This document shows, one piece after another, positions 1 to 64,000 of a DNA stretch of 64,000 nt. The DNA is taken from assembly GCF_900114435.1 (NCBI RefSeq), contig NZ_FOZK01000003.1:186001-250000 (forward strand), given 5' to 3'. The stretch is from Halomicrobium zhouii (GTDB lineage: Archaea > Halobacteriota > Halobacteria > Halobacteriales > Haloarculaceae). Position 1 is the first letter of the stretch; each line of letters starts with the position of its first letter. The notes below the pieces were generated by a model. It was not told where the DNA came from. It was given only the letters and a program-made list of their open reading frames with translations, and made no database searches. The position numbers and the translations under genes are program-made.

Positions 1-2263
1 CGTTCGCGACGTAGGCCCGCGCGTCTGCCATCGAATCGAACTGGCGGATGGTGGACGAGTTCGGTTCCTGCGGCGGAACGGCGTTGACGGTCGCGCCGTT
101 CTGTACCTGTGTGGGACTCCAGTCGATGACGTACGGTTCGGGCTCCACGGCGCTCCCGTGGTGCTGGTAGAGCCGAACGGCCGTCGTGTTGTAGAACTCC
201 TGAGACTGCAGGCGGAAGTACGCGCCGTTCTGGAGGTTGTAGTAGATCCGTTGCGTGTAATCGCTCAGGGTGACGTCGCCCTCGTCGTAGAACTGTGTGG
301 GTGCGAAGAACTTCCCGCGGTAGTTGGAGTACGTGTCGACCATCTTGTAGTCGATAACGACGTAGCGGGTCTTCGCGTCGTCCTCGTCCATCTCGTCGAG
401 AACGTCGTTGGCCTGCGTCTCGTTCGGCGCGACCAGGAAGTTAGCCGCGGTGGTCGCTCCCTGCTGGAACGGGTTGGCGTTCGGAATCCGCTCACCGATG
501 GTCGTGATCCAGTGCCCGTAGTCCCACCAGGAGAGGACGCCGTACTCGCCCCGCGCGTAATCGTAGTCGTCCGTTTTCGAGTAGGTGCCGTAGTAGTCCA
601 GATTACTGTCGCTCCCGTTGAATGCGCCCTCCTCGGGCGTGTTCTCTTCCATCCAGCCGAGACCTTCACTCCACGCCCGGATGTCGCCGTCGGGGTGGTT
701 GAAACCCTGGTCGGGCGACCCTGCGGCGACCGCCGTCGGCGCGATGGGGACGAGGATAACGAGGAGAATGGCGACGATAGTCAGGGCCTGGTACGCCTCG
801 ATGTTCGTCACGTCGCCGTCCAGTTCGAGGTCGATCCAGCCGACGACGATGCTCACCGCGTACCCCGTCAACACCGCGACCGGGAACACGAGGTAGTACT
901 GGAAACGGGCCTGGGTGAACGTCGTCGCGGTCATGAGGGCGAGCCAGACGACCACGAGCAATTGTTCGGCCGGAATGTGGTCGTCCCAGACGTGGCGGGC
1001 AAGAACGACGAGACCGCCAAGGAAACCCAGGAACAGGGCGAACCCGTAGGCGTCGAACAGTTGCTGGATACCGTAGCCGAGGCCCTGTCGTTCCCAGTTG
1101 ACCAGTGGCTGCACCTCACCGACGGTGCCACCGGCCTCGCTCGTCGTGAAGCCGAGCCCGAAGATCCGCAGGAGTTGATTGACGAAGTAATCGAAGACGC
1201 CTGGGAGGACGAGCCACGTAAGGAGGACGAGGCCGCCGACGATGCCGCCGACGCTCACCGGGTAGAGCGTCCTGTCGAGGTCGCGGTCTTCCCACTCGCG
1301 AGCCAGCCACGCCATGAATACGCAACCGCCAGCCACGGCGAACGCGAGGAGTGGATGCAGGATCGAGTGATCGGTCGCTGTCAGCGTGGCGGTCTGCGTC
1401 GACGGGAGTATCGTGACGCCCGTGACGGCCAGCATCACCGCACCGGCGAATGCGGTGTGTTCCGGACTCTCGCCGCGGAGCACTTCGAGGCACATCTGGA
1501 CGAGCAGGAAGACGCCCACGATCCCGATGAGGAGGACACCGAAGGGCCAGACCCAGAGGTAGAGCGTGATCGCGAACCCGGCGAGTGCGCTCCAGAGGAG
1601 CGTGGGCCGGAGCGTGTCGAAGTCACGTTCGACGACTTGCTCGTAGATCGGTTTCTCGCGGTGGGCGGCCGTGATGGCGACCATCACAGCCAGGATGCCG
1701 AGCGTCTGGAACAGCGCCTCGGCGACGTGGTGGTCGGCGAATCCGACTCGACTCCGGTTGAAGAAGGAACCGACGGAGAAGGCGAGGACGGTGACGGCGG
1801 TGATGCCACCGAGCCGACCGCCGAGACGCCGACCGATGACGTACGTCGGGATGCCGGCCGCCGCCGCGAAGAACGCCGGGGCGACGAGGACGGTCATGGC
1901 GACCGTCTGGTCGCTCGGAGAACCGAGCCCCACGACGAGTGCGGCGGTGGCGATTATCTGGTCGAACAGCGTCCCGAACTGACCCGACGCGTTGCCGTAC
2001 GGGAAGTAGGTCCACGGGTCGAACGGCATCGTCGCCGGCCAGTTCCGCACCGTGTAGGAGACCGAGCGATAGTGATACCAGGCGTCGTTCCCGTGAAACA
2101 GTACCTCACCGTCGACGACGAAGTTAGAGACGCTCCGAAGCCGATTCCACAGCATGAACGCGAGCAACAGTGCGACGACCGGGATGTGGTAGTTGGCTGT
2201 AACCCAGTCGGCGGCTGACTCGAGTTCGGGGTTCTCTTCGAGGCGGCCCCGCCATTGACTCAT
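1..2263 (-). CDS. aglB: Oligosaccharyltransferase AglB (STT3 family), 3' end beyond the window
   Basis: AglB is the membrane oligosaccharyltransferase that moves the lipid-linked glycan to Asn in N-x-S/T of S-layer glycoprotein and archaellins. The reverse strand is open from the ATG at 2263 to the left edge, giving the first 754 residues. The N-terminal part has many hydrophobic segments, and an early loop reads GNDAWYHYRSV, resembling the acidic motif of STT3 proteins. The soluble part carries the STT3 catalytic signature WWDYGHW at residues 579-585. The start is chosen because a TATA-like box lies 28 bases upstream, so the mRNA is probably leaderless. The C-terminus is missing because of the window edge, not because of a break in the gene. 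Glycosyltransferases on the other side of the divergent promoter fit this role. Confidence 0.95.
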   Translation of the reverse strand, partial: MSQWRGRLEENPELESAADWVTANYHIPVVALLLAFMLWNRLRSVSNFVVDGEVLFHGNDAWYHYRSVSYTVRNWPATMPFDPWTYFPYGNASGQFGTLFDQIIATAALVVGLGSPSDQTVAMTVLVAPAFFAAAAGIPTYVIGRRLGGRLGGITAVTVLAFSVGSFFNRSRVGFADHHVAEALFQTLGILAVMVAITAAHREKPIYEQVVERDFDTLRPTLLWSALAGFAITLYLWVWPFGVLLIGIVGVFLLVQMCLEVLRGESPEHTAFAGAVMLAVTGVTILPSTQTATLTATDHSILHPLLAFAVAGGCVFMAWLAREWEDRDLDRTLYPVSVGGIVGGLVLLTWLVLPGVFDYFVNQLLRIFGLGFTTSEAGGTVGEVQPLVNWERQGLGYGIQQLFDAYGFALFLGFLGGLVVLARHVWDDHIPAEQLLVVVWLALMTATTFTQARFQYYLVFPVAVLTGYAVSIVVGWIDLELDGDVTNIEAYQALTIVAILLVILVPIAPTAVAAGSPDQGFNHPDGDIRAWSEGLGWMEENTPEEGAFNGSDSNLDYYGTYSKTDDYDYARGEYGVLSWWDYGHWITTIGERIPNANPFQQGATTAANFLVAPNETQANDVLDEMDEDDAKTRYVVIDYKMVDTYSNYRGKFFAPTQFYDEGDVTLSDYTQRIYYNLQNGAYFRLQSQEFYNTTAVRLYQHHGSAVEPEPYVIDWSPTQVQNGATVNAVPPQEPNSSTIRQFDSMADARAYVAN

Positions 2264-2287
2264 TGGACGGAAGGAGTCACATCGTCT

Positions 2288-2294
2288 CCATAAG
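2288..2294 (-). promoter_or_regulatory. TATA-like box of aglB
   Basis: The reverse strand reads CTTATGG, centred 28 bases before the aglB ATG at 2263. This is the spacing expected of a leaderless haloarchaeal transcript, and it decides the start. Confidence 0.55.
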
Positions 2295-2440
2295 CCTTGT
2301 CATATAACCGGGATCCGACGTCGAACGCTTATATGCGAACGGCCCACCACACCGACCGAATTTCCGGGCCAGGGGTGCGAACGCGGCCGGCGGATCGGCG
2401 GATGAAAACGCCTTTCTCGCATCGCTGTCACCGGAGTGAT

Positions 2441-3379
2441 ATGCGCGTCTCGGTCGTCCTCTGTACGCACACGCTCGATCGATACAGCGACTTCTCGGAA
2501 GCGGCCCGGAGTGTGCTCGACCAGACGTACGACGACGTGGAACTGGTCCTCGTCTCCGACGGCGACGAAGCCGTCTACGACCGGTTCCAGAAAGATTTCG
2601 GTGACCGGGACGACGTCGTTCTCCACTGCAACGAGGAGAACGTCGGCCTGCTGCAGAGCCGGAACAACGGTGCCAAGGTCGCCACGGGCGACGTCGTCGC
2701 GTTCGTGGACGACGACGCCGTCGCCGACGAACGATGGGTCGAGGAACTTGTAGACGTCTACGAGGCCCGGGACGTCCGAGCGGTCGGCGGACGTATGACA
2801 CCCGCCTGGATTGCCGGGAAGCCAGCGTTCCTGCCCGAGGAGTTCTACTGGCTCGTCGGCGTGACACAGCGCGGGTTCGGGCCCGCCGACGGCGACGAGG
2901 ACACGCCGGGCGAGGTGCGCAACACCTTCGGGTCGAACATCTCCTTCGACCGCGAGACGTTCCTGGATCTCGGCGGGTTCGAGGACGACATCGGGGGGCG
3001 CAAGGGCGACGCCAACTTGCAAGGCGGCGAGACCGAACTCGCGGCCCGGCTCGACGCCCAGTACGGTTATCGCGTCTACTACAATCCAGACGCGAAGGTC
3101 GCCCACAAGGTGTTCGACTACCGCACCGACCCTGTCTGGCTTCTGGACAGGGCGTTCTGGCAGGGCTACTCCAAGCGAGGGATGGAGGTGTTCGTCCCCG
3201 GGTCGACGGGTGAGGAGTCGGAATTTCTCGGTCAGCTACTCACCGAGTTCGTTCCGTCGCGTATCAGCGACCTCGTTTCAGGACCATCGCTCGAGAAGGC
3301 CCTCCAGCTCGTCATGCTCTTCGTTTTCACGGGCGCCGTCGGGCTCGGGTACCTCTACGGCGTGGTGAAGTGGCAGTGA
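2441..3379 (+). CDS. Family 2 glycosyltransferase (AglE/AglG/AglI-like)
   Basis: This is a 312-residue family 2 (GT-A fold) glycosyltransferase, probably adding a sugar to a lipid-linked glycan at the cytoplasmic face. It opens with MRVSVVLCTHTLDRY, the usual GT2 first strand. It has DGDEA near residue 45, a metal-binding VDDDA near residue 95 and a GGRMTP segment typical of the family. The last about 20 residues form one hydrophobic membrane anchor. The ATG at 2441 is preferred over in-frame upstream ATGs because the GT2 fold begins there and GGAGTGA stands just before it. An upstream TATA-like sequence CTTATATG at 2328-2335 leaves room for a longer leader or N-terminal extension. It is divergent from aglB. 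The sugar and position in the glycan cannot be told. Confidence 0.88.
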   Translation: MRVSVVLCTHTLDRYSDFSEAARSVLDQTYDDVELVLVSDGDEAVYDRFQKDFGDRDDVVLHCNEENVGLLQSRNNGAKVATGDVVAFVDDDAVADERWVEELVDVYEARDVRAVGGRMTPAWIAGKPAFLPEEFYWLVGVTQRGFGPADGDEDTPGEVRNTFGSNISFDRETFLDLGGFEDDIGGRKGDANLQGGETELAARLDAQYGYRVYYNPDAKVAHKVFDYRTDPVWLLDRAFWQGYSKRGMEVFVPGSTGEESEFLGQLLTEFVPSRISDLVSGPSLEKALQLVMLFVFTGAVGLGYLYGVVKWQ

Positions 3380-3406
3380 CCGCCCGGCCACCCCAGATGT
3401 CGATAC

Positions 3407-3413
3407 CCTTATG
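3407..3413 (+). promoter_or_regulatory. TATA-like box of the 3438 glycosyltransferase
   Basis: CCTTATG is centred 28 bases before the ATG at 3438. This favours that start over the in-frame ATG at 3411, which lies inside the box. Confidence 0.5.
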
Positions 3414-3437
3414 CCGCTCTCGTGGTTCGAATCGGCC

Positions 3438-4634
3438 ATGATTGGCGCGTCGGCGGACGGGTCTGAATCGGCCGCTTTCGACGACGCGATCTCGGATCTT
3501 GACGTCGCTCTCGCCCACTGGCACGTCAACGCCTGGGGTGGTGCCGAGTACCTCGTGACGAAACTCGCGGAGGTTCTCGACGTCGACCGGATTTACACGA
3601 CTGGGACGCCATCTCCCGACGACCCGAACCCGTACGGCGACGTCGAGTTCTACGACGTGACCCAGGACCTCTCACCGGCGCCCCTGCGTCGATTCCAGAC
3701 CCGGTTCGGCCGCGTGTTCGAGTACGCACTCTGGGAGGACGTCGACTGGCGCGAGTACGGCTATCCCGACGTCCTCGTCACATCGGGGGCGACGACGCGG
3801 GCTGTCATCACGCCGGACGACACCCTGCACGTCAACTACTGTCACTCGCCGCCGCGGTGGTTCTACGACCTCTATCACGACCGGAAAGGCTCTCTTTCGG
3901 GGATGCTCGCCCGGCCAATCGTCCGGTATCTCCGCATGCGCGACATGACTGTCGACCCACGCGTCGACCGCTACTTCGTCAACAGTCCCATCATCGCCCG
4001 ACGATTGAAGAAGTTCTTCAAACGCGACGGGGAGGTTCTCTATCCGCCGCTCGACCTCGATACGTATCACAATGACGGCGACGAGGGATTCTATCTCCAC
4101 CTCGGCCGGCTCGACGAGGAGAAAGGCATCGAGGCGGTCGTGGAGGCGTTCGCCGCCGGGACGGACCGGAAACTCGTCCTCTGTGGCGGCGAGGGTGACG
4201 CCGACGACGACGTCCGTGCCCTGATAGACCGCGCCGCGAACATCGACTATCGTGGGTTCGTCTCCCAGGAGGAGAAGCATCGTCTCCTGGCCACCTGTCG
4301 CGCCGTCGTCTTCAACGGTCGCAACGAGGATTTCGGCATCGTCCCCATCGAGGCGAACGCGAGCGGTAAGCCGGTGCTGGCCCGAAACGAGGGCTTTCCC
4401 GGCCTCTTCGTCGAGGACGGCGAGAACGGGCTTCTCCACGACGGGACTCCGCGTGGGATCGTGGATGCAGTCGACAGGCTCGAACGGGACGGCGTCTCCG
4501 GAGATCGCCGGTCGATGGTCGAAAACTTCTCAATCGAAGCGTTCGAGAATCAGCTCACTGAGACGCTGGTCGAGCGATACGAGTCGTTCGAGACGGCGAT
4601 CGAGACCAGCGACGACTTACGACGAACTCGTTGA
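3438..4634 (+). CDS. Family 4 glycosyltransferase
   Basis: This is a 398-residue GT-B fold retaining glycosyltransferase (GT4). The N-terminal half has HVNAWGGAEYLV, the glycine-rich acceptor-side loop. The C-terminal half has HLGRLDEEKGIEAVVEAF and the donor-site E-x7-E motif EDFGIVPIE (Glu297 and Glu305). The stop is 3 bases before the next gene, so 3438-6946 looks like one operon: GT4, phosphodiesterase-fold protein, deacetylase-like protein. The start at 3438 fits a TATA-like box at -28. The likely role is glycan assembly with AglB. The specific sugar is unknown. Confidence 0.88.
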   Translation: MIGASADGSESAAFDDAISDLDVALAHWHVNAWGGAEYLVTKLAEVLDVDRIYTTGTPSPDDPNPYGDVEFYDVTQDLSPAPLRRFQTRFGRVFEYALWEDVDWREYGYPDVLVTSGATTRAVITPDDTLHVNYCHSPPRWFYDLYHDRKGSLSGMLARPIVRYLRMRDMTVDPRVDRYFVNSPIIARRLKKFFKRDGEVLYPPLDLDTYHNDGDEGFYLHLGRLDEEKGIEAVVEAFAAGTDRKLVLCGGEGDADDDVRALIDRAANIDYRGFVSQEEKHRLLATCRAVVFNGRNEDFGIVPIEANASGKPVLARNEGFPGLFVEDGENGLLHDGTPRGIVDAVDRLERDGVSGDRRSMVENFSIEAFENQLTETLVERYESFETAIETSDDLRRTR

Positions 4635-4637
4635 TAC

Positions 4638-6152
4638 ATGACCGACACTATCGTACTCGGCCTCGACGGCGCCAACTGGGCTCTACTGGAGCCCTGGATC
4701 GAAGACGGACGGCTTCCGAACATCGCTTCGCTCCGCGAATCGGGTGTCTGGACCGACATGGAGAGCTGTCTCCCCCCGGTAACGTGCCCCAATTGGCGCT
4801 GCTACTCTACCGGAAAGAACCCCGGCAAACTGAGCGTTTTCTGGTGGGAGAAGATCGATACCGATGCACGGACGCTCACGACGCCGAACTCGCGTTCTTT
4901 CAAGAGCGCGAACTACTGGGACTATCTCAACGACGAAGGGCTGACTGCGGGTATCGTGAACCTCCCGATGTCGTACCCGCCGTTCGACGTCGACGAGTAC
5001 ATGGTGGCCGGCGGCCCCGGAAGCGAACAGGAATCCTATACGTACCCACCGGAGTTGGCCGACCAACTCGACGGTGACGGCTACCGCTTGCACCCCGATA
5101 CCCCCGTCGCGTCGAAGGAGGACCGGGCGGCGGCCGACGCGATGGTCGACCTCATTGACCAGCGCCTGGCGACGTTCAGGCAACTGCTCGACGACGGCGA
5201 CGTCGACGTCGCGCACCTGACCGTCTTTTACGTCAACGTCCTCCAGCATTTCTTCTGGCGTGGCGAACCGACCCGCAGCGCCTGGGAGGTCATCGACGAG
5301 CACATCGGTGCGATCCGCGAAGACTACCCAGACGCGACGCTGATGCTGATGTCGGATCATGGCTGTAAAGACGTCGACACCGTCTTTTACATCAACAGCT
5401 GGCTCGAAGAAGAGGGGTATCTGGTGACGGAGACCGATGCGGCGGACGCCCTCACCGGCGTGGGAATCAACAAGAAGGAGATTTCCAAGCTGGCTCACAA
5501 ACTCGGTGTGCACGATCTCGTTACGAGCCTGGCTCCGGAGTGGCTGACGTCGTCTATCCCCGAAGACGAGGAGGGGTTCAAACGCGAACAGAAACTCGAG
5601 AAGGTCGACTGGGACCGCTCACGTGCCATCGCCAGCGGCCAGGGACTCGTCTACCTCATCGACGACGACCCGGCGACGCGAGACGAACTCGTGGCCGACC
5701 TCGAATCACTGACCAACCCGAGCGGCGCCCCCATAGCGAGGGAAGTCTTCACCAGCGAAGAGGCTTACAGCGGCGACTACGTCAGTGATGCACCTGACAT
5801 CGTCTTCGATCAGCGGCCCGGGGTGCACACCAGCGGCGCGATCGGGTCCAATCCAGTCTTCGATGACGTCGGTCACTGGGAAGCGGAGAACATCAGGACT
5901 GGTCTTTACCTGGCCGACGGCCCCGACGTCGACGCGGATTCGCTGCCGGAGACCATCTCGATAACCGACGTCGCCCCCACAGTGCTCACCAGCGTCGACT
6001 GCGCTGTCCCCAGTGACGTCGATGGGGAGCCCCTCGATCTGTTCAGCGATGCGGCGGTTCGGGAACGGGAACCCATTCCGTTCGACGGCCTCGAGTCCTC
6101 GTCGGGTGAAGAGGTGCAGGAACGTCTCGAAGACCTCGGCTACCTCGAATGA
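4638..6152 (+). CDS. Type I phosphodiesterase/nucleotide pyrophosphatase-fold protein
   Basis: This 504-residue protein has the alkaline phosphatase superfamily fold. The N-terminus IVLGLDGANW holds the first metal Asp (Asp10). The nucleophile region is PPVTCPNW with Thr49, as in nucleotide pyrophosphatase/phosphodiesterases. A later MSDHGCK carries metal ligands. The C-terminus ends RLEDLGYLE, a tail shared with four neighbouring superfamily members. No signal peptide is seen, so it may act at the cytoplasmic side or on lipid-linked intermediates. It starts 3 bases after the upstream glycosyltransferase and overlaps the next gene by 4 bases (ATGA), so coupling is likely. It may hydrolyse or transfer a phospho group on a glycan or lipid; the substrate is not known. 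Confidence 0.82.
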   Translation: MTDTIVLGLDGANWALLEPWIEDGRLPNIASLRESGVWTDMESCLPPVTCPNWRCYSTGKNPGKLSVFWWEKIDTDARTLTTPNSRSFKSANYWDYLNDEGLTAGIVNLPMSYPPFDVDEYMVAGGPGSEQESYTYPPELADQLDGDGYRLHPDTPVASKEDRAAADAMVDLIDQRLATFRQLLDDGDVDVAHLTVFYVNVLQHFFWRGEPTRSAWEVIDEHIGAIREDYPDATLMLMSDHGCKDVDTVFYINSWLEEEGYLVTETDAADALTGVGINKKEISKLAHKLGVHDLVTSLAPEWLTSSIPEDEEGFKREQKLEKVDWDRSRAIASGQGLVYLIDDDPATRDELVADLESLTNPSGAPIAREVFTSEEAYSGDYVSDAPDIVFDQRPGVHTSGAIGSNPVFDDVGHWEAENIRTGLYLADGPDVDADSLPETISITDVAPTVLTSVDCAVPSDVDGEPLDLFSDAAVREREPIPFDGLESSSGEEVQERLEDLGYLE

Positions 6153-6946
6153 CTGTCTGCATCACGGGCGACGTCCACCACATGTCCATGGAGACCCGCG
6201 ACCAGGCGTACATGGACGGAACCGAGGTCGAAGCAGCCGTGGAATACGCTCGAATCGCGGGTAAATACGATGTGCCAGTCACGCTGTTTCTCACCGGTAA
6301 GAGCGTCATAGAGGAACCTGAAAAGGTCCGTACACTCGTCGCCATGGACAACGTCGAACTCGGCGGTCACGACTACTGGGCGTTCACAACGCCCGTTCAC
6401 GCAGCCTGGCGGGCGCTAGGTAAGGTCACGAGGAATCGGATAGGCTCGTGGAACGGACCACGCCCCTTCCAGGCTCACGAGATTCGGAAGACTGTGGCGG
6501 CGTTCGGCGATCTCGGTGTCACCGTTCGGTCCTGGCGCGATCACGCCTACCGTCACGACCGCCACACTGCGGACCTCCTCTCACAGTACGACATCACCCA
6601 CTTCTCCGACACCGTCGAACCTGACGGGACAGTCCACAAGGAAAACGGGCTTACGGTCGTCCCCGTTAACACGCCACCTGATCACGAGCATGTTTATCAT
6701 TCGTTCCGGACGCGCGACTTCGTTGCTAACGACGACTTCGAGGGGCCATTCGGGGCTGAGTCTCGGGACGTGGAGGACTGGGCCGAATGGGTCCTTGACC
6801 ACGTTGCCGACCACCGATGTGCGGGCAAGACCGCGACCGTGCTCGCCCACCCGGCCTGTATGCAGCTCGCGGATGGGTTCACGGCATTCGAAGACCTGTG
6901 TGCTGCCATCGATGGCGGTCGTTTTCTCTCGGCCGTCGAGGGCTGA
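6149..6946 (+). CDS. Polysaccharide deacetylase-like (NodB-fold) protein
   Basis: This 265-residue protein resembles carbohydrate esterase family 4. Residues 1-80 match the start of the fold: ITGDVHHMSM stands where TFDDGP is usual, then VTLFLTGKS, then ELGGHDYWAF where the H-(S/T)-x-x-H metal motif is expected. Asp8 and His74 are kept, but the second His of that motif is absent. It either uses a different metal arrangement or is not a classical deacetylase. A later segment, VRSWRDHAYRHD, could supply other ligands. It overlaps the upstream phosphodiesterase-fold gene by ATGA. The context suggests modification of an N-acetylated sugar in the surface glycan. Confidence 0.72.
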   Translation: MTVCITGDVHHMSMETRDQAYMDGTEVEAAVEYARIAGKYDVPVTLFLTGKSVIEEPEKVRTLVAMDNVELGGHDYWAFTTPVHAAWRALGKVTRNRIGSWNGPRPFQAHEIRKTVAAFGDLGVTVRSWRDHAYRHDRHTADLLSQYDITHFSDTVEPDGTVHKENGLTVVPVNTPPDHEHVYHSFRTRDFVANDDFEGPFGAESRDVEDWAEWVLDHVADHRCAGKTATVLAHPACMQLADGFTAFEDLCAAIDGGRFLSAVEG

Positions 6947-6966
6947 CCGCTGAAGTGACTCGAAAT

Positions 6967-6974
6967 GTTTTATC
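6967..6974 (+). promoter_or_regulatory. TATA-like box of the 6999 sulfatase-fold gene
   Basis: GTTTTATC is centred 28 bases before the ATG at 6999, so this gene probably has its own leaderless promoter. Confidence 0.55.
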
Positions 6975-6998
6975 ATCCATGCGAATGAGCAAGCTCCA

Positions 6999-8381
6999 AT
7001 GAAGACGTTACTGCTGACCGTCGACGCACTTCGGGCCGACCACCTCGGTCAGTACGGCTACGAGCGAGATACCATGCCGGTGCTTGACGATCTCGTTGAG
7101 GACGGAACTCGTTTCACGTCGGCATTCGCAAACGGGACGTACACTCGCATCTCGGTTCCTTCGTTCCAGACATCGCAATATCTCGCGTACGAGAACTTAG
7201 AGGCGATGCCAAAGATCGCACCGATCCTGGAAGATGGCGGCATCGAGACCGCGGTGATTGGGACTCAGACTGGCATCGGACTCGTACATGGGGGATTCGG
7301 GTATGGGGAAACCATTGATCTCGGTCGTGACGATAACTTCGTCGAGGCTAACGCCGACAGACCGCTTGGGGAGTTAGTCGCCTACCGGGTGAACAAGGTC
7401 GCCACCCGAATCAGTCAAGGGCTCCAGCACCGGGGAGCCGACCGTCTCTACGACCTCCTGAAAAAACCGTATCGGAAATTCTATCCGGAGACGCCCTTCG
7501 AGCACAGCGGCTATACCAGTGCCAAGCGCGTCACCGACCGGGTAATCGACTGGTTCGAGGATACCGAGCGCGAGGACAGTTTCCTGTGGGTCCATTACAT
7601 GGAAGCCCACCGTCCCTATGGCGTCCACGATGAAGACCCAGCTTACCTCGAAGGCACAGTTGATCGGGAACGTCTCTACGATCTGATGAAGACTGCGGGC
7701 ACGGATCCCGACCAGGTCTCTGAATCCGACCGGCAACTCATGATAGACCTCTACGACTCGGACGTTCGTTACTGCTCGCGCCACATCTCTCGGCTCTTTG
7801 ATTACCTTCGCGAGAAGGGCCACTGGGACGAGACGAACATCGTCTTTTCAAGTGATCACGGTGAGGAGCTCTACGAACACGGGAAGTTCTTTCATCGAAA
7901 CTACCCGTACGATGAGCTCCTCCACGTGCCGCTGATTATAAAACGAGCTGAAGACTCTGAGGGCGGGGACGTGGTCGCCGGTCAGCGCCAACTGCTCGAC
8001 CTCGCACCGACAATCTGTGCGTTCCACGGCCTCGATCCGGATGATTTCAGGTTCCTCGGGACCCCCTTGTTCGAGGGCGACTCACGAGAAGTAATTGCGC
8101 TCGGCCAACCAAACGATCAGGATGCAGCCGTAGCGGTCCGGTATGACGGCTGGAAGTACATCGACACCGGTGACGACGAGTTGCTTTTCGAACTCTCAAC
8201 TGACCCAGACGAGACCGAAAACGTCGTCGCCGACAACCCGGATGTGGCGGCCCGCCTCTCGCGCTGTATCCCTGACTCCATTTTCGAACGCGACGTGGAA
8301 GACCCCCGGGTACCGGAGGACGAAGTCGACCGCGAGCATCTGGAGGCTCTGGGGTACATGGAACTGCGCGAGGAAGACTGA
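6999..8381 (+). CDS. Sulfatase-fold hydrolase or transferase (first of three)
   Basis: This 460-residue protein is of the sulfatase/alkaline phosphatase superfamily. It begins LLLTVDALRADHLGQYGY, with Asp9 as the metal ligand. The nucleophile region reads TRISVPSF: a Ser (Ser52) replaces the Cys of C-x-P-S-R, and Phe replaces the Arg. A metal-binding SSDHGEELYEHGKFFHR follows later. The C-terminus has LEALGYM. Because the formylglycine signature is broken, it may be a Ser-type hydrolase or a phospho-group transferase rather than a true sulfatase. No signal peptide is visible. It is convergent with the next gene, with 20 bases between them. The DNA is less GC-rich than the flanks. Confidence 0.85.
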   Translation: MKTLLLTVDALRADHLGQYGYERDTMPVLDDLVEDGTRFTSAFANGTYTRISVPSFQTSQYLAYENLEAMPKIAPILEDGGIETAVIGTQTGIGLVHGGFGYGETIDLGRDDNFVEANADRPLGELVAYRVNKVATRISQGLQHRGADRLYDLLKKPYRKFYPETPFEHSGYTSAKRVTDRVIDWFEDTEREDSFLWVHYMEAHRPYGVHDEDPAYLEGTVDRERLYDLMKTAGTDPDQVSESDRQLMIDLYDSDVRYCSRHISRLFDYLREKGHWDETNIVFSSDHGEELYEHGKFFHRNYPYDELLHVPLIIKRAEDSEGGDVVAGQRQLLDLAPTICAFHGLDPDDFRFLGTPLFEGDSREVIALGQPNDQDAAVAVRYDGWKYIDTGDDELLFELSTDPDETENVVADNPDVAARLSRCIPDSIFERDVEDPRVPEDEVDREHLEALGYMELREED

Positions 8382-8401
8382 TTATCGATGGACTCGGGAT
8401 C

Positions 8402-9853
8402 TCACTTAATGTAGCCGAGCGCTTCGAGTTGCTCGCCGAGGTCGTCGGGTTCGACCGCATCTTCGATACTGTAGTGCTCGTAGGCGTCCAGCGCGTAGTG
8501 GTCGCCGACACGGCCTAGCATGTCTTCGAGGACTGACGGCTCAGCAGCCGCGCGGTTCTTCCGCTCGTACTGATCGTCGGGGATATAGAATAGTTCGTCG
8601 GCGTCGTTTTCCTGAACCGAGGTGACGAGCTTCCACTCGTCGGTCCGACAGGCCGTGATCCGGTTGCTAAGGTCAATATCACGCCAGCCACCGGAGGCGA
8701 TCTGGCTGAAGACTGTCCGATCGTCCGGCATCGGTCTTTCACCCCGAAGTATCGGGTCGAGCGAAACCCCGTGGAAGGTGTCCGGAATCGCTGATTCTTC
8801 ACAGGTGGCGTCCAGCAACGTTGGCGCGATGTCGATGGTCGAAGTTACGCCTTCGGGGAACGAGATGTCCTCATTACCTCGCCTGACGATCAGTGGGACG
8901 CGGACGAGCTCATCGTAGGGTCGGCCGCCGTGGGCCAGTTCACCGTGTTCACCGAACGCTTCTCCGTGATCGCCGACGAGCATCGCAACTGAGTCTTGCC
9001 AGTATCCCCGTTCCCGCAGGCCGTCGATTAAGCGACCGATCTGGTCGTCCACCACCCGCACGGACGCGTCGTAGAGATCGGAAACGACCGAAACCTCTTG
9101 CTCTGTCACCTGGTCCTCTTTCGTGTTGACCTTATCGTTGATTCGCCACAATTCGCCGTCCGAAACCTGTTCGTCGAGGAACTGATCGCGGTAGGATTTT
9201 GGAGGAACGTACGGCGAGTGCGGTTCCATAAAGTGGATCCACAGGAACAGCGGCTTTTCATCCGAGAGGGCGTCCAGGTACTGGAAGGTTCGGTCGACAG
9301 CCGCACTGGCCGAGTCGTGCGGTGCGGTGCGCGATCCGATCTGCCGGTAGAGCGACTCGACCAGACGATATGCCAAACTGTCCTGGTCGAGTGTCTCATA
9401 GACTTTTTCTTTCGCTCTCTCCAGGTAATCGTCCGTTCGCGAGGGGCCAGTCCCGTCGTCCTCGTCCCAGAGGCACATTTCCGGGTCGGAAACGACGGTC
9501 TGCTCACTATCGTAGTACAGGTCCCACCCCCGATCCCACCCGAACTGAGAGTGCAGTTGCGTATTCGTGTTGATGCCAAGGGTCCGAAAACCACGATCTC
9601 GAAAAACCTCTGCAATCATGTGGCGGTCTCCCGTCAACTGAGCGTACCCGCCGTACATCAGCGGGTACGACGAACAGAGGATCCCCGGGAAACTCGTCCG
9701 GGTGTTCGGTCCAGTCGTGATGGCCTGGTCACAGAACGCGCCCTCTTCTGCAAGGGCGTCCATGGTGGGAGAGACCGGGCGGTCGTATCCAGCGACCGAG
9801 AGGCAGTCGTATCGCAAACAATCGACGGTTATCAGGATAGCATTCCGTGGCAT
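8402..9853 (-). CDS. Sulfatase-fold hydrolase or transferase (second of three)
   Basis: This 483-residue sulfatase-fold protein starts MPRNAILITVDCLRYD. Asp11 is the metal ligand. The nucleophile region reads TRTSFPGI, so Ser54 stands in the place of the formylglycine Cys, and Gly and Ile replace the Ser-Arg. A VGDHGEAFGEHGELAHGG metal motif comes later. The protein ends with a LEALGYIK tail. The ATG at 9853 is chosen because the fold begins there; in-frame upstream codons exist but encode unlikely sequence, and a TATA-like CTTTTGA lies about 30 bases upstream. It is divergent from the third family member at 9991. Confidence 0.85.
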   Translation of the reverse strand: MPRNAILITVDCLRYDCLSVAGYDRPVSPTMDALAEEGAFCDQAITTGPNTRTSFPGILCSSYPLMYGGYAQLTGDRHMIAEVFRDRGFRTLGINTNTQLHSQFGWDRGWDLYYDSEQTVVSDPEMCLWDEDDGTGPSRTDDYLERAKEKVYETLDQDSLAYRLVESLYRQIGSRTAPHDSASAAVDRTFQYLDALSDEKPLFLWIHFMEPHSPYVPPKSYRDQFLDEQVSDGELWRINDKVNTKEDQVTEQEVSVVSDLYDASVRVVDDQIGRLIDGLRERGYWQDSVAMLVGDHGEAFGEHGELAHGGRPYDELVRVPLIVRRGNEDISFPEGVTSTIDIAPTLLDATCEESAIPDTFHGVSLDPILRGERPMPDDRTVFSQIASGGWRDIDLSNRITACRTDEWKLVTSVQENDADELFYIPDDQYERKNRAAAEPSVLEDMLGRVGDHYALDAYEHYSIEDAVEPDDLGEQLEALGYIK

Positions 9854-9990
9854 CGGGAGTCGATACGCTTCATCAACTCTCAAAAGGATAGTAAAATTTT
9901 GGATTTCCCAGGGAAGTCTGGAACGAACGACGAACCGCCACAAATTCGAAGGCAAATACTAATGTACGCTGTATCGGAATATCGACGCAA

Positions 9991-11349
9991 ATGCCCGTAT
10001 CTAACGTTGTCCTCGTTACCATTGACAGTCTTCGGTACGATAGATCTCTCAGATCTGACCGGGACGTTGATCCGGCACCAACTCTCTCAGAACTCGCCGA
10101 GAAGGGATTCTCTTTCGAGAACGCGTTCGCGAATGGGCCAAACACGCCCTCCAGTTTTCCAACCCTGCTGACAGGCACCTACCCCGCGATGTATGGAGGC
10201 TACCGCTATCTCGACGAACGCCGCCCGTTTCTCTCGGAAACGCTTCAGAACGCGGGGATGCGGACAGTCGGCTACCACTCGAACCCCCATTTGGGCCCCG
10301 AGAAAAATTTCAATCACGGATTCGATACGTTCAACGACGGCTCTGAGGATGACGACGATGCGCGCACTATCAAGAACGTTGTCGACGAGCACGTTCCCTC
10401 TGATTCCTGGCTTTACAGTATTCTCCGGCGGGTCTGGCACTACCTGACGTTGACTACCGACACCTCTGCCTATGCGCCCGCGACCGAAATCACCAACCAG
10501 GCCATCGACTGGCTGGAGACTAACTGGGACGGCAAAAGCCCCTACTTCATGTGGCTCCACTACATGGACGTCCACTACCCGTTTACGCCGCCGGACCGCT
10601 TCTTCGAGGACATCGGTGCCGACCCACTTTCGACCCGACGGACGGCAGACCTCAACGGCCGGATGCAGGAGAATCCCGAGTCTCTCACTGCGGAGGACGA
10701 TGCGGACCTGCTCACCCTTTACGACGCCGAGATTCGGTACATGGATCACAACCTGAACCGTCTCCTCGAAGCGCTCGAAGCACAAGACGCCCGGGAGGAC
10801 ACGGCCATCGTCGTCACCGCGGACCACGGGGAGGCGTTCGGCGAACACGGTCGCTACGGCCACCATCCCTACAACTACGACGAACTCGTCCACGTCCCAC
10901 TGGTGTTCGACGTACCCGGCCGGGAAGGACGACGAATCGATCAGCAGGTTTCCCTTATCGACGTACCACCGACGCTCTACGACCTACTAGGTGTCGAGAC
11001 TCCCGCCGCTGTTCAGGGGCACAGTCTGAAACCACTCATGGACGGGGACGAGCGTGAAGAGGGCGTGGTCATCTGCACCGCATCCGGCGGGGAGATGTTG
11101 GCGACTCGAACGCCGGAGTGGAAGCTCCTGTGGGACCGAGAGCAGGATACGGTCGAACTGTACCACCTCGTCGATGATCCTGGGGAGACCGTCGACGTAA
11201 GCGGGGAGAATCACGAGGTCGTAGAACGGTTCCGGAACCTACTCGAAGACCACATTGCTGAGGCACGCGCTACCGACACCGACCTTCCGGACGTGGAGGA
11301 GAGCGACGAGGTAAAACAGCGTCTCGAAGACCTGGGATACGTCGACTGA
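9991..11349 (+). CDS. Sulfatase-fold hydrolase or transferase (third of three)
   Basis: This 452-residue protein begins MPVSNVVLVTIDSLRYD (metal Asp12). Its nucleophile region is NTPSSFPTLLTG, with Ser55 at the Cys position and Thr-Leu in place of Ser-Arg. The metal motif TADHGEAFGEHGRYGHH follows. It ends RLEDLGYVD. It is closer to the 8402 protein than to the 6999 protein (shared SFP, YPxMYGG and GEAFGEHG segments), so the pair may be an old duplication. AAATACTA at 9954-9961 is a possible TATA-like sequence. It is convergent with the next gene 14 bases away. A role in surface-glycan modification is inferred from context only. Confidence 0.85.
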   Translation: MPVSNVVLVTIDSLRYDRSLRSDRDVDPAPTLSELAEKGFSFENAFANGPNTPSSFPTLLTGTYPAMYGGYRYLDERRPFLSETLQNAGMRTVGYHSNPHLGPEKNFNHGFDTFNDGSEDDDDARTIKNVVDEHVPSDSWLYSILRRVWHYLTLTTDTSAYAPATEITNQAIDWLETNWDGKSPYFMWLHYMDVHYPFTPPDRFFEDIGADPLSTRRTADLNGRMQENPESLTAEDDADLLTLYDAEIRYMDHNLNRLLEALEAQDAREDTAIVVTADHGEAFGEHGRYGHHPYNYDELVHVPLVFDVPGREGRRIDQQVSLIDVPPTLYDLLGVETPAAVQGHSLKPLMDGDEREEGVVICTASGGEMLATRTPEWKLLWDREQDTVELYHLVDDPGETVDVSGENHEVVERFRNLLEDHIAEARATDTDLPDVEESDEVKQRLEDLGYVD

Positions 11350-11362
11350 ACTTTCCAGCGAG

Positions 11363-12223
11363 TCAGAGATAACCGAGGTCCTCTAATCGATTCTGGATCT
11401 GTTCGCCGCTGGCTTCGTTCGTTTCGCCGGTGCGAATCTCGCGGCGTTCATCCTCGACGACCGCCCACGGGACCTCGACAAGTCCAGGAAGCCGGAGTCT
11501 CGGTTTGTGTCCGTCGAGTCCGAGTTTGTCGGCGAGGCCAGAGGCGTGGATCTGTCCGTGGTCCGCCGTTACGACTGTCTTTCCCGGAACGGACTCGATG
11601 ATGTCTTCGGCGAATGGGAGAACGTATTCCAAATTCTCCCTGTACCCTCGCCAGTACTCAGCTTCGTCACGCACTGTATCACTGACTTCACTTCCAACGA
11701 ATGGGCCATGGGGCTGCATAAAGTGTACGATGAGACGCTTGTCCGGAAAGCGGTCGTGTGCCTCGATGGCCGCGTCACGGACGACGTCAGGAAGGACGAC
11801 GCCGGCGGTCTCGTCGAACTGATCCTCCCAGAGTTCGTAAATGTGGTAGAAGGCGTCACCGGCTTCGAGCGAGGTGTGTGGGTTTGCGGAGACGTAGACG
11901 GTATCTCCGAACTCTTCTCCCTGGAAATTTCGTCGTGTAAACTCGCTCGAGTGACTTCCCAGACTGATGCGAGTCTCGTAGCCGTCGAATTCCGAGAGAT
12001 CCACGACTTCCTGAAAGATGTCTGCCCGGCAGGCATCGAGAACGATCATGGTATCCCAGTCTTCGTCCATGACTCTGACGGCGTTTTCGTATCCAGGATA
12101 TCCGGGATAGAGCCTCGTCGCAGTCCCGAAAAGATACGGGACGAGAACTCGATTACGCCACCAGTTGAACGACGAGAAGTTCTTTCGGATCTCTGAAAGG
12201 GCACGTCGGGGACCGACAGTCAT
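11363..12223 (-). CDS. Short alkaline-phosphatase-like fold protein
   Basis: This 286-residue protein has a reduced version of the same fold. DTMIVLDACRADIF (Asp63) is the first metal-ligand strand, GSHSSEF near residues 89-95 may hold the Ser nucleophile, and VVTADHGQIHASG is the Asp-His metal motif. The C-terminus reads RLEDLGYL, the tail found in the other four. The first 50 residues (FNWWRNRVLVPYLFG) may form an amphipathic or membrane-contacting helix. It lies 59 bases after the flippase on the same strand and has its own TATA-like sequence GTATATC near 12248-12254, centred 28 bases before the start. The function is not established. Confidence 0.72.
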   Translation of the reverse strand: MTVGPRRALSEIRKNFSSFNWWRNRVLVPYLFGTATRLYPGYPGYENAVRVMDEDWDTMIVLDACRADIFQEVVDLSEFDGYETRISLGSHSSEFTRRNFQGEEFGDTVYVSANPHTSLEAGDAFYHIYELWEDQFDETAGVVLPDVVRDAAIEAHDRFPDKRLIVHFMQPHGPFVGSEVSDTVRDEAEYWRGYRENLEYVLPFAEDIIESVPGKTVVTADHGQIHASGLADKLGLDGHKPRLRLPGLVEVPWAVVEDERREIRTGETNEASGEQIQNRLEDLGYL

Positions 12224-12281
12224 TGAGCGTCAGTCGTAATGAATGCGGTATATCAGTATTGATTCCGAATGCATCGAAAGC

Positions 12282-13817
12282 TTATCGTCGAGCAAGGTGA
12301 CGGACCAACCGATCGAATGGCCCGAGGTTCAGGTTGTAGCGTTCTTCCGCCGACCGAATGACCATTACTTCCGTCTTCGAAAGACCGAATACGAACAGGA
12401 CACCGAGAACGAGACTGACAGTGAACGACCCGGTTGCCCCGATCAACCAGGGTATGGTGGTCGGAATTTCGGGTGCAATGATAGTCGCGAATATCGTCAG
12501 GGACGGAATAGCCACGGCCACCGGTCGAATGACCTGCCAAGATATCGGCGTGGTACCAAGATGATAGTATACCTCAACTGCGGCAAGTCCATCTCGCACG
12601 AGGAACGAAATCACCGTTGCAACGGCCGCGCCAGTGATACCGAATTCGGGGATGAGAAGGATATTCAGACCGAGATTGACGGCTGCTGCCACGACGCTGT
12701 TGAACGAGATGGTCTTGGATAGCCCGAGAGACTCGAGTATGGGACTGTGAATACTCAGTACGTTCTTCGCAGCGAATCCTGCTGCCAGGATCAACAGCAC
12801 TGGACCACCGCTTGCGTACTTTGATTCATAGATGATACTAATAAATTCGGTCGAAAACACACCGAGCGGAACGAGTGTACAGACACTCGCGATGACTAAC
12901 CACCTGGCCACTGAACTGAACATATCCATTACGTCGTCGACGTTCCCGTCGCTCTCGAGTTTGCTAGCGATAGGCGATCCGAGATAATTAAACGCCGTCG
13001 AATACATACCCATGAAACTCACAGCGGCGTACGCGACACCGTAGATCCCCGTCGCCGTGTCTCCGAGGAAATAAAGGATGAGAAATATATCGATACTTCG
13101 GTACACGAAACCGGTAACTCCAGAGATAGTAAACGGAAGTGAATACCGAGTGACTCGGGTGAAGAGCTCACTATCGAAGGACGAACTGGTCCGTGGTAGT
13201 GTTCTATGCAAGAGAAGAAGTGCGATGGCCCCACTCACGATGTATGGGGCTGCGTACGCACTCGCCAGGCCTACCTGTCCGAGCCCGTACACGACTGCGC
13301 CAATAACTAGTACGAATCTCGTCACCGGGTGAATTATATTCTTGACGTATACCCGATAGAGCGACCGTTCTTGACCACGGATTCCCCCCACAGAGACGTT
13401 GAGTAACGCGGCGAAGGGGATCGCTGCGCCGAATGTTCGAATGCTGACTGTTACCTCTGGATTACCGAATATCTCGCTAGCAATGAACGAAGCGTTCAGA
13501 GTTACGACTGTACCTAACAGGACTGAGGTGACGAAAGTGATGACGATCGTAGTCGAAGCTAGCATCCGCTTTTCTTCGTCTCCGATCCGGGGGAGATACC
13601 GGGTGAGCCCCGACGCTAGCCCCAGGCCCGCGAGGATACTACCGATGTCCAGTAGTGCTGTTCCAGCTGTCAGTCCGCCGAATTCGCTTACGGAGAGATA
13701 TCTGGCGGCGATTACCTGTGCGACGAACGCGATGAGGAGTTCGAGAAAGAGGCCAACGTACACGATACTGGCCCCTTTGACGATATCGCGGATAGCCTGA
13801 TTCTTGTCTTCGCTCAT
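12282..13817 (-). CDS. Lipid-linked oligosaccharide flippase (MOP superfamily, Wzx/AglR-like)
   Basis: This 511-residue protein is almost entirely hydrophobic, with about 12-14 membrane segments. It has the usual polysaccharide-exporter start (GASIVYVGLFLELLIAFVAQVIAARYLSVSEFG in three parts, beginning near residue 14). Such proteins flip a lipid-linked glycan from the cytoplasmic to the outer leaflet before AglB uses it. It starts 3 bases after the stop of the upstream glycosyltransferase gene, so they are cotranscribed. The coding DNA is clearly richer in A and T than aglB or the genes after 16 kb, suggesting transfer. AglR of Haloferax volcanii has this proposed role; orthology is not shown here. 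Confidence 0.87.
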   Translation of the reverse strand: MSEDKNQAIRDIVKGASIVYVGLFLELLIAFVAQVIAARYLSVSEFGGLTAGTALLDIGSILAGLGLASGLTRYLPRIGDEEKRMLASTTIVITFVTSVLLGTVVTLNASFIASEIFGNPEVTVSIRTFGAAIPFAALLNVSVGGIRGQERSLYRVYVKNIIHPVTRFVLVIGAVVYGLGQVGLASAYAAPYIVSGAIALLLLHRTLPRTSSSFDSELFTRVTRYSLPFTISGVTGFVYRSIDIFLILYFLGDTATGIYGVAYAAVSFMGMYSTAFNYLGSPIASKLESDGNVDDVMDMFSSVARWLVIASVCTLVPLGVFSTEFISIIYESKYASGGPVLLILAAGFAAKNVLSIHSPILESLGLSKTISFNSVVAAAVNLGLNILLIPEFGITGAAVATVISFLVRDGLAAVEVYYHLGTTPISWQVIRPVAVAIPSLTIFATIIAPEIPTTIPWLIGATGSFTVSLVLGVLFVFGLSKTEVMVIRSAEERYNLNLGPFDRLVRHLARR

Positions 13818-13820
13818 TGG

Positions 13821-14930
13821 TTAGCCGACAACCTGATCGAGATATCGTTCGTACCGGTCGTATGTGGCTTCCCACGACAATTCGCCTTGGACGACATCTC
13901 TCCCATTCACTCCCAGTCTCTCTCGCTCGGAGGTATCGGTGGCCAATCGCTCAATCGCGATCGCGAGATCCGACGGCCGTTTCGGCTCACAGAGCAGCCC
14001 GGTCTCACCGTCTTCGACGACTTCCGGGATGCCGCCGACGCGCGTCGCGATGACGGGAGTCGCCGTCGCCTGAGCTTCGAGGACCACCCTCGGGAGCCCC
14101 TCCGTGTGCGACGGGAGAACGAAGACGTCCATCTCGTGGTACAGCGCGGGTATCTGCTCGTAGGGGATCGATCCGAGGAACGTGGCCGCGTCACCGAACG
14201 AGCGTTCCAGCCGCGAGCGTTGGGGGCCGTCTCCCGCGACGATCACCTCGCAGTCCGCCTCCGTCGACCTGAAAGCGGTCGCGAGGTCGTCGAGGCCCTT
14301 GTACGGTTGGAGCCCGCCGACGTAGCCGAGGAGAAAGTCGCCGTCGAGCGATTCGATCCGCTTGTGATAGTCGTCATCCAGCGGTTTGGGTATGTCGTTC
14401 GGATGGAACCGCTCGGTGTCGACGGCGTTGCTCACGTCGAAGATACGGTCCCGGTGGACACCGCGGTCCAGGAGCTGGTCCCGGATGTACTCGCAAACGA
14501 CGAAGTACGCGTCGTGAGGTGCACGGAGTCTTGCTGCCATCGATGCAACGTTTAGCCGGTCGGCAGCGCCTGCGACAGGACGGTCTAGCGAAGAACCGAC
14601 GTGCACTACGTGCGGAACGCCGGCCGCACGCGACGCTATCAGTCCGGGAAGGTAGGTCTTTCGCGTCTTCGAGACGATGACGTCGACGTCATGGCGCCGT
14701 GCCACGTGAGTGGCGTGGACCGCCGTTCGAGTGGGACCCTCAACAAACCGGCTCAGGGGATCAACTGACCTCTGGAAGTTCCGTTCTGGATTTTCGTTCC
14801 AGTCCAGGAGGAGGACATCGTGTCTGCGCTCACGGAGCCCTTGTACGACGTTACGGACGTGAATCGCTCCTCCCCTCACGAGCGCGTCGGAGAACGATAT
14901 CCGTTCCTCCGTGAGAAAGAGGATGCGCAT
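13821..14930 (-). CDS. Family 4 glycosyltransferase
   Basis: This 369-residue GT-B fold protein has an N-terminal acceptor domain (MRILFLTEERISFSDALVRGG) and a C-terminal donor domain with GYVGGLQPYKGLDDLATAF and the E-x7-E motif EGLPRVVLE, followed by VGGIPEVVEDGETGLL. A TATA-like TATTTATC at 14954-14961 on the reverse strand, centred about 28 bases before the ATG, supports the start. It is first in a leftward operon with the flippase. It probably builds the same glycan that the flippase exports; the donor sugar cannot be inferred. Confidence 0.88.
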   Translation of the reverse strand: MRILFLTEERISFSDALVRGGAIHVRNVVQGLRERRHDVLLLDWNENPERNFQRSVDPLSRFVEGPTRTAVHATHVARRHDVDVIVSKTRKTYLPGLIASRAAGVPHVVHVGSSLDRPVAGAADRLNVASMAARLRAPHDAYFVVCEYIRDQLLDRGVHRDRIFDVSNAVDTERFHPNDIPKPLDDDYHKRIESLDGDFLLGYVGGLQPYKGLDDLATAFRSTEADCEVIVAGDGPQRSRLERSFGDAATFLGSIPYEQIPALYHEMDVFVLPSHTEGLPRVVLEAQATATPVIATRVGGIPEVVEDGETGLLCEPKRPSDLAIAIERLATDTSERERLGVNGRDVVQGELSWEATYDRYERYLDQVVG

Positions 14931-14978
14931 GGTTCTGGTAGCCGAGGGCAGGGATAAATATCTCGTGATTCGGCCCCT

Positions 14979-15824
14979 TCAGCCCGAGCCGGATAGACTC
15001 TCGTACTCCCAGACCAGGTCGAAGTACCGCTTCAGCCCGGCGACGAAGGCGCCGTTGTCCGTAATCGCGGCCTGGCGCATGTGGTTGGGGACCTCGTCTT
15101 CTTGCACCAGCAGAATCGCCGTCCCGGAGTCGTACGCCATGCTCGGGTCGGCAACGGTGCCGCGCCAGGGGAGTCGTTCCTCGCTGAACCGAACGCCGAC
15201 GTCGGGATACGACTCCGTGATCTCCTCGACGATCCCTGCCTGGACGGCCCTGTTCTCCTCGCTCAGCCGTTCTGGGTCGACAAGGAGGACGGAGACGTCT
15301 ATTCCCCTGTCGAGGGCCGCCTCGAAGGCGGGGCGGACCGAGTCGAAGTACTCGAAGCTCTTCGACATGACGAGCAGTTCCCTCTCGGCGTCGTCGTAGA
15401 TTCGGCGCGTCTCCCGCTCGCTGGGTTCGCCGACGTCGACGACGTGGAACAGCTCCGACGTCGGGGTGACGGACTCGGTTGCGCGCTCGAACAGCGGTTC
15501 GTACTCGGAGAGGAACGCCTCGCGGCGAGAATCGAGTTCGGCCTCGAACTGTTCGTACTCCTGGCGCTGGTTCTCGACGGCCCTGTCCAGAATCTCCGCC
15601 GGCGCTTTTGACTGGTACTGCTTCGGTCGCCCGGGAATGACCTTGATGAATCCACGGTCAGAGAGGGCGTCCAGCACGCCGTAGATGCGTGCTTTGGGGA
15701 TGCCGGTCGCCTCGGCGAGATTGGGTGCCGACGTCTGCCCGAGGGATATCAGCTGCTCGAGCGCGGTCTCCTCGTACTCTGTCAGCCCCAGCAGGTCGAA
15801 GACGTCGTCTGCCCGGCCGGTCAT
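14979..15824 (-). CDS. TrmB-family transcriptional regulator
   Basis: This 281-residue regulator has a winged helix-turn-helix at residues 8-75 (LGLTEYEETALEQLISLG, then IPKARIYGVLDALSDRGFIKV). A linker coiled coil follows near residues 85-115, and then a phospholipase D-like effector domain from about residue 120. This is the TrmB architecture without the long sugar-binding C-terminus of the 62175 protein. The reverse strand has CCCTTTTGT at 15848-15856, centred about 28 bases before the start. Its target is unknown. The neighbouring glycan operon or the small protein on the other side are candidates by position only. Confidence 0.85.
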   Translation of the reverse strand: MTGRADDVFDLLGLTEYEETALEQLISLGQTSAPNLAEATGIPKARIYGVLDALSDRGFIKVIPGRPKQYQSKAPAEILDRAVENQRQEYEQFEAELDSRREAFLSEYEPLFERATESVTPTSELFHVVDVGEPSERETRRIYDDAERELLVMSKSFEYFDSVRPAFEAALDRGIDVSVLLVDPERLSEENRAVQAGIVEEITESYPDVGVRFSEERLPWRGTVADPSMAYDSGTAILLVQEDEVPNHMRQAAITDNGAFVAGLKRYFDLVWEYESLSGSG

Positions 15825-15909
15825 ACCCTATACTTTTATCGGCCCGTACAAAAGGGGGCCGAAACGTATATGCACCCGACGCCAGTAGTTACTCGCAAGA
15901 TTAGTAACT

Positions 15910-16074
15910 ATGGACGAACAGCAGATCGCGGAGACGGAGGCGGTGGCGGACGAGGTGGAATCAGAGACGGACGACGCTTCACGGGCCGAAGACGAGCATC
16001 TCGCTGGCGTCGAGGACGGATGTGGCTGTACCGAAGTGTGGGAGCACCTGAGCGAGAACCGCGTGGACGAGTAG
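15910..16074 (+). CDS. Small acidic protein with a GCGC motif (54 residues)
   Basis: The reading frame starts at an ATG and encodes 54 residues. The first 35 are acidic and probably disordered (MDEQQIAETEAVADEVESET and on), and the end reads GCGCTEVWEHLSENR. The Cys-Gly-Cys plus a short helix suggests a metal- or redox-linked mini-protein or an adaptor. Codon use (mostly G or C at third positions) and acidity match the neighbours. It is divergent from the TrmB-type regulator. A perfect 15-base tandem duplication (16065-16094) spans the stop codon, so the stop itself is present twice in frame. I do not recognise the family. Confidence 0.6.
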   Translation: MDEQQIAETEAVADEVESETDDASRAEDEHLAGVEDGCGCTEVWEHLSENRVDE

Positions 16075-16094
16075 CCGAAGGACGAGTAGCCGAA
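16065..16094. repeat. 15-base perfect tandem duplication
   Basis: GGACGAGTAGCCGAA occurs twice end to end (16065-16079 and 16080-16094). It covers the last codons and stop of the small acidic protein; the second copy repeats the stop in frame. Confidence 0.9.
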
Positions 16095-16165
16095 ATTTCA
16101 CTCGAATTGGGCGGCCGGACGTCCGGGGATCGACGGAGAGTCGGTGCCTCACTTCCGATCCGCAG

Positions 16166-16171
16166 CTTTTT
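16166..16171 (+). promoter_or_regulatory. TATA-like box of aglJ
   Basis: CTTTTT is centred 28 bases before the aglJ ATG at 16197, consistent with a leaderless transcript. Confidence 0.45.
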
Positions 16172-16196
16172 GCTGGCGGCGTGACGAATACTGCCA

Positions 16197-17228
16197 ATGG
16201 CGGATAGCGACGACGTCTGCGTCCTCGTGCCCACGTACAACGAGGCCGAGACGATCGGTGCAGTCGTGACAGGGTTCGTCGACCAGGGGTACGAACACGT
16301 CCTCGTCGTCGACGGCGGGTCCGCGGACGACACGCAGGCAGTCGCGCGAGAGGCGGGCGCACGCGTCGTCGAACAGTCCGGGACAGGGAAGGGCCAGGCG
16401 GTCCGAGAGGCGCTCCAGCGCCACGTCGACCGTCCGTACGTCCTGATGCTCGACGGCGACTCGACGTATCGGCCCGAGGAGGCCGAACGACTTCTCGACC
16501 CGTTGCTGTCGGGGGAGGCCGAACACGTCATCGGCAACCGGTTTGCGAACATGCAGTCCGGGGCGATGACTCGACTCAACCAGATCGGCAATCGCGTCAT
16601 CAACCGGTCGTTCTCGCTGATTCACGGCCGGGACCTCGTCGACATCCTCTCGGGCTACCGCGCGTTCACGCTCGAATCGGCGAACCGGCTCCACCTCCGG
16701 GCCGACGGGTTCGGCATCGAGACGGAGATGTCCGTCGAGTGCGTCAAACACAACGTCAGGACGGCGGTGGTCCCCATCACCTACGAGCCCCGGCCGGAGG
16801 ACTCCGAGACGAATCTGCGCCCGTTTCGCGACGGCGCGAACATCATTCTTACGCTCTACCAGATGGCCAAGACGAACAATCCGCTGTTCTACTTCGGCAG
16901 CGTGGGGACGCTGAGTACGCTCACGGGGTTCGGTCTGGCGGCCTACGTCGCCTACGAGTGGTTCGTCAGGAGCATCTCCCACGAGGTCATCGCGTTCCTC
17001 GCGGGGTCGGCAGTACTGCTCGGTGTCCAGTTGTTGATGTTCGCCGTCCTCTCGGACATGATCGTCGCCGTCAATCGCGAACAGACCCACCAGATCCAGC
17101 AGATCGCCCGCAAAATCGGCGAGAAAGACGAAGACGCGGGTACAGTGGGTGAGGACGCGGCCGGTCAGTCGGCGGACGTCGAGGAGTCGACGGTCGACGA
17201 GAGCGGCGTCGACCCGGCGGAGTCCTAG
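16197..17228 (+). CDS. aglJ: AglJ-like dolichyl-phosphate hexosyltransferase (GT2)
   Basis: AglJ adds the first hexose of the N-linked glycan to dolichol phosphate. This 343-residue protein has the GT2 start CVLVPTYNEAETIGAVV, the DGGSADDT nucleotide motif near residue 41, the metal motif MLDGDST near residue 84, and ILSGYRAF near residue 149. Two membrane segments follow near residues 228-292, then a charged tail rich in Asp, Glu and Val. This layout of catalytic domain plus two C-terminal membrane helices fits haloarchaeal AglJ; the family name rests on recognition, not on an alignment. It overlaps the convergent 17225 gene by 4 bases. Confidence 0.8.
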   Translation: MADSDDVCVLVPTYNEAETIGAVVTGFVDQGYEHVLVVDGGSADDTQAVAREAGARVVEQSGTGKGQAVREALQRHVDRPYVLMLDGDSTYRPEEAERLLDPLLSGEAEHVIGNRFANMQSGAMTRLNQIGNRVINRSFSLIHGRDLVDILSGYRAFTLESANRLHLRADGFGIETEMSVECVKHNVRTAVVPITYEPRPEDSETNLRPFRDGANIILTLYQMAKTNNPLFYFGSVGTLSTLTGFGLAAYVAYEWFVRSISHEVIAFLAGSAVLLGVQLLMFAVLSDMIVAVNREQTHQIQQIARKIGEKDEDAGTVGEDAAGQSADVEESTVDESGVDPAES

Positions 17229-17554
17229 AACGGGATCAGCGACCGTAACTGAGCGAGCAAGCTGTTGCCGGTTGCCTCGCGTCTGGATTCGAACACGGGG
17301 TGTAGCGCGTTCAGCAGGTCCTGCTCGTGCTCGAACTCGCGTCGGTCGATCTCCTCGAGCGCGTCGGCGAGCGTCATCGCGTGTCCGGACGCGTCGTAGG
17401 GCACTTCGACGTGGCCCAGTTCGTCCCGGAGCGACTGTGCATCGGCCGGGTACGTCACGTCCGCGTCACTCAGTCTGGCGTCCAGGGCCGCGATCCCGAA
17501 CTCGATGACCTCGGGTCCGTCGTCGTCGTCGTTCGCCGGCGGGCGGACTCCCAT
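17225..17554 (-). CDS. Small conserved haloarchaeal protein (DUF5789-like)
   Basis: This 109-residue acidic protein has EFGIAALDARLSDADVTYP near residues 17-35, and ends with a helical ALHPVFESRR segment and LLAQLRSLIPF. The pattern resembles small haloarchaeal proteins grouped as DUF5789; I am not certain of that assignment. No catalytic motif, signal peptide or membrane segment is visible. The ATG at 17554 is the only good start. Its last 4 bases overlap the end of aglJ on the opposite strand. Confidence 0.65.
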   Translation of the reverse strand: MGVRPPANDDDDGPEVIEFGIAALDARLSDADVTYPADAQSLRDELGHVEVPYDASGHAMTLADALEEIDRREFEHEQDLLNALHPVFESRREATGNSLLAQLRSLIPF

Positions 17555-17657
17555 TAGTGAGTAAGACGGCCCTGGGGGTCGAAAAACCTGCGCTCCTGGC
17601 TCGAATGGCTAGGTACCGGGCGCCACTGATAAGCCACCGCGGTCCGTTCCGCTGCAT

Positions 17658-19295
17658 ATGTCGGCAGGTGTGTTGGTGACGCTGGAGCCGTACCGCTGGC
17701 TCGTGGTGGTCGCGTCGGTGCTCGTCTCGCTTCTGGTTCTCGCGCTCGTCTCCGGGAACGAAAGCCGAACCAGCGGCGTGCGCTCTCGCCTCTTGCACGG
17801 CGTCCCCTGGGGAACGGCCCTCACCGTCGGGTTCGTCGCGTCGGTGTACCTCTTCGTCCAGGGCGGGCTCGCGCATCCGAAACAGCCGCTCGTCATCCCG
17901 TTCCGTTCGTGGTCGTACTACTACCCGCTCGGGATGGTGACGGCCGCGTTCAGTCACGGTAGCTGGTCCCACCTTGTCGGGAATCTCGTAGGTACCGTGG
18001 CCTACGCTTCCATCGCGGAGTACGCCTGGGGACACTACCCGCGCAAGCGCGGGGCCCAGACGTTCTCCGGCTGGCGGACGAACCCGTACGCCCGCATCCT
18101 CGCCGTCCCGGTGGTCTCCATCGTCGTCGGCCTGTTCACGGCCCTGTTCGCCCTCGGTCCCGTCGTCGGGTTCTCCGGCGTCGTCTTCGCCTACGCCGGC
18201 TTCGCAATCGTCCAGCGACCGGTGCTCGCGACGCTGGCGATCCTTGGTTCCCAGGTCCTGAGCCTCACTTTCTCCGCGGTGACGAACCCCCAGTCGGTCG
18301 CGTCACCGACGCCACGCGTCGTCACACCCTGGTGGGCCGACATCGCCATCCAGGGTCACGCCATCGGAATCCTCGCCGGTATCTTGCTCGCCATCGCGCT
18401 GGCCCGCTCGCGCGACGACTGGCCCGAACCCCGGCGAGTCTGGTTCGCGCTCGTCGCCTTCGCCACGTTCCAGGGCCTGTGGGCGATGTACCTTCCCGCG
18501 GACGGCGGCCGGTACGTCCTCTTTCGGTGGGCCGGCGTCTCGGTCGTGTTCCTCCTCGCGACGGTCGTGGTGATCGCAGCGACGAGGCGCGAGGACGTCG
18601 CCGTTCCGTCACTCGGGAGCGTACACAAGACGTACGCCCTCGCCTTCGTCGTCGTCCTCCTGGCCTCGCTCTCCGGGTCGGCGGTGTTCTACAACGTCGC
18701 TCCCATCGACCAGCAGCCTGGTCCCGACCGGACAGTCGAGGTACGCGACTACTCGGTCGGGTACGCCGAGGACATCCCGGAGGGGTACATCAATGCCGTC
18801 TCGGTCCCGGTCATCGACTACTCGCCCCAGGTCAACACGAGCGGCGTCATCGTCACGAGCCCCGATCGGTACATCTGGCGGACGGCGGTCGGACCGGCAC
18901 GGCTCGAGAATCGCGGTCGCGTCTCTGTCCTCGTGGGCGGACTGAGCTGGCGTGAACGCGTCGTCGTCAACCGGACGGGCTGGACGCTAGCTGGCAACGA
19001 AGAGGTTTACAACGTGTACCTCCGTCCCGAGGGCGAGGACCGGACGCTCGGCTTCTCGTCTGCGCCCGCAACCGCTGACCCCACGATAGCCGGACGGAAC
19101 ATCTCGATCCGACCAACCGACGAGCAGTTCGAGTTCGTCGTTTCGCGGCGAGGTGAGACGGTGGGCACCGCGGCCGTCCCGGCGAACGGGACGTCGGTCA
19201 CCGCGGGCGGACTTACGTTCCGACGCGACGAGAGCCGGATCTTCGCCATCGAGAACGAGACGCGCGTCCAGATCGCGCGGCGGAACGGGGACTGA
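17658..19295 (+). CDS. Rhomboid-family intramembrane serine protease with a C-terminal extracellular domain
   Basis: This 545-residue protein has rhomboid hallmarks: FSHGSWSHLVGNL in an early membrane segment, the nucleophile motif GFSG (Ser173), and the catalytic His in QGHAIGILAG (His234). About eight membrane segments span residues 12-340. The remaining 200 residues are a soluble, Thr/Val-rich domain that is probably outside the cell, an unusual addition for rhomboids. A TATA-like TGATAAG is centred about 28 bases before the ATG. In Haloferax volcanii, deletion of the rhomboid gene rhoII alters an S-layer N-glycan, so the place next to aglJ is suggestive. Confidence 0.85.
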   Translation: MSAGVLVTLEPYRWLVVVASVLVSLLVLALVSGNESRTSGVRSRLLHGVPWGTALTVGFVASVYLFVQGGLAHPKQPLVIPFRSWSYYYPLGMVTAAFSHGSWSHLVGNLVGTVAYASIAEYAWGHYPRKRGAQTFSGWRTNPYARILAVPVVSIVVGLFTALFALGPVVGFSGVVFAYAGFAIVQRPVLATLAILGSQVLSLTFSAVTNPQSVASPTPRVVTPWWADIAIQGHAIGILAGILLAIALARSRDDWPEPRRVWFALVAFATFQGLWAMYLPADGGRYVLFRWAGVSVVFLLATVVVIAATRREDVAVPSLGSVHKTYALAFVVVLLASLSGSAVFYNVAPIDQQPGPDRTVEVRDYSVGYAEDIPEGYINAVSVPVIDYSPQVNTSGVIVTSPDRYIWRTAVGPARLENRGRVSVLVGGLSWRERVVVNRTGWTLAGNEEVYNVYLRPEGEDRTLGFSSAPATADPTIAGRNISIRPTDEQFEFVVSRRGETVGTAAVPANGTSVTAGGLTFRRDESRIFAIENETRVQIARRNGD

Positions 19296-19301
19296 CTGAA
19301 G

Positions 19302-19937
19302 CTATTCGTCCGACGACCACTCGATGCGGTACACTTCGGCGTCGATCGTCCGTTTCTCCTCGTCGTGGAAGTCGAACTGTCGCCGTAGCTCGAACTCCGT
19401 CCGGTAGGAGTCGGTGACGTCGCCGCCCTCGTCGGCCGCGAACGACTCGACGAACTCCTGGCTCCCGGCATTGTGGATAGAGTAGGAGACGCCGGCGACG
19501 TCTGCTGCGGTCGCCAGAAACGCCCGGTCAGCGTGTTCGTTCCCCGACTGGGCGCCGAACGGCGGGTTCATGACGACCGTCGTCTCCGCGGGGTCCGGTC
19601 GGAGCGGGAGGTCAGTCGCGTCGGCGCGGACCCAGGAGACGGAGGTGGTCGAGGCGACCTTGCGTTCGTTGGCCCGGGCCGTCCCGAGCGGCGCCGGGTC
19701 GATGTCGACGCCGACGACGCGCTCCGGGCCGCGTAGGGCGGCACCCAGCGCGAGCATGCCCGTCCCACAGCCCAGGTCGAGGACCGTCTTCCCTTCGACG
19801 TCCCCCCGCAGGTCGGCGAGGTGGACGAGGTGAGCCGCCAGCTCGGGCGGCGTCCGGTACTGTTCGAGGGGGGCTCGCGGGTCCTCGAATCCCGCCACGA
19901 CGCCGAGTTGCTGGGCCAGAGCCCGTTTTGTCGCCAT
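19302..19937 (-). CDS. METTL5-like N6-adenine RNA methyltransferase
   Basis: This 211-residue class I SAM-dependent methyltransferase has the SAM loop VLDLGCGTGMLALGA near residue 51, GVDIDPAPL after it, and the catalytic NPPFG motif near residues 123-127. NPPF is typical of N6-adenine (and some cytosine N4) methyltransferases. Single-domain archaeal proteins of this type group with METTL5, which methylates small-subunit rRNA; the substrate here is inferred. A GTG one codon upstream is an alternative start. The ATG at 19937 has a TATA-like CTTTTTGA centred 28 bases upstream. Confidence 0.83.
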   Translation of the reverse strand: MATKRALAQQLGVVAGFEDPRAPLEQYRTPPELAAHLVHLADLRGDVEGKTVLDLGCGTGMLALGAALRGPERVVGVDIDPAPLGTARANERKVASTTSVSWVRADATDLPLRPDPAETTVVMNPPFGAQSGNEHADRAFLATAADVAGVSYSIHNAGSQEFVESFAADEGGDVTDSYRTEFELRRQFDFHDEEKRTIDAEVYRIEWSSDE

Positions 19938-20016
19938 CACTCACAATACATTATGCGCATTCAAAAAGTTTTGTAGATGCGTAGAAGTAATCGGACCGCT
20001 GGTCGGGCAGTTCGAC

Positions 20017-21063
20017 TTACCAGGTGTCGTGGAAGGTGTCGAACTCCAGCTGGTCCAGGTCCTCCTCGCCGATGGCGATGCGGTATTCCTGGGGAGTGAG
20101 CATGGGCTGCTTGAACTGCGGACCGTCGTCGGTGGTGATACGCGGACAGCCGGTGTTGACGTACGCGTCCATCCCGAAGTTGGTGAGCCGGTCCGGCGTC
20201 ACCTCGTCCATCGTGATGAGGTAGGCGTTGTCGTTGTTCTCGACGATCTCCTGGGCCTCGTCCCAGCGACCCTGGCCGATCTTCGTACAGAAGATAACGC
20301 CCCAGCGCTCGGCGTCCATCGCCTTGTGGACGGAGGCGTAGCGCTGCTTCATGAACTTCTCCGTGTCGGCGACGGTGACGACGTTGTTGACGGGGTCGGC
20401 GATGACGACGTTCTTCTCGGGGTGCTCCATCGCGAGACCGAGCGGGTGGAACTTGCCGCCGCCGACGTAGAGCATCTGGTCGGCGTCGACGTCGGCGCTG
20501 GCGTAGTTACAGCCCAGCACCTGGCCCTCGTGCGTGAGGCGGTCGTCACCCTTGCGCGTGTGGACGTCGTAGCCGCGCTCCTCCAGCCACGTCTTCATCT
20601 CGTCGAACTTGTTCATGTGCTGGGCCGTCGTGACGAGGCCCACGTCGGGGTCCGCTTCGGGCGCCGCGAGTTCCTCCTCGCGGGCCTGCTCCATGATGGG
20701 GAAGACGTCGACGTTGGAGAACAGCGGGACGTAGATTATCTTCTCCGACTCCTTCATCGGCGAGTGGCCGAAGTGGACGAAGACGTCCGTCCGGCGCATC
20801 ATGTAGGTGTCGAGGTCGCAGGCGCCGTAACAGGGCTGTCCGGAGATCATCACCTGGACGTTCTCGGGCAGCAGCTCCCGCAAGTCGTCGGCGACCGCCG
20901 GGCCGCGGCGCTTGAGTCCTTCAGGGAACTGGAGGCCCACGGTCTCGGCGTCGCGCTCGTTGACGGCGTCGACGATGCGGTCGAGTTCGTAGTCCCACTC
21001 CCGGTCGTGTTTCAGGGAGAGACCCGTATTCCGCAGGTCTCCGTCGGTACGCTCCTGGCTCAT
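20017..21063 (-). CDS. dph2: Dph2, 2-(3-amino-3-carboxypropyl)histidine synthase
   Basis: Dph2 carries out the first step of diphthamide synthesis, moving the aminocarboxypropyl group of SAM to a His of elongation factor 2 by radical chemistry. The 348-residue protein has the three Cys that bind the [4Fe-4S] cluster in archaeal Dph2: Cys82 in YGACD, Cys185 in LGCNYAS and Cys306 in NTGCPRI. Family strands such as VGLQFPEGLKRRG and VFVHFGHSP are also present. The length is normal for archaeal Dph2. A TATA-like GTTATAC-type sequence lies about 28 bases upstream of the ATG. Confidence 0.95.
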   Translation of the reverse strand: MSQERTDGDLRNTGLSLKHDREWDYELDRIVDAVNERDAETVGLQFPEGLKRRGPAVADDLRELLPENVQVMISGQPCYGACDLDTYMMRRTDVFVHFGHSPMKESEKIIYVPLFSNVDVFPIMEQAREEELAAPEADPDVGLVTTAQHMNKFDEMKTWLEERGYDVHTRKGDDRLTHEGQVLGCNYASADVDADQMLYVGGGKFHPLGLAMEHPEKNVVIADPVNNVVTVADTEKFMKQRYASVHKAMDAERWGVIFCTKIGQGRWDEAQEIVENNDNAYLITMDEVTPDRLTNFGMDAYVNTGCPRITTDDGPQFKQPMLTPQEYRIAIGEEDLDQLEFDTFHDTW

Positions 21064-21128
21064 TACCCCGGCGTAACCACTGGGCGCGTATAACAGCCGC
21101 GTTTTAGCAGTGAGGTGTCGCGAACGAA

Positions 21129-21263
21129 TCAGGGTTCGTCGAGTAGCTCTTCGAACTGGGAGTCACGGCGGCCCATCATCGCCGAGACGACCCGGTCCTG
21201 GAAGGCGAGGAAGCCAAACACGAGTACGGCCAGGCCGCCGCCGAACAGCATGGAGGTTTCCAT
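21129..21263 (-). CDS. Small single-pass membrane protein (44 residues)
   Basis: The frame encodes METSMLFGGGLAVLVFGFLA, a membrane helix, followed by FQDRVVSAMMGRRDSQFEEL and LDEP, a charged tail. The start is supported by a TATA-like CTTATAGG on the reverse strand (about 21286-21293), centred near 28 bases upstream. It lies between dph2 and the ylbF-like gene, divergent from the latter. A short hydrophobic helix with an amphipathic cytoplasmic tail is common among membrane regulators and subunits. I do not recognise the family. Confidence 0.6.
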   Translation of the reverse strand: METSMLFGGGLAVLVFGFLAFQDRVVSAMMGRRDSQFEELLDEP

Positions 21264-21369
21264 ACGCGGAGTTCACGCTCGCTGCCTATAAGCCTTCCCG
21301 GGGGGTCCCGGACCCCGCTCTCGGGCGTCTCCGGCAGGTCTATAGGCGACGAGTCCCCAACGTCGAACA

Positions 21370-21768
21370 ATGAGCGTCGAGACCGAGACCCGCGACGATA
21401 CCGGTGCGAGCCGCGCCGACCAGCTGGCCACCGAATTCGGCGAGGCCATCACCGAGATGCCCATCTACGAGCGATTCGCAGAGGCCAAGCGGGCCGTCGA
21501 GAACGACGAGGAGGCCCAGGAACGCATCCAGAAGTTCGAGGCCATCCGCGAGGACTTCATGCTAGCCCGGCAGACCGGTCAGGCCGACGAGGAGGGCCTT
21601 CGCGAACTCCAGGCCGCCCAGGAGGAACTCCACGACCTCGACGTAATGAGCGAGTACCTGGCCGCCCAGAGCGAACTCGAACTCCGCCTTCAGGAACTCA
21701 ACGAAGTCGTCTCCGACGAACTCGTCGTCGACTTCGGGGAGAAGGCTGGTGGGTGTTGTGAGGACTAG
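21370..21768 (+). CDS. YlbF/YmcA-family protein
   Basis: This 132-residue all-helical acidic protein has the YlbF-family pattern: LATEFGEAITEMPIYERFAE, then AVENDEEAQERIQKFEAIRE, then a final helical hairpin. It ends GGCCED, a Cys pair seen in many family members. In Bacillus, YlbF and YmcA form a complex that steers RNase Y and binds iron-sulfur clusters; whether the archaeal protein does so is unknown. A CTATAGG box centred about 28 bases upstream supports the ATG at 21370. Confidence 0.82.
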   Translation: MSVETETRDDTGASRADQLATEFGEAITEMPIYERFAEAKRAVENDEEAQERIQKFEAIREDFMLARQTGQADEEGLRELQAAQEELHDLDVMSEYLAAQSELELRLQELNEVVSDELVVDFGEKAGGCCED

Positions 21769-21859
21769 GGAGTTCTGAGCGCAGCGAAGAACTGCGTCCG
21801 TGGCCGAAGAAAAAGGTGGCTTCGAAACGCCTTAGCCACAGCCACACAATCGCCCATCC

Positions 21860-22690
21860 ATGACAGTCGATAGCGACTGGGGCGACTGGTTGCCGCGCGC
21901 CGTAGAGGACGCCGAGCCGGACGGACTGGCCATCTGGTACCTCGGCTGTAACGGGTTCATCGTGAAGTCCAGCGGCGGGACGACGGTGTACATCGACCCG
22001 TATCTCGGTATCGGGGACCCGCCTCGGACGCTCCGGATGATTCCGGTGCCGTTCAACCCCGAGGACGTCTCGGAGGCCGACGCGGTGCTGGCGACGCACG
22101 AACACATCGACCACGTCCACGGACCGTCGCAGGGACCGATCCTCGAACAGACTGGCGCGGACTACTACGCGACGGACTCGGGGATGGCCGTCGTCGACGA
22201 GGAGGGCTGGACCGACGAGTGGGACGTCACAGACGACCAGTTCACCGAGATTGTCGAGGGCGACACGCTGGAGATCGGCGACCTCACCGTCCACGTCGAG
22301 CCGGCGAACGACCCGGACGCGGAACACCCGATCTCGTACGTCTTCGAACACGGCGAGACGACGTTCTTCCACGGCGGCGACGCTCGTCCGGGCGAGTTCG
22401 AGGAGATCGGGGAGAACTACGACATCGACCTGGGCGTGCTCGCGTTCGGCGCTATCGGCAACATCGACGACAAGGAGACGGGCGAACCGGTCCGGACCCA
22501 GTGGTACAGTGACGAGAACATGATCATCGAGGCGGCCAACGAGCTCCAGCTCGACACGCTGCTCCCCAGTCACTGGGACATGTGGAAGGGAATGACAACA
22601 GAGCCGACAGTTCTTCACAACCACATGAATAGCTTCTCACACCCTGAGTCCCTCGAAATCGTCGAGATTGGCGACCGAGTGGACTGGTGA
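21860..22690 (+). CDS. UlaG-like metallo-beta-lactamase-fold hydrolase
   Basis: This 276-residue protein has the metallo-beta-lactamase fold: AIWYLGCNGFIVKSSGGTTV, a DPYLG strand, the metal motif THEHIDHVHG near residue 77, HGGDARP near residue 173 and LPSHWDMW near residue 235. This layout (a short HxHxDH with W-L-G near the start) matches UlaG, the L-ascorbate-6-phosphate lactonase, and related metal-dependent hydrolases. The substrate in archaea is not known. CCTTAGC near 21830-21836 sits about 27 bases before the ATG. Confidence 0.82.
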   Translation: MTVDSDWGDWLPRAVEDAEPDGLAIWYLGCNGFIVKSSGGTTVYIDPYLGIGDPPRTLRMIPVPFNPEDVSEADAVLATHEHIDHVHGPSQGPILEQTGADYYATDSGMAVVDEEGWTDEWDVTDDQFTEIVEGDTLEIGDLTVHVEPANDPDAEHPISYVFEHGETTFFHGGDARPGEFEEIGENYDIDLGVLAFGAIGNIDDKETGEPVRTQWYSDENMIIEAANELQLDTLLPSHWDMWKGMTTEPTVLHNHMNSFSHPESLEIVEIGDRVDW

Positions 22691-22734
22691 ATGTATATTT
22701 CCTAACCGAACGGGAAAGAATAATGATAGTAAGT

Positions 22735-22743
22735 ATCTTTAAG
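22735..22743 (+). promoter_or_regulatory. TATA-like box of the 22769 gene
   Basis: TCTTTAAGA is centred about 29 bases before the ATG at 22769, in a 75-base A+T-rich intergenic stretch. Confidence 0.5.
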
Positions 22744-22768
22744 ACCACGGCAAAAAGGTAATATCAAC

Positions 22769-23959
22769 ATGAGCGATTCCCAGGCGTACGAGGCAGTTCA
22801 AATCGCCTCGGATGGGGTGACCGTCACGAAGCGTTTCGAGGCGGACGAGTTCCCCGTCCCCGCGATCGCGTTCAACTTCGAATCGAGACGGAGCGAGCCG
22901 GTGACGGTTCGACTCTCAGACGTTGTCCCCGACGACGTGGCGGTCGAGGACCTGGGATTCCACCCCGAGTACGGCAGCGAGTACTGGACGATCGACGACG
23001 ACGAGATCTCCTTCGAACGGGAGATCGAACCCGACGCCGAGTACACGACGGTGTACGGCATCCGAGCAACCGGCACGGACAACGTCGAACAGTTCCTCAC
23101 CGAACCCCAGTTCGACGAGGTCGACCCGCCGCTCGAGGACGACGAGGGCGCCATCGTCGGCGACGGGTCCGACGCCGTCAAGGACGTCATCTCCGGCGAC
23201 GCCGACAGCGTGCCCGGCCTCGACGACGTCGACGACGACGACATCGAGACGCTCGATCTGAAGGACCCCAACAACGAGGGGACGTCCCAGTCAGGTGGCT
23301 CCGGTGACGACGAATCCGACAGCGCGGCCGACGCTGGCTCCGGAGATAGTGACGCCGACGCGACGGAGGTAGAACTCTCCGGCGACAGTCTCGTGGCGGC
23401 ACTGGCCAACGAACTGCGGAACCAGAACGTGACGAAGGACGACGTCCAGCTCCTCCGCAAGGCCTTCGACCTCGCGAGCGACAACGACGGCAGCGTCAAG
23501 GCGCGGGTCCAGAAGCTCCAGCAGGACGTCACCGACGTCATCGCCTACACCGACGCGCTCGAACAGTTCCTCGACGAGAACGGGACGGGCGACGAGATCG
23601 TCGACGAGTTCCGCGAGGAAGTCTCGGAGTTCCGCGAACAGGTCGAGTCCTTCGACAGCGAACTCGACGAGGTCCAGAGCACGGCACAGGCGAACGAGGA
23701 ACAGATCTCGACGCTCTCCTCGGACGTCGACGCCGTCGAAGGGACGGTCGACGACGTCGAAGGCACAGTCGACGACGTCGAGGGGACCGTCGACGACCTC
23801 GAAACCCGGATGGAGGAACTCACCGAGGAACTCGACGACGTCCGCGACGAGATGGGCGACGGCGACGTCGACGAGAAGATCGAGGAGATCCACGCCGAGA
23901 TCGAGGAGCTCAAGGAGTGGCGCGAACAGCTCTCCTCGGTCATCGGCGGCGGCAACTAG
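22769..23959 (+). CDS. Haloarchaeal coiled-coil protein, unknown function
   Basis: This 396-residue acidic protein has three parts. Residues 1-115 form a predicted beta-rich domain (VQIASDGVTVTKRFEADEFP). Residues 120-205 are a Ser/Gly/Asp linker with a short folded segment after it. Residues about 235-396 are a long coiled coil. Inside the coil the heptad VEGTVDD is repeated three times (residues 323-343), encoded by three near-identical 21-base units. No membrane helix or signal peptide is seen. The shape suggests a structural or scaffold role (for example cytoskeleton or chromosome organisation), but nothing identifies it. Confidence 0.75.
   Translation: MSDSQAYEAVQIASDGVTVTKRFEADEFPVPAIAFNFESRRSEPVTVRLSDVVPDDVAVEDLGFHPEYGSEYWTIDDDEISFEREIEPDAEYTTVYGIRATGTDNVEQFLTEPQFDEVDPPLEDDEGAIVGDGSDAVKDVISGDADSVPGLDDVDDDDIETLDLKDPNNEGTSQSGGSGDDESDSAADAGSGDSDADATEVELSGDSLVAALANELRNQNVTKDDVQLLRKAFDLASDNDGSVKARVQKLQQDVTDVIAYTDALEQFLDENGTGDEIVDEFREEVSEFREQVESFDSELDEVQSTAQANEEQISTLSSDVDAVEGTVDDVEGTVDDVEGTVDDLETRMEELTEELDDVRDEMGDGDVDEKIEEIHAEIEELKEWREQLSSVIGGGN
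23735..23797 (+). repeat. Three tandem 21-base units in a coiled coil
   Basis: Units at 23735-23755, 23756-23776 and 23777-23797 each encode VEGTVDD and differ mainly at third codon positions. Unit length equals one coiled-coil heptad. Confidence 0.85.
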
Positions 23960-24001
23960 GAACCGGACCCGTTTTATCGGCGCCCGTCTACGTTGTTTGC
24001 A

Positions 24002-24898
24002 ATGACGACGATCAGAGTGGCCGTCCCCCGGAAAGGGCGACCTCTCGAAGCCGTTCTCGAGACGGTGGCCTCACAGGCCGACGCCACCGACGTAGCAGAC
24101 CGGATCATCTCGACGTTGCGCTACGAGAAGGCGATCACGAAAGGTGACGCGGCCGCCGAGGACACCGTCTACGATCGCCTGGCCGACTACAGCGACCTCT
24201 CCGACCCGACCGAACCCGAGTACACCCTGTTCCGTGACGACCGCGACGGGATGCCACGCCGCGTGGTCTTCGACAGTCTGACCGTCCCGTTCGGCGACCT
24301 CGACGTCCAGCTCGTCGGTCGCGAGGAGCCGTTCCGGGCGCTGCGCAAACACGAGTTCGCGCTCGGGTTCGACAGTGCCGACCTCGTCCTCGAAGAGGTC
24401 GTCGAGCTCCGGGAGGACCCGCTTGCGGACATCGCCGACATCAACGACCGGATCGACCCCGTCGACACGGACGTTCGCGTCGTGACCGGGATGGGGGATA
24501 CGGTGTACCACACGTTGCTCGCGACGCCGACTGTCGTCGATTCACTCTCGCCGTCGCTCACGCGCGAGTTCGTCACCGAATACGAGGGTCCGCTGTGTAT
24601 CTCACCGCGGTACGAGCGTCTCGTCGAGGCGATACTCGGCACGGATGCCATCGAGGGTGTCGAGTTCACGTACCCCGACGACGAACGCGAAGAAGAGGCC
24701 GCTATCGCCGACGCGGGGCTGGGCGTCTACGTCACCGTCACCGGGTCCACGGCTCGCGACCACGGCCTGGACGTCGGTGCGCAGCTGTTCCCCAGCGAGA
24801 CCGTCTTGCTGGAGAATCAGTCGGAACTCGACGACGACGTAGAGCGCGTTCGCGACCTGTTCCAGGCGGAGAATCAGAGTCCGATTCCGGCCAGGTGA
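24002..24898 (+). CDS. HisG-like (ATP phosphoribosyltransferase-fold) protein
   Basis: This 298-residue protein starts IRVAVPRKGRPLEAVLE, as HisG does (VAxPxKGR), and contains GLGVYVTVTGSTARDHGLDV near residue 239, resembling the HisG segment D-x-V-x-T-G-x-T-L-R-x-N-G-L. The middle part (FRALRKHEFALGFDSADLVLEE) resembles the HisG strand announcing G-I-T-G-x-D. The usual PRPP-binding part is not evident, so it may be a paralogue with a new ligand rather than the first histidine enzyme. It stands alone, away from other his genes in this window. A GTTTTATC box centred 28 bases upstream sets the start at 24002. Confidence 0.65.
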   Translation: MTTIRVAVPRKGRPLEAVLETVASQADATDVADRIISTLRYEKAITKGDAAAEDTVYDRLADYSDLSDPTEPEYTLFRDDRDGMPRRVVFDSLTVPFGDLDVQLVGREEPFRALRKHEFALGFDSADLVLEEVVELREDPLADIADINDRIDPVDTDVRVVTGMGDTVYHTLLATPTVVDSLSPSLTREFVTEYEGPLCISPRYERLVEAILGTDAIEGVEFTYPDDEREEEAAIADAGLGVYVTVTGSTARDHGLDVGAQLFPSETVLLENQSELDDDVERVRDLFQAENQSPIPAR

Positions 24899-24996
24899 CG
24901 GGAATTTCGCTCCTGCATCGGTCGATTTCCGGAACGACTGTCACGGGCCCGAGAATAGGAACGCATTTACCCACCACTCGGTAAGAACACCCAGTA

Positions 24997-26118
24997 ATGG
25001 AACGACGACGATTTCTTCGGAACGCGGGAGCAGGTATCGTCGGCGTCTCGGCGTTCGCCGGCTGTAGTAGCCCCGGCGGAGACGACGAGCGTCCCAGCAG
25101 GACGGAGTCGGGAACTGGCACGACGACTGGGGAGCCGACGACGACGTCGCTCGGCGGGACGCTCCGCGTGGCGACGTACTCCTCGTTCACTGGCGAGGGG
25201 ACCGCCGGGAACTGGCTCAAGTCCGCCTTCGAATCGGAGTATCCCGACGCGACCGTCGAGTTCACGACGCCCGAGAACGGCCTGAACCAGTACGTCCAGC
25301 GGGCCAACGAGGGCGCGCCGATCGACGCGGACCTGTTCGTGGGACTCAACACCGGCGAACTCGCCCGCGCCGACGAGCAACTGGACGAGTCGCTGTTCCA
25401 GTCGCTCGGTGAGGACGTTGCCGGCGCCGACCGTATCAAAGACGGACTCCAGATCGATCCCGAGGGACGGGCGCTCCCCTACGACACCGGCTACATCAGC
25501 CTGGTGTACGACGAGAACGAAGTCGAGCAACCCGAGACCTTCGATGCCCTGCTCGAACCGGAGTACGAGGGCGACCTCATCGTCCAGAACGCCCAGCAGT
25601 CCGACCCTGGACGGGCGTTTCTCCTGTGGACCATCCTGGCGAAGGGGGTCGACGGCTACCTCGACTACTGGCAAGGGCTCCAGGACAACGGCGTCACGAT
25701 CATGTCCGACTGGGAACCGTCCTACGAGGCCTACTCGAACGGTGAGGCGCCGATGATCGTCTCGTACTCGACCGATCAGGTGTACGCGAAGGACCAGGAC
25801 GTCGACATGGCCCGACACCAGGTCGGCTTCCTCGAAGACCAGGGGTACGCCAACCCCGAGGCGATGGCGATGTTCTCCAGCGCGTCGAACGGCGACCTCG
25901 GTCGGAAGTTCGTCGAGTTCGCCCTCTCGGAGGAAGCCCAGAGAGAGATCGCGGACCGCAACGTCCAGTTCCCCGCCGTCGAGGGCGTGGAGATGGGCGA
26001 GGAGTTCACCGAGTACGCCTACGAGCCGCCGGAACCGGTCACCTTTACCTACGAAGAACTCGCAGGCAACGTCAGTACGTGGATCGAGGACTGGGCGCGA
26101 CAGGTCGCGAGCAAGTAA
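24997..26118 (+). CDS. thiB: Thiamine-type ABC transporter substrate-binding lipoprotein
   Basis: This 373-residue exported binding protein has a twin-arginine signal (RRRFLRNAG) and lipobox AFAGC, with Cys22 as the lipid-anchor site. It then has a Thr/Ser-rich linker typical of haloarchaeal lipoproteins. The mature part follows ThiB: LRVATYSSFTGEG, ADLFVGLNTGEL, LPYDTGYISLVYD, MSDWEPSYEAYSNGEAPMI, then VSYSTDQVYA. It would capture thiamine or its phosphates outside the cell. The stop is 2 bases from the permease start, so thiB-thiP-thiQ is one operon. No THI-box riboswitch sequence was recognised upstream. Confidence 0.85.
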   Translation: MERRRFLRNAGAGIVGVSAFAGCSSPGGDDERPSRTESGTGTTTGEPTTTSLGGTLRVATYSSFTGEGTAGNWLKSAFESEYPDATVEFTTPENGLNQYVQRANEGAPIDADLFVGLNTGELARADEQLDESLFQSLGEDVAGADRIKDGLQIDPEGRALPYDTGYISLVYDENEVEQPETFDALLEPEYEGDLIVQNAQQSDPGRAFLLWTILAKGVDGYLDYWQGLQDNGVTIMSDWEPSYEAYSNGEAPMIVSYSTDQVYAKDQDVDMARHQVGFLEDQGYANPEAMAMFSSASNGDLGRKFVEFALSEEAQREIADRNVQFPAVEGVEMGEEFTEYAYEPPEPVTFTYEELAGNVSTWIEDWARQVASK

Positions 26119-26120
26119 CG

Positions 26121-27968
26121 ATGCGCGAACGGGCCGAGCGGTTCGCAGTGCCCCTCGGTCTCACGGCCACCGTCGCCGTCCTCGTCGTCGTCTTCTACTA
26201 CCCGGTCGGGAGCGTCCTCGCCGACGCCGTCTTCGGTGACGGCCAGCCGACGCTCGCCCCCATCCTCGACGTTCTCGAAGATCCGTTTTACACCGGCGCC
26301 GGCCACCACCTCTTCACAGACCCGCTCGGGATTCCTGCGGGAATCCTCCAGTGGATTCTCGCAATCGAGTTTTACTGGTCGGCCGTCGACGTCGGCATCG
26401 TCGAACTCTATCGGCCTATCGTCGACCTCCCGCCGACGTCCATCGGCCTGTTCGGGTTCACCGCCTACCAGGCCGCGCTCTCGACCGTCGCCAGCGTGGC
26501 GCTCGGACTGCCCGGTGCGTATCTGCTCTCTCGCTACGAGTTCCCCGGCCGCCGCACCATCAGGTCCCTGACCATCCTGCCGTTCGTCCTCCCGGGGATA
26601 ATGGTCGCCGTCGGTTTCCTGGCGATGTTCGGCCGAAACGGCCTCTTCAACGACCTCCTGGCCGTCGTCGGTCTGGGTCCGGTCGAGGCCCTGTTCACGC
26701 TGGAGATCGTGATCGTCGCCCACGCCTTCTACAACGCCCCGCTCGTCACCAGGCTCGTGACGACCGCCTGGGAGTCGGTGGACCGCCGGCAGGTCGAGAC
26801 GGCACGGTCGATGGGGGCTACCCCGTTTCGAGCCTTCCGGGACGTCGTCGTCCCCCAGTTGCTTCCCTCACTGTTGACGGCCTCGCTGCTCACGTTCGTC
26901 TTCACGTTCATGACGTTCCCCATCGTCCTGGCGCTGGGCGGGCTCCAGCTGGCGACCGTCGAGGTGTGGCTCTATGCCCGCGTCCAGAACCTCGAACTGA
27001 CGGAGGCCGCCGCGCTCGGGACTATCGAGACCGTCATCTCGCTCGGGCTGACCTACCTCTATCTTCGCTACGAGGCGCGCCAGGTCGCGACGCGAAGCGC
27101 CGGAACGCCGCTGGCGCGCCGACCGTTACTCGACGGAGTGCGCTCGCTCCGGGACCCGCGTCGACTCGCGCTCGCGGGCTACGGCGTCGTCGTCCTCGTC
27201 GTCTTCGTCGGCCCGCTCCTGAGCATGGTCGTCGAGAGCGTTACCGGCCCGGGCGGCCAGTTTACCCTGGAGTACTACCGGTTCCTCCTGGCCCAGCAGA
27301 CCTCCGCGGCCATCGGAACGACGAGACCGCTTCCGGCCATCGTCAACTCGCTCCTCTTCGGCGTCGGCACGCTGGCACTCGCCCTGCCGATGGGCATCGT
27401 CGTCGCGGTCGTGGCCAATCGCAACGTCAGTGGGAGTCGCGCCGCCGAGGCCGTCCTCTCGGCCCCGCTCGCCGTCAGCGGCATCGTCGTCGGTCTCGGC
27501 CTCCTCCAGACGCTCGTCTTCGGGACGGTCCTGTTCGATTACCGGATCACGGTACTCGGACCGATTGCCATCGTCTTCGCGCACGCCGTCGCTGCCTACC
27601 CGTTCGTCACCCGCAACGTCGCGCCGGCGCTCGGCGGCCTCGATCCGCGACTGGTCGACGCGGCGCGGTCGCTGGGTGCCTCCCGGTTTCGCTCGCTCGT
27701 CGATATCGAACTCCCCCTGGTCGCCTCGGGCGTCGTCGCCGGCGCCGCATTCGCGTTCGCCATCAGCGTCGGCGAGTTCGATTCGACGGTCTTACTGGCC
27801 GAGGGAGTCGACAGTTACACCATGCCAGTCGCACTCGAGCGCTACATCGGCAACCGGTCGCTCGGACCGAGCCTCGGCGCCGCGACGGCGATGGGGACGG
27901 TGCTGCTCGCCGTGACCGCCGGCAGTTTCGTCGTGATCGACAGGGTGGGGGGACGGTGGCAACCGTGA
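26121..27968 (+). CDS. thiP: Thiamine-type ABC transporter permease (fused, two domains)
   Basis: This 615-residue membrane protein has about 12 helices in two homologous halves. Each half carries the ABC permease EAA-type loop: ETARSMGATPFRAFRDVVVPQ near residue 227 (given in two parts) and DAARSLGASRFRSLVDIELP near residue 514. Fused permeases of this size are typical of ThiP and iron FbpB. ThiP is chosen because thiB precedes it. The ATG at 26121 lies 2 bases after the thiB stop; a more distant in-frame ATG would run into thiB. Confidence 0.83.
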   Translation: MRERAERFAVPLGLTATVAVLVVVFYYPVGSVLADAVFGDGQPTLAPILDVLEDPFYTGAGHHLFTDPLGIPAGILQWILAIEFYWSAVDVGIVELYRPIVDLPPTSIGLFGFTAYQAALSTVASVALGLPGAYLLSRYEFPGRRTIRSLTILPFVLPGIMVAVGFLAMFGRNGLFNDLLAVVGLGPVEALFTLEIVIVAHAFYNAPLVTRLVTTAWESVDRRQVETARSMGATPFRAFRDVVVPQLLPSLLTASLLTFVFTFMTFPIVLALGGLQLATVEVWLYARVQNLELTEAAALGTIETVISLGLTYLYLRYEARQVATRSAGTPLARRPLLDGVRSLRDPRRLALAGYGVVVLVVFVGPLLSMVVESVTGPGGQFTLEYYRFLLAQQTSAAIGTTRPLPAIVNSLLFGVGTLALALPMGIVVAVVANRNVSGSRAAEAVLSAPLAVSGIVVGLGLLQTLVFGTVLFDYRITVLGPIAIVFAHAVAAYPFVTRNVAPALGGLDPRLVDAARSLGASRFRSLVDIELPLVASGVVAGAAFAFAISVGEFDSTVLLAEGVDSYTMPVALERYIGNRSLGPSLGAATAMGTVLLAVTAGSFVVIDRVGGRWQP

Positions 27969-29020
27969 CCGACGCCGGCGTCGAACTCGACGGGGTGAGT
28001 GTCGACTTCGGTGACGTCAGCGCGCTGAACGACGTCTCCATCACCGTCGAACACGGGGAGTTCTTCACGCTCGTCGGCCCCTCGGGGTGTGGCAAGACGA
28101 CCACGCTGCGCGCGATTGCCGGGTTCGAAACCCCCACGGAGGGAACCGTCGCCATCGACGGCGAAGACGTGACTGGTCGGCCCCCAGAGGACCGTAACGT
28201 CGGCGTCGTCTTCCAGAACTACGCACTCTTTCCCCACATGAACGTCCGGGAAAACGTCGCCTACGGGCTCCGGTTCCGGGACGCGCCTGGCGGAGTCTCT
28301 CGGCAAGCACGTGTAGAGGAGTTGCTCGAACTGGTAGACATGAACGGACTCGGGGAGCGCGATCCGACCGAGCTATCCGGCGGTCAGCAACAGCGCATCG
28401 CCCTGGCGCGTGCGCTCGCTCCGGGTCCGGAGGTCCTGCTCCTCGACGAACCGCTCTCTGCGCTCGACGTCCGCCTCCGAGAACGCCTCCGCGTAACACT
28501 CCGGGAGATCCAGCAGTCCCTCGACATCACGACGGTGTACGTCACCCACGACCAGGAGGAGGCGCTGGCGATCAGCGACCGGGTCGCCGTCGTCGCCGAC
28601 GGAAAGCTCGAACAGGTCGGGACCCCAGAGGCGATCTATCGATCCCCCGCGTCCCGCTTCGTCGCCGAGTTCGTCGGCGACAACAACGTCTTCGAGGCCA
28701 CCGTGGACGACTCGGACCCGCCTCGCGTCTCAATCGACGAACAGACCGTCCCACTCGCGGCAGCGTCCACGGTCGCCCCTGGAGAACGAGTGACACTGTC
28801 AGTCCGGCCCGAGGATCTCTCCTTCGACGAGCGAGACGTCGCGATCACGGCCACCGTCGAACAGGTGGAATTCCTCGGTGACGCGTACCGCGTTCACTGT
28901 GCGTGGGGTGAGACGCCGATTCTCGTGAAGACGGCGCACGACGAGATCCCGCGAGGGACCACTACGCTCTGGTTCGACGTGCCGGACGTGCACGTCGTCG
29001 GCCGGTCCGTCACCGAGTGA
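27965..29020 (+). CDS. thiQ: ABC transporter ATP-binding protein of the thiamine system
   Basis: This 351-residue ATPase has Walker A GPSGCGKTTT near residue 38, a Q-loop VFQNYALFPHM, signature LSGGQQQRIALARALAPGP, Walker B VLLLDEPLSALD and the H-loop YVTHDQEEA. A TOBE-type regulatory domain forms the last 110 residues. It is longer than E. coli ThiQ and resembles FbpC/PotA-type ATPases, which is common with this operon type. The start is a GTG that overlaps the thiP stop (GTGA). An in-frame GTG at 27956 closer to a G-rich Shine-Dalgarno-like tract is an alternative. Confidence 0.85.
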   Translation: MTDAGVELDGVSVDFGDVSALNDVSITVEHGEFFTLVGPSGCGKTTTLRAIAGFETPTEGTVAIDGEDVTGRPPEDRNVGVVFQNYALFPHMNVRENVAYGLRFRDAPGGVSRQARVEELLELVDMNGLGERDPTELSGGQQQRIALARALAPGPEVLLLDEPLSALDVRLRERLRVTLREIQQSLDITTVYVTHDQEEALAISDRVAVVADGKLEQVGTPEAIYRSPASRFVAEFVGDNNVFEATVDDSDPPRVSIDEQTVPLAAASTVAPGERVTLSVRPEDLSFDERDVAITATVEQVEFLGDAYRVHCAWGETPILVKTAHDEIPRGTTTLWFDVPDVHVVGRSVTE

Positions 29021-29060
29021 ATTCTCCGGGCTACTTGTGGGTCGCGGGCAATCGATCGGT

Positions 29061-30068
29061 ATGCCCGACCTCGGCAAGATAGACAGGGAGTTCTTCGACT
29101 CGGTCATCTATCCCAATCTCGGCGCGGAACGCGACGACGTCGTCGTCGGTCCCAAACACGGCGTCGACTTCGGCGTCCTCGACGTAGACGGCACTGCTGT
29201 CGTGACCGCCACCGATCCCATTTCGATCCTCCCGCAACTCGGATTCGAACGCGCAGGGCGGTTCGCCCTCGACGTCGTCCTCGCCGACGTCGCGGTATCC
29301 GGCGTCCCACCATCGCACCTCTCGATGAGCCTGACGCTCCCGCCGGAGATGACCGACGAGGAGCTCGCCGAGATGTGGGTCGGCATCTCCGACCACGCAC
29401 GCGAACTCGGCGTGAGTATCGTCTCCGGTCACACCGCACGCTACGCCGGCGTCGACTACTCCTGGGTCGGCGGTGCGACCGTGCTGGGTGTCGGCGATTC
29501 CGAAGACGTCGTCCGCCCGGACGGAGCGACTGCCGGAGATTCCATCGTCGTAACGACTGGTCCTGGCGCTGAAGTTGCAGCCCTCTTCACCGTCCTCTTT
29601 CCCGAACGACTCGACCTCGCCGAGTCGACGCTCGAAACGGCCAGGGGCCGTCTCGAAGAGTTCGGTGTCGTTCGCGACACGATGACGGCCGTCGACACCG
29701 GTACGGTCACGGCGATGCACGACGCGACCGAAGGCGGCCTTATCGGCGCGCTCACCGAGATGGCCCGGGGCGCTGACGTTCGTTTCGACGTCGACGCGGA
29801 AGCAGTACCGGAAGCGCCGGGCGTCGTTCCGGTAACTGACGCGATCGACGTCGACCCGTGGGAGGTGACGAGCACGGGCACGCTCGTCATAACCGTCCAG
29901 GCCGAAGACGCGGAATCAGTCGTGAACGCACTCCAGCGACGCGGAACGCGGGCGGCCGTCGTCGGAGCAGTCTCCAGCGGCGACGGGGTCTTCGTCGACG
30001 GTGCCCAGCGGCACGCGCCGGCATCCGATCCGGCCTGGAATGCCCTGGATCGTCTGAGCGAACAGTAA
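29061..30068 (+). CDS. PurM/HypE/ThiL-fold protein (AIR synthase-related)
   Basis: This 335-residue protein has the two-domain AIR synthase-related fold. DFGVLDVDGTAVVTATDPI lies near residues 34-52, the helix-strand ALDVVLADVAVSGVPP follows, then IVSGHTARY and GDSIVVTTGPG start the C-terminal domain. The segment HDATEGGLIGALTEMARGAD is like the R-D-P-T-R-G-G-L motif of HypE. HypE, ThiL, SelD and PurM share this fold. Since it follows a thiamine transporter, thiamine phosphate kinase-like or HypE-like roles are both possible. The 40-base gap to thiQ allows a separate promoter. Confidence 0.75.
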   Translation: MPDLGKIDREFFDSVIYPNLGAERDDVVVGPKHGVDFGVLDVDGTAVVTATDPISILPQLGFERAGRFALDVVLADVAVSGVPPSHLSMSLTLPPEMTDEELAEMWVGISDHARELGVSIVSGHTARYAGVDYSWVGGATVLGVGDSEDVVRPDGATAGDSIVVTTGPGAEVAALFTVLFPERLDLAESTLETARGRLEEFGVVRDTMTAVDTGTVTAMHDATEGGLIGALTEMARGADVRFDVDAEAVPEAPGVVPVTDAIDVDPWEVTSTGTLVITVQAEDAESVVNALQRRGTRAAVVGAVSSGDGVFVDGAQRHAPASDPAWNALDRLSEQ

Positions 30069-30160
30069 CGAAGTCGAATCCTTCGACCCGAATGCTGCCG
30101 CTGAGACCCGTCTATCGTCGCATTTGGGACATCGCGTCGCAAAACGGTCAACACCTGGTT

Positions 30161-30178
30161 CTGTATAGCCCTATACAG
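30161..30178. repeat. Palindrome CTGTATAG-CC-CTATACAG
   Basis: This is a perfect 8-base inverted repeat with a 2-base centre, between the convergent ends of the PurM-like gene and the integrase. The central 14 bases match a second palindrome at 32812-32825 at 12 of 14 positions. It could be a recombination site, an operator or a promoter element. Confidence 0.8.
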
Positions 30179-30200
30179 TTTATATGATCGGCTCGAACCG

Positions 30201-31238
30201 TCACACCCCCAGTTCGTAGACGTTCGCGAGGTACTCAGACCGGACGCGATCGCCCCATTCGTGGGTGTACGTATCGATGACGTCCTGGGCGACGTCGCCG
30301 CGGAGGTACTTCACGATCCCTCTGTCGCCGGTGCGGTCCCGGAGGTGTGTCGTGAAGAAGTGCCGGAAGTAGTGGGGCGTGACGTTCTCCGCTGCCCCGC
30401 CGCCGTCGCGATACCAGCCGTGCTCCCGGGCGTGCGTCTCCACCATGTGGTGAACCATGTCCGGCGTAAGCCGCTTCCCCCAGCCGCTTCGCGTGCTCGT
30501 AAACAGCGGTTCCGCCGACGAGCGGGCATCGGGGCGTATCGCCAGCCACCGGAGTAACGTCCGCCGGAGCTCGTCGTCGACGGGAATCGTGGTATCCCGT
30601 TTTCGCTTGTTCGAAGCCGTTCGTTCTTCGCCGTTCACGACGACGTTCCGCGATGGTTCCGAGGAGACGAACAGCGAGTCCGGACGGGATTCGATCTGCA
30701 CGCGGACACTGGCACCGACCTCCGGACCCGAATCGAGGTGGAGGTCCCTGAGGTCCAGGTTGCACAGTTCCCCGACACGCATCCCGGTCTTGAGGAACGT
30801 GACGACGATCGCCCGCTCCAGCGGGTGCCGGACGTCCCCCACGAACGCTCGCATTTCCGGCACGCTGATCTCTCGGCGTGCCGGGTCGGTGTTGATGGAC
30901 TCGTCCATCTCCTCCATGACGAGCGTCATGGGATTGGCGTCGAAGGCGCCGACCTCCGTCATGTAGGCGTAGAACCGGTGGAGATAGGAGGCGTACGTGG
31001 CGACGGTGGACTCGCTCTTGTCGCCCCTGAGGTCGTGGACGAACGCCATGCAGTCGCGATGGCTCGCTTCTGCCAGCGGGACGGGGCGGGCGCCGTCGCC
31101 GAGGAACGCCTCGAAGTCCCGGAGGACGCGCTCGTAATACGAACGAGTGCGCTCGGTCTTTCCGTGATAGGTGACGTCGTCGAGGAAGTACTCGACTGGA
31201 TCGTCGTCCACCTCGACGGTGTCGTTTCGAGTACTCAT
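30201..31238 (-). CDS. Tyrosine recombinase/site-specific integrase (XerC/D-like)
   Basis: This 345-residue protein has an N-terminal SAM-like core-binding domain (residues 15-115) and a C-terminal catalytic domain. The catalytic set is visible: KTGMRVGELCNL (Arg), HYFRHFFTTH (His-x-x-Arg), and DTYTHEWGDRVRSEY, whose first Tyr fits the nucleophile position. Such enzymes cut and rejoin DNA at short inverted repeats. It overlaps the DUF5805-like gene by ATGA, and that pairing suggests the two act together. The 1.8 kb beyond the partner has no clear gene. Whether this is a resident Xer-like enzyme or from an old mobile element is open. Confidence 0.88.
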   Translation of the reverse strand: MSTRNDTVEVDDDPVEYFLDDVTYHGKTERTRSYYERVLRDFEAFLGDGARPVPLAEASHRDCMAFVHDLRGDKSESTVATYASYLHRFYAYMTEVGAFDANPMTLVMEEMDESINTDPARREISVPEMRAFVGDVRHPLERAIVVTFLKTGMRVGELCNLDLRDLHLDSGPEVGASVRVQIESRPDSLFVSSEPSRNVVVNGEERTASNKRKRDTTIPVDDELRRTLLRWLAIRPDARSSAEPLFTSTRSGWGKRLTPDMVHHMVETHAREHGWYRDGGGAAENVTPHYFRHFFTTHLRDRTGDRGIVKYLRGDVAQDVIDTYTHEWGDRVRSEYLANVYELGV

Positions 31239-31651
31239 ACGAGCGTGTACCCCCCGTTTCGACCGCTGTACTGAACCTCGCCGTCGGCCTGCAGTTCCTG
31301 GAGCGCGTCTTCGAGACGTTCCTCGACGTCGTCGGTCAACGCAGCGACCAATTCGTCCCAGTCGTAGAACTCGTCCGATTCGAGGATATCGACGACCCGG
31401 TCTTCCACGCCCGACCCCCGGGGTTCGGGCGTCGAAGATGGGGTTGCAGCGGGTTCGTCAGCAGACTCGATCGCCGCGACGTCGGTATCCACCGAAATGT
31501 CGCTCCTTCCGGCCTGTACCATCGATCGGACGAACTCGCTCAGACTCATGTTCAGCGCCTCGGCCTCGCTGGCCCACTCCGCTTTCTGATATTCCGGCAC
31601 GTAGGTCTGAACGTGTGCCCGACCCGTGTCGACGTCGCCGTCGCTTGCCAT
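31235..31651 (-). CDS. DUF5805-like small protein paired with the integrase
   Basis: This 138-residue protein has HVQTYVPEYQKAEW near residue 13 and LNMSLSEFVRSMVQAG near residue 33, resembling a ribbon-helix-helix type N-terminus and the DUF5805 family (assigned from memory). A linker rich in Ala, Pro and Ser follows. The C-terminal 60 residues form a winged-helix-like unit (ILESDEFYDWDELVAAL to GGYTLV). The stop overlaps the integrase start (ATGA), so the two are translated together. It is a plausible DNA-binding partner or regulator of the recombinase. Confidence 0.75.
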   Translation of the reverse strand: MASDGDVDTGRAHVQTYVPEYQKAEWASEAEALNMSLSEFVRSMVQAGRSDISVDTDVAAIESADEPAATPSSTPEPRGSGVEDRVVDILESDEFYDWDELVAALTDDVEERLEDALQELQADGEVQYSGRNGGYTLV

Positions 31652-31713
31652 GTACAGTGGCTTGGCCCCCAGTTACATCAATCTAACTCAAGCACCCAGA
31701 TAAAGACCCTTAT

Positions 31714-31734
31714 TTGTGGTAGGGCTTTCCACAA
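31714..31734. repeat. Inverted repeat TTGTGG-9-CCACAA
   Basis: This 6-base perfect inverted repeat with a 9-base spacer lies about 65 bases upstream of the DUF5805-like gene. It may be a binding site for that protein or for the recombinase. Confidence 0.6.
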
Positions 31735-32348
31735 CGGCGGAATATTGTTCTTATATCTGTGTTGCTGAAGTCAGATTTTGGCAGGCTAGTTCAGATGCAC
31801 AGATAAATAGCGGCGGCCGGATTCGCGTACTGCTCGCGATTACAACCATCGGGAGATCGGGTATCTGGGAATCGCGGGATTCGGTATCGATCCGACAGTC
31901 GGGCTTCCAGTGTGTCCGGAGTCTAGAGCACAGGTCGTTCCTGGCCGAGTCCGACCGCGCTTCAGTCCGGTGTTGGACAATCTGTTGCACAATCGATGTC
32001 GTCACGAGCGCGGACCCATCTCTGGGCGGAATGGCCCGGGAGGACATGGACCAACCACAGACTATCTTTCGGTGCCCGACGCTGCAGGGGATCGCCTCAC
32101 TGGCTCCTCATTGGTGAACTGACGACTGGCGGGGACGTCCCGTCGCTTGGAACGTCTCGATTGCAACGTCGAGCTCCGACGGCGGCCCAGACTCGATCCC
32201 TGGTAGCCTGGCTTTTCAATCCCGTCCGGCTATAAGCCGGTCGCTACCGATGGGGCCCTCCCGAGTAGTTACGTCGGTGTGCGACGACTGTGGAGCCACG
32301 AGACGCATGGTGTGGGGGGCGCAGTCCGTCCGGAACGTAGATGTAGCG

Positions 32349-32394
32349 GCGGCCAGCTGGCCGCGCAGTTACCGGGCCCCGTTGAGTCGGGGTC
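32349..32394. repeat. Palindrome and hairpin cluster in non-coding DNA
   Basis: GCGGCCAGCTGGCCGC at 32349-32364 is a perfect palindrome. It is followed by CCCCG-TTGAGT-CGGGG, a 5-base-pair stem with a 6-base loop that can extend by wobble pairs. Together they could fold as RNA; no known RNA family was recognised. Confidence 0.55.
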
Positions 32395-32811
32395 GGGTCT
32401 GAGATTACAGTGAGCCATGTAGGCTACACAGGTGGGCCAGACGCAGGAGACAGGTCCGCGTAATCTGAAGCTGATCTGGGGGCGGTCACGTCGGCGCGAC
32501 TGTTCCGTCACCCAGCCCGCCATCGCTTTCGGCTAGGCGGGGTCACGAAGACGATAGCGATGGCGAGGGCTCCGACCCCCGTCGGGTTCGAACTACCGCC
32601 GTCGAGGCCTCACAGCGGTCTGGCTCCAAAACCGGTGGTCTGGCACCCGACGCCTGGACAGCGGTCAGCCCGAACTCGCTATTCTCGTATGCGCCACGCC
32701 GGTGTTCGACGGCGATGGGACCGGGCGCGAAACGGCGGCCCCGCCACTTTCTAAACGATAAAACTCGTTGTTGATTGTGAATTTTGCCGGCAGATATCGA
32801 ACTCGTAAACC

Positions 32812-32825
32812 ATATAGCGCTATAC
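32812..32825. repeat. Palindrome with core TATAGC-GCTATA
   Basis: TATAGCGCTATA at 32813-32824 is a perfect 12-base palindrome. With one flanking base on each side it matches the centre of the 30161-30178 palindrome at 12 of 14 positions. The pair brackets the integrase, its partner and most of the gene-poor region. Confidence 0.75.
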
Positions 32826-32913
32826 CCAACCGGTGTGTCTCGTATCGGACATCGTAGCAAATATCGTACTATATCGGGGGCCCAGCGGCCCGGCTGCCGA
32901 CAGTGTCGTTTGA

Positions 32914-33072
32914 AGTAGGACAAAATTTCTACTGCCCGGCGAGATCCTCGATAACCCAGAAGAACAGACGACGTTCCTCGGCGGTGTCCGTCGGCGCGTT
33001 CGCTGGACGAAATACGCCGACGCGATTTACCTGGCGAGCATTCGCCACCGAGTGTTCCGAGGAAAGCACTGA
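32914..33072 (+). pseudogene. Start-less coding-like remnant (about 52 residues)
   Basis: The frame is open between stops and reads, in part, LLPGEILDNPEEQTTFLGG, then RWTKYADAIYLASIRHRVF. Roughly 70% of third positions are G or C, closer to true genes here than the other frames of this region. No start codon is present. It may be the tail of a broken gene, possibly from a mobile element. I cannot name a family. Confidence 0.3.
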
Positions 33073-33489
33073 ACCGATCGCCCGCGAGTACTGCTCGCCG
33101 TCGAAGACGGAACCGGGGTACCGTCGGACGCTCACGGTTCGTCGGCGCCCAGCGAACAAACGTGTGGGGCCCGTACTCGCTCTGTCCGGCGCGTCGGAAC
33201 GACTGCTTCGATTCTCTCGGGTACAGCTGGACCAGGCAGCGTTCGTCATTCATCGAGTACGCCACCGAACCAACGGACGCCGAAGCGCCGAACGGCTCCG
33301 TCACGTCGCGGTTGCCTGGGCGATCTCGCGTGGATTTCCTGGCCGGGCTTGGTCCTCCTGGACCGTGCAGAACGGGACCGACGGCCGCCGCCGTGAGACC
33401 GTAGTGGAAGGCTGCGAAAAGACGCTGCACTGGCCGATAGACGAAGCGAGACGCCGCGAGTCGTCGCGAGAAAGAAACGCGCCGGTCGA

Positions 33490-35373
33490 TCAGTCGTCGC
33501 CGTCGTCCCGCGTCGCCTGGGACGGACCGCCGGAGAAGACGAACTCGTGTTCGGCTTCGGTCTCGAACCGGTTGAGGATGTCCCCGAGCGGGCGTGCGTA
33601 GCGTTTGAGTTTCTCCGCTCGCGAGGAGACCTCGTTCAGCTCGGCGGCCTGTTCCTCGGCCGCACCGGCGACGTTCTCGGACTCGGCCATCATGCGTTCG
33701 CTGGTCTCGGCCGCCTCCTGCATCGTCGTCGCGACCTGGCGGAACTGGTCGATGGAGTCGCCCATGTCGACCGAGGGGTTCTCTGCCTGAAACCGTTCGA
33801 GCGTGTCGACGAGTTCGTCCAGGTTCTCGGAGACGCCCTGGAGCCGGTCCTTCTGCTCGTAGGCGTCGTCGGAAATCTTCTGGATGGACTCTGCGACCTG
33901 CTCGGAGGCGTCCCGGACGGACTCGGAACTGGCCAGCACGACGTCACCGGACTCAGCGACCTCGTCGGCGAAGCTCTTGAGCTGGCCCGTCGTCTTCTCG
34001 AGTTCCTCTATCATCGAGTTGAACTCGTTCGCGATGCGGTCCATCGACTCGTTCTCGCCTTCGGTCTCCATCCGCTGGGTCATGTCCCCGGCGGCCGTGG
34101 CCTCCATGGCCTGGCTGAACTCGTCGGCCTTCTGCTGGAGGTAGTTGTTGACCTCCATCGCCTCGGCGCGGGACACCTCGGCCTCCTTCCGCGCCCGTTC
34201 GGCCTCGTCGATCTGGTTCTTCAGGGAGTCGCGCATGTCGGCGAACCCGTCGTACAGTCGACCGATGTTGTCGATGCGGGAGGAGCTGATCTCGACGTCG
34301 AGGTTGCCCTCGCGCATCTCCTCGGTCTTCCGGGTGAGTCGGTCGATCGTACTCGACGTACTGTATCCGAGGATGGCACCGACGCCGCCGATGAGGACGA
34401 CACCGCCACCGGTAGCGATCAGGCCCCACTGCTGGACGTCCTGCACGAAGCCGAACACGGAGGAGTACGGTGCGTGAACGAGCACGACCCAGTCCGTGCC
34501 GGAGACCGGTGAGTACCCAACCGTGTACCGCTCGTCGATGACGTTGTCGTTGGCCTGCATCTCCTGGATGACGCCGGCGTCATCGCTCGAGGAACGGAGT
34601 TCGATGGCCTCCTGGAGCGGCCTGTCGGCTTCTCCGCCGCTGTAAGAGTACAGCGTCACGTTACCGACGCCGGATTCGCCCTGTCGAGGCTCGTCGATCA
34701 TGACCGTGCCCTCTTCGTTGACGACCTGCGTGAACCCGCCCGTCGCCCGGTCGGCTCCCTGCAGCGAACCGGCGATGTCCTCGATACTGTACTCGATGAG
34801 GATGTAGCGACCCTCCCCGGACGGGACGGGACTGACGAAGCCGACGACGTGTTGCCGGTTCGTGAGATACGTCTCCGACATCGCGACGTCGCTGGCGCTG
34901 GAGAACGACTCCTCGAGGATCCAGCTCTGGGGTCTCCCCGAGAGCGTCGGCCCCTCTCGAAGGGTGTTACTGGCGACGACCTCGGCCTGCTCACCCGAGG
35001 TGTCGACGATGTGCATCCCTACCACTTCCCCGGAGAGTTCGGATTTCTCGTTTTCCAGTTTGAGACTGAGGTCCTCGTTGCTGTCCCAGCCCTCGTCGCT
35101 GGACATCAACTTGGTCGAGAGGCGGTTCCGCGACACCCACTGTTCGATGATGTCCGCTTCCTGGAGCGCGCCGTTCCGGTACTCGTTTTCGACGTTCGTC
35201 TGCGTCTCGCTCTTGACCTGTTCGGTCGCGACGAGTCCGATGACGCCCACGGACATCCCCATGACCAGGAGCACCAGGCCGAATTTGAGCGCGAAGCTCT
35301 GTCTGATGAAGTTCGGCGTCACCGTCTGGGCGATCCCCCCGGAACTGCCCGCCGCTGAGTCGTCTCCGCTCAT
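33490..35373 (-). CDS. Htr-like transducer lacking the chemoreceptor hairpin tip
   Basis: This 627-residue membrane protein has a first membrane helix near residues 27-52, then an extracellular Cache-type sensor (about 55-305), a second helix near 308-333, HAMP domains near 334-390 and 420-470, then a coiled coil. In normal haloarchaeal transducers the signalling part is about 270 residues and holds the hairpin tip that binds CheA and CheW (IAEQTN-x-LALNASIEAA). Here it is about 155 residues and the tip is absent. The two limbs join at RFQAENPSVDMGDSIDQF, and the usual EEQAAELNEVS follows. It probably cannot signal to CheA directly. A GGAGG-type Shine-Dalgarno precedes the ATG, and a short upstream frame ends on it. 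Confidence 0.85.
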   Translation of the reverse strand: MSGDDSAAGSSGGIAQTVTPNFIRQSFALKFGLVLLVMGMSVGVIGLVATEQVKSETQTNVENEYRNGALQEADIIEQWVSRNRLSTKLMSSDEGWDSNEDLSLKLENEKSELSGEVVGMHIVDTSGEQAEVVASNTLREGPTLSGRPQSWILEESFSSASDVAMSETYLTNRQHVVGFVSPVPSGEGRYILIEYSIEDIAGSLQGADRATGGFTQVVNEEGTVMIDEPRQGESGVGNVTLYSYSGGEADRPLQEAIELRSSSDDAGVIQEMQANDNVIDERYTVGYSPVSGTDWVVLVHAPYSSVFGFVQDVQQWGLIATGGGVVLIGGVGAILGYSTSSTIDRLTRKTEEMREGNLDVEISSSRIDNIGRLYDGFADMRDSLKNQIDEAERARKEAEVSRAEAMEVNNYLQQKADEFSQAMEATAAGDMTQRMETEGENESMDRIANEFNSMIEELEKTTGQLKSFADEVAESGDVVLASSESVRDASEQVAESIQKISDDAYEQKDRLQGVSENLDELVDTLERFQAENPSVDMGDSIDQFRQVATTMQEAAETSERMMAESENVAGAAEEQAAELNEVSSRAEKLKRYARPLGDILNRFETEAEHEFVFSGGPSQATRDDGDD

Positions 35374-35483
35374 TTTCGATACCCTCCACTGCCACCCTGC
35401 GTCGGTACGACACCCTGGCGAGACGTGTCACAGTCGGACCGACGTGAACACGGCTCCGCTTGCCGTACTGTCCTGCAGTACAT
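35370..35483 (-). CDS. Possible leader peptide (37 residues) before the transducer
   Basis: The frame opens at an ATG (35483) and ends with TGA overlapping the transducer start as ATGA. The peptide begins MYCRTVRQAEPCSRRSDCDT and is basic, with three Cys. A CCCTTATG box on the reverse strand (35508-35515) is centred 28 bases before this ATG, so a leaderless transcript would begin exactly at it. AAGGAGAG also stands just before the ATG. The transducer itself has no box at that spacing. The peptide is unlike other proteins here, so its role, if translated, may be coupling rather than function. Confidence 0.4.
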   Translation of the reverse strand: MYCRTVRQAEPCSRRSDCDTSRQGVVPTQGGSGGYRK

Positions 35484-35507
35484 AGCTCTCCTTGTAGCAT
35501 TTGATCA

Positions 35508-35515
35508 CATAAGGG
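35508..35515 (-). promoter_or_regulatory. TATA-like box of the leader-transducer transcript
   Basis: The reverse strand reads CCCTTATG, centred 28 bases before the ATG at 35483 and about 138 before the transducer ATG. Confidence 0.5.
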
Positions 35516-35623
35516 TTTGGGACGTTTCGGGCTACCACTAGGGGTGCACGTGGACCGTCGACGCTCCCGCGACCCCACTCCGGTTGGTCGGGATTTATAC
35601 TCGCTGCCGGCCCATCCGACTGT

Positions 35624-36577
35624 ATGACGGACCTCGTGACCTTCGGCGAGACGATGCTCAGGCTCTCCCCGCCGGGAGACGAACGGGTCGAGACGGCAGA
35701 CGAGTACGACGTCGACGTCGCGGGCGCGGAGAGCAACGTGGCCGTGGCCGCCCAGCGCCTCGGCCTCGACGCCGCCTGGCTCTCGAAAGTGCCCGACAGC
35801 CCGGTCGGGCGTCGGGTGACGAGCGAACTGCGCCAGCACGGCGTCACCGTCGACGTCGCGGAGTCCCCCGACGGACGGCTCGGGACGTACTACCTCGAAT
35901 CGGGAGACGTCCCGCGCGGAAACAACGTCATCTACGACCGGGCGAACGCCGCCGTGACGACGGCGACGCCCGACGAACTTCCGACAGAACGGGTGCGCGA
36001 AGCGACCGCGTTCCACACCACCGGTATCACGCCCGGGCTCTCGGAGACACTGTTCGAAACGACGCGAGACCTGCTCTCGCTCGCCAGCGAGGCCGGAACG
36101 ACCACGACCTTCGACCTGAACTACCGGTCGAAAGTCTGGGACCCGGCGGAGGCCAGAGCCGCGGTCGAGGCACTGTTCCCCGACGTAGACGTCCTCTTTA
36201 CGGCCCAGCGCGACGCCGAACACGTGCTCGGGCGCGACGGTGACGCCGAAGCCATCGCCCGTGGACTCCAGGCGGAGTTCGACTTCGACGTCACCGTCGT
36301 CACTCGCGGGAGCGAGGGAGCGCTCGCGGCCATCGACGACGAGGTGTACGAACAGCCCACGTTCGAGGCGACGGACGACCACCCCGTCGGTACCGGCGAC
36401 TCGTTCGTCGGTGGCTTCCTGTCCCGATTCGTCGACGGGGCCGACGTCCCGACGTCGCTCGAATACGGCGCGGCGACGGCGGCCCTCAAGCGGTCTATCC
36501 CCGGTGACATCGCGGTCGTCACGCCCGGCGAGGTCGAATCGGTCATCGACGGTGCGACGGCCGCTATCTCCCGGTAA
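35624..36577 (+). CDS. kdgK: 2-keto-3-deoxygluconate kinase (PfkB family)
   Basis: KDG kinase phosphorylates 2-keto-3-deoxygluconate in the semi-phosphorylative Entner-Doudoroff pathway that haloarchaea use for glucose. The 317-residue protein has the PfkB first signature in context (VAGAESNVAVAAQRLGLDA), TFDLNYRSKVW near residue 165 typical of KDG kinases, and the catalytic PVGTGDSFVGGFL near residue 255. It is followed by pyruvate kinase and glucokinase genes on the same strand. ATTTATAC centred near 35594 lies about 28 bases before the ATG, indicating a leaderless start. Confidence 0.9.
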   Translation: MTDLVTFGETMLRLSPPGDERVETADEYDVDVAGAESNVAVAAQRLGLDAAWLSKVPDSPVGRRVTSELRQHGVTVDVAESPDGRLGTYYLESGDVPRGNNVIYDRANAAVTTATPDELPTERVREATAFHTTGITPGLSETLFETTRDLLSLASEAGTTTTFDLNYRSKVWDPAEARAAVEALFPDVDVLFTAQRDAEHVLGRDGDAEAIARGLQAEFDFDVTVVTRGSEGALAAIDDEVYEQPTFEATDDHPVGTGDSFVGGFLSRFVDGADVPTSLEYGAATAALKRSIPGDIAVVTPGEVESVIDGATAAISR

Positions 36578-36614
36578 CGGCCCCTCTCTGTCTCGCCTGC
36601 TCCCGTTCGCGGTA

Positions 36615-36629
36615 GATAAGGTTCTTATC
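36615..36629 (+). promoter_or_regulatory. Palindromic TATA-like element upstream of pyk
   Basis: GATAAG-GTT-CTTATC is a perfect 6-base inverted repeat. Its right arm is centred about 26 bases before the ATG of a short leader frame at 36652. It may be both the TATA element and an operator. Confidence 0.5.
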
Positions 36630-36651
36630 CCCTCCGTCGGTAGTTCCCCGT

Positions 36652-36705
36652 ATGTTTACTGTCGCTATCGAGTCGAGATCCGGAGGTCGGTGGGATGATA
36701 CGTAG
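36652..36705 (+). CDS. Possible leader peptide (17 residues) overlapping pyk
   Basis: The frame MFTVAIESRSGGRWDDT starts where a leaderless transcript from the palindromic TATA-like element should begin, and it stops 11 bases inside pyk. The Shine-Dalgarno-like CGGAGG of pyk (near 36681-36686) lies inside it, so ribosomes reading the leader would finish near the pyk start. This could couple pyk translation to the leader. No evidence of expression exists in the sequence. Confidence 0.35.
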   Translation: MFTVAIESRSGGRWDDT

Positions 36706-38452
36706 CGCGAAGATCGTCTGCACGCTCGGCCCGGCCTCCGAGTCTGTCGAGCAGATAACCGCCCTCGCGAAGGCGGGGATGTCGGTGGCTCGGCTCAACG
36801 CGAGCCACGGTTCGCCGGAGCACCGCCGCGAGATGATCGAGCGGATCCGCGAGGTGGATTCCCGTATCGAGGCGCCGGTCGCGTCTATGCTGGACATGCC
36901 GGGCCCGGAGGTCCGGACCGCTCCCATCCGAGATTCAATCGAACTCGTGGAGGGAACCACCATCAGGTTCGTCGAGGGAGACACGGCGACGCCGGAAGAG
37001 GTCGGCCTCTCGACGTCCATTGCCGCCGTCGAACCCGGAGACGTCGTCCTCCTGGACGACGGCCGGATCGAGACGACCGTCGAGCGGGTCGAAGACGACG
37101 TCGTCCACGCGACCGTCGAGAGCGGCGGAGAACTCGGTGCCCGGAAGGGAGTCAACGTGCCGGGCGTCGAACTCGGCCTCCCGGTGATCACGGAGAACGA
37201 CGAGCGGGAACTCGACGTCGCGGCCGAGATGGAACCCGACTTCGTGGCCGCCTCGTTCGTCCGCGACGGAGAGAACATCTACGAGATCGAGGAAGCACTT
37301 GAGGACCGGGGCGTGGACATCCCCATCATCGCGAAGATAGAGCGGGCCGGCGCCGTCGAGAACCTCGATTCTATCGTCGACGCGGCCGACGCAGTGATGG
37401 TCGCCCGGGGCGACCTCGGCGTCGAGTGTCCGCTCGAAGACGTCCCGATCATCCAGAAACGGATCATCCGCAAGTGCCACGTCGCCGGCGTTCCGGTCAT
37501 CACCGCGACGGAGATGCTCGACTCCATGATCCACGAACGCAGGCCCACGCGCGCGGAGGCCTCCGACGTCGCCAACGCGGTCCTCGACGGAACGGACGCC
37601 GTCATGCTCTCGGGAGAGACGGCCATCGGCGACCACCCCGTCCGCGTCGTCGAGACGATGGACCGCATCGTCCGCGACGTCGAGTCCAGCGAGGAGTACG
37701 CCGAGTCGCGGGAACAGCGCGTGCCGAACGCCGACAACACCAGGACCGACGCGCTCGCTCGCTCGGCCCGGTTTCTCGCCCGCGACATCGGCGCGTCGGC
37801 AGTCGTCGCAGCCTCCGAGTCCGGGTACACGGCGCTGAAAGCCGCCAAGTTCCGCCCCTCGATCCCGATCGTCGCGTCGACGCCGAGCGACAAGGTCCGC
37901 CGCCAGCTGGCGCTGTCCTGGGGGATCATCCCAGTCACGACGCACTACACGAACGAGGGCGCGGACGCGATCATCCAGCAGGCGGTCCAGGCCGCGCTGG
38001 ACACCGACGCCGCGACGGGCGGCGACACCGTCGTCGTCCTCGCTGGCATGATGACCGAACTCGAGGGGCTCAACACCGCGAACACGCTCAAGGTCCACGT
38101 CGCCGCGGAGACCGTCGCCAGTGGCCGGTCCGTCGTCGACGGCCTCGTCTCGGCGCCCCTCCACCGGGTCCCGGACGGTGACCTCACGTCGATACCGGAC
38201 GGCGCCATCGTCTCCGTCTCCGCCGACTTCGAGGGAGAGTTCGAGGGCGACATCGGGACGATCGGCGGCATCGTCGACGCGCACGAGGGGATGACGAGTT
38301 ACGCCGCCATCGTCGCCCGCGAACTCGACATCCCGATGGTCTCGGACGCACAGATCCCCGGACACGTCGCCGACGGTGACGTGATCACCCTCGACGCCGA
38401 ACGCGGCGTCATCTACGAGGACGCCATCGGCGAGCACGACGTCCGCGAATAG
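36695..38452 (+). CDS. pyk: Pyruvate kinase with a C-terminal swivelling domain
   Basis: Pyruvate kinase makes ATP and pyruvate from phosphoenolpyruvate. The 585-residue protein has the barrel start RSAKIVCTLGPASESVEQI, the active-site strand IPIIAKIERAGAVENLD, the metal motif MVARGDLGVE and TATEMLDSM. After residue about 480 comes a PEP-utiliser swivelling domain (GEFEGDIGTIGGIVDAHEG and on). In that domain the usual S-H-A of phosphohistidine enzymes reads T-S-Y-A, with Tyr536 in place of His, so it should not carry phosphate. A Shine-Dalgarno-like GGAGG precedes the ATG, and the promoter lies upstream of a leader frame. Confidence 0.95.
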   Translation: MIRSAKIVCTLGPASESVEQITALAKAGMSVARLNASHGSPEHRREMIERIREVDSRIEAPVASMLDMPGPEVRTAPIRDSIELVEGTTIRFVEGDTATPEEVGLSTSIAAVEPGDVVLLDDGRIETTVERVEDDVVHATVESGGELGARKGVNVPGVELGLPVITENDERELDVAAEMEPDFVAASFVRDGENIYEIEEALEDRGVDIPIIAKIERAGAVENLDSIVDAADAVMVARGDLGVECPLEDVPIIQKRIIRKCHVAGVPVITATEMLDSMIHERRPTRAEASDVANAVLDGTDAVMLSGETAIGDHPVRVVETMDRIVRDVESSEEYAESREQRVPNADNTRTDALARSARFLARDIGASAVVAASESGYTALKAAKFRPSIPIVASTPSDKVRRQLALSWGIIPVTTHYTNEGADAIIQQAVQAALDTDAATGGDTVVVLAGMMTELEGLNTANTLKVHVAAETVASGRSVVDGLVSAPLHRVPDGDLTSIPDGAIVSVSADFEGEFEGDIGTIGGIVDAHEGMTSYAAIVARELDIPMVSDAQIPGHVADGDVITLDAERGVIYEDAIGEHDVRE

Positions 38453-38565
38453 GATCGAACACGGGACGACGAGTTGGCCGACCCCGCCGGCGGCGAATTT
38501 TTAATTCAGTTCCGTGCTTGAAGATCTGTGTAGTTAAGTAGCGAAAGGTACACCCCACAGATAGC

Positions 38566-39528
38566 ATGCCCGCTTACGCAGGGGTCGACCTGGGCGCCAC
38601 GAACGTCCGGGCGGTTATCGGCGACGAGACCGGCCGCGAACTCGGTTCGCACGCGGCCGAGACGCCGCGCGGGCCGACCGGCATCGCCGTCACCGAGGCC
38701 ATTCTCGACACGGTCCGACGGGCCGCCGACGAAGCCGACGTCGAACCGACGGCCATCCGGGCGGCCGGCATCGGCTCTATCGGGCCGCTGGACCTGGCCG
38801 AGGGGATCATCGACAACCCGGCGAACCTGCCTGACACCATCGACCGCATCCCACTGACCGGCCCCATCTCCAAGCTGATCGACTCGGAGGACGTCTACCT
38901 CCACAACGACACGACCGCCGGCGTCATCGGCGAACGCTTCTTCTCCGACCGGAACCCCGACGACATGGTGTATCTCACCATCTCCTCGGGCATCGGCGCC
39001 GGCGTCTGCGTCGACGGAAACGTCCTCACCGGCTGGGACGGCAACGCCGGCGAGGTCGGCCACATGCAACTCGACCCGACGGGGTTCATGCCCTGTGGCT
39101 GTGGCTGGGAAGGCCACTGGGAGGCGTACAGTTCCGGCAACAGCATCCCCCGGTACGCCACGCAGCTCCATCGTGACGACCCCGTGGAGACCTCGCTCCC
39201 GGTCGAGGACGACGAGTTCGGCGCCGCGGACGTGTTCGCCCACGCCGAGGAGGGCGACGAGTTCGCCGACTTCGTCCTCGAACAGGTCAACCACTGGAAC
39301 GCGATGGGCGTCGCCAACCTCGTCCACGCGTACGCACCGCTGGTCGTCTACGTCGGCGGCGCCGTGGCGATACACAACCCCGACCAGATTCTCGACCCGA
39401 TCCGGGAGCGCATTCCGGATATGATCCTCGGCAACATCCCGGACGTCCAGTTGACGAACCTCGGCGACGACGTCGTCGTCATGGGCGCGCTCGCGAGCGC
39501 GCTCACGGGCGGAACCGGAAAACGATAG
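38566..39528 (+). CDS. glk: ROK-family glucokinase
   Basis: This 320-residue sugar kinase has the ATP-binding start AGVDLGATNVRAVIGDE, the ROK segment NAGEVGHMQLDP, and the zinc motif CGCGWEGHWEAYSSG in which the third Cys of C-x-C-G-x-x-G-C is His, a variant known in archaeal glucokinases. The catalytic Asp is in LHNDTTAGVIGE. It follows pyruvate kinase on the same strand, fitting a glucose-utilisation block. A T-rich tract (38499-38503) between the genes may end the pyk transcript. A TTAAGTA-type box lies about 30 bases upstream of the ATG. Confidence 0.9.
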   Translation: MPAYAGVDLGATNVRAVIGDETGRELGSHAAETPRGPTGIAVTEAILDTVRRAADEADVEPTAIRAAGIGSIGPLDLAEGIIDNPANLPDTIDRIPLTGPISKLIDSEDVYLHNDTTAGVIGERFFSDRNPDDMVYLTISSGIGAGVCVDGNVLTGWDGNAGEVGHMQLDPTGFMPCGCGWEGHWEAYSSGNSIPRYATQLHRDDPVETSLPVEDDEFGAADVFAHAEEGDEFADFVLEQVNHWNAMGVANLVHAYAPLVVYVGGAVAIHNPDQILDPIRERIPDMILGNIPDVQLTNLGDDVVVMGALASALTGGTGKR

Positions 39529-39536
39529 AACCAGGC

Positions 39537-40703
39537 CTAGCTGTTCTGGAGGTCGTACAGGCGCGCGAACACCGTCGACGGAAATCGGGGCTCGACCCGG
39601 CTGGGCGGTCGACCCTGGCGGTCGGCGTCGGTGTTCTCCTCGCGTGCGAGTATCCCTGCCTCGGCCATCTCGTAGAGGAACCGCTTGACCGTCCCCGGAG
39701 AGAGGTCGACCCGGTCCGAGGCCGCGATGGCGTCGGTGGCGTCGGTCACGGTGGCCCGATCCACGGTGTCGAGGCTCACGAGTTCTCGCAACACGGACTG
39801 CCGGTTGGTAGGTAACGCCAGCACCCGGCCGAGCGAGACGGACGGACGTGGGACGTCGGCGATGCCGGCCGAGACGTCGGCTGGTTCGATGCGGTCCCGG
39901 CCGGCCGCCGCGGCGGCGTCAGCGGCGGCGAACAGGGCGGCGAGGGCGTCGTGGGCGTTCCCGTCGGCCCACTCGGCGATCTCCCGGGCCTGGTCGTGGG
40001 CGAGCACCCGGGTGGCCAGCCCCGCCGAGGCCCGGTCCATGACGACGTCGACGAGCACCTGTCGCCGGTAGGCCGGCACTTCGAGTACCGTCGCGTCGGT
40101 CTCGTCCCACCCGTGTCGATCGGGCGGATCGCGACCGACGCAGATCCAGCGGAGTCCGTCGAAGGGCTCCAGCGCGTCGAGTACCGTTGCCCGGTCCAGC
40201 GTCGCCGGTTCGTCGACGTGGTCGAGGACGGCGACGACCGGTCGGTCGGTGACTCGGTCGGAGAGGCGCCTGCGAACCTCCTCGGTCCCGACGCCGTGTT
40301 CCGGGACGGGGTCCTCGACGAGCCCGTCCAGCAGGCCGTGGTAGAGCCCGAACTCGCTGGCGGCCTCCCGGAGGTCCAGGGAGACGAACGACGGCGTCGA
40401 GACGGGTCGTGACCGCGTCGTCGTGTGGATGACGGCGTCCGCGTGGGCTGGCAGGTCACGGAGGTGGGCGAACAGTGCCGACAGCACGGCAGACTTGCCC
40501 GCGCCCTGGGGGCCCCACACGTAGGCGTTCTCCGGCAGGTCTCCATCGAAGACCGGGTCCAGGTGGTCGAGGAGGCGTTCGAGGAACGGTCCCCGGTCGG
40601 CTGGTTCGGTGACGTGAGTCACCGGCGAGAGGTCCCCGTAATCGAGGATCAGCTCGGCCGCGTCGCCGCGGCGACGCCGACTAATTCGCGATTCGATGTC
40701 CAT
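39537..40703 (-). CDS. Orc1/Cdc6-like AAA+ ATPase
   Basis: This 388-residue protein has Walker A GPQGAGKSAVL near residue 65 and Walker B VVAVLDHVDEP near residue 157. Its lid contains EIAEWADGNAHDALAALFAA, as in Cdc6 proteins, and a C-terminal winged helix includes SLGRVLALPTNRQSVLREL. It resembles origin-recognition paralogues that abound in haloarchaea. Other AAA+ regulators with a winged helix cannot be excluded. The 87 bases upstream show no clear origin-recognition boxes or AT-rich unwinding element, so an origin here is not supported. Confidence 0.75.
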   Translation of the reverse strand: MDIESRISRRRRGDAAELILDYGDLSPVTHVTEPADRGPFLERLLDHLDPVFDGDLPENAYVWGPQGAGKSAVLSALFAHLRDLPAHADAVIHTTTRSRPVSTPSFVSLDLREAASEFGLYHGLLDGLVEDPVPEHGVGTEEVRRRLSDRVTDRPVVAVLDHVDEPATLDRATVLDALEPFDGLRWICVGRDPPDRHGWDETDATVLEVPAYRRQVLVDVVMDRASAGLATRVLAHDQAREIAEWADGNAHDALAALFAAADAAAAAGRDRIEPADVSAGIADVPRPSVSLGRVLALPTNRQSVLRELVSLDTVDRATVTDATDAIAASDRVDLSPGTVKRFLYEMAEAGILAREENTDADRQGRPPSRVEPRFPSTVFARLYDLQNS

Positions 40704-40790
40704 GCTCTCGTTCGCTAGGTGACCGTCGACCAGTTGTGTACTTCGATACGACGGCCGTTTCGCCGGAAACGCAGTGGTGGGATACCACGG

Positions 40791-41849
40791 CTAGAGGGCC
40801 AGGTACCCCGCGTTCGGCAGCACGCCCAGCAGGAAGAGGACGCCGATGACCAGCGTGTATATCGCGATCGACATCGCCGGCGGGTCCACGTGCGTTCCGG
40901 AGTGGGCGTACGCGACCCGCTGGGTGACCTCGCCCAGGAGCGCACCGACGAGTCCGCCGAGCGCGGCGACGACCATGAGCGTCGGCTCGCTCACGGCGTA
41001 GGCGCCGGCGACGACCGCGAACGTGGAGCCACCGAGCGTGATGTGGTGGGTCACGGGGAAGTTCGCGACGCCGAGGTTGAGAAAGAGCAGGCTCGCCGCG
41101 GAGATGCCGTAGGCCATGAAGACCGTCCCGGTGATCATCCACGTCCAGCCGCCGAGGACGCCGCCGACCAGGCCGATGGCCGCGACGCCGGACCACCTGT
41201 ACTGCTGTGGCAGCCACGGCTCGACGGCGGGGCGCTCGCTCCCGTCGTCCCGGAGTTCGTCTCGCTCGAACGGCGTCATGTCGAAGTAGCCGTCCCCGGC
41301 CGGAGCGCCAATGAGCGGATAGCCGAACACCAGACGGGCCAGGAATGCGGTCGCCACGACGGAGAACGCGATGCCGTCGATCGGCACGCCGAGGCCGCCG
41401 AAGAGGCGGGCGATGAGCATCCCGAGGACGCCGAAGGCGGCGCCGACGGCGAGGATGTCTGGCTTCGTCCCGAACGCGAACAGGATGTCCTTCCCGAAGT
41501 GGTAGTCCCAGTCGGGTTCCATCTCGGGGTACCGCTTCGCCGCGTACGCGGTGGCCGCGACGCCGGCGGCGAAGCCGACGTGTGGCCCGGTCACGGGGCC
41601 GAACCCGACGACCCCGGTGACACCGGAGGCCAGTTCCGCGCTGGCCAGTTCGTTGTATCGCGTGCCCGGTCCGGCGAGGGCCGCGAGCCCCTCGCCCAGC
41701 AGCACGACGAAGCCGGTGAAGACGAACGCCGGGAGGGCACCGACGGCCGCGCCGAACGCGCCGCCGGCGGCTGCGGCGATGACGAGCGCGGCGAAGTGCT
41801 CCCACGGCACGTCCAGGAGTGGAACCTGGAGGACGACACCGTCGATCAT
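40791..41849 (-). CDS. Polytopic membrane protein linked to glycerol kinase
   Basis: This 352-residue protein has about 8-9 membrane segments rich in Gly and Ala (for example GGAFGAAVGALPAFVFTGFV). One soluble loop contains YFDMTPFERDELRDDGSE. It starts 1 base after the glpK stop, so they are cotranscribed. In Haloferax volcanii a membrane protein gene in the glycerol operon is proposed to help glycerol uptake; the position here supports the same idea, but sequence alone does not show transport. The ATG at 41849 is chosen because in-frame upstream sequence lies inside glpK and encodes unlikely residues. Confidence 0.8.
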   Translation of the reverse strand: MIDGVVLQVPLLDVPWEHFAALVIAAAAGGAFGAAVGALPAFVFTGFVVLLGEGLAALAGPGTRYNELASAELASGVTGVVGFGPVTGPHVGFAAGVAATAYAAKRYPEMEPDWDYHFGKDILFAFGTKPDILAVGAAFGVLGMLIARLFGGLGVPIDGIAFSVVATAFLARLVFGYPLIGAPAGDGYFDMTPFERDELRDDGSERPAVEPWLPQQYRWSGVAAIGLVGGVLGGWTWMITGTVFMAYGISAASLLFLNLGVANFPVTHHITLGGSTFAVVAGAYAVSEPTLMVVAALGGLVGALLGEVTQRVAYAHSGTHVDPPAMSIAIYTLVIGVLFLLGVLPNAGYLAL

Positions 41850-41850
41850 C

Positions 41851-43383
41851 TCACTCCTCCCGCGCCCAGTCGAGCGAGCGTTCGACGGCGTCACCCCACC
41901 GGTCGTACAGCCGGTCGGCGCGCGCGGCGTCCATCTCCGGCGTGAACTCCCGGTCGACGTGCCAGTTGTCCCGGAGTTCGTCCACCGACTCCCAGTAGCC
42001 GACGGCCAGGCCAGCGGCGTAGGCCGACCCGAGCGCCGTCGTCTCGTCGACCTCCGGGCGGACGATGCCGGTCCGGATGATGTCGGCCTGGAGCTGACAG
42101 AGGAAGTTGTTCTTGACGGCGCCGCCGTCAACCCGGAGCTGTCCCATCTCGATGCCGGAGTCGGCCTCCATCGCCTCGGCGACGTCGCGGGTCTGGTAGG
42201 CGATGGACTCCAGCGTCGCGCGGACGATGTGTTCTTTCCTCGTGCCGCGCGTCATCCCGACGATCGTCCCGCGTGCGCGCCCGTCCCAGTGGGGCGCGCC
42301 GAGGCCGGTGAACGCCGGCACCATGTAGACCCCGTCGGTCGAGTCCACGGAGCTGGCGAGTTCGGCCGTCTGGGCGGCGTTGGTGATCAGGTCGACGTCT
42401 TCGAGCCACTCGATGGCCGCGCCGGTGATGAAGATGGACCCCTCCAAGGCGTACTGGACCGGCTCGCCGGAGCGCTGGAACCCGACGGTGGTCAGCAGGC
42501 CGTGCTCGGAGTCGACGGCCTCGTTCCCGGTGTTCATCAGGAAGAAGGAGCCGGTGCCGTAGGTGTTCTTCGCGTCGCCCTCGTCGAAACAGGTCTGGCC
42601 GAACAGCGCGGCCTGCTGGTCGCCGAGCGCGCCGGCGACCGGAATCTCCGCGCCGAGGAACCCATCCGGGTCGGTGTGACCGTACAGGTCCTCGTCCGAG
42701 GAGGGCCTGACCTCCGCGAGCATCGACCACGGGACGCCGAACTCCTCGAGCAGTTCGTCGTCCCAGTCCATATCGTGGATGTCGTACAGCATGGTCCGCG
42801 AGGCGTTCGTCACGTCGGTTATGACGTTGCCGGTCAGCTTCGAGATGAGCCACGTGTCGATGGTCCCCATCCGGAGCTCCCCGGCCTCGGCCCGGTCCCG
42901 GAGGTTCTCCGGACGACTGGCCTCCAGTTTGAGCGGGTCGGCGTTGTCGAGGATCCACTCCACTTTCGTCGCCGAGAAGTAGGCGTCGGCTTCCAGTCCA
43001 GTCTTGCCGCGGATCCACTCGACCTTGTCCTCGGCCTCCAGTTCCTCGACGCGGTCCGTCGTCCGCCGGTCCTGCCAGACCAGCGCGTTGTGGACCGGGT
43101 CGCCGCTATCGTGGTCCCAGACCAGCGTCGTCTCTCGCTGGTTCGTGATACCGATGGCGGCCAGCTGGTCGGCCTCGACGTCCGCCTCGTCGAGGGCCCT
43201 GCCGACGACGGATTTCGTGTTCTCCCATATCTCGACGGGGTCGTGTTCGACCCAGCCGGGTTCGGGGTAGATCTGCTCGTGTTTCTCGTACGCGTTTGCG
43301 ACGACCTGGCCTCCGTGGTCGAACACCATGAAGCGTGTGCCGGTCGTCCCCTGGTCGATCGCGCCTACGTATGTGTCGGTCAT
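41851..43383 (-). CDS. glpK: Glycerol kinase
   Basis: GlpK makes glycerol 3-phosphate from glycerol and ATP. The 510-residue protein has the FGGY-family start VGAIDQGTTGTRFMVFDHGG, the central NALVWQDRRT, GTIDTWLISKLTG, and the C-terminal LRVDGGAVKNNFLCQLQADI (ATP-binding part). Length and motifs match bacterial and haloarchaeal GlpK. It lies divergent from glpABC across a 262-base promoter region. Promoter candidates on the reverse strand are near 43410-43417 and 43434-43443. Confidence 0.96.
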   Translation of the reverse strand: MTDTYVGAIDQGTTGTRFMVFDHGGQVVANAYEKHEQIYPEPGWVEHDPVEIWENTKSVVGRALDEADVEADQLAAIGITNQRETTLVWDHDSGDPVHNALVWQDRRTTDRVEELEAEDKVEWIRGKTGLEADAYFSATKVEWILDNADPLKLEASRPENLRDRAEAGELRMGTIDTWLISKLTGNVITDVTNASRTMLYDIHDMDWDDELLEEFGVPWSMLAEVRPSSDEDLYGHTDPDGFLGAEIPVAGALGDQQAALFGQTCFDEGDAKNTYGTGSFFLMNTGNEAVDSEHGLLTTVGFQRSGEPVQYALEGSIFITGAAIEWLEDVDLITNAAQTAELASSVDSTDGVYMVPAFTGLGAPHWDGRARGTIVGMTRGTRKEHIVRATLESIAYQTRDVAEAMEADSGIEMGQLRVDGGAVKNNFLCQLQADIIRTGIVRPEVDETTALGSAYAAGLAVGYWESVDELRDNWHVDREFTPEMDAARADRLYDRWGDAVERSLDWAREE

Positions 43384-43645
43384 GTCAGTGATCTCTCTGG
43401 AGCTGGCGGGTAGTTACGCTCGTCACCGCCTTGTCGGTAAAGTTCATGTGGAATCAGTATAAAACTTCGCGTCGTGCCGACACGTCCGGGCAGAATATCC
43501 TGAAAGGCGCCAGAATAGCGAATGTGGCCACGACGAGTGATGCACGGTGTCGAATAACAATCTGGTACGAACGTGATGATTACTGTCTGGGCAAGGGTGC
43601 CGGTAAAGATTGAAGTGGCCGGCCCGAGACCGTTCACGCAGTTGC
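43384..43645. promoter_or_regulatory. Divergent promoter region of glpK and glpABC
   Basis: This 262-base spacer is moderately A+T-rich. The motif CGGTAAAG occurs twice in the same orientation, near 43434-43442 and 43602-43609, each followed by a similar tail ending GTGG. The first copy read on the reverse strand could be the glpK TATA-like element (CTTTACCG); the second could serve glpA. The shared sequence could also be an operator for a common regulator. Confidence 0.5.
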
Positions 43646-45385
43646 ATGGCATCGACACCCAGGGTCGTCGTCGTGGGCGGTGGGTCGACGGGCGTCGGCG
43701 TCGCCCGCGACCTCGCGATGCGCGGCCTCGACGTGATCCTCGTCGAACAGGGGAACCTCACCCACGGGACGACGGGTCGGATGCACGGACTGCTCCACAG
43801 CGGCGGTCGGTACGCCGTCTCGGACCAGAAGAGCGCCCGCGAGTGCATCGAGGAGAACCGCGTCCTGCGGGACATCGCTTCGCACTGCGTCGAGATGACC
43901 GGCGGACTGTTCGTCAAGCGCCCCGAAGACACCGGGGAGTACTTCGAGCAGAAACTCCGCGGCTGTGAAGAGTGCGGCATCCCCGCCGAAGTCCTCTCCG
44001 GGCGCGAGGCTCGCGAACGGGAACCGTACCTCGCGACGGACGTCGAGCAGGCCATCGCCGTCCCCGACGGGGCCGTCGACCCGTTCCGCCTCGTCGTCGC
44101 GAACGCCGGGAGCGCGCTGGAACACGGCGCCCGCATCGAGACGCACACGAGAGTCAGGGACCTGATCGTCGAGGACGGCGAGGTGGTCGGCGTCGAGGTC
44201 GAACACGGGGCCAAGTCCGGTGAGCGCGTCCACGGCGTCCAGTCCGGGCGCGAGGAAATCAGGGCCGACCACGTCGTCAACGCGACCGGCGCCTGGGCCG
44301 GCCGGATCGGCGACATGGCCGGTCTCGACGTCGAGGTCCGCCCGTCGAAGGGCGTGATGACGATCATGAACGTCCGCCAGGTCGACACCGTGATCAACCG
44401 GTGCCGGCCGAAGGGCGACGCCGACATCGTCGTCCCCCACGAGACTACTGCGATCCTGGGAACGACGGACGAGGAGGTCGAGGACCCGGAGGACTACCCC
44501 GAGGAGCAGTGGGAGGTCGACCAGATGATCGACACCCTCTCGGAACTCGTTCCGATCCTCTCGGAGGCCCGCACGATACGGTCGTTCTGGGGCGTCCGGC
44601 CGCTGTACGAACCGCCGGAGACCGGAACCGCCGATCCGACGGACATCACGCGCGACTACTTCCTGCTCGACCACGGGGACCGCGACGGCGTCCCCGGGAT
44701 GACGAGCATCGTCGGCGGGAAGTTCACGACCTACCGGATGATGGGTGAGGAGATCGCCGACCACGTCTGTGCGAAGTTCGGCATCGACGCCGACTGCCGG
44801 ACCGCCGACGTCCCGCTCCCCGGGAGCGAGGATTTCGACGTGCTACGGAACTACATGGAGGATTTCGGCCTCCGGTCCCCCATCGGTCGTCGCAGCGTCG
44901 AGCGACTCGGGTCGCGGGCCGACGAGGTGCTCGGCACGAACGCGCCGAACCCCGTGGTCTGCGACTGCGAGGGCGTCACGCGGGCGGAGATCAGAGACGC
45001 CATCGACCGGGCGGGCAGCGACCTGAACGCGACCCGGATACGCACGCGGGCCTCGATGGGCAACTGCCAGGGCGGGTTCTGCTGTCACCGGATGGCCAGT
45101 GAACTCCATCCTTCGTACGCGGAACCGGTCGTTCGCGACTCGTGGGACGACCTGCTCCAGGAGCGCTGGAAGGGCCAGCGTCACGCGCTCTGGGGGGAAC
45201 AGCTCTCCCAGGCGATGCTCAACTACGCGCTCCAGGCGACGACACAGAACCGTGACAGTGATCCCGCGAATCGGGAGGATTCGATCGACTTCGACGCGTT
45301 CGACGGCGGGCCGGGCTCGTCCGCCCCTTCGACCGCGTCGGCCGCCACCGACGGCGGCCTCACGGAGGGCGAAGATGGCGATTGA
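43646..45385 (+). CDS. glpA: Anaerobic-type glycerol-3-phosphate dehydrogenase subunit A
   Basis: This 579-residue FAD-dependent catalytic subunit oxidises glycerol 3-phosphate to dihydroxyacetone phosphate. The start [20 protein letters not shown] is the FAD-binding Rossmann motif. The substrate region includes [18 protein letters not shown], and GAWAGRIG lies near residue 214. A C-terminal BFD-like [2Fe-2S] domain has [15 protein letters not shown] and later [10 protein letters not shown]. The ATG at 43646 fits the Rossmann start. It overlaps glpB by 11 bases. Confidence 0.93.
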
Positions 45386-46649
45386 CTCCGACGTCCTGGT
45401 GATCGGTGGCGGCCTCGCCGGGACGATGGCGGCCCTCTCGGCGGCCCGCGAGGGAGCGACCGTCCGACTCACCTCCTACAAGCAGAGCACCCTCCGGATG
45501 GCGACGGGGCTCGTCGACGTCCTGGGCTACGTCGACGGCGAGGGCCCGGTGGCCGAACCCTTCGAAGCGATGGAGCGCCTGCACGACGAACATCCCTATC
45601 GACTCCTCGGCGAGGCGACGGTCCGGGACGGGCTCTCGCTGTTCGACGATTCGGTTCCGGGGTATCGCGGCGGCCACACCGACGCGAACGCGCTCGTCCC
45701 GACACACGGCGGGACGGTCAAGCCGACGGCGCGCTACCCCGCGAGCGTCGCGCCCAGCGTCGCGTCGGCCGGCGGCGACGTGCTCCTGGTCGGCTTCCGG
45801 ACGGTCACGGACTTCGACGCGCCGCTGGCGGCCGGCCACCTCGAAGCGGCCGGCGTGCCCTTCGCTGTCGACGGCGTGACGCTGCCGTTCCCGGGCGACC
45901 TGCGCGACGACGCGAAGGTGACCCGGTACGCCCGGGCGCTCGACGAGAACGAACGGGTGACCGGGGGCGGCCGAGCGATCGGTACTCGGCGGGACCTCGC
46001 CGAGCGAGTGAAAGCGAAGCTCGACGGCCACGAGCGCGTCGGCTTTCCCGCGCTGCTCGGCGAGGAGGACCACGACGAGGTGCGCGCCGACCTGGCCCGG
46101 TATCTCGACGTGCCCGTCTTCGAAGTTCCGATGGGGCCGCCGTCGCTCCCGGGAATGCGCCTCGAGGACCGGCTGTTCGCGGCCCTCGACGCCGCGGGGG
46201 CCTCCATCGACAGCGGCAACCCCGTCGTCGACTACGAGGCCGGCGGCGACGGCCGCGTCGAGAGCGTGATCCTCGACCGCAACGGGAGTCGCGTCCCCTA
46301 CTACGCGGACCAGTTCGTCCTCGCGACGGGCGGCCTCGTGGGGAAGGGAATCGAGTCTGATCGGGGCGGTGTGCGCGAACCGATTTTCGACTGCCACGTC
46401 CCCCACCCGGCGGACCGCTACGACTGGTTCGAGGACGGCGTCTTCGACGACCACGAGTTCGCCCGGTTCGGCGTCGACGTGGGACGGGAGTTGCGGCCGC
46501 GGGAAGACAGCGGTGATCCGACGTTCGACAACCTGCGGGCGGCCGGGAGCGTCGTCGGCGGCTACGACCTGGCCGCGGAGAAGTCGGGCGCGGGCGTCTC
46601 GATAGCGACGGGGTACGAAGCAGGCCGGCGGGCGGCGACGGAGGTGTGA
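45375..46649 (+). CDS. glpB: Glycerol-3-phosphate dehydrogenase subunit B
   Basis: This 424-residue flavoprotein subunit starts [20 protein letters not shown]. It has GLVDVLGY near residue 46 and a C-terminal [19 protein letters not shown] typical of GlpB. It sits between GlpA and the iron-sulfur subunit GlpC and links electron flow to the membrane. The start overlaps the end of glpA by 11 bases and the stop is 3 bases before glpC, consistent with one operon. Confidence 0.92.
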
Positions 46650-46652
46650 CCA

Positions 46653-48092
46653 ATGAGTGACGCAAATACGACCGACGAGACGACGTTCGACGCGGGAGAA
46701 TCGGGACCGGACGAGGAGTTCGAACCGGTCCAGGTGTTCCCCGAGGCCGAGGAGATGGACCTCCGGCCCGGCGCGGACTCCTGTTACAAGTGCTCGACGT
46801 GCGACACCAACTGTCCGGTCGCCGAGGTGGACGACGAGTTCCCCGGCCCGAAGTTCCAGGGCCCCGAACAGTGGCGACTCAAGCAGACCGACGAGGACTA
46901 CGACGTCGACGACTCGGTGATGAAGTGCTCGAACTGCATGCGCTGTGACAGCAGTTGTCCCTCGGACGTCCCGCTCAGCCAGATGCACAACACCGCCCGG
47001 GGCGAGTACGTCAGCGAACAGCAGTCGAAGACGTCCGTCGAGTACTGGCGGAATCGGTTACTCGCCAACTACCGGACGTCGGCGTGGCTGGCGAGCTACG
47101 TCCCCCGCCTGGCGAACGCTGCGATGAACTTCGGGCCGGCGCGCTGGGTCATGGAGAAGACGATGGGCGTCACGAGCGAGCGGGAGTTCCCCGCCTTCGC
47201 GACGGAGACGTTCCGCGAGTGGTGGACGGCGCGAGGCGGTGCGGAGGCCTCGCGTGAACGCGCCCGGCAGGCCCGCGTCGAGCGGGGGCTGGTCGCCGCG
47301 GACGGCGGGGTCGGTAGGGACGGCGGAGACAGTGGAGAGGGCGGCGGCGAAACGACCGAAGCCGACGCGGTCGACCGGAAGATCGCCTACTTCCACGGCT
47401 GCTACGCGAACTACAACACGCCGGAGGTGGGCAAGGCCCTGGTCCGCGTGTTCGAACAGTTCGGCTACGAGGTGGTCGTCCCCGAGCAGGGCTGTTCAGG
47501 GACGCCCATGTTCGCCAACGGGATGCTCGACGACGCCCGGCGCCACGCCGAGACGAACGTCCCCTCGCTGTCCGCCCTGGTCGAGGAAGGATACGACGCT
47601 ATCTGTTCGTGTACGTCCTGTTCGATGGCGCTCCGCCAGGAGTACCCCGAACTGTTCGACTACGACGGCGTCGACGACGTCGCCTCGAACACGTACGAGG
47701 CGGTCGAGTACCTCCGCATCAACGAGGATCTCTTCGGAGCACTCGCCGACGTCGAGGTGGAGTATCCGGACCTGTCCTATCACGCACCCTGTCACGCGCG
47801 CAACCAGGGAATCCACCGGCAGGCGGTCGAACTGTTCCGCGACCTGGAGGGCGTCACCGTCACCGACGTCGGCGACTCCTGCTCGGGCATCTCGGGCACC
47901 TACGGCTGGAAGGCGGACCGGTACGACGTCTCGATGGCCATCGGCGAGGAGATGTTCGAGCACATGGAAGCGGCCGAGGGGACGACGGGCCTCACCGAGT
48001 GTCCGACCTGTGCGATGCAGATGGAACACGGGACGGGCTACGAGATACGTCACCCGCTGCAGGTGCTCGAAGCGGCGCTGGTCGACGCCTGA
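46653..48092 (+). CDS. glpC: Glycerol-3-phosphate dehydrogenase iron-sulfur subunit C
   Basis: This 479-residue electron-transfer subunit has two [4Fe-4S] ferredoxin motifs near residues 48 and 91 (CYKCSTCDTNCPV and CSNCMRCDSSCPSDVP). Two CCG-type Cys-rich repeats follow later (HGCYANYNTPEVG with CSCTSCSMALRQ; then YHAPCHARNQG with LTECPTCAMQMEHG). GlpC passes electrons from GlpAB towards the quinone pool. A stretch near residues 200-235 rich in Gly, Asp and Glu is a flexible linker. It is last in the operon and convergent with the UspA gene. Confidence 0.93.
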   Translation: MSDANTTDETTFDAGESGPDEEFEPVQVFPEAEEMDLRPGADSCYKCSTCDTNCPVAEVDDEFPGPKFQGPEQWRLKQTDEDYDVDDSVMKCSNCMRCDSSCPSDVPLSQMHNTARGEYVSEQQSKTSVEYWRNRLLANYRTSAWLASYVPRLANAAMNFGPARWVMEKTMGVTSEREFPAFATETFREWWTARGGAEASRERARQARVERGLVAADGGVGRDGGDSGEGGGETTEADAVDRKIAYFHGCYANYNTPEVGKALVRVFEQFGYEVVVPEQGCSGTPMFANGMLDDARRHAETNVPSLSALVEEGYDAICSCTSCSMALRQEYPELFDYDGVDDVASNTYEAVEYLRINEDLFGALADVEVEYPDLSYHAPCHARNQGIHRQAVELFRDLEGVTVTDVGDSCSGISGTYGWKADRYDVSMAIGEEMFEHMEAAEGTTGLTECPTCAMQMEHGTGYEIRHPLQVLEAALVDA

Positions 48093-48132
48093 GAGGCGTC
48101 GTCGGGTCAGAATCGGGAACGTGAGTGGTGGC

Positions 48133-48582
48133 TCAGTCGCCCCGGACGAACGTCACGGGGGCGGGCGCCTCCAGCATCACCTGCTGTGCCGTAGAGCCGA
48201 AGACGGCCTTGCCGGTCGGCGAGCGTTTCCGACCGCCGACGACGACGAGGTCAGCGTCGACGTCCGTCGCGATGTCGACGATGCGGTCGCCGTGGTCGCC
48301 GATCTCCGAGGTGATCTCGTAGTCTATCATCGCGTCCTCCAGTCGGCTGGCGATGTCGCGGACGGTCGCGTGCCTGCTCGCGACGTCCACCGCCGTCGCC
48401 TCCTCCGGTTCGTCGAAATCCAGACGCGAGGCGGCCTCGCTGAATTCCTCGTCGGTGAATACGTGCGCGAGGGCGACGTCAGCCCCCGCGGGACCGGCGA
48501 TGTCGATGACGGTGTCGGCGAGTTCGTCCACGCGGTCTCTGTCGTTCGGTCCGAGTGCCAGAAGTATCGTTTCGAGTGCCAT
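48133..48582 (-). CDS. Universal stress protein (UspA family)
   Basis: This 149-residue single-domain Usp starts [10 protein letters not shown]-like ([17 protein letters not shown]). It ends with the ATP-binding pattern [20 protein letters not shown], the G-x2-G-x9-G-S/T motif, followed by PVTFVRGD. The ATG at 48582 is set by the fold and by a TTTTTACGG-type box centred about 28 bases upstream. Many haloarchaea encode dozens of these, and the specific role is unknown. Confidence 0.9.
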
Positions 48583-48728
48583 AGAGGTAGATACGGTCCG
48601 AACACCGTAAAAATCCCGGCCGTCACAGCCCCTACCTCTCATCGAAACGTCACGTCCGGCCCCGTTCGTGGATCAGGTCAGCGATCCGTAACAAAGGTTC
48701 TAATGGATAGCTCGAATAACTCGATCAA

Positions 48729-50435
48729 ATGGTTTCGGGTGCCGATCTCTACGGACTTCTCCTGCTTCTGACGGTCGTCCCGGCAGGCTGGTTACTGCAA
48801 CTCGCGTGGGAGAAACGCGAGAAGCCCGGTGGCCGATGGCTCGCTCTCCTCCTCGTCGGGATGGCCGGTTGGTCGGTGAGCTGGGCACTCCTCGTGCTCG
48901 TCGACGACCACTCCTGGTCGCTGGCCAGCGTCGACACCCTCCTCCTGTTCGTGAACCTCTCTGTCATCGGATGGTTCATGCTGTCGCTGGAGTTCACGCG
49001 ACAGAAACGATACGCACTCAGACACGTTCTCCCGCTGTTCGTCGTCCCGGCAGTGACGCTGCTACTCGTGGTGACGGACGCGTCCCACTCGATGCTCTGG
49101 GGACCGGAGCTGACCCTCGACGCCGCCACCGGCATCACCCTCGACCAGGGTCCGTGGTTCTACGCCCACGCGACGTTCAACTACCTCCTGTTGCTTGTCA
49201 GCGGCGTCCTCCTCGTGAACAACCACACGGAACTCGAGGGGATCTACCGGAAACAATCGGCGATTCTGATCGCCGGCTGGTCCATCCCAGTCGTGACGAG
49301 TATCGCCTACAACTTCGGCGTCTTTCCCCAGAGCTACCTGAATCCGACGCCGATCGGGTTTCTCGCCGGGGCCGCACTGTGGGGGTGGGGACAGTACCGG
49401 TTCCAGTTACTGGAGATCGCCCCCGTCGCTCGCCGTCACGCCCTCGACGAGATGGACGAAGCAGTCGTCGCCGTCAACGACGACGACGTCGTCGCGTACC
49501 TGAACGAGGCAGCCATCGAGATGTTCGACCTGGAACCGACGGCGACGGGCAAACGCCTCCCGTCGTTGCTGGCGGCGTACCCGGAGATACTCGAACGCCT
49601 CGAAGACGGCGAGGTCGACGACGAGATCGTCCTTGAGCGTGAAGGCCGTCGCCAGTACCTCTCCGTACAGAAGACCCCCCTCGGCCGGAGCGACGGGTCG
49701 GAGGGGTCGGTGGTCGTCTGCGAGGACGTCTCCGAACTCAAACGTCACCAGCGCGACCTCGAACTGCTGAAACAGGTGTTCGCGCGCGTCTTCAGGCACG
49801 ACCTCAGTAACGACCTGAACGTGATCCGGGCCCACGGTGAGTTACTCTCGGCCAACATCGACGGCCCGCGGGCCAGTCACGCGGAGACGATAGTCCGCAC
49901 GTGTGACGACGTCATCGAGACGAGTCGGAAGGCCCGCGCCATCGAGAAACTCGTCGACGCCGGCCGGGACCGGTACGAGACCGACCTCGTCCACGTCGTC
50001 TCGGAGGCCGTCGAGTGGTTGCGGGCGAACTTCGACGACGTCACCGTCGAGACCGACCTTCCGCGGGACGGGTTCGTGCTCGCCGACGGGGAAATCGAAC
50101 TCGCGGTTCGCTGTCTACTGGAGAACGCCGTCGTCCACAACGACTCGGCCGAGCCGTGGGTCAGGATAGCCGTCACTGAACGGCCTGACGAGTTCGTACT
50201 CACCGTCGAGGACGACGGCCCCGGTATCAGGCCGAACGAGCGCCACGTCTTCGAGGACCGCGAGGTCGACCCGCTGTCCCACAGTAACGGACTCGGCCTC
50301 TGGACCGTCAACTGGGTCGTCCGGAACTCGGGCGGTGAGGCCCACTTCGAACACACGGACCGGGGGACGAAGTTCGAACTCCGTCTCGAACGGGTCCACC
50401 GGGCAGACGCGACCCCGCCGGGTCCACAGGACTAG
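48729..50435 (+). CDS. Sensor histidine kinase with a 7TM N-terminal domain and PAS
   Basis: This 568-residue kinase has about seven membrane helices in residues 1-220, a 7TM sensor module common in haloarchaeal kinases. A PAS domain spans about residues 235-335. The HisKA H-box FRHDLSNDL has His357. The ATPase domain has an N-box CLLENAVVHND near residue 463, DDGPGI near residue 497 and GLGLWTVNWV near 523. A partner response regulator is not next to it. A TTCTAATGG box about 28 bases upstream supports the ATG. The stop overlaps the next gene by 4 bases on the other strand. Confidence 0.9.
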   Translation: MVSGADLYGLLLLLTVVPAGWLLQLAWEKREKPGGRWLALLLVGMAGWSVSWALLVLVDDHSWSLASVDTLLLFVNLSVIGWFMLSLEFTRQKRYALRHVLPLFVVPAVTLLLVVTDASHSMLWGPELTLDAATGITLDQGPWFYAHATFNYLLLLVSGVLLVNNHTELEGIYRKQSAILIAGWSIPVVTSIAYNFGVFPQSYLNPTPIGFLAGAALWGWGQYRFQLLEIAPVARRHALDEMDEAVVAVNDDDVVAYLNEAAIEMFDLEPTATGKRLPSLLAAYPEILERLEDGEVDDEIVLEREGRRQYLSVQKTPLGRSDGSEGSVVVCEDVSELKRHQRDLELLKQVFARVFRHDLSNDLNVIRAHGELLSANIDGPRASHAETIVRTCDDVIETSRKARAIEKLVDAGRDRYETDLVHVVSEAVEWLRANFDDVTVETDLPRDGFVLADGEIELAVRCLLENAVVHNDSAEPWVRIAVTERPDEFVLTVEDDGPGIRPNERHVFEDREVDPLSHSNGLGLWTVNWVVRNSGGEAHFEHTDRGTKFELRLERVHRADATPPGPQD

Positions 50436-51391
50436 TCCTCTACCTCGTCCAGTCCCCAGGAGTACAGCGCGAAGGTGCACGAACAGTCGGAGTCGAACCC
50501 ACACTGGGGGCACTGTCGGCCCGACAGGTCCACGTCCTCGAACCTGGCGAGTTCTTCCCCGCCGAACTTCGCAGCGAGACTCTTCGTCGCCCCGTCGTCA
50601 CGGAGCCACAGGACCGTCAACACCGGTGGCGTCTCCGCCAGGTACGCCAGGCCGTGGCTCGCGAGCGCCGTCCCGATCCCTTCCTGCTGGTGTTCGGGGT
50701 GGACGGCCGTCGCTTTGAAGACGCCGACGGGGAAGTGTTCGGGCTCCAGGTCGGAGTCGGCCATCGCCCGCTCGGCCGAGACGACCATCACGTCGGAGAA
50801 CGACGCCTGGTCGAAGACGGCCGTGACCGTGAACCCCAGAATCGTCTGCTCCCTGGTCAGCTGCGCGGCTGTCTCGATTTCGTCGACGCCGTCGTCCTCG
50901 ACGTAGACGTAGATGTGACGGTCGTCGGGCCGGACGTACGATTCGAGGACGTCCTCGACGGATTCGAAGTATCCTGGTCCGAGCGACGCCTCGCTGATGC
51001 CCAGTATCTGGGCGCCGATGTGGGACCCGTCCTCCAGTAACTCGATCCTGTCGGCGAGATTCCGGAGTGCCGCCGTCCTGTCGCCCGCTCTGGTGACGAG
51101 GCCGGTCTTTCGGTCTGTTATCCGGTAGGACCCCTCGTGGGCGTGGCCGACGAACGTCTCGATTGGGCGTTCCCAGCCGACGTACTCGTCTCCGAGTTCC
51201 ACTTTCTCCAGCTCTCCACGCTCTGCGAGACTGTCGAGATGTGCGCTCACGACCGCCTCCTCCTCGTCGACGGCTTCGGTCACCGTCCGGGTGCTCAGGG
51301 CCGCCTCGGTGCTCTCGTCGAACACGTCGAGGATGGCGTCCTCGAGTTCCGGTTCCACCACCACCTCATGGTCGCCTGTTTCCTCAGGCAT
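50432..51391 (-). CDS. Winged-helix plus GNAT acetyltransferase with a C-terminal Cys cluster
   Basis: This 319-residue protein begins with a winged-helix-like domain (residues 15-75: AALSTRTVTEAVDEEEAVVS and on). A variable middle region follows, and a GNAT domain covers about residues 190-285 with HPEHQQEGIGTALASHGLAY, the acetyl-CoA loop. The end has CPQCGFDSDCSC, a likely zinc site. The combination suggests an acetyltransferase that binds nucleic acid or another partner, with the substrate unknown. The start at 51391 is supported by a TATA-like sequence near 51411-51420 on the reverse strand. It is convergent with the histidine kinase gene. Confidence 0.78.
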   Translation of the reverse strand: MPEETGDHEVVVEPELEDAILDVFDESTEAALSTRTVTEAVDEEEAVVSAHLDSLAERGELEKVELGDEYVGWERPIETFVGHAHEGSYRITDRKTGLVTRAGDRTAALRNLADRIELLEDGSHIGAQILGISEASLGPGYFESVEDVLESYVRPDDRHIYVYVEDDGVDEIETAAQLTREQTILGFTVTAVFDQASFSDVMVVSAERAMADSDLEPEHFPVGVFKATAVHPEHQQEGIGTALASHGLAYLAETPPVLTVLWLRDDGATKSLAAKFGGEELARFEDVDLSGRQCPQCGFDSDCSCTFALYSWGLDEVED

Positions 51392-51550
51392 ACTGGTACC
51401 ACATGGACGGGGACGTGAAATAGTTATGCGGAGATTTGGCACACGTAACGAGGGTTCTCCGGCGTGGAGGTGGGATCTATCCGGTTCAGGATAGAACTGC
51501 GGCTGGAACGGGTCTCGGGTCCCGACGATACCCGTCCCGGTACCGCGTGA

Positions 51551-54250
51551 TTAGCCGGTGTTCTTCATCCCGGCTGCGACGCCCTGGACCGTCAACCGGA
51601 GCGTCCGCTGCTCGGACTCGGTGAGGTGAGATTGCTGTAGCAGACGGACCTGGAGGAGGTTGAGCGGGTCGACGTACGGGTTCCGTCGTTCGAGGTTCTC
51701 CCGGAGCCACTCCCGGTCGAGCAGTTCCTCGCGTTCCGTGATGGTCGTCACGAGGTCGACGGTGTGGTCGTACTCGGCTTCGATGCGCGAGAAGATTCGT
51801 TCGCGCAACTCGTCGTCGGCCAGGTCCGCGTACTGGTCGGCAATGTCGAAATCGGTCCGGGCGAGCGCGAGCGTCGCGTTGTCGAGTTTCGTCCGGAAGA
51901 AGGGCCACTCCCGGTACATCTCCCGGAGCGTCTCCATCTCACCACCGTCGTCCAGGTACGCCTGGACGCCGGTCGCGACGCCGTACCAGCCGGGGATGAT
52001 ACAGCGGGCCTGTGTCCACGAGAACACCCACGGAATGGCACGGAGGTCCTCGACGCTCCGGTCTCCACTGCGCGAGGCCGGCCGCGACCCCATGTTGAGG
52101 TTCTCGATGACGGTGATGGGCGTCGCCTGTTCGAAGAAGTCGACGAAGCCGTCGGTCTCCAGGAGTGACCGGTACTCCAGCCGGGCTGCCTCGGCGGCCG
52201 TCTCCATCGCCGTCTCCCACTCCGCCGGCACCTCCTCGACCGGCTCTTCCATCGCGTTGAACCGCGCCCGCATCTGGGCGTCGAGCATCTGTTCGAGGTT
52301 GCGCTCGGCGATGTTCGGATTGGCGTACTTCTCGGCGATGGACTCGCCCTGCTCGGTGAACTTGATCTGGCCCGACACCGACTCGTTCGGTAGCGCCAGC
52401 ATGGCGTCGTTCATCGGCCCGCCGCCCCGCGAGATAGAGCCACCACGGCCGTGGAACAGCCGCATGTCGACGTCGAAGTCGTCGGTGATCGCTGCCAGGC
52501 GCTTCTGGTTGCGGTAGAGGCTCCAGTTGGCCGCCAGAAAGCCGTTCTCCTTGTTCGAGTCGGAGTAGCCGAGCATGATCTCCTGGACGCCGCCGCGCGC
52601 TTCCAGTGCCTGCTCGTAGGCCTCGTTCTCGAACAGGGTCCCCATGATGCGCCGGGCGCCGTCCAGGGCGTACTTCGACTCCAGCAACGGAACGACGTCG
52701 AAGCCGCAGTAGCCCGGCAGGTCGACGATCCCGGCCTGGTCGGCCAGGAACAGCACCTCGAGGACGTGGGACGGTTCCTCGCACCAGCTGATGCAGTAGG
52801 TGTCGATGGCGTTGACACCGAATTCCTTCTGCCACTCGGCGGCCTTCCGGAAGAGGCGAACGACGCGAGCGGCTTCGTCCGAGAGTTCGTCGGTGTCGTC
52901 CACGTCGACGATGGGTTCGTCCTGCAGGATGGCGTCGGTGAGGAGTTCGACCCGTCCCGCCTCGTCTTTCGCCTTGTAGTCGATGCCTTCGGGTTCGAGC
53001 GCCTCGTCGATGGCGTCGGTGTGCTTCTGGCGGTGGTCGCGCAGGTCGAGGCTCGCGAGCGTGAACCCGAACGTGTCGACTTTGCGGATCAGTGGGTCGA
53101 CGTGGGCTTCGGCGATCACGTCGGCGTCGTTCCGCCGGAGGTCGTCTGCGAGGATCCGCAGGTCCGCGAGTAGCGCGTCGGCGTTCTCGTACCCACCGGA
53201 ACGGACGTCCGCGACGCGGAGGACGGACTCGCGCATCAGCTTGAGTTTCTGGCGATACGGCTCGTCCGGGTAGCGCTCCTCGGCCTCGACAGCGACGCCG
53301 GCCAGTCGTTGCTTGTGGTCTTCGAGGCGCTCGTCGAACGCTCCGCTCGTCTCGATGTTGCTCGCGTCCTGGCTCAACACGCCTGAGAGCGCCTTGAGCC
53401 GGTCGCGGTACAGCGGCAGGACGACCTCGCGCTGGCGTTCCAGGGTCTCTTCGGTGACCTCCGGGGTTACGTAGGGGTTGCCGTCGCGGTCCGACCCGGC
53501 CCACGACCGGAACTCGTAGAGCTTGGACACGTCGACCGCGTCCGGGTCGTACTCGTCGGCGAGGGCCGATTCGAGCGCCTCGTACACGTCGTCGATGACG
53601 TCGAAGAGGACGTTCTCGATGTACCACTGGACGTTGAGCGCCTCGTCGGTCACCTCGGGACGTCGATCACGCACCTGCGGCGTTTGCCAGAGGCTCGTCA
53701 CCTCCGCGGCCAGGTCGCGCTCGACGTGGCGCTGCTCGTCGTCGGTGAGCCGGACCTCGTCCAGCGTCTCCAGGTCGCTCGCGACGGCCCGGAGCTTCGC
53801 CTTCACCGTCTTGCGGCGGGCCTCCGTCGGGTGGGCCGTGAAGGTGGGCTGGATGAGGACGTCGTCGAGGACTGCCTCGACCGTCTCCGGGTCGGCCCCG
53901 CGGTTCGACAGGTTCTCGACGGCCTGTTCGACGCTGTCGTCGAGCGTGCCGTCCTGACTCCCCTGACGGATCTGGCGCACGCGCTGGCGCTCTTCGGCGA
54001 GATTGATGAGTTCGAAGTACGTCGTGAACGCGCGCGCGACGACGTCTCGTCTCTCCGGGTCGAGTTCCGCTATCGTCTCCCGAACGGCGTCGCGCGTCTC
54101 GGCGTCCCCCCGTCGGTACGCGATGGAATCGGTCCGTAGCTGTTCAACAGTCTCGAACGCGCTCGTCGACGACTGGGATTCGAGCACGTCACCCAGGAGT
54201 TCGCCGAGTTCTCGGACGTCCTGGTTGATCTCTCTGGCGTGCAAAGTCAT
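51551..54250 (-). CDS. ppc: Phosphoenolpyruvate carboxylase
   Basis: PEP carboxylase replenishes oxaloacetate from phosphoenolpyruvate and bicarbonate. The 899-residue protein is of the bacterial type. It has the catalytic [12 protein letters not shown] near residue 140, [11 protein letters not shown], the glycine-rich [14 protein letters not shown], and the C-terminal [10 protein letters not shown], which is essential in this enzyme. A reverse-strand GTTTTAG box is centred 28 bases before the ATG at 54250. It lies beyond a complex intergenic region full of palindromes, which may carry its control. Confidence 0.96.
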
Positions 54251-54367
54251 ACCCGAGAGTGCAGAGGCGAGTCCTAAAACATTAGCGGAAGCCCACACCC
54301 AGGCGGACGAGCCGTCACAGTTCGTTTCTCGGAAGGATTCGAGTAGCGAGGATTATAATTCAGTGAT

Positions 54368-54385
54368 GGTGAACGCATGTTCACC
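54368..54385. repeat. Palindrome GGTGAAC-GCAT-GTTCACC
   Basis: This perfect 7-base inverted repeat with a 4-base spacer is followed by a third half-site, GTTCACC, at 54390-54396. It lies about 90 bases upstream of the ppc TATA-like box. It looks like an operator for a dimeric regulator. Confidence 0.65.
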
Positions 54386-54561
54386 GTCTGTTCACCGGAT
54401 TGTAACTGCTCTCCTCCCAGCCGGCTGGAACGAACACCGTCGAGAAAGCGGACGAACGGCGGCCTCCGACGACTGTCGGGTTCGACGCGGACGAAAGTCT
54501 GGACGAAGTCCACTGGCCGTCTACTGGCCGCACCAGGATCGGGGTCGGGACGGGGGACGGG

Positions 54562-54648
54562 ACCGAGACCCGGTTTCAGACAGAGGCTGAGACCGAGCCC
54601 GAGACAGAGACCGAGTCCCAGACAGAGGCTGAGACCGAGCCCGAGGCT
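54562..54648 (+). repeat. Degenerate hexanucleotide repeats (GAGACC/GAGACA/GAGCCC)
   Basis: Units such as GAGACC, GAGCCC and GAGACA recur; in one frame they read ETEPETETES and TEAETEPE. The segment CAGACAGAGGCTGAGACC occurs twice (starting near 54577 and 54619). The pattern is like Thr/Glu linkers of haloarchaeal surface proteins, but the frame has no start codon. Confidence 0.6.
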
Positions 54649-54678
54649 AAGTCTGTGCCGGTACAGGGCCGACTAGCT

Positions 54679-54711
54679 GACTGCAGGCCGACTGCAGGCC
54701 GACTGCAGTCC
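54679..54711 (+). repeat. Three tandem 11-base units
   Basis: GACTGCAGGCC occurs at 54679-54689 and 54690-54700, and the third unit GACTGCAGTCC (54701-54711) differs at one base. Confidence 0.85.
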
Positions 54712-54717
54712 GAGGTG

Positions 54718-54756
54718 ATTCGTTCAACCTGAACGAATACCAGTTACGTACTGGTA
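54718..54756. repeat. Two abutting palindromes upstream of the transducer
   Basis: The first has arms ATTCGTTCA and TGAACGAAT with spacer ACC (54718-54738). The second has arms TACCAGT and ACTGGTA with spacer TACGT (54738-54756), and the two share one base. They end about 150 bases before the transducer ATG. Confidence 0.75.
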
Positions 54757-54862
54757 ATACGAACGGGACGGCCCGACTCTCTCGACGGCGAGAACTGCCT
54801 GATGCCGGTAGATTCCGACAGCCCAATATCGATTTTAATAATTTCGGCCCCCGATCGGCGGT

Positions 54863-54872
54863 AGATTTAAGC
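54863..54872 (+). promoter_or_regulatory. TATA-like box of the 54907 transducer
   Basis: AGATTTAAGC predicts a transcript start about 10 bases before the ATG at 54907. A second A+T-rich element (TTTATTTA, 54886-54893) is too close to the start to be the box. Confidence 0.4.
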
Positions 54873-54906
54873 GATACTGGGTGCGTTTATTTACCAAATT
54901 TCACCG

Positions 54907-56382
54907 ATGACACTCAGAAATCCTCTCCAACGTCGGATGGTCGTCGCGATCGGTGGCCAGTTCGTCCACGGGCTGTACCAGCTCGTCGTCGTGGCTGCTG
55001 CGCCGCCAGGGGTCCGTGCCGCACTGGTGGGTGCGGGACTCCTCGCCGCAGTCGCTGGCGGCGCGTACTCTCTCCGGTGTCTCACTCGACGGACGTCTTC
55101 TTTAGAGTCCGAACTCGCACGTGTGCGCGAAGAGCGAGACGACGAACGAACCGAGGCGGCAGAGCTCCGGGCCGAACTCGAAACGGTAACGTCTGACCTT
55201 CGCGCCGCGCGCGAGGCCACTCCTGCCTCACCGTCACCGACCGCCGTTTCGACCGACGGTGGCCTCGCGGCGGCGGACGGTGCGTCGATGGCGGAGATAG
55301 ACGACTACCTGTCCGAGGCGGCCCAGGTGGTCGACGCCGCTGGCGAAGGTGACCTGACTCGTCGCATGTCGGTCGAGATTCCCTCGGAGGCGCTCGCGCA
55401 ACTCTCCGCGGAGTTCAACGAGATGGCCGACGCCTTCGAACAGACCATCGAGACTGCGGAGGGGTTCTCGGAGGAGGTCGCCGGGTCCAGCGAACAGGTC
55501 ACGACCGCGACAGAGGCGGTCAAAGACGCCAGCGAACGGGTGGCCGGCAACATCCAGGAGATCGCAGACGTCTTCCACGAACAACACGATCAGATCTCCC
55601 AGATCAGCGACGAGATGTCCGAGATGTCCGCGACGATCGAGGAGATCGCCGCCTCCAGCAACGAGGTCTCGGAGATGGCCGACAAGACGGAACGCCGGAC
55701 GGTCGAGGGGATCGAGGCTGGCCGCGAGGCACACGAGGCGATGGTCGACTCCTCGAAGCAGACCGAGACGGTCGTCGAGACGGTCGAGGAGCTGAACGAG
55801 CAGATGGACGAGGTCGGTCACATCGTCGACCTCATCGACAACATCGCCGAACAGACGAACATCCTCGCGCTCAACGCGTCGATCGAGGCGGCACACGCCT
55901 CCAATGGATCGAACAACAACGGGTTCGGGGTCGTCGCGGACGAGGTGAAGTCCCTCGCCGAGGAGACGAAGGGCGCGACCAACCAGATCGAGAGTCTCAT
56001 CGCGGAGATACAGGACCAGACCGACGACGCAGTGGCGGAGATACAGAACATGCAGGGCTCCGTCGAACACGGCCGCGAGACCGTCTCCGAGAGCGTCGAG
56101 GCGCTGGAGTCCATCATGGAACACGTCCAGGAGACCTCCAGCGGCGTCAAGGAGATCAGCAACGCGACAGACGACCAGGCCGCCTCCTCCGAAGAGGTGG
56201 CTTCCATCGCAGACGACGTGGCGAAGACGTCCCAGGACAACGTCGAAGCGGCCGAACACGTCGCTGCCATCGCCGAGGAACAGAACCTCGCGCTCGGCGA
56301 GATGTACGTCAACGTGAAGATGCTGACGATGCGGTCGAAACAGCTCTCGGCGCTGTTCGAGCGCTACGAAACGGGCGAGTAG
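54907..56382 (+). CDS. Chemotaxis-type transducer (Htr/MCP) without a sensor domain
   Basis: This 491-residue transducer has two hydrophobic segments in the first 60 residues with only a few residues between them, so there is no extracellular sensor. A coiled coil, a HAMP-like segment (residues about 135-190) and the full signalling domain follow. The hairpin tip is intact (IAEQTNILALNASIEAAH), then GFGVVADEVKSLAEETKGAT. Two extra residues in an Asn-rich loop (ASNGSNNNGF) separate the tip from the return helix. It should bind CheA and CheW and may sense a cytoplasmic or membrane cue. Confidence 0.9.
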   Translation: MTLRNPLQRRMVVAIGGQFVHGLYQLVVVAAAPPGVRAALVGAGLLAAVAGGAYSLRCLTRRTSSLESELARVREERDDERTEAAELRAELETVTSDLRAAREATPASPSPTAVSTDGGLAAADGASMAEIDDYLSEAAQVVDAAGEGDLTRRMSVEIPSEALAQLSAEFNEMADAFEQTIETAEGFSEEVAGSSEQVTTATEAVKDASERVAGNIQEIADVFHEQHDQISQISDEMSEMSATIEEIAASSNEVSEMADKTERRTVEGIEAGREAHEAMVDSSKQTETVVETVEELNEQMDEVGHIVDLIDNIAEQTNILALNASIEAAHASNGSNNNGFGVVADEVKSLAEETKGATNQIESLIAEIQDQTDDAVAEIQNMQGSVEHGRETVSESVEALESIMEHVQETSSGVKEISNATDDQAASSEEVASIADDVAKTSQDNVEAAEHVAAIAEEQNLALGEMYVNVKMLTMRSKQLSALFERYETGE

Positions 56383-56399
56383 CGACCGCCGCCGCCCCT

Positions 56400-56409
56400 A
56401 TTTTTATAT
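56400..56409 (+). promoter_or_regulatory. TATA-like box of the 56433 gene
   Basis: ATTTTTATAT is centred 28 bases before the ATG at 56433. This decides against the GTG at 56427. Confidence 0.55.
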
Positions 56410-56432
56410 CGCCACCTGTCGCAACTGTGGGT

Positions 56433-57398
56433 ATGGAGGTAGGCGTACTCACAGTTCCGCTGGGCGACCAGTCCCTCGAAGACGCACTCGAATATCTCGA
56501 CGGCATCGGCGTCGAGGCCGTCGAACTCGCCTGTGGCGGGTTCACCGGTGACGACCACCTGAAACGCGAGGAGTACCTCGATAACGAGGAGAAACAGGCC
56601 GAGTTGCACGCGCTGCTCGACGAACACGACATGTACGTCAGCGCGCTCGCGACGCACAACAACCCGCTCCACCCCGACGACGAGCGGGCGGCGCGGGCCG
56701 ACACGGAACTGCGCGAGGCGATCGAACTGGCGGGTCAGCTGGGCGTGGACGCCGTCACCACGTTCTCCGGGCTGCCGGCGGGCAGCGAGGCCGGTGACGT
56801 TCCGAACTGGATCACTGCGCCGTGGCCACCCGAGCACGGCGACGCGCTCGAGTACCAGTGGGACGTCGCTACCGACTACTGGAGCGACGCCGCCGAACAC
56901 GCCGCCGACCACGACGTGAAGGTCGGCCTGGAGATGCACCCGAACATGCTCGTCTACGAGCCCCACGGCCTGCTCCGCCTGCGTGAGGCGACCAACGAGT
57001 ACATCGGCGCGAACTTCGACCCCTCGCACCTCTACTGGCAGGGCATCTCCATCACCGACGCCATCCGACTCCTCGGGGAAGAGGACGCCATCCACCACTT
57101 CCACGCCAAGGACACGAAGGTGTACGAGGAGCAAGCCCGGGAGAAAGGCGTCCTCGACACGGCGCCGTACACGGACGAACCGAACCGCTCCTGGCTGTTC
57201 CGCTCCGTCGGCTACGGCCACGGCGAGGACCACTGGCGCGACGTCGTCTCCACGCTCCGGATGGTGGGCTACGACGGTGCGCTCTCCATCGAACACGAGG
57301 ACTCGCTCACCTCCGGCCGCGAGGGCCTGGAGAAGGGCGTCGACCTGCTCAAGCGCGTCGTCTTCTCGACCCAGCCCGGCGACGCGTACTGGGCGTAG
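56433..57398 (+). CDS. Sugar phosphate isomerase/epimerase-like TIM-barrel protein
   Basis: This 321-residue AP-endonuclease-2-like TIM barrel starts MEVGVLTVPLGDQSLEDALE. It has the strand-end metal ligands expected in the family: VELACGG, ATHNNPLHP, GLEMHPNM, FDPSHLYWQG, HHFHAKDT and the final Glu in SIEHED. These metalloenzymes isomerise or epimerise sugars and inositols. Together with the two Gfo/Idh/MocA proteins downstream it suggests a sugar or polyol degradation block. The substrate is unknown. Confidence 0.85.
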   Translation: MEVGVLTVPLGDQSLEDALEYLDGIGVEAVELACGGFTGDDHLKREEYLDNEEKQAELHALLDEHDMYVSALATHNNPLHPDDERAARADTELREAIELAGQLGVDAVTTFSGLPAGSEAGDVPNWITAPWPPEHGDALEYQWDVATDYWSDAAEHAADHDVKVGLEMHPNMLVYEPHGLLRLREATNEYIGANFDPSHLYWQGISITDAIRLLGEEDAIHHFHAKDTKVYEEQAREKGVLDTAPYTDEPNRSWLFRSVGYGHGEDHWRDVVSTLRMVGYDGALSIEHEDSLTSGREGLEKGVDLLKRVVFSTQPGDAYWA

Positions 57399-57520
57399 AC
57401 GGACGTACTCACTGGCTCCGGGGACTAACGCCAGTTCGGACCGGGTTTCATTTCGCTACACAATCTTATTACACAAGGCGGACAAGGGAGCGTCGGGTGG
57501 GTGAGACACCCAGTGATACC

Positions 57521-58243
57521 ATGGATTTCGAACTGACGCACCAGCCGGCGTACACGCACGTGATCGTAGAACTCGAAGACGGTGAGACGGTACTGGCCGA
57601 ACCCGGCGCGATGACCAGTCACTCCCCGAACGTCTCGATGGACACGACGACCAGTAACGACGGCCTCCTGAGTTCCGCGAAGTCGATGCTGGGGGGTGAG
57701 TCCTTCTTCGCCAACGAGTTCACCGCGACAGGTGGCTCGGGCAAGGTGACGCTCGCGCCGCCGACGCCAGGTGACGTGATGCACCACCACCTCGACAGTG
57801 AGAAGCTGTACGCCGTCGACGGCGCCTGGCTCGCCTCCGACCCCTCTATCGACATCGAGACGGAGTTCGGCGGGCTGAAGTCGATGCTCGCCGGCGCCAG
57901 TATCACGCCGCTGACCCTCGAGGGGACGGGCGACGTCTTCGTAGAGGCCTTCGGCGGCCTGGAGACGGTCGAACTCGAGGCCGGCGAGTCCTACCACGTA
58001 GACAACGAGAACGTCGTGGCCTGGGACGGCTCGGTGGAGTTCGACGCCCACCGCCCCGGCGGGATGAAGTCGACGCTGTTGAGCGGCGAGGGCCTCGTCT
58101 TCGAGTTCACCGGCCCCGGCACGGTCTGGTACCAGACCCGCGGGCTCAACGCGTTCGCCTCGTCGCTCGCACGGGTGCTCCCCGGCGGGGACAGCGGCGG
58201 CGGGAACAGCGACGGGAACATCGGCGTCGACGACTTCCTCTGA
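57521..58243 (+). CDS. AIM24/TIGR00266-family protein
   Basis: This 240-residue beta-rich protein follows the AIM24/TIGR00266 pattern: MDFELTHQPAYTHVIVELED, AEPGAMTSHSPNV, GGESFFANEFTA, then GPGTVWYQTRGLNAFAS near the end. The Gly/Asp tail is flexible. Function in prokaryotes is unclear; the yeast mitochondrial relative affects inner-membrane organisation. A CTTATTAC box (57465-57472) is centred 28 bases before an in-frame GTG at 57497, so an 8-residue longer form is possible; the ATG at 57521 fits relatives better. Confidence 0.8.
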   Translation: MDFELTHQPAYTHVIVELEDGETVLAEPGAMTSHSPNVSMDTTTSNDGLLSSAKSMLGGESFFANEFTATGGSGKVTLAPPTPGDVMHHHLDSEKLYAVDGAWLASDPSIDIETEFGGLKSMLAGASITPLTLEGTGDVFVEAFGGLETVELEAGESYHVDNENVVAWDGSVEFDAHRPGGMKSTLLSGEGLVFEFTGPGTVWYQTRGLNAFASSLARVLPGGDSGGGNSDGNIGVDDFL

Positions 58244-58312
58244 TACTGGCCCATCAGTTCCCGGGCTTCCGCGACCATGAGAGTTATTCCCTGACCGTCC
58301 GAGAGGTCAGGT

Positions 58313-59464
58313 ATGACACTCGATGTCGGTATTCTCGGATACCGCTTTATGGGTAAGGCCCACTCGAACGCGCTCGACCGCCTGCCGATGTTCTTCCCGG
58401 ACGCGCCGGAGACGAACCGCGACGTCGTCGTCGGCCGCGACGAGGAGGCACTGGCCGACGCCGCCGACCAACTCGGCTTCGACCGCACCGCCACCGACTG
58501 GCGCGACGTCGTCGACGAGGTAGACGTGTTCTACAACCTCGGGCCGAACCACGTCCACCGGGAACCCTCCATCGCGGCGCTCGAAGCGGGAACCCCGGTC
58601 TTCTGTGAGAAACCCCTCGCGCCGACGCTGGCGGGCGCCGAGGAAATGGCCGACGCCGCCGAGTCGGCTGGCGTCACGGCGGGGACGGCGTTCAACTACC
58701 GTTTCGTCCCGGCCATCCAGTACGCCAAGAACCTGATCGACGACGGCGAACTCGGCGAGATTCACCACTTCCGCGGCCGGTACCTCCAGGACTGGCTCGT
58801 CGACCCGACGGCGCCCTGGAGCTGGCGCAACGACGAGGAGATGGCCGGCAGCGGTGCCCTCGGGGACCTCGGCGCACACACCATCGACCTGGCGCACTTC
58901 CTGCTCGGCGACGCAGCGGGCGATATCGACAGACTCAGCGGCCACCTGAAGACGTTCGTGGACGAGCGGCCGGTGCCTGGCGAGGGCGGCGGGACCCTGG
59001 ACGGGTCCGGCAGCGACGACGCCGTCGAGACGCGCGAGGTGACCGTCGACGACGCCTACACCGCACAGGTCGAGTTCGAGAGCGGCGCGATTGGGACGCT
59101 GGAGGCCTCCCGGTTCGCCAACGGCCACGACAACGCCCACACCGTCGAGATCGACGGTTCGAAGGGGAGTCTGAAGTTCGACCTCGAACGCCTCAACGAA
59201 CTGCAGGTCAAACGCGAGGGCGGACGCGGCTTCGAGCGCGTCCTCGTCACGGACGGGGACGACCCGTACATGGAACACTGGTGGCCCCCGGGCCACGTCA
59301 TCGGCTGGGAGCACACCTTCGTCCACGAGAACTACGAGTTCCTCTTGGCCGTGCGGGACGGCACCGACTACGAGCCGAGTTTCCAGGACGGCCTCGCGGC
59401 CCAGCAGGTCCTCGACGCCGTCGAACGAAGCGACGACCGCGGCGAGTGGGTCACGGTGGAGTGA
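58313..59464 (+). CDS. Gfo/Idh/MocA-family oxidoreductase
   Basis: This 383-residue NAD(P)-dependent sugar or polyol dehydrogenase has the Rossmann start VGILGYRFMGKAHSNAL, YNLGPNHVH, the catalytic Lys in CEKPLAPTLAGAEEMA, and a C-terminal substrate domain beginning FNYRFVPAIQYAKNLI with GDLGAHTIDLAHFL. The substrate is not deducible. A TTATTCC-type box about 28 bases upstream supports the ATG. It belongs with the neighbouring isomerase-like gene in function, not necessarily in one transcript. Confidence 0.9.
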   Translation: MTLDVGILGYRFMGKAHSNALDRLPMFFPDAPETNRDVVVGRDEEALADAADQLGFDRTATDWRDVVDEVDVFYNLGPNHVHREPSIAALEAGTPVFCEKPLAPTLAGAEEMADAAESAGVTAGTAFNYRFVPAIQYAKNLIDDGELGEIHHFRGRYLQDWLVDPTAPWSWRNDEEMAGSGALGDLGAHTIDLAHFLLGDAAGDIDRLSGHLKTFVDERPVPGEGGGTLDGSGSDDAVETREVTVDDAYTAQVEFESGAIGTLEASRFANGHDNAHTVEIDGSKGSLKFDLERLNELQVKREGGRGFERVLVTDGDDPYMEHWWPPGHVIGWEHTFVHENYEFLLAVRDGTDYEPSFQDGLAAQQVLDAVERSDDRGEWVTVE

Positions 59465-59526
59465 CCCCGGCGACGGTCCAACGTACCCCCGGGCGGTTTT
59501 AAGCGACTGGCGGCGCCACAGTCGAT

Positions 59527-60609
59527 ATGACACTCCAGGAGCGACTCGACTCGTATCTCGACTCGAACGACCTCGAAGCGGTCTGGTTCGCCCGGCCGAA
59601 CTCCTTCGCCTGGATTACTGGGGGCGGCGACAACGTCGTCGACCGGAGCGGCGACGTCGGCGTCGCCGCCGCGGGCTACGACGGTGACGGCATCACGGTC
59701 GTCACGGACAACATCGAGGCCGGCCGCCTCCGGGACGAAGAACTCGCCGGGGACGTGAGTATCGAGACGTTCCAGTGGTACGACCAGTCGCTGGGCGAGG
59801 CCCTCACAGCGTTCAGCCCGGAGCCGGCTGCGGCGGATTTCGACGTCACCGGGATGGACTCCGTCGACGCATCGACGCTCCGCCAGCCGCTGACAGAGGG
59901 ACAGGTCGCCACCTACCAGAAGCTCTCTCGCGACGTCGCGGACGCGATCGAGGCCGTCGCGAGAGACGCCTCGTCCCCGGACACCGAACTCGAAGTCACG
60001 GCGGAACTCCGCCGGGAACTCGAAGCGCAGGACATCGCCGTTCCCGTCGCGCTCGTGGGCAGCGGCGACCGCGCCCAGTCCTACCGTCATTACACCTCGA
60101 CTGACGCGGAACTCGGCGACTACGCCCTGCTCTCGGTGACGGCCGAGCGCGACGGCCTGTTCACCAGCTGTAGCCGGACCGTGACCTTCGACCCGCCGGA
60201 GTGGCTCGAAGAGCGAACCCACGACGCGATGCGCGTCGAGGCGACGGCGCTGGCAGCGACCCGAGCGGTCGGCCGCGACGGCGGCACCGCCGGCGACGTG
60301 TTCGAAGCGATCCAGGACGCCTACGCGACCCTCGGCTGGGAGGGCGAGTGGAAGAACCACCACCAAGGCGGCGCCGCGGGCTTCGCCGGCCGGGAGTGGA
60401 TCGCCACCCCCGACAACGACGCCCCGGTCGAGCTCCCGATGGCCTACGCGTGGAATCCGACCGTCCAGGGCGCCAAGAGCGAGGACCTCCACCTCGTCAC
60501 GGCGGAGGCCGTCGAACCGATGTCGGTCACCGGCGACTGGCCCACGACCGAGGTCTCGGCCGTCGGGTACGACCTCGAGATCGAGCGGCACCTGCCCCTA
60601 GAACTGTAG
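59527..60609 (+). CDS. M24 (creatinase/aminopeptidase)-fold protein with a broken metal site
   Basis: This 360-residue protein has a creatinase-like N-terminal domain (RLDSYLDSNDLEAVWFARPN) and an M24 pita-bread domain from about residue 130. In true Xaa-Pro aminopeptidases two Asp, one His and two Glu hold two metals. Here the first Asp is Ser (ALLSVTAERDG), the second is replaced (LFTSCSRTVTF), the His remains (NHHQGG), the first Glu is Asn (YAWNP) and the last Glu remains (KSEDLHL). It is therefore probably not a two-metal peptidase. A GTTTTAAG box is centred 28 bases before the ATG. Confidence 0.82.
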   Translation: MTLQERLDSYLDSNDLEAVWFARPNSFAWITGGGDNVVDRSGDVGVAAAGYDGDGITVVTDNIEAGRLRDEELAGDVSIETFQWYDQSLGEALTAFSPEPAAADFDVTGMDSVDASTLRQPLTEGQVATYQKLSRDVADAIEAVARDASSPDTELEVTAELRRELEAQDIAVPVALVGSGDRAQSYRHYTSTDAELGDYALLSVTAERDGLFTSCSRTVTFDPPEWLEERTHDAMRVEATALAATRAVGRDGGTAGDVFEAIQDAYATLGWEGEWKNHHQGGAAGFAGREWIATPDNDAPVELPMAYAWNPTVQGAKSEDLHLVTAEAVEPMSVTGDWPTTEVSAVGYDLEIERHLPLEL

Positions 60610-60636
60610 TCAGCGTCTGGAAAGGAGGTCATTCTC

Positions 60637-60906
60637 GGTCACGGGTCGCCCCGTTCGCCGCTCGCATCCACGCAGATTCCGAGCCCATCGAGGAACTACC
60701 CTACCTCACGGCTCCCTTCGGTCGCCGTTCGGCTTAAGGTGGTTTCTCGCTTCGCTCGTCTCGGATCTGCCTGCTCACGGCTCACTTCGTTCGCCGTTCG
60801 GCCTCGAGGTGGTTCCTCCCTGCGGTCGGAACCACCCTATCTCACGGGTCGCTACGCTCCCCGTTCGATGTCAAGGTGGTTTCTCGCTCCGCTCGAAACC
60901 ACCCTA
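60637..60906. repeat. Array of about 68-base repeats with paired hairpins
   Basis: Three full units (about 60704-60773, 60774-60840, 60841-60906) and a partial one before them (60637-60703) fill the gap between two convergent genes. Each unit has a first hairpin (ACGGC or ACGGG arms) and usually a second with long arms: GGTGGTTCC/GGAACCACC (60808-60836) in unit 2 and GGTGGTTTC/GAAACCACC (60875-60903) in unit 3. Loops are 11 bases and follow TCnCTnCGnTC. The last hairpin abuts the gfcR stop and may also serve as its terminator. Confidence 0.8.
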
Positions 60907-61536
60907 CTCCTCACTCCCGACCCGAATAACCTGCAGCAGAGAGTAGACAGGTACGTCGGCGATGTCGCCGACGCCGCGCTTGTCCGCGAGTACGACGCAG
61001 GCGACCGGGTTACCGCCCTGCTCGCGGATTGCCTCGACCGTCTCCGTCATCGTCGTGCCGCTCGTGATGGTGTCGTCGACGACGTAGCAGTCGCGGTCGC
61101 GGATCTGGGCGAAGTTCCGGGAGAAGGATCCGTCGAGCCCCTGGTCCTTCTCGTCGTCCCACTGGTGCTTGGTTGGCGCGTAGGTGCCCAGGTCGGTCTC
61201 GAGTTCTCGCGCGACGGTCGTCGCCAGCGGGGCGCCGGCCTTCTCGATACCGATGGTGAGGTCGACGTCCTCGCCCTCCTTGGAGAGGAGGTCGGCCATC
61301 GCCGCACCGAGGTGGGAGAGGCGCTTGCTGTCGCGACCGATGGCGCTCCAGTCGACGTGGATGTCGTGGGGGCCACTCGTGGGTTCGACGACTGGTTCGG
61401 CGCCCGTGTCGCTTCGCTCGACGAGCCAGCTCGCCGTCTCGCGCGAGACGTTCAGTTCGTCCGCGATCTCGCCTTTCGAGAGGCCGCGCTCGGCGAGCTC
61501 GGCCGCGCCCTCGATGAGGTCGTCGATGTTTTTCAT
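60904..61536 (-). CDS. gfcR: GfcR-like regulator (HTH plus phosphoribosyltransferase domain)
   Basis: This 210-residue protein joins an N-terminal helix-turn-helix (residues 5-45: ERGLSKGEIADELNVSRETA) to a phosphoribosyltransferase-type domain with the PRPP loop CYVVDDTITSGTTM near residue 158. In Haloferax volcanii GfcR activates genes of glucose and fructose breakdown, including those for KDG kinase and pyruvate kinase, and its enzyme-like domain senses a metabolite. Both kinase genes are in this window, 24-26 kb away. A GGCTATTAATCC-type box on the reverse strand, centred about 28 bases upstream, supports the start. Confidence 0.88.
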   Translation of the reverse strand: MKNIDDLIEGAAELAERGLSKGEIADELNVSRETASWLVERSDTGAEPVVEPTSGPHDIHVDWSAIGRDSKRLSHLGAAMADLLSKEGEDVDLTIGIEKAGAPLATTVARELETDLGTYAPTKHQWDDEKDQGLDGSFSRNFAQIRDRDCYVVDDTITSGTTMTETVEAIREQGGNPVACVVLADKRGVGDIADVPVYSLLQVIRVGSEE

Positions 61537-61977
61537 GGTCCTAGGAGTATCTGGGCGGGGGAGGGATTAATAGCCAGTGCAATCGATCGCGAAATCGATC
61601 CTTCGTTTCCCAATGACAGATTTGTAATATATCGGCACCTATTTACTTCGTCTGGTGGTACAGTAACGTGGCTGGGTCGTGTCCGACGACGTCGTCACCG
61701 GACGTCGATTCGAACAAGCGCCACTGCCACCCACTGCCGCGTGAAACGCCACGCCCGGCCACGAGTCGTGAACCGGCGGGGAACAGCGCAGTTTACACTG
61801 CCATGGTCCTATCATTCCCCGCCGGTGTCTCGACGCCTGCGCCACGCCTGTTCCCGGCTGAGGATTCGTGCTGCACTGTTCTCTCGACCGAGTCTGCCGG
61901 TCACCGACTGGGCAGGCCAGCGTGACTGAACGCTCGCTGCCGTCAACGTTTTTACTCGCAGGTGTAGTGGGTGCTGT
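61537..61977. other. 441-base region upstream of gfcR and trmB
   Basis: This region holds the gfcR promoter at its left end and the promoter of the trmB transcript at its right end (61948-61956). Between them, open frames are non-acidic and unlikely to be genes. No clear repeat or palindrome longer than 6 bases was seen. Confidence 0.6.
61948..61956 (+). promoter_or_regulatory. TATA-like box of the leader-trmB transcript
   Basis: GTTTTTACT is centred 26 bases before the ATG at 61978 and 223 bases before the trmB ATG. No comparable box lies at -28 of trmB itself. Confidence 0.5.
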
Positions 61978-62178
61978 ATGGACTGGGAACGGTTGGATCT
62001 GACAGGGGGATCGGTGCACGGCACGGCCGGCGCTGGTTCGTGGACATCGGCGCAGCGCTCCCGACGCGAACGGCCACACCGCAGACGTGAGTGCGCTGCA
62101 GGAGAACATCCGGCGAACGTCCCGAACCCGGGTCGAAGTCCACCGGGAGGGCACGGACCAGCGAGCACGAACCGATGA
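61978..62178 (+). CDS. Possible leader frame (66 residues) overlapping trmB
   Basis: The frame starts MDWERLDLTGGSVHGTAGAG at the position where a leaderless transcript should begin, and its TGA overlaps the trmB ATG (ATGA). After about residue 20 the codon use worsens, while the other two frames briefly look coding (RWFVDIGAALPTRTATPQT and then SALQENIRRTSRTRVEVHRE). It is therefore either a translated leader coupled to trmB or a small gene broken by frameshifts. Confidence 0.35.
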   Translation: MDWERLDLTGGSVHGTAGAGSWTSAQRSRRERPHRRRECAAGEHPANVPNPGRSPPGGHGPASTNR

Positions 62179-63254
62179 AGGACAGCGAACTGATTCAGAT
62201 CCTCGAAGACGCGGGGCTCTCGCCCTATCAGTCCGAGGCGTACGTGACGCTCCTCGCGCTAGGGAACGCCTCGGCGACCGACGTCGCCGACGCCTGTGAC
62301 GTCCCCGACCCCCGGATCTACGACGTCCTGCGGGACCTGGAGGCGAAGGGGTACGTCGAGACGTACCAGCAGGACAGCCTGACGGCCCGGGCCCACGACC
62401 CGGACGTCGTCCTCGACGACCTCCGGTCGCGGTCCAGCGAGTACCTCGACGCGGCCGAGGAGATCGAAGAGCGGTGGAACGAACCGGCCGTCACGGAACA
62501 CGAGGTGAGCATCGTCAAGCGCTTCGACACGGTGATGAACCGCGCGAAGACGCTCGTCGGCGACGCGGAGACACAGATCCAGTTCGCGGGCCACGTGGAC
62601 CAGTTCCGGTCGATGACCGAAGAACTGGCCGCCGCCCACGAGCGGGGCGTCACCGTCAAGATCAGCCTCTGGAGCGACGAGGGGAAGGGGGACCTGCCCG
62701 ACGAGGCAGCACTCGAGGGGGTCTGTACCGAGGCCCGGTACCGGGACCTGCCCTCGCCGTTCGTCGTCATCGTCGACCGGACGTCGACGAGTTTCGCGCC
62801 GAACCAGCGCTCGACCAACGAGTACGGCGTCCTCGTGAGCGACCGAACCTACACCTTCGTCTTCCACTGGTTCTTCCTCACTGCGCTCTGGGAGAGCTGG
62901 GATACCATCTACACCGCGCGGACGGCCGACACGCCCACCACCTACGTCGACATCCGGTACGCGGTCCGCGACCTGGAGACGCTCCTGAACGAAGGGGCAA
63001 CCGTGGAGGTGACGGTCCAGGGCTACGAGATGGAGACGAACGATCCCACCGAGGTTCACGGCGTCGTCACGGACGTGACATTCTCCGGCGACCCGACGGA
63101 GAACGACCAGCAACTACCGCTCTCCCATCTCGCGGGCCGCGTGTCACTCACCGTGGACACGGGGTCGGACGTCGTCGACGTCGGGGGCTGGGGCGCCATC
63201 CTCGAAGAGATCGAGGCCGAGTCCATCACTATCGACGACGTCCAGTACGAGTAA
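62175..63254 (+). CDS. trmB: TrmB-family sugar-responsive transcriptional regulator
   Basis: This 359-residue regulator has a winged helix-turn-helix (residues 8-75: AGLSPYQSEAYVTLLALGNA, then VPDPRIYDVLRDLEAKGYVE), a coiled linker, a PLD-like domain from about residue 110 and a C-terminal TrmB sugar-binding domain (about residues 245-359). In Halobacterium a TrmB of this size controls sugar, amino-acid and cofactor metabolism genes, binding when glucose is absent. The ATG at 62175 is the first that fits the fold. The nearest promoter is about 200 bases upstream, before a leader frame. Confidence 0.88.
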   Translation: MKDSELIQILEDAGLSPYQSEAYVTLLALGNASATDVADACDVPDPRIYDVLRDLEAKGYVETYQQDSLTARAHDPDVVLDDLRSRSSEYLDAAEEIEERWNEPAVTEHEVSIVKRFDTVMNRAKTLVGDAETQIQFAGHVDQFRSMTEELAAAHERGVTVKISLWSDEGKGDLPDEAALEGVCTEARYRDLPSPFVVIVDRTSTSFAPNQRSTNEYGVLVSDRTYTFVFHWFFLTALWESWDTIYTARTADTPTTYVDIRYAVRDLETLLNEGATVEVTVQGYEMETNDPTEVHGVVTDVTFSGDPTENDQQLPLSHLAGRVSLTVDTGSDVVDVGGWGAILEEIEAESITIDDVQYE

Positions 63255-63307
63255 TCTATCCAGGCGAAAATCGCGTCGTCGCTCGGCGTGTGCGACACTG
63301 TCGTGTG

Positions 63308-64000
63308 CTACTCCGAGCTCTCGCCGACGGTGACGCAGCCGCCGTCCGCCGCCGAGCGGTAGAGAGCGTCGATGACTCGCTGGACCGTGAGCGCCTGTTC
63401 GACGGTGTTGCGCTCTGGCTTCTCTCCGCGCGCGACGGCGTCGAGGAAGAGCTTGTCGCCCCCTTTCCAGCCGGTGTACTCCAGCGACGCGTCGGTCACG
63501 GTCGACTCGACGAGGTGGTCGGTCCCCTGCCGACCAGCGTCGAACATCTTCAGTTCCTCGCCACCGAGTTCGAGGCGGGCGCCGGCCTCGGTCCCGCGGA
63601 CGACGAACTCCTCGGTCTCCGTCTGGTTGGCGGCCCAGGACACTTCGAGCGAGATGGTCCGGTCGTCCGCACAGCGGATCATCGCCGTGGCGGAGTCCTC
63701 GACGTCGAACACTGCCTGGTCGGTGCTGTCGTACCAGTCGTCCGGGTCGACGTAGTCCTCGCGCGCGCCGAAGGCCGACCGCGTCACCGCGAACACCTCC
63801 TCGACGGGGGGGAACTCCATGAGGTAGAGTGCCAGATCGATGGCGTGGACGCCGATGTCGATGACGACGCCGCCACCGGAGAGTTTCTCGTCCGTGAACC
63901 AGGAACCGACGCCGGGAATACCCCGCGAGCGGACGTAGTTCGCCTGGACGTGGGTCACCTCGCCGAAGCGCCCCTCGCGCTGATAGCCCTTGAACACCTC
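63308..64000 (-). CDS. Gfo/Idh/MocA-family oxidoreductase, 5' end beyond the window
   Basis: The C-terminal 230 residues are visible, reading in from the right edge. They include the substrate-domain segments VQANYVRSRGIPGVGSWFTD, GGGVVIDIGVHAIDLALYLM and LEVSWAANQTE, typical of the family. The NAD-binding half lies outside the window, so the length and start are unknown. It is a different subgroup from the 58313 gene and convergent with trmB. Confidence 0.85.
   Translation of the reverse strand, partial: EVFKGYQREGRFGEVTHVQANYVRSRGIPGVGSWFTDEKLSGGGVVIDIGVHAIDLALYLMEFPPVEEVFAVTRSAFGAREDYVDPDDWYDSTDQAVFDVEDSATAMIRCADDRTISLEVSWAANQTETEEFVVRGTEAGARLELGGEELKMFDAGRQGTDHLVESTVTDASLEYTGWKGGDKLFLDAVARGEKPERNTVEQALTVQRVIDALYRSAADGGCVTVGESSE

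Follow-up and report, generated by a model that had tools for sequence, protein, structure and literature searches.

A haloarchaeal aglB-anchored cluster encodes five alkaline phosphatase-fold proteins, putative sulfate-adding enzymes with a Thr/Ser nucleophile column and a common C-terminal tail

In Halobacterium salinarum, two proteins encoded in the aglB cluster, Agl30 (VNG1056C) and Agl31 (VNG1057C), were identified as N-glycan sulfotransferases from deletion mutants, mass spectrometry, and expression in a foreign host (PMC11980604, Zaretsky et al., 2025). When VNG1056C or VNG1057C was deleted, the amount of disulfated glycan fell more than 50- to 250-fold; either gene, expressed in Haloferax volcanii, led to sulfation of that host's glycan. 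VNG1063H did not affect sulfation of the N-glycan (PMC11980604). Sulfation in H. salinarum occurs on the dolichol-linked glycan (PMC11980604). The 2025 work thus described sulfation by alkaline phosphatase (AP)-fold enzymes, in place of PAPS-type sulfotransferases, in a single species and gave no mechanism, nucleophile, or donor (PMC11980604).

The window, a 64,000-nucleotide stretch of haloarchaeal DNA, carries five AP-superfamily genes between positions 4638 and 12223 (Table 1), as an earlier note on the same DNA had recognized: one PF01663 member (PDE), three PF00884 members (A, B, and C), and a short form (S) assigned by an AP-fold model. That note described glycosyltransferases, a flippase, and a deacetylase-like protein as mixed in with them; the deacetylase-like gene does lie inside this stretch, but the glycosyltransferases and flippase flank it. 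The aglG-type gene opens a tight plus-strand run comprising aglG, GT4, PDE, the deacetylase-like gene, whose start overlaps the PDE stop (ATGA), and A. The B and C genes are divergent, and S, the flippase, and the second GT4 gene form one minus-strand run. The surrounding aglB, aglG, flippase, and aglJ genes place the AP-fold set within an N-glycosylation cluster; aglB was used as a tblastn/phmmer anchor. A recent tandem duplication of A, B, and C was ruled out by their pairwise identity of only 29-31%. We read this locus as an aglB-anchored N-glycosylation cluster whose AP-fold proteins would add sulfate, in the cytosol, to the dolichol-linked glycan via a sulfo-Thr/Ser intermediate, and assign this reading a probability of roughly two in three.

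Table 1. Genes and C-terminal tails of the cluster, numbered from the first letter of the window
Feature	Position	Strand	Basis or remark
aglB, oligosaccharyltransferase	1..2263, continues past window edge	-	WWDYG motif; 1034 aa in genome
aglG-type glycosyltransferase (glucuronosyl)	2444..3379	+	NCBIfam NF041394 GtaseAglG_Halo, 494 bits vs cut-off 440
GT4 glycosyltransferase	3411..4634	+	PF00534
PDE, type I phosphodiesterase-like AP-fold protein	4638..6152	+	PF01663 E 3.6e-34
Polysaccharide-deacetylase-like protein	6149..6946	+	weak PF01522, under cut-off
Sulfatase-like protein A	6999..8381	+	PF00884 E 5e-36
Sulfatase-like protein B	8402..9853	-	PF00884 E 2e-37
Sulfatase-like protein C	9991..11349	+	PF00884 E 3e-46
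Short AP-fold protein S (probable Agl30/VNG1063H family)	11363..12223	-	alignment, predicted fold, primer motifs
Flippase (Polysacc_synt, AglR/Agl29-like)	12282..13817	-	PF01943 E 2e-24
GT4 glycosyltransferase	13821..14930	-	PF00534 E 3e-38
aglJ, dolichol-phosphate glycosyltransferase starting the N-glycan	16197..17228	+	TIGR04182, 459 bits vs cut-off 325
PDE tail RLEDLGYLE	6123..6149	+	
A tail HLEALGYM	8334-8357	+	
B tail QLEALGYIK	8405-8431	-	
C tail RLEDLGYVD	11320-11346	+	
S tail RLEDLGYL	11366-11389	-	

The formylglycine (FGly) signature C/S-x-P/A-x-R was absent from all five proteins, and alignment bore out its reported loss from A, B, and C, in which the Cys column holds Thr and the Arg is missing. 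The earlier note had put a Ser at this position. The motifs it named exist (SVPSF, SFPGI, and SFPTL), yet when aligned with the genome's one C-A-P-S-R sulfatase, the Cys column of FGly sulfatases is occupied by a Thr three residues upstream: T49 in A (T-R-I-S-V), T51 in B (T-R-T-S-F), and T52 in C (T-P-S-S-F). The Cys of 20 bacterial FGly sulfatases added to the same alignment fell in this Thr column, and a Ser nucleophile in A, B, and C was ruled out by the alignment with these 20 bacterial and three archaeal Cys-type proteins. Spacing to the downstream [TS]-[GS] is nine residues in C- and B-type sequences (T-A-P-S-M-T-A-M-L-T-G), as in C-A-P-S-R-S-A-V-F-T-G. Counting T49 of PDE, in an NPP-like T-C-P-N-W, four of the five have a Thr nucleophile; S alone has Ser (S92). 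Across the short family of S, this column is Ser in 7/13 and Thr in 6/13 sequences of a family alignment; D63, D221, H222, and H239 are kept. The metal ligands, one acidic residue plus D-H, are those of EptA and LtaS. The Thr/Ser nucleophile column appears to be new.

Structure comparison, which the earlier note had proposed alongside alignment, gave AP/sulfatase folds for C and S. The AlphaFold model of C (pLDDT 80) has a sulfatase fold, with Z 37 to an S1_25 sulfatase and Z 32-34 to LtaS/LtaP, while the model of S (pLDDT 82) has an AP fold, with Z 16.3 to EptA (15-16 across EptA/MCR) and about 15 to sulfatases. As predicted structures, the C and S models do not tell sulfate from phosphate. 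Relatives used for the models came from alignment queries of viral contigs, where single-protein queries gave nothing. None of the five matched a Pfam sulfotransferase family, their AP/sulfatase fold being unlike that of PAPS-dependent, P-loop-like sulfotransferases, and S has no dedicated family in Pfam or NCBIfam.

Given these folds, it is conceivable, though doubtful, that the five are phospho-group transferases: by analogy with EptA and LtaS, which use a Thr nucleophile, they would take phosphoethanolamine, glycerol-phosphate, or a comparable group from a phospholipid or nucleotide of the archaeon and pass it to the glycan. The Thr nucleophile with its D-H metal pair, the Z-scores of S to EptA/MCR and of C to LtaS/LtaP, and the NPP-type T-x-P-N motif of PDE all agree with such a role. 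EptA and LtaS share with the five the Thr nucleophile, the acidic plus D-H ligands, and the AP fold; the presence of this site in C (D12, T52, D278, and H279) is a shared feature and not decisive, and the resemblance consists of fold plus weak profile matches far below family cut-offs. However, C is closer to sulfatase folds than to LtaS, and the tested relatives transfer sulfate (PMC11980604). Moreover, EptA and LtaS transfer phospho-groups outside the cytoplasm and have a membrane domain, whereas a simple hydropathy scan of the five found no membrane helix or signal segment, no EptA/LtaS-type N-terminal membrane domain, and, in PDE, no hydrophobic 19-mer over KD 1.2. This absence, as read from hydropathy, counts for a cytosolic role, as in soluble Agl31. 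Overall, published evidence points to sulfate, with phospho-group transfer possible for PDE or any single member.

To place S relative to the H. salinarum proteins, peptides encoded by the primers of PMC11980604 were translated in frame, and the comparison of S with Agl30 and VNG1063H is through these peptides only. The C-termini were HLEDLGYL for Agl30, LEELGYT for Agl31, and KELGYIE for VNG1063H, whose tail is visible as K-E-L-G-Y only. The VNG1063H motif VHYFQPH agrees with the VH[YF]xQPH found throughout the short family (IVHFMQPH in S), and Agl30 contributed DFGHLDM and ITDRTV, with ITDR[AT][IV] recurring in the short-family alignment. On these short peptides, S probably falls in the same family as an enzyme with demonstrated sulfotransferase activity; orthology to Agl30 and Agl31 rests on these peptides plus published annotations. 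A search with the C-terminal 21-mer of Agl31 matched only in two unrelated bacterial genomes, and an Agl30 24-mer with two mismatches recovered one homologue, and no H. salinarum genome, among 391 genomes.

Family and pattern searches of the rest of the genome recovered ten PF00884 genes in all, nine of which encode the C-terminal tail described below. The tenth, the C-A-P-S-R sulfatase, lacks the tail and adjoins the genome's only FGE gene (PF03781), far from the cluster. A second module, at C5:74-83 kb, combines PDE-like, short-family, glycosyltransferase, flippase, and sulfatase-like genes, and orthologues of C and S lie side by side on plasmid phalar01 of archaeon DL31 (S at 67% identity), the C orthologue being cut short next to an IS66 transposase. 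We count for sulfate addition the pairing of the only FGE with the only C-A-P-S-R sulfatase, the recurrence of the module, and the joint travel of C and S to the DL31 plasmid. We count against it VNG1063H, which had no sulfation effect, the Z-scores of S, as high to EptA as to sulfatases, and the missing donor genes: profile searches of the genome returned nothing for ATP sulfurylase (PF01747) and, for APS kinase (PF01583), no more than a partial P-loop match, so the sulfate donor is not evident.

The second module also raises the question of which polymer is modified. No aglB was seen in the 20 kb read around it, and this, together with the result for VNG1063H (PMC11980604), would fit tailoring of an exopolysaccharide, O-glycan, or glycolipid, with adjacency to aglB reflecting mere clustering of glycan genes. 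We consider this improbable, given that genes of the set lie in close runs on one strand with aglG and with the flippase, and that Halobacterium-group loci containing aglB or aglJ also hold S-family and sulfatase-like genes (L047-L050). An orthologue of A (548 bits) likewise lies in the glycosylation cluster of another family (L047).

In the preferred sulfate-adding reading, S would be an Agl30-family sulfotransferase, and A, B, and C would belong to the broader sulfatase-like kind that includes Agl31. They would act on the cytosolic side, on a dolichol-phosphate-linked oligosaccharide, before flipping and transfer by AglB. The Thr side chain, or Ser in the case of S, would be held at a D/D-H metal site like that of EptA/LtaS and attack the sulfate of a donor to give a sulfo-Thr/Ser enzyme, from which the sulfate would then pass to a uronic acid hydroxyl of the glycan. 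PDE is the least certain member and may act on another group. Without a formylglycine hydrate, the intermediate should be slow to release to water, which would favor transfer over hydrolysis. In 1998, Recksiek and colleagues reportedly trapped the sulfated enzyme by putting Ser in place of formylglycine, an outcome consistent with a hydrolase turning into a transferase. That the five are instead cytosolic sulfatases, phosphatases, or phosphodiesterases trimming or recycling dolichol- or nucleotide-linked intermediates, as their family names (PF00884, PF01663, NPP), the catalytic promiscuity of the superfamily, and above all the type I phosphodiesterase would allow, is quite unlikely, the FGly signature being missing from all five and their relatives adding sulfate in vivo, in a foreign host included (PMC11980604).

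Irrespective of subfamily, each of the five closes with L-E-[DA]-L-G-Y followed by one to a few residues, a common tail that the earlier note had overlooked. By BLASTP, PDE and S match best over their final 28 residues (54% identity, E 1e-4). Among the haloarchaeal loci sampled, 47/49 Thr/Ser-column PF00884-profile proteins carried the tail, compared with 0/3 haloarchaeal and 0/20 bacterial Cys-type sulfatases; these counts take in orthologues from related species that are not independent, and rows of the short family fit the column loosely. Overlapping frames suggest that one of the two exceptions (L050) is frame-shifted, with the tail on its other half. At the DNA level, the pattern LxxLGYx-stop occurred 159 times in 59 genomes (reversed control, 11). 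Inspection of 30 pattern loci showed AP-fold proteins at 15, a CysD-like PP-loop protein at 11, and small proteins about 110 aa long at 2. Apart from these small proteins, the CysD-like protein (ATP sulfurylase small-subunit-like), with the same ending QDKEDLMERLRDLGYM, is the one further recurrent family of haloarchaea in which the tail was found; it is a lead to the sulfate donor. Bacterial CysD has its own G-Y-F ending, so this resemblance may be coincidence. Exclusivity to archaea was ruled out by phage-contig relatives that carry the tail, and invariance among Thr/Ser members by its absence from L130, L133, a sulfatase-like neighbor in L113, and an acidobacterial protein (L088).

In the C and S models, the tail forms a short helix behind a poorly conserved linker of pLDDT <50, outside the aligned core. 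Agl30 and Agl31 kept activity with tags added after the tail (PMC11980604), making recognition of a free C-terminus unlikely. We infer that the tail may be a docking element. More tentatively, LxxLGY could dock or mark Thr/Ser-nucleophile AP-fold transferases of sulfate, or another group, across haloarchaea, some bacteria, and phages, with sulfate-activating machinery as a possible common partner and many annotated sulfatases being transferases. We consider that broader proposal speculative. The tail seems not to have been described before; no mention was found in a search limited to open full text, which is weak evidence.

The earlier suggestion of group transferases rather than sulfatases, in cell-surface glycan tailoring, is therefore supported. 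The proposed system was right in kind and not undescribed, Agl30 and Agl31 being N-glycan sulfotransferases already (PMC11980604); the tail and the Thr/Ser column appear to be the new parts. The cluster supplies this column and, within one genome, an FGE-independent set alongside an FGE-dependent control; the tail offers a sequence tag separating likely transferases from true sulfatases. If the reading is correct, many haloarchaeal sulfatase annotations will need change, and a new route of sulfate transfer opens to single-residue mutant tests.

Compared with known systems, the sulfatase-like proteins share a Pfam family with FGly-dependent sulfatases (PF00884, C/S-x-P-x-R), resemble them in fold (Z up to 37), and differ in having Thr for Cys, no Arg two residues past the Pro, the tail, and no FGE nearby. 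VNG1063H is like S in short-family motif, tail, and aglB-cluster location, and unlike Agl30 in that no sulfation phenotype was found. Agl30 is like S in being encoded in an aglB cluster and having no InterPro family, and its primer-encoded motifs and tail agree with the family of S; S is placed beside a flippase and glycosyltransferases in its aglB-anchored cluster. Residues 21-39 of Agl30 form an N-terminal membrane-associated stretch; S has WWRNRVLVPYLFGTATRLY there and shows no clear transmembrane helix by hydropathy. Agl31, a soluble, arylsulfatase-like protein by InterPro from an aglB cluster, has three paralogous counterparts here, A, B, and C, which are likened to it in kind and combine the PF00884 fold, predicted solubility, and a C-terminal LxxLGY.

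In the H. zhouii genome, a second module on contig C5 also encodes AP-fold proteins, all three of which carry the LGY ending, and no aglB was seen near it within the 20 kb read. The only C-A-P-S-R sulfatase gene of the genome adjoins its only formylglycine-generating enzyme (PF03781) gene.

The C-terminal L-x-x-L-G-Y tail common to the five AP-fold proteins of the window was also found on a CysD-like PP-loop protein, which ends in ERLRDLGYM; of the genomes inspected, at least 11 encode this protein. No PF01747 ATP sulfurylase was found in the H. zhouii genome, and the CysD-like protein might supply activated sulfate there. Small proteins of about 110 aa at two loci end in RLESLGYL; at L113, the gene is convergent to one encoding a sulfatase-like protein that lacks the tail, as if the small protein provided it in trans.

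Predicted viral contigs (IMG/VR, L136-L151) encode members of the short AP-fold family, with about 6 of 16 carrying an LGY-type ending. On plasmid phalar01, the orthologue of the sulfatase-like protein C is truncated and adjoins an IS66 transposase, and its convergent arrangement with the orthologue of the short AP-fold protein S matches that in the window.

Coordinates of the features (G000, H. zhouii; C, contig; L, locus read)
Feature	Locus	Source
PDE-like, short AP-fold, GT4, flippase and sulfatase-like genes (second module)	L052:9854-17643	G000:C5
C-A-P-S-R sulfatase and formylglycine-generating enzyme genes	L009, L069	G000:C5:200724-203598
CysD-like PP-loop protein	L155:6160-7191	G000:C2, about 1161160-1162191
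Small proteins	L113:1195-1524; L109:1501-1845	
Orthologues of C and S	L161:12001-13916	CP002989.1, plasmid phalar01 of archaeon DL31
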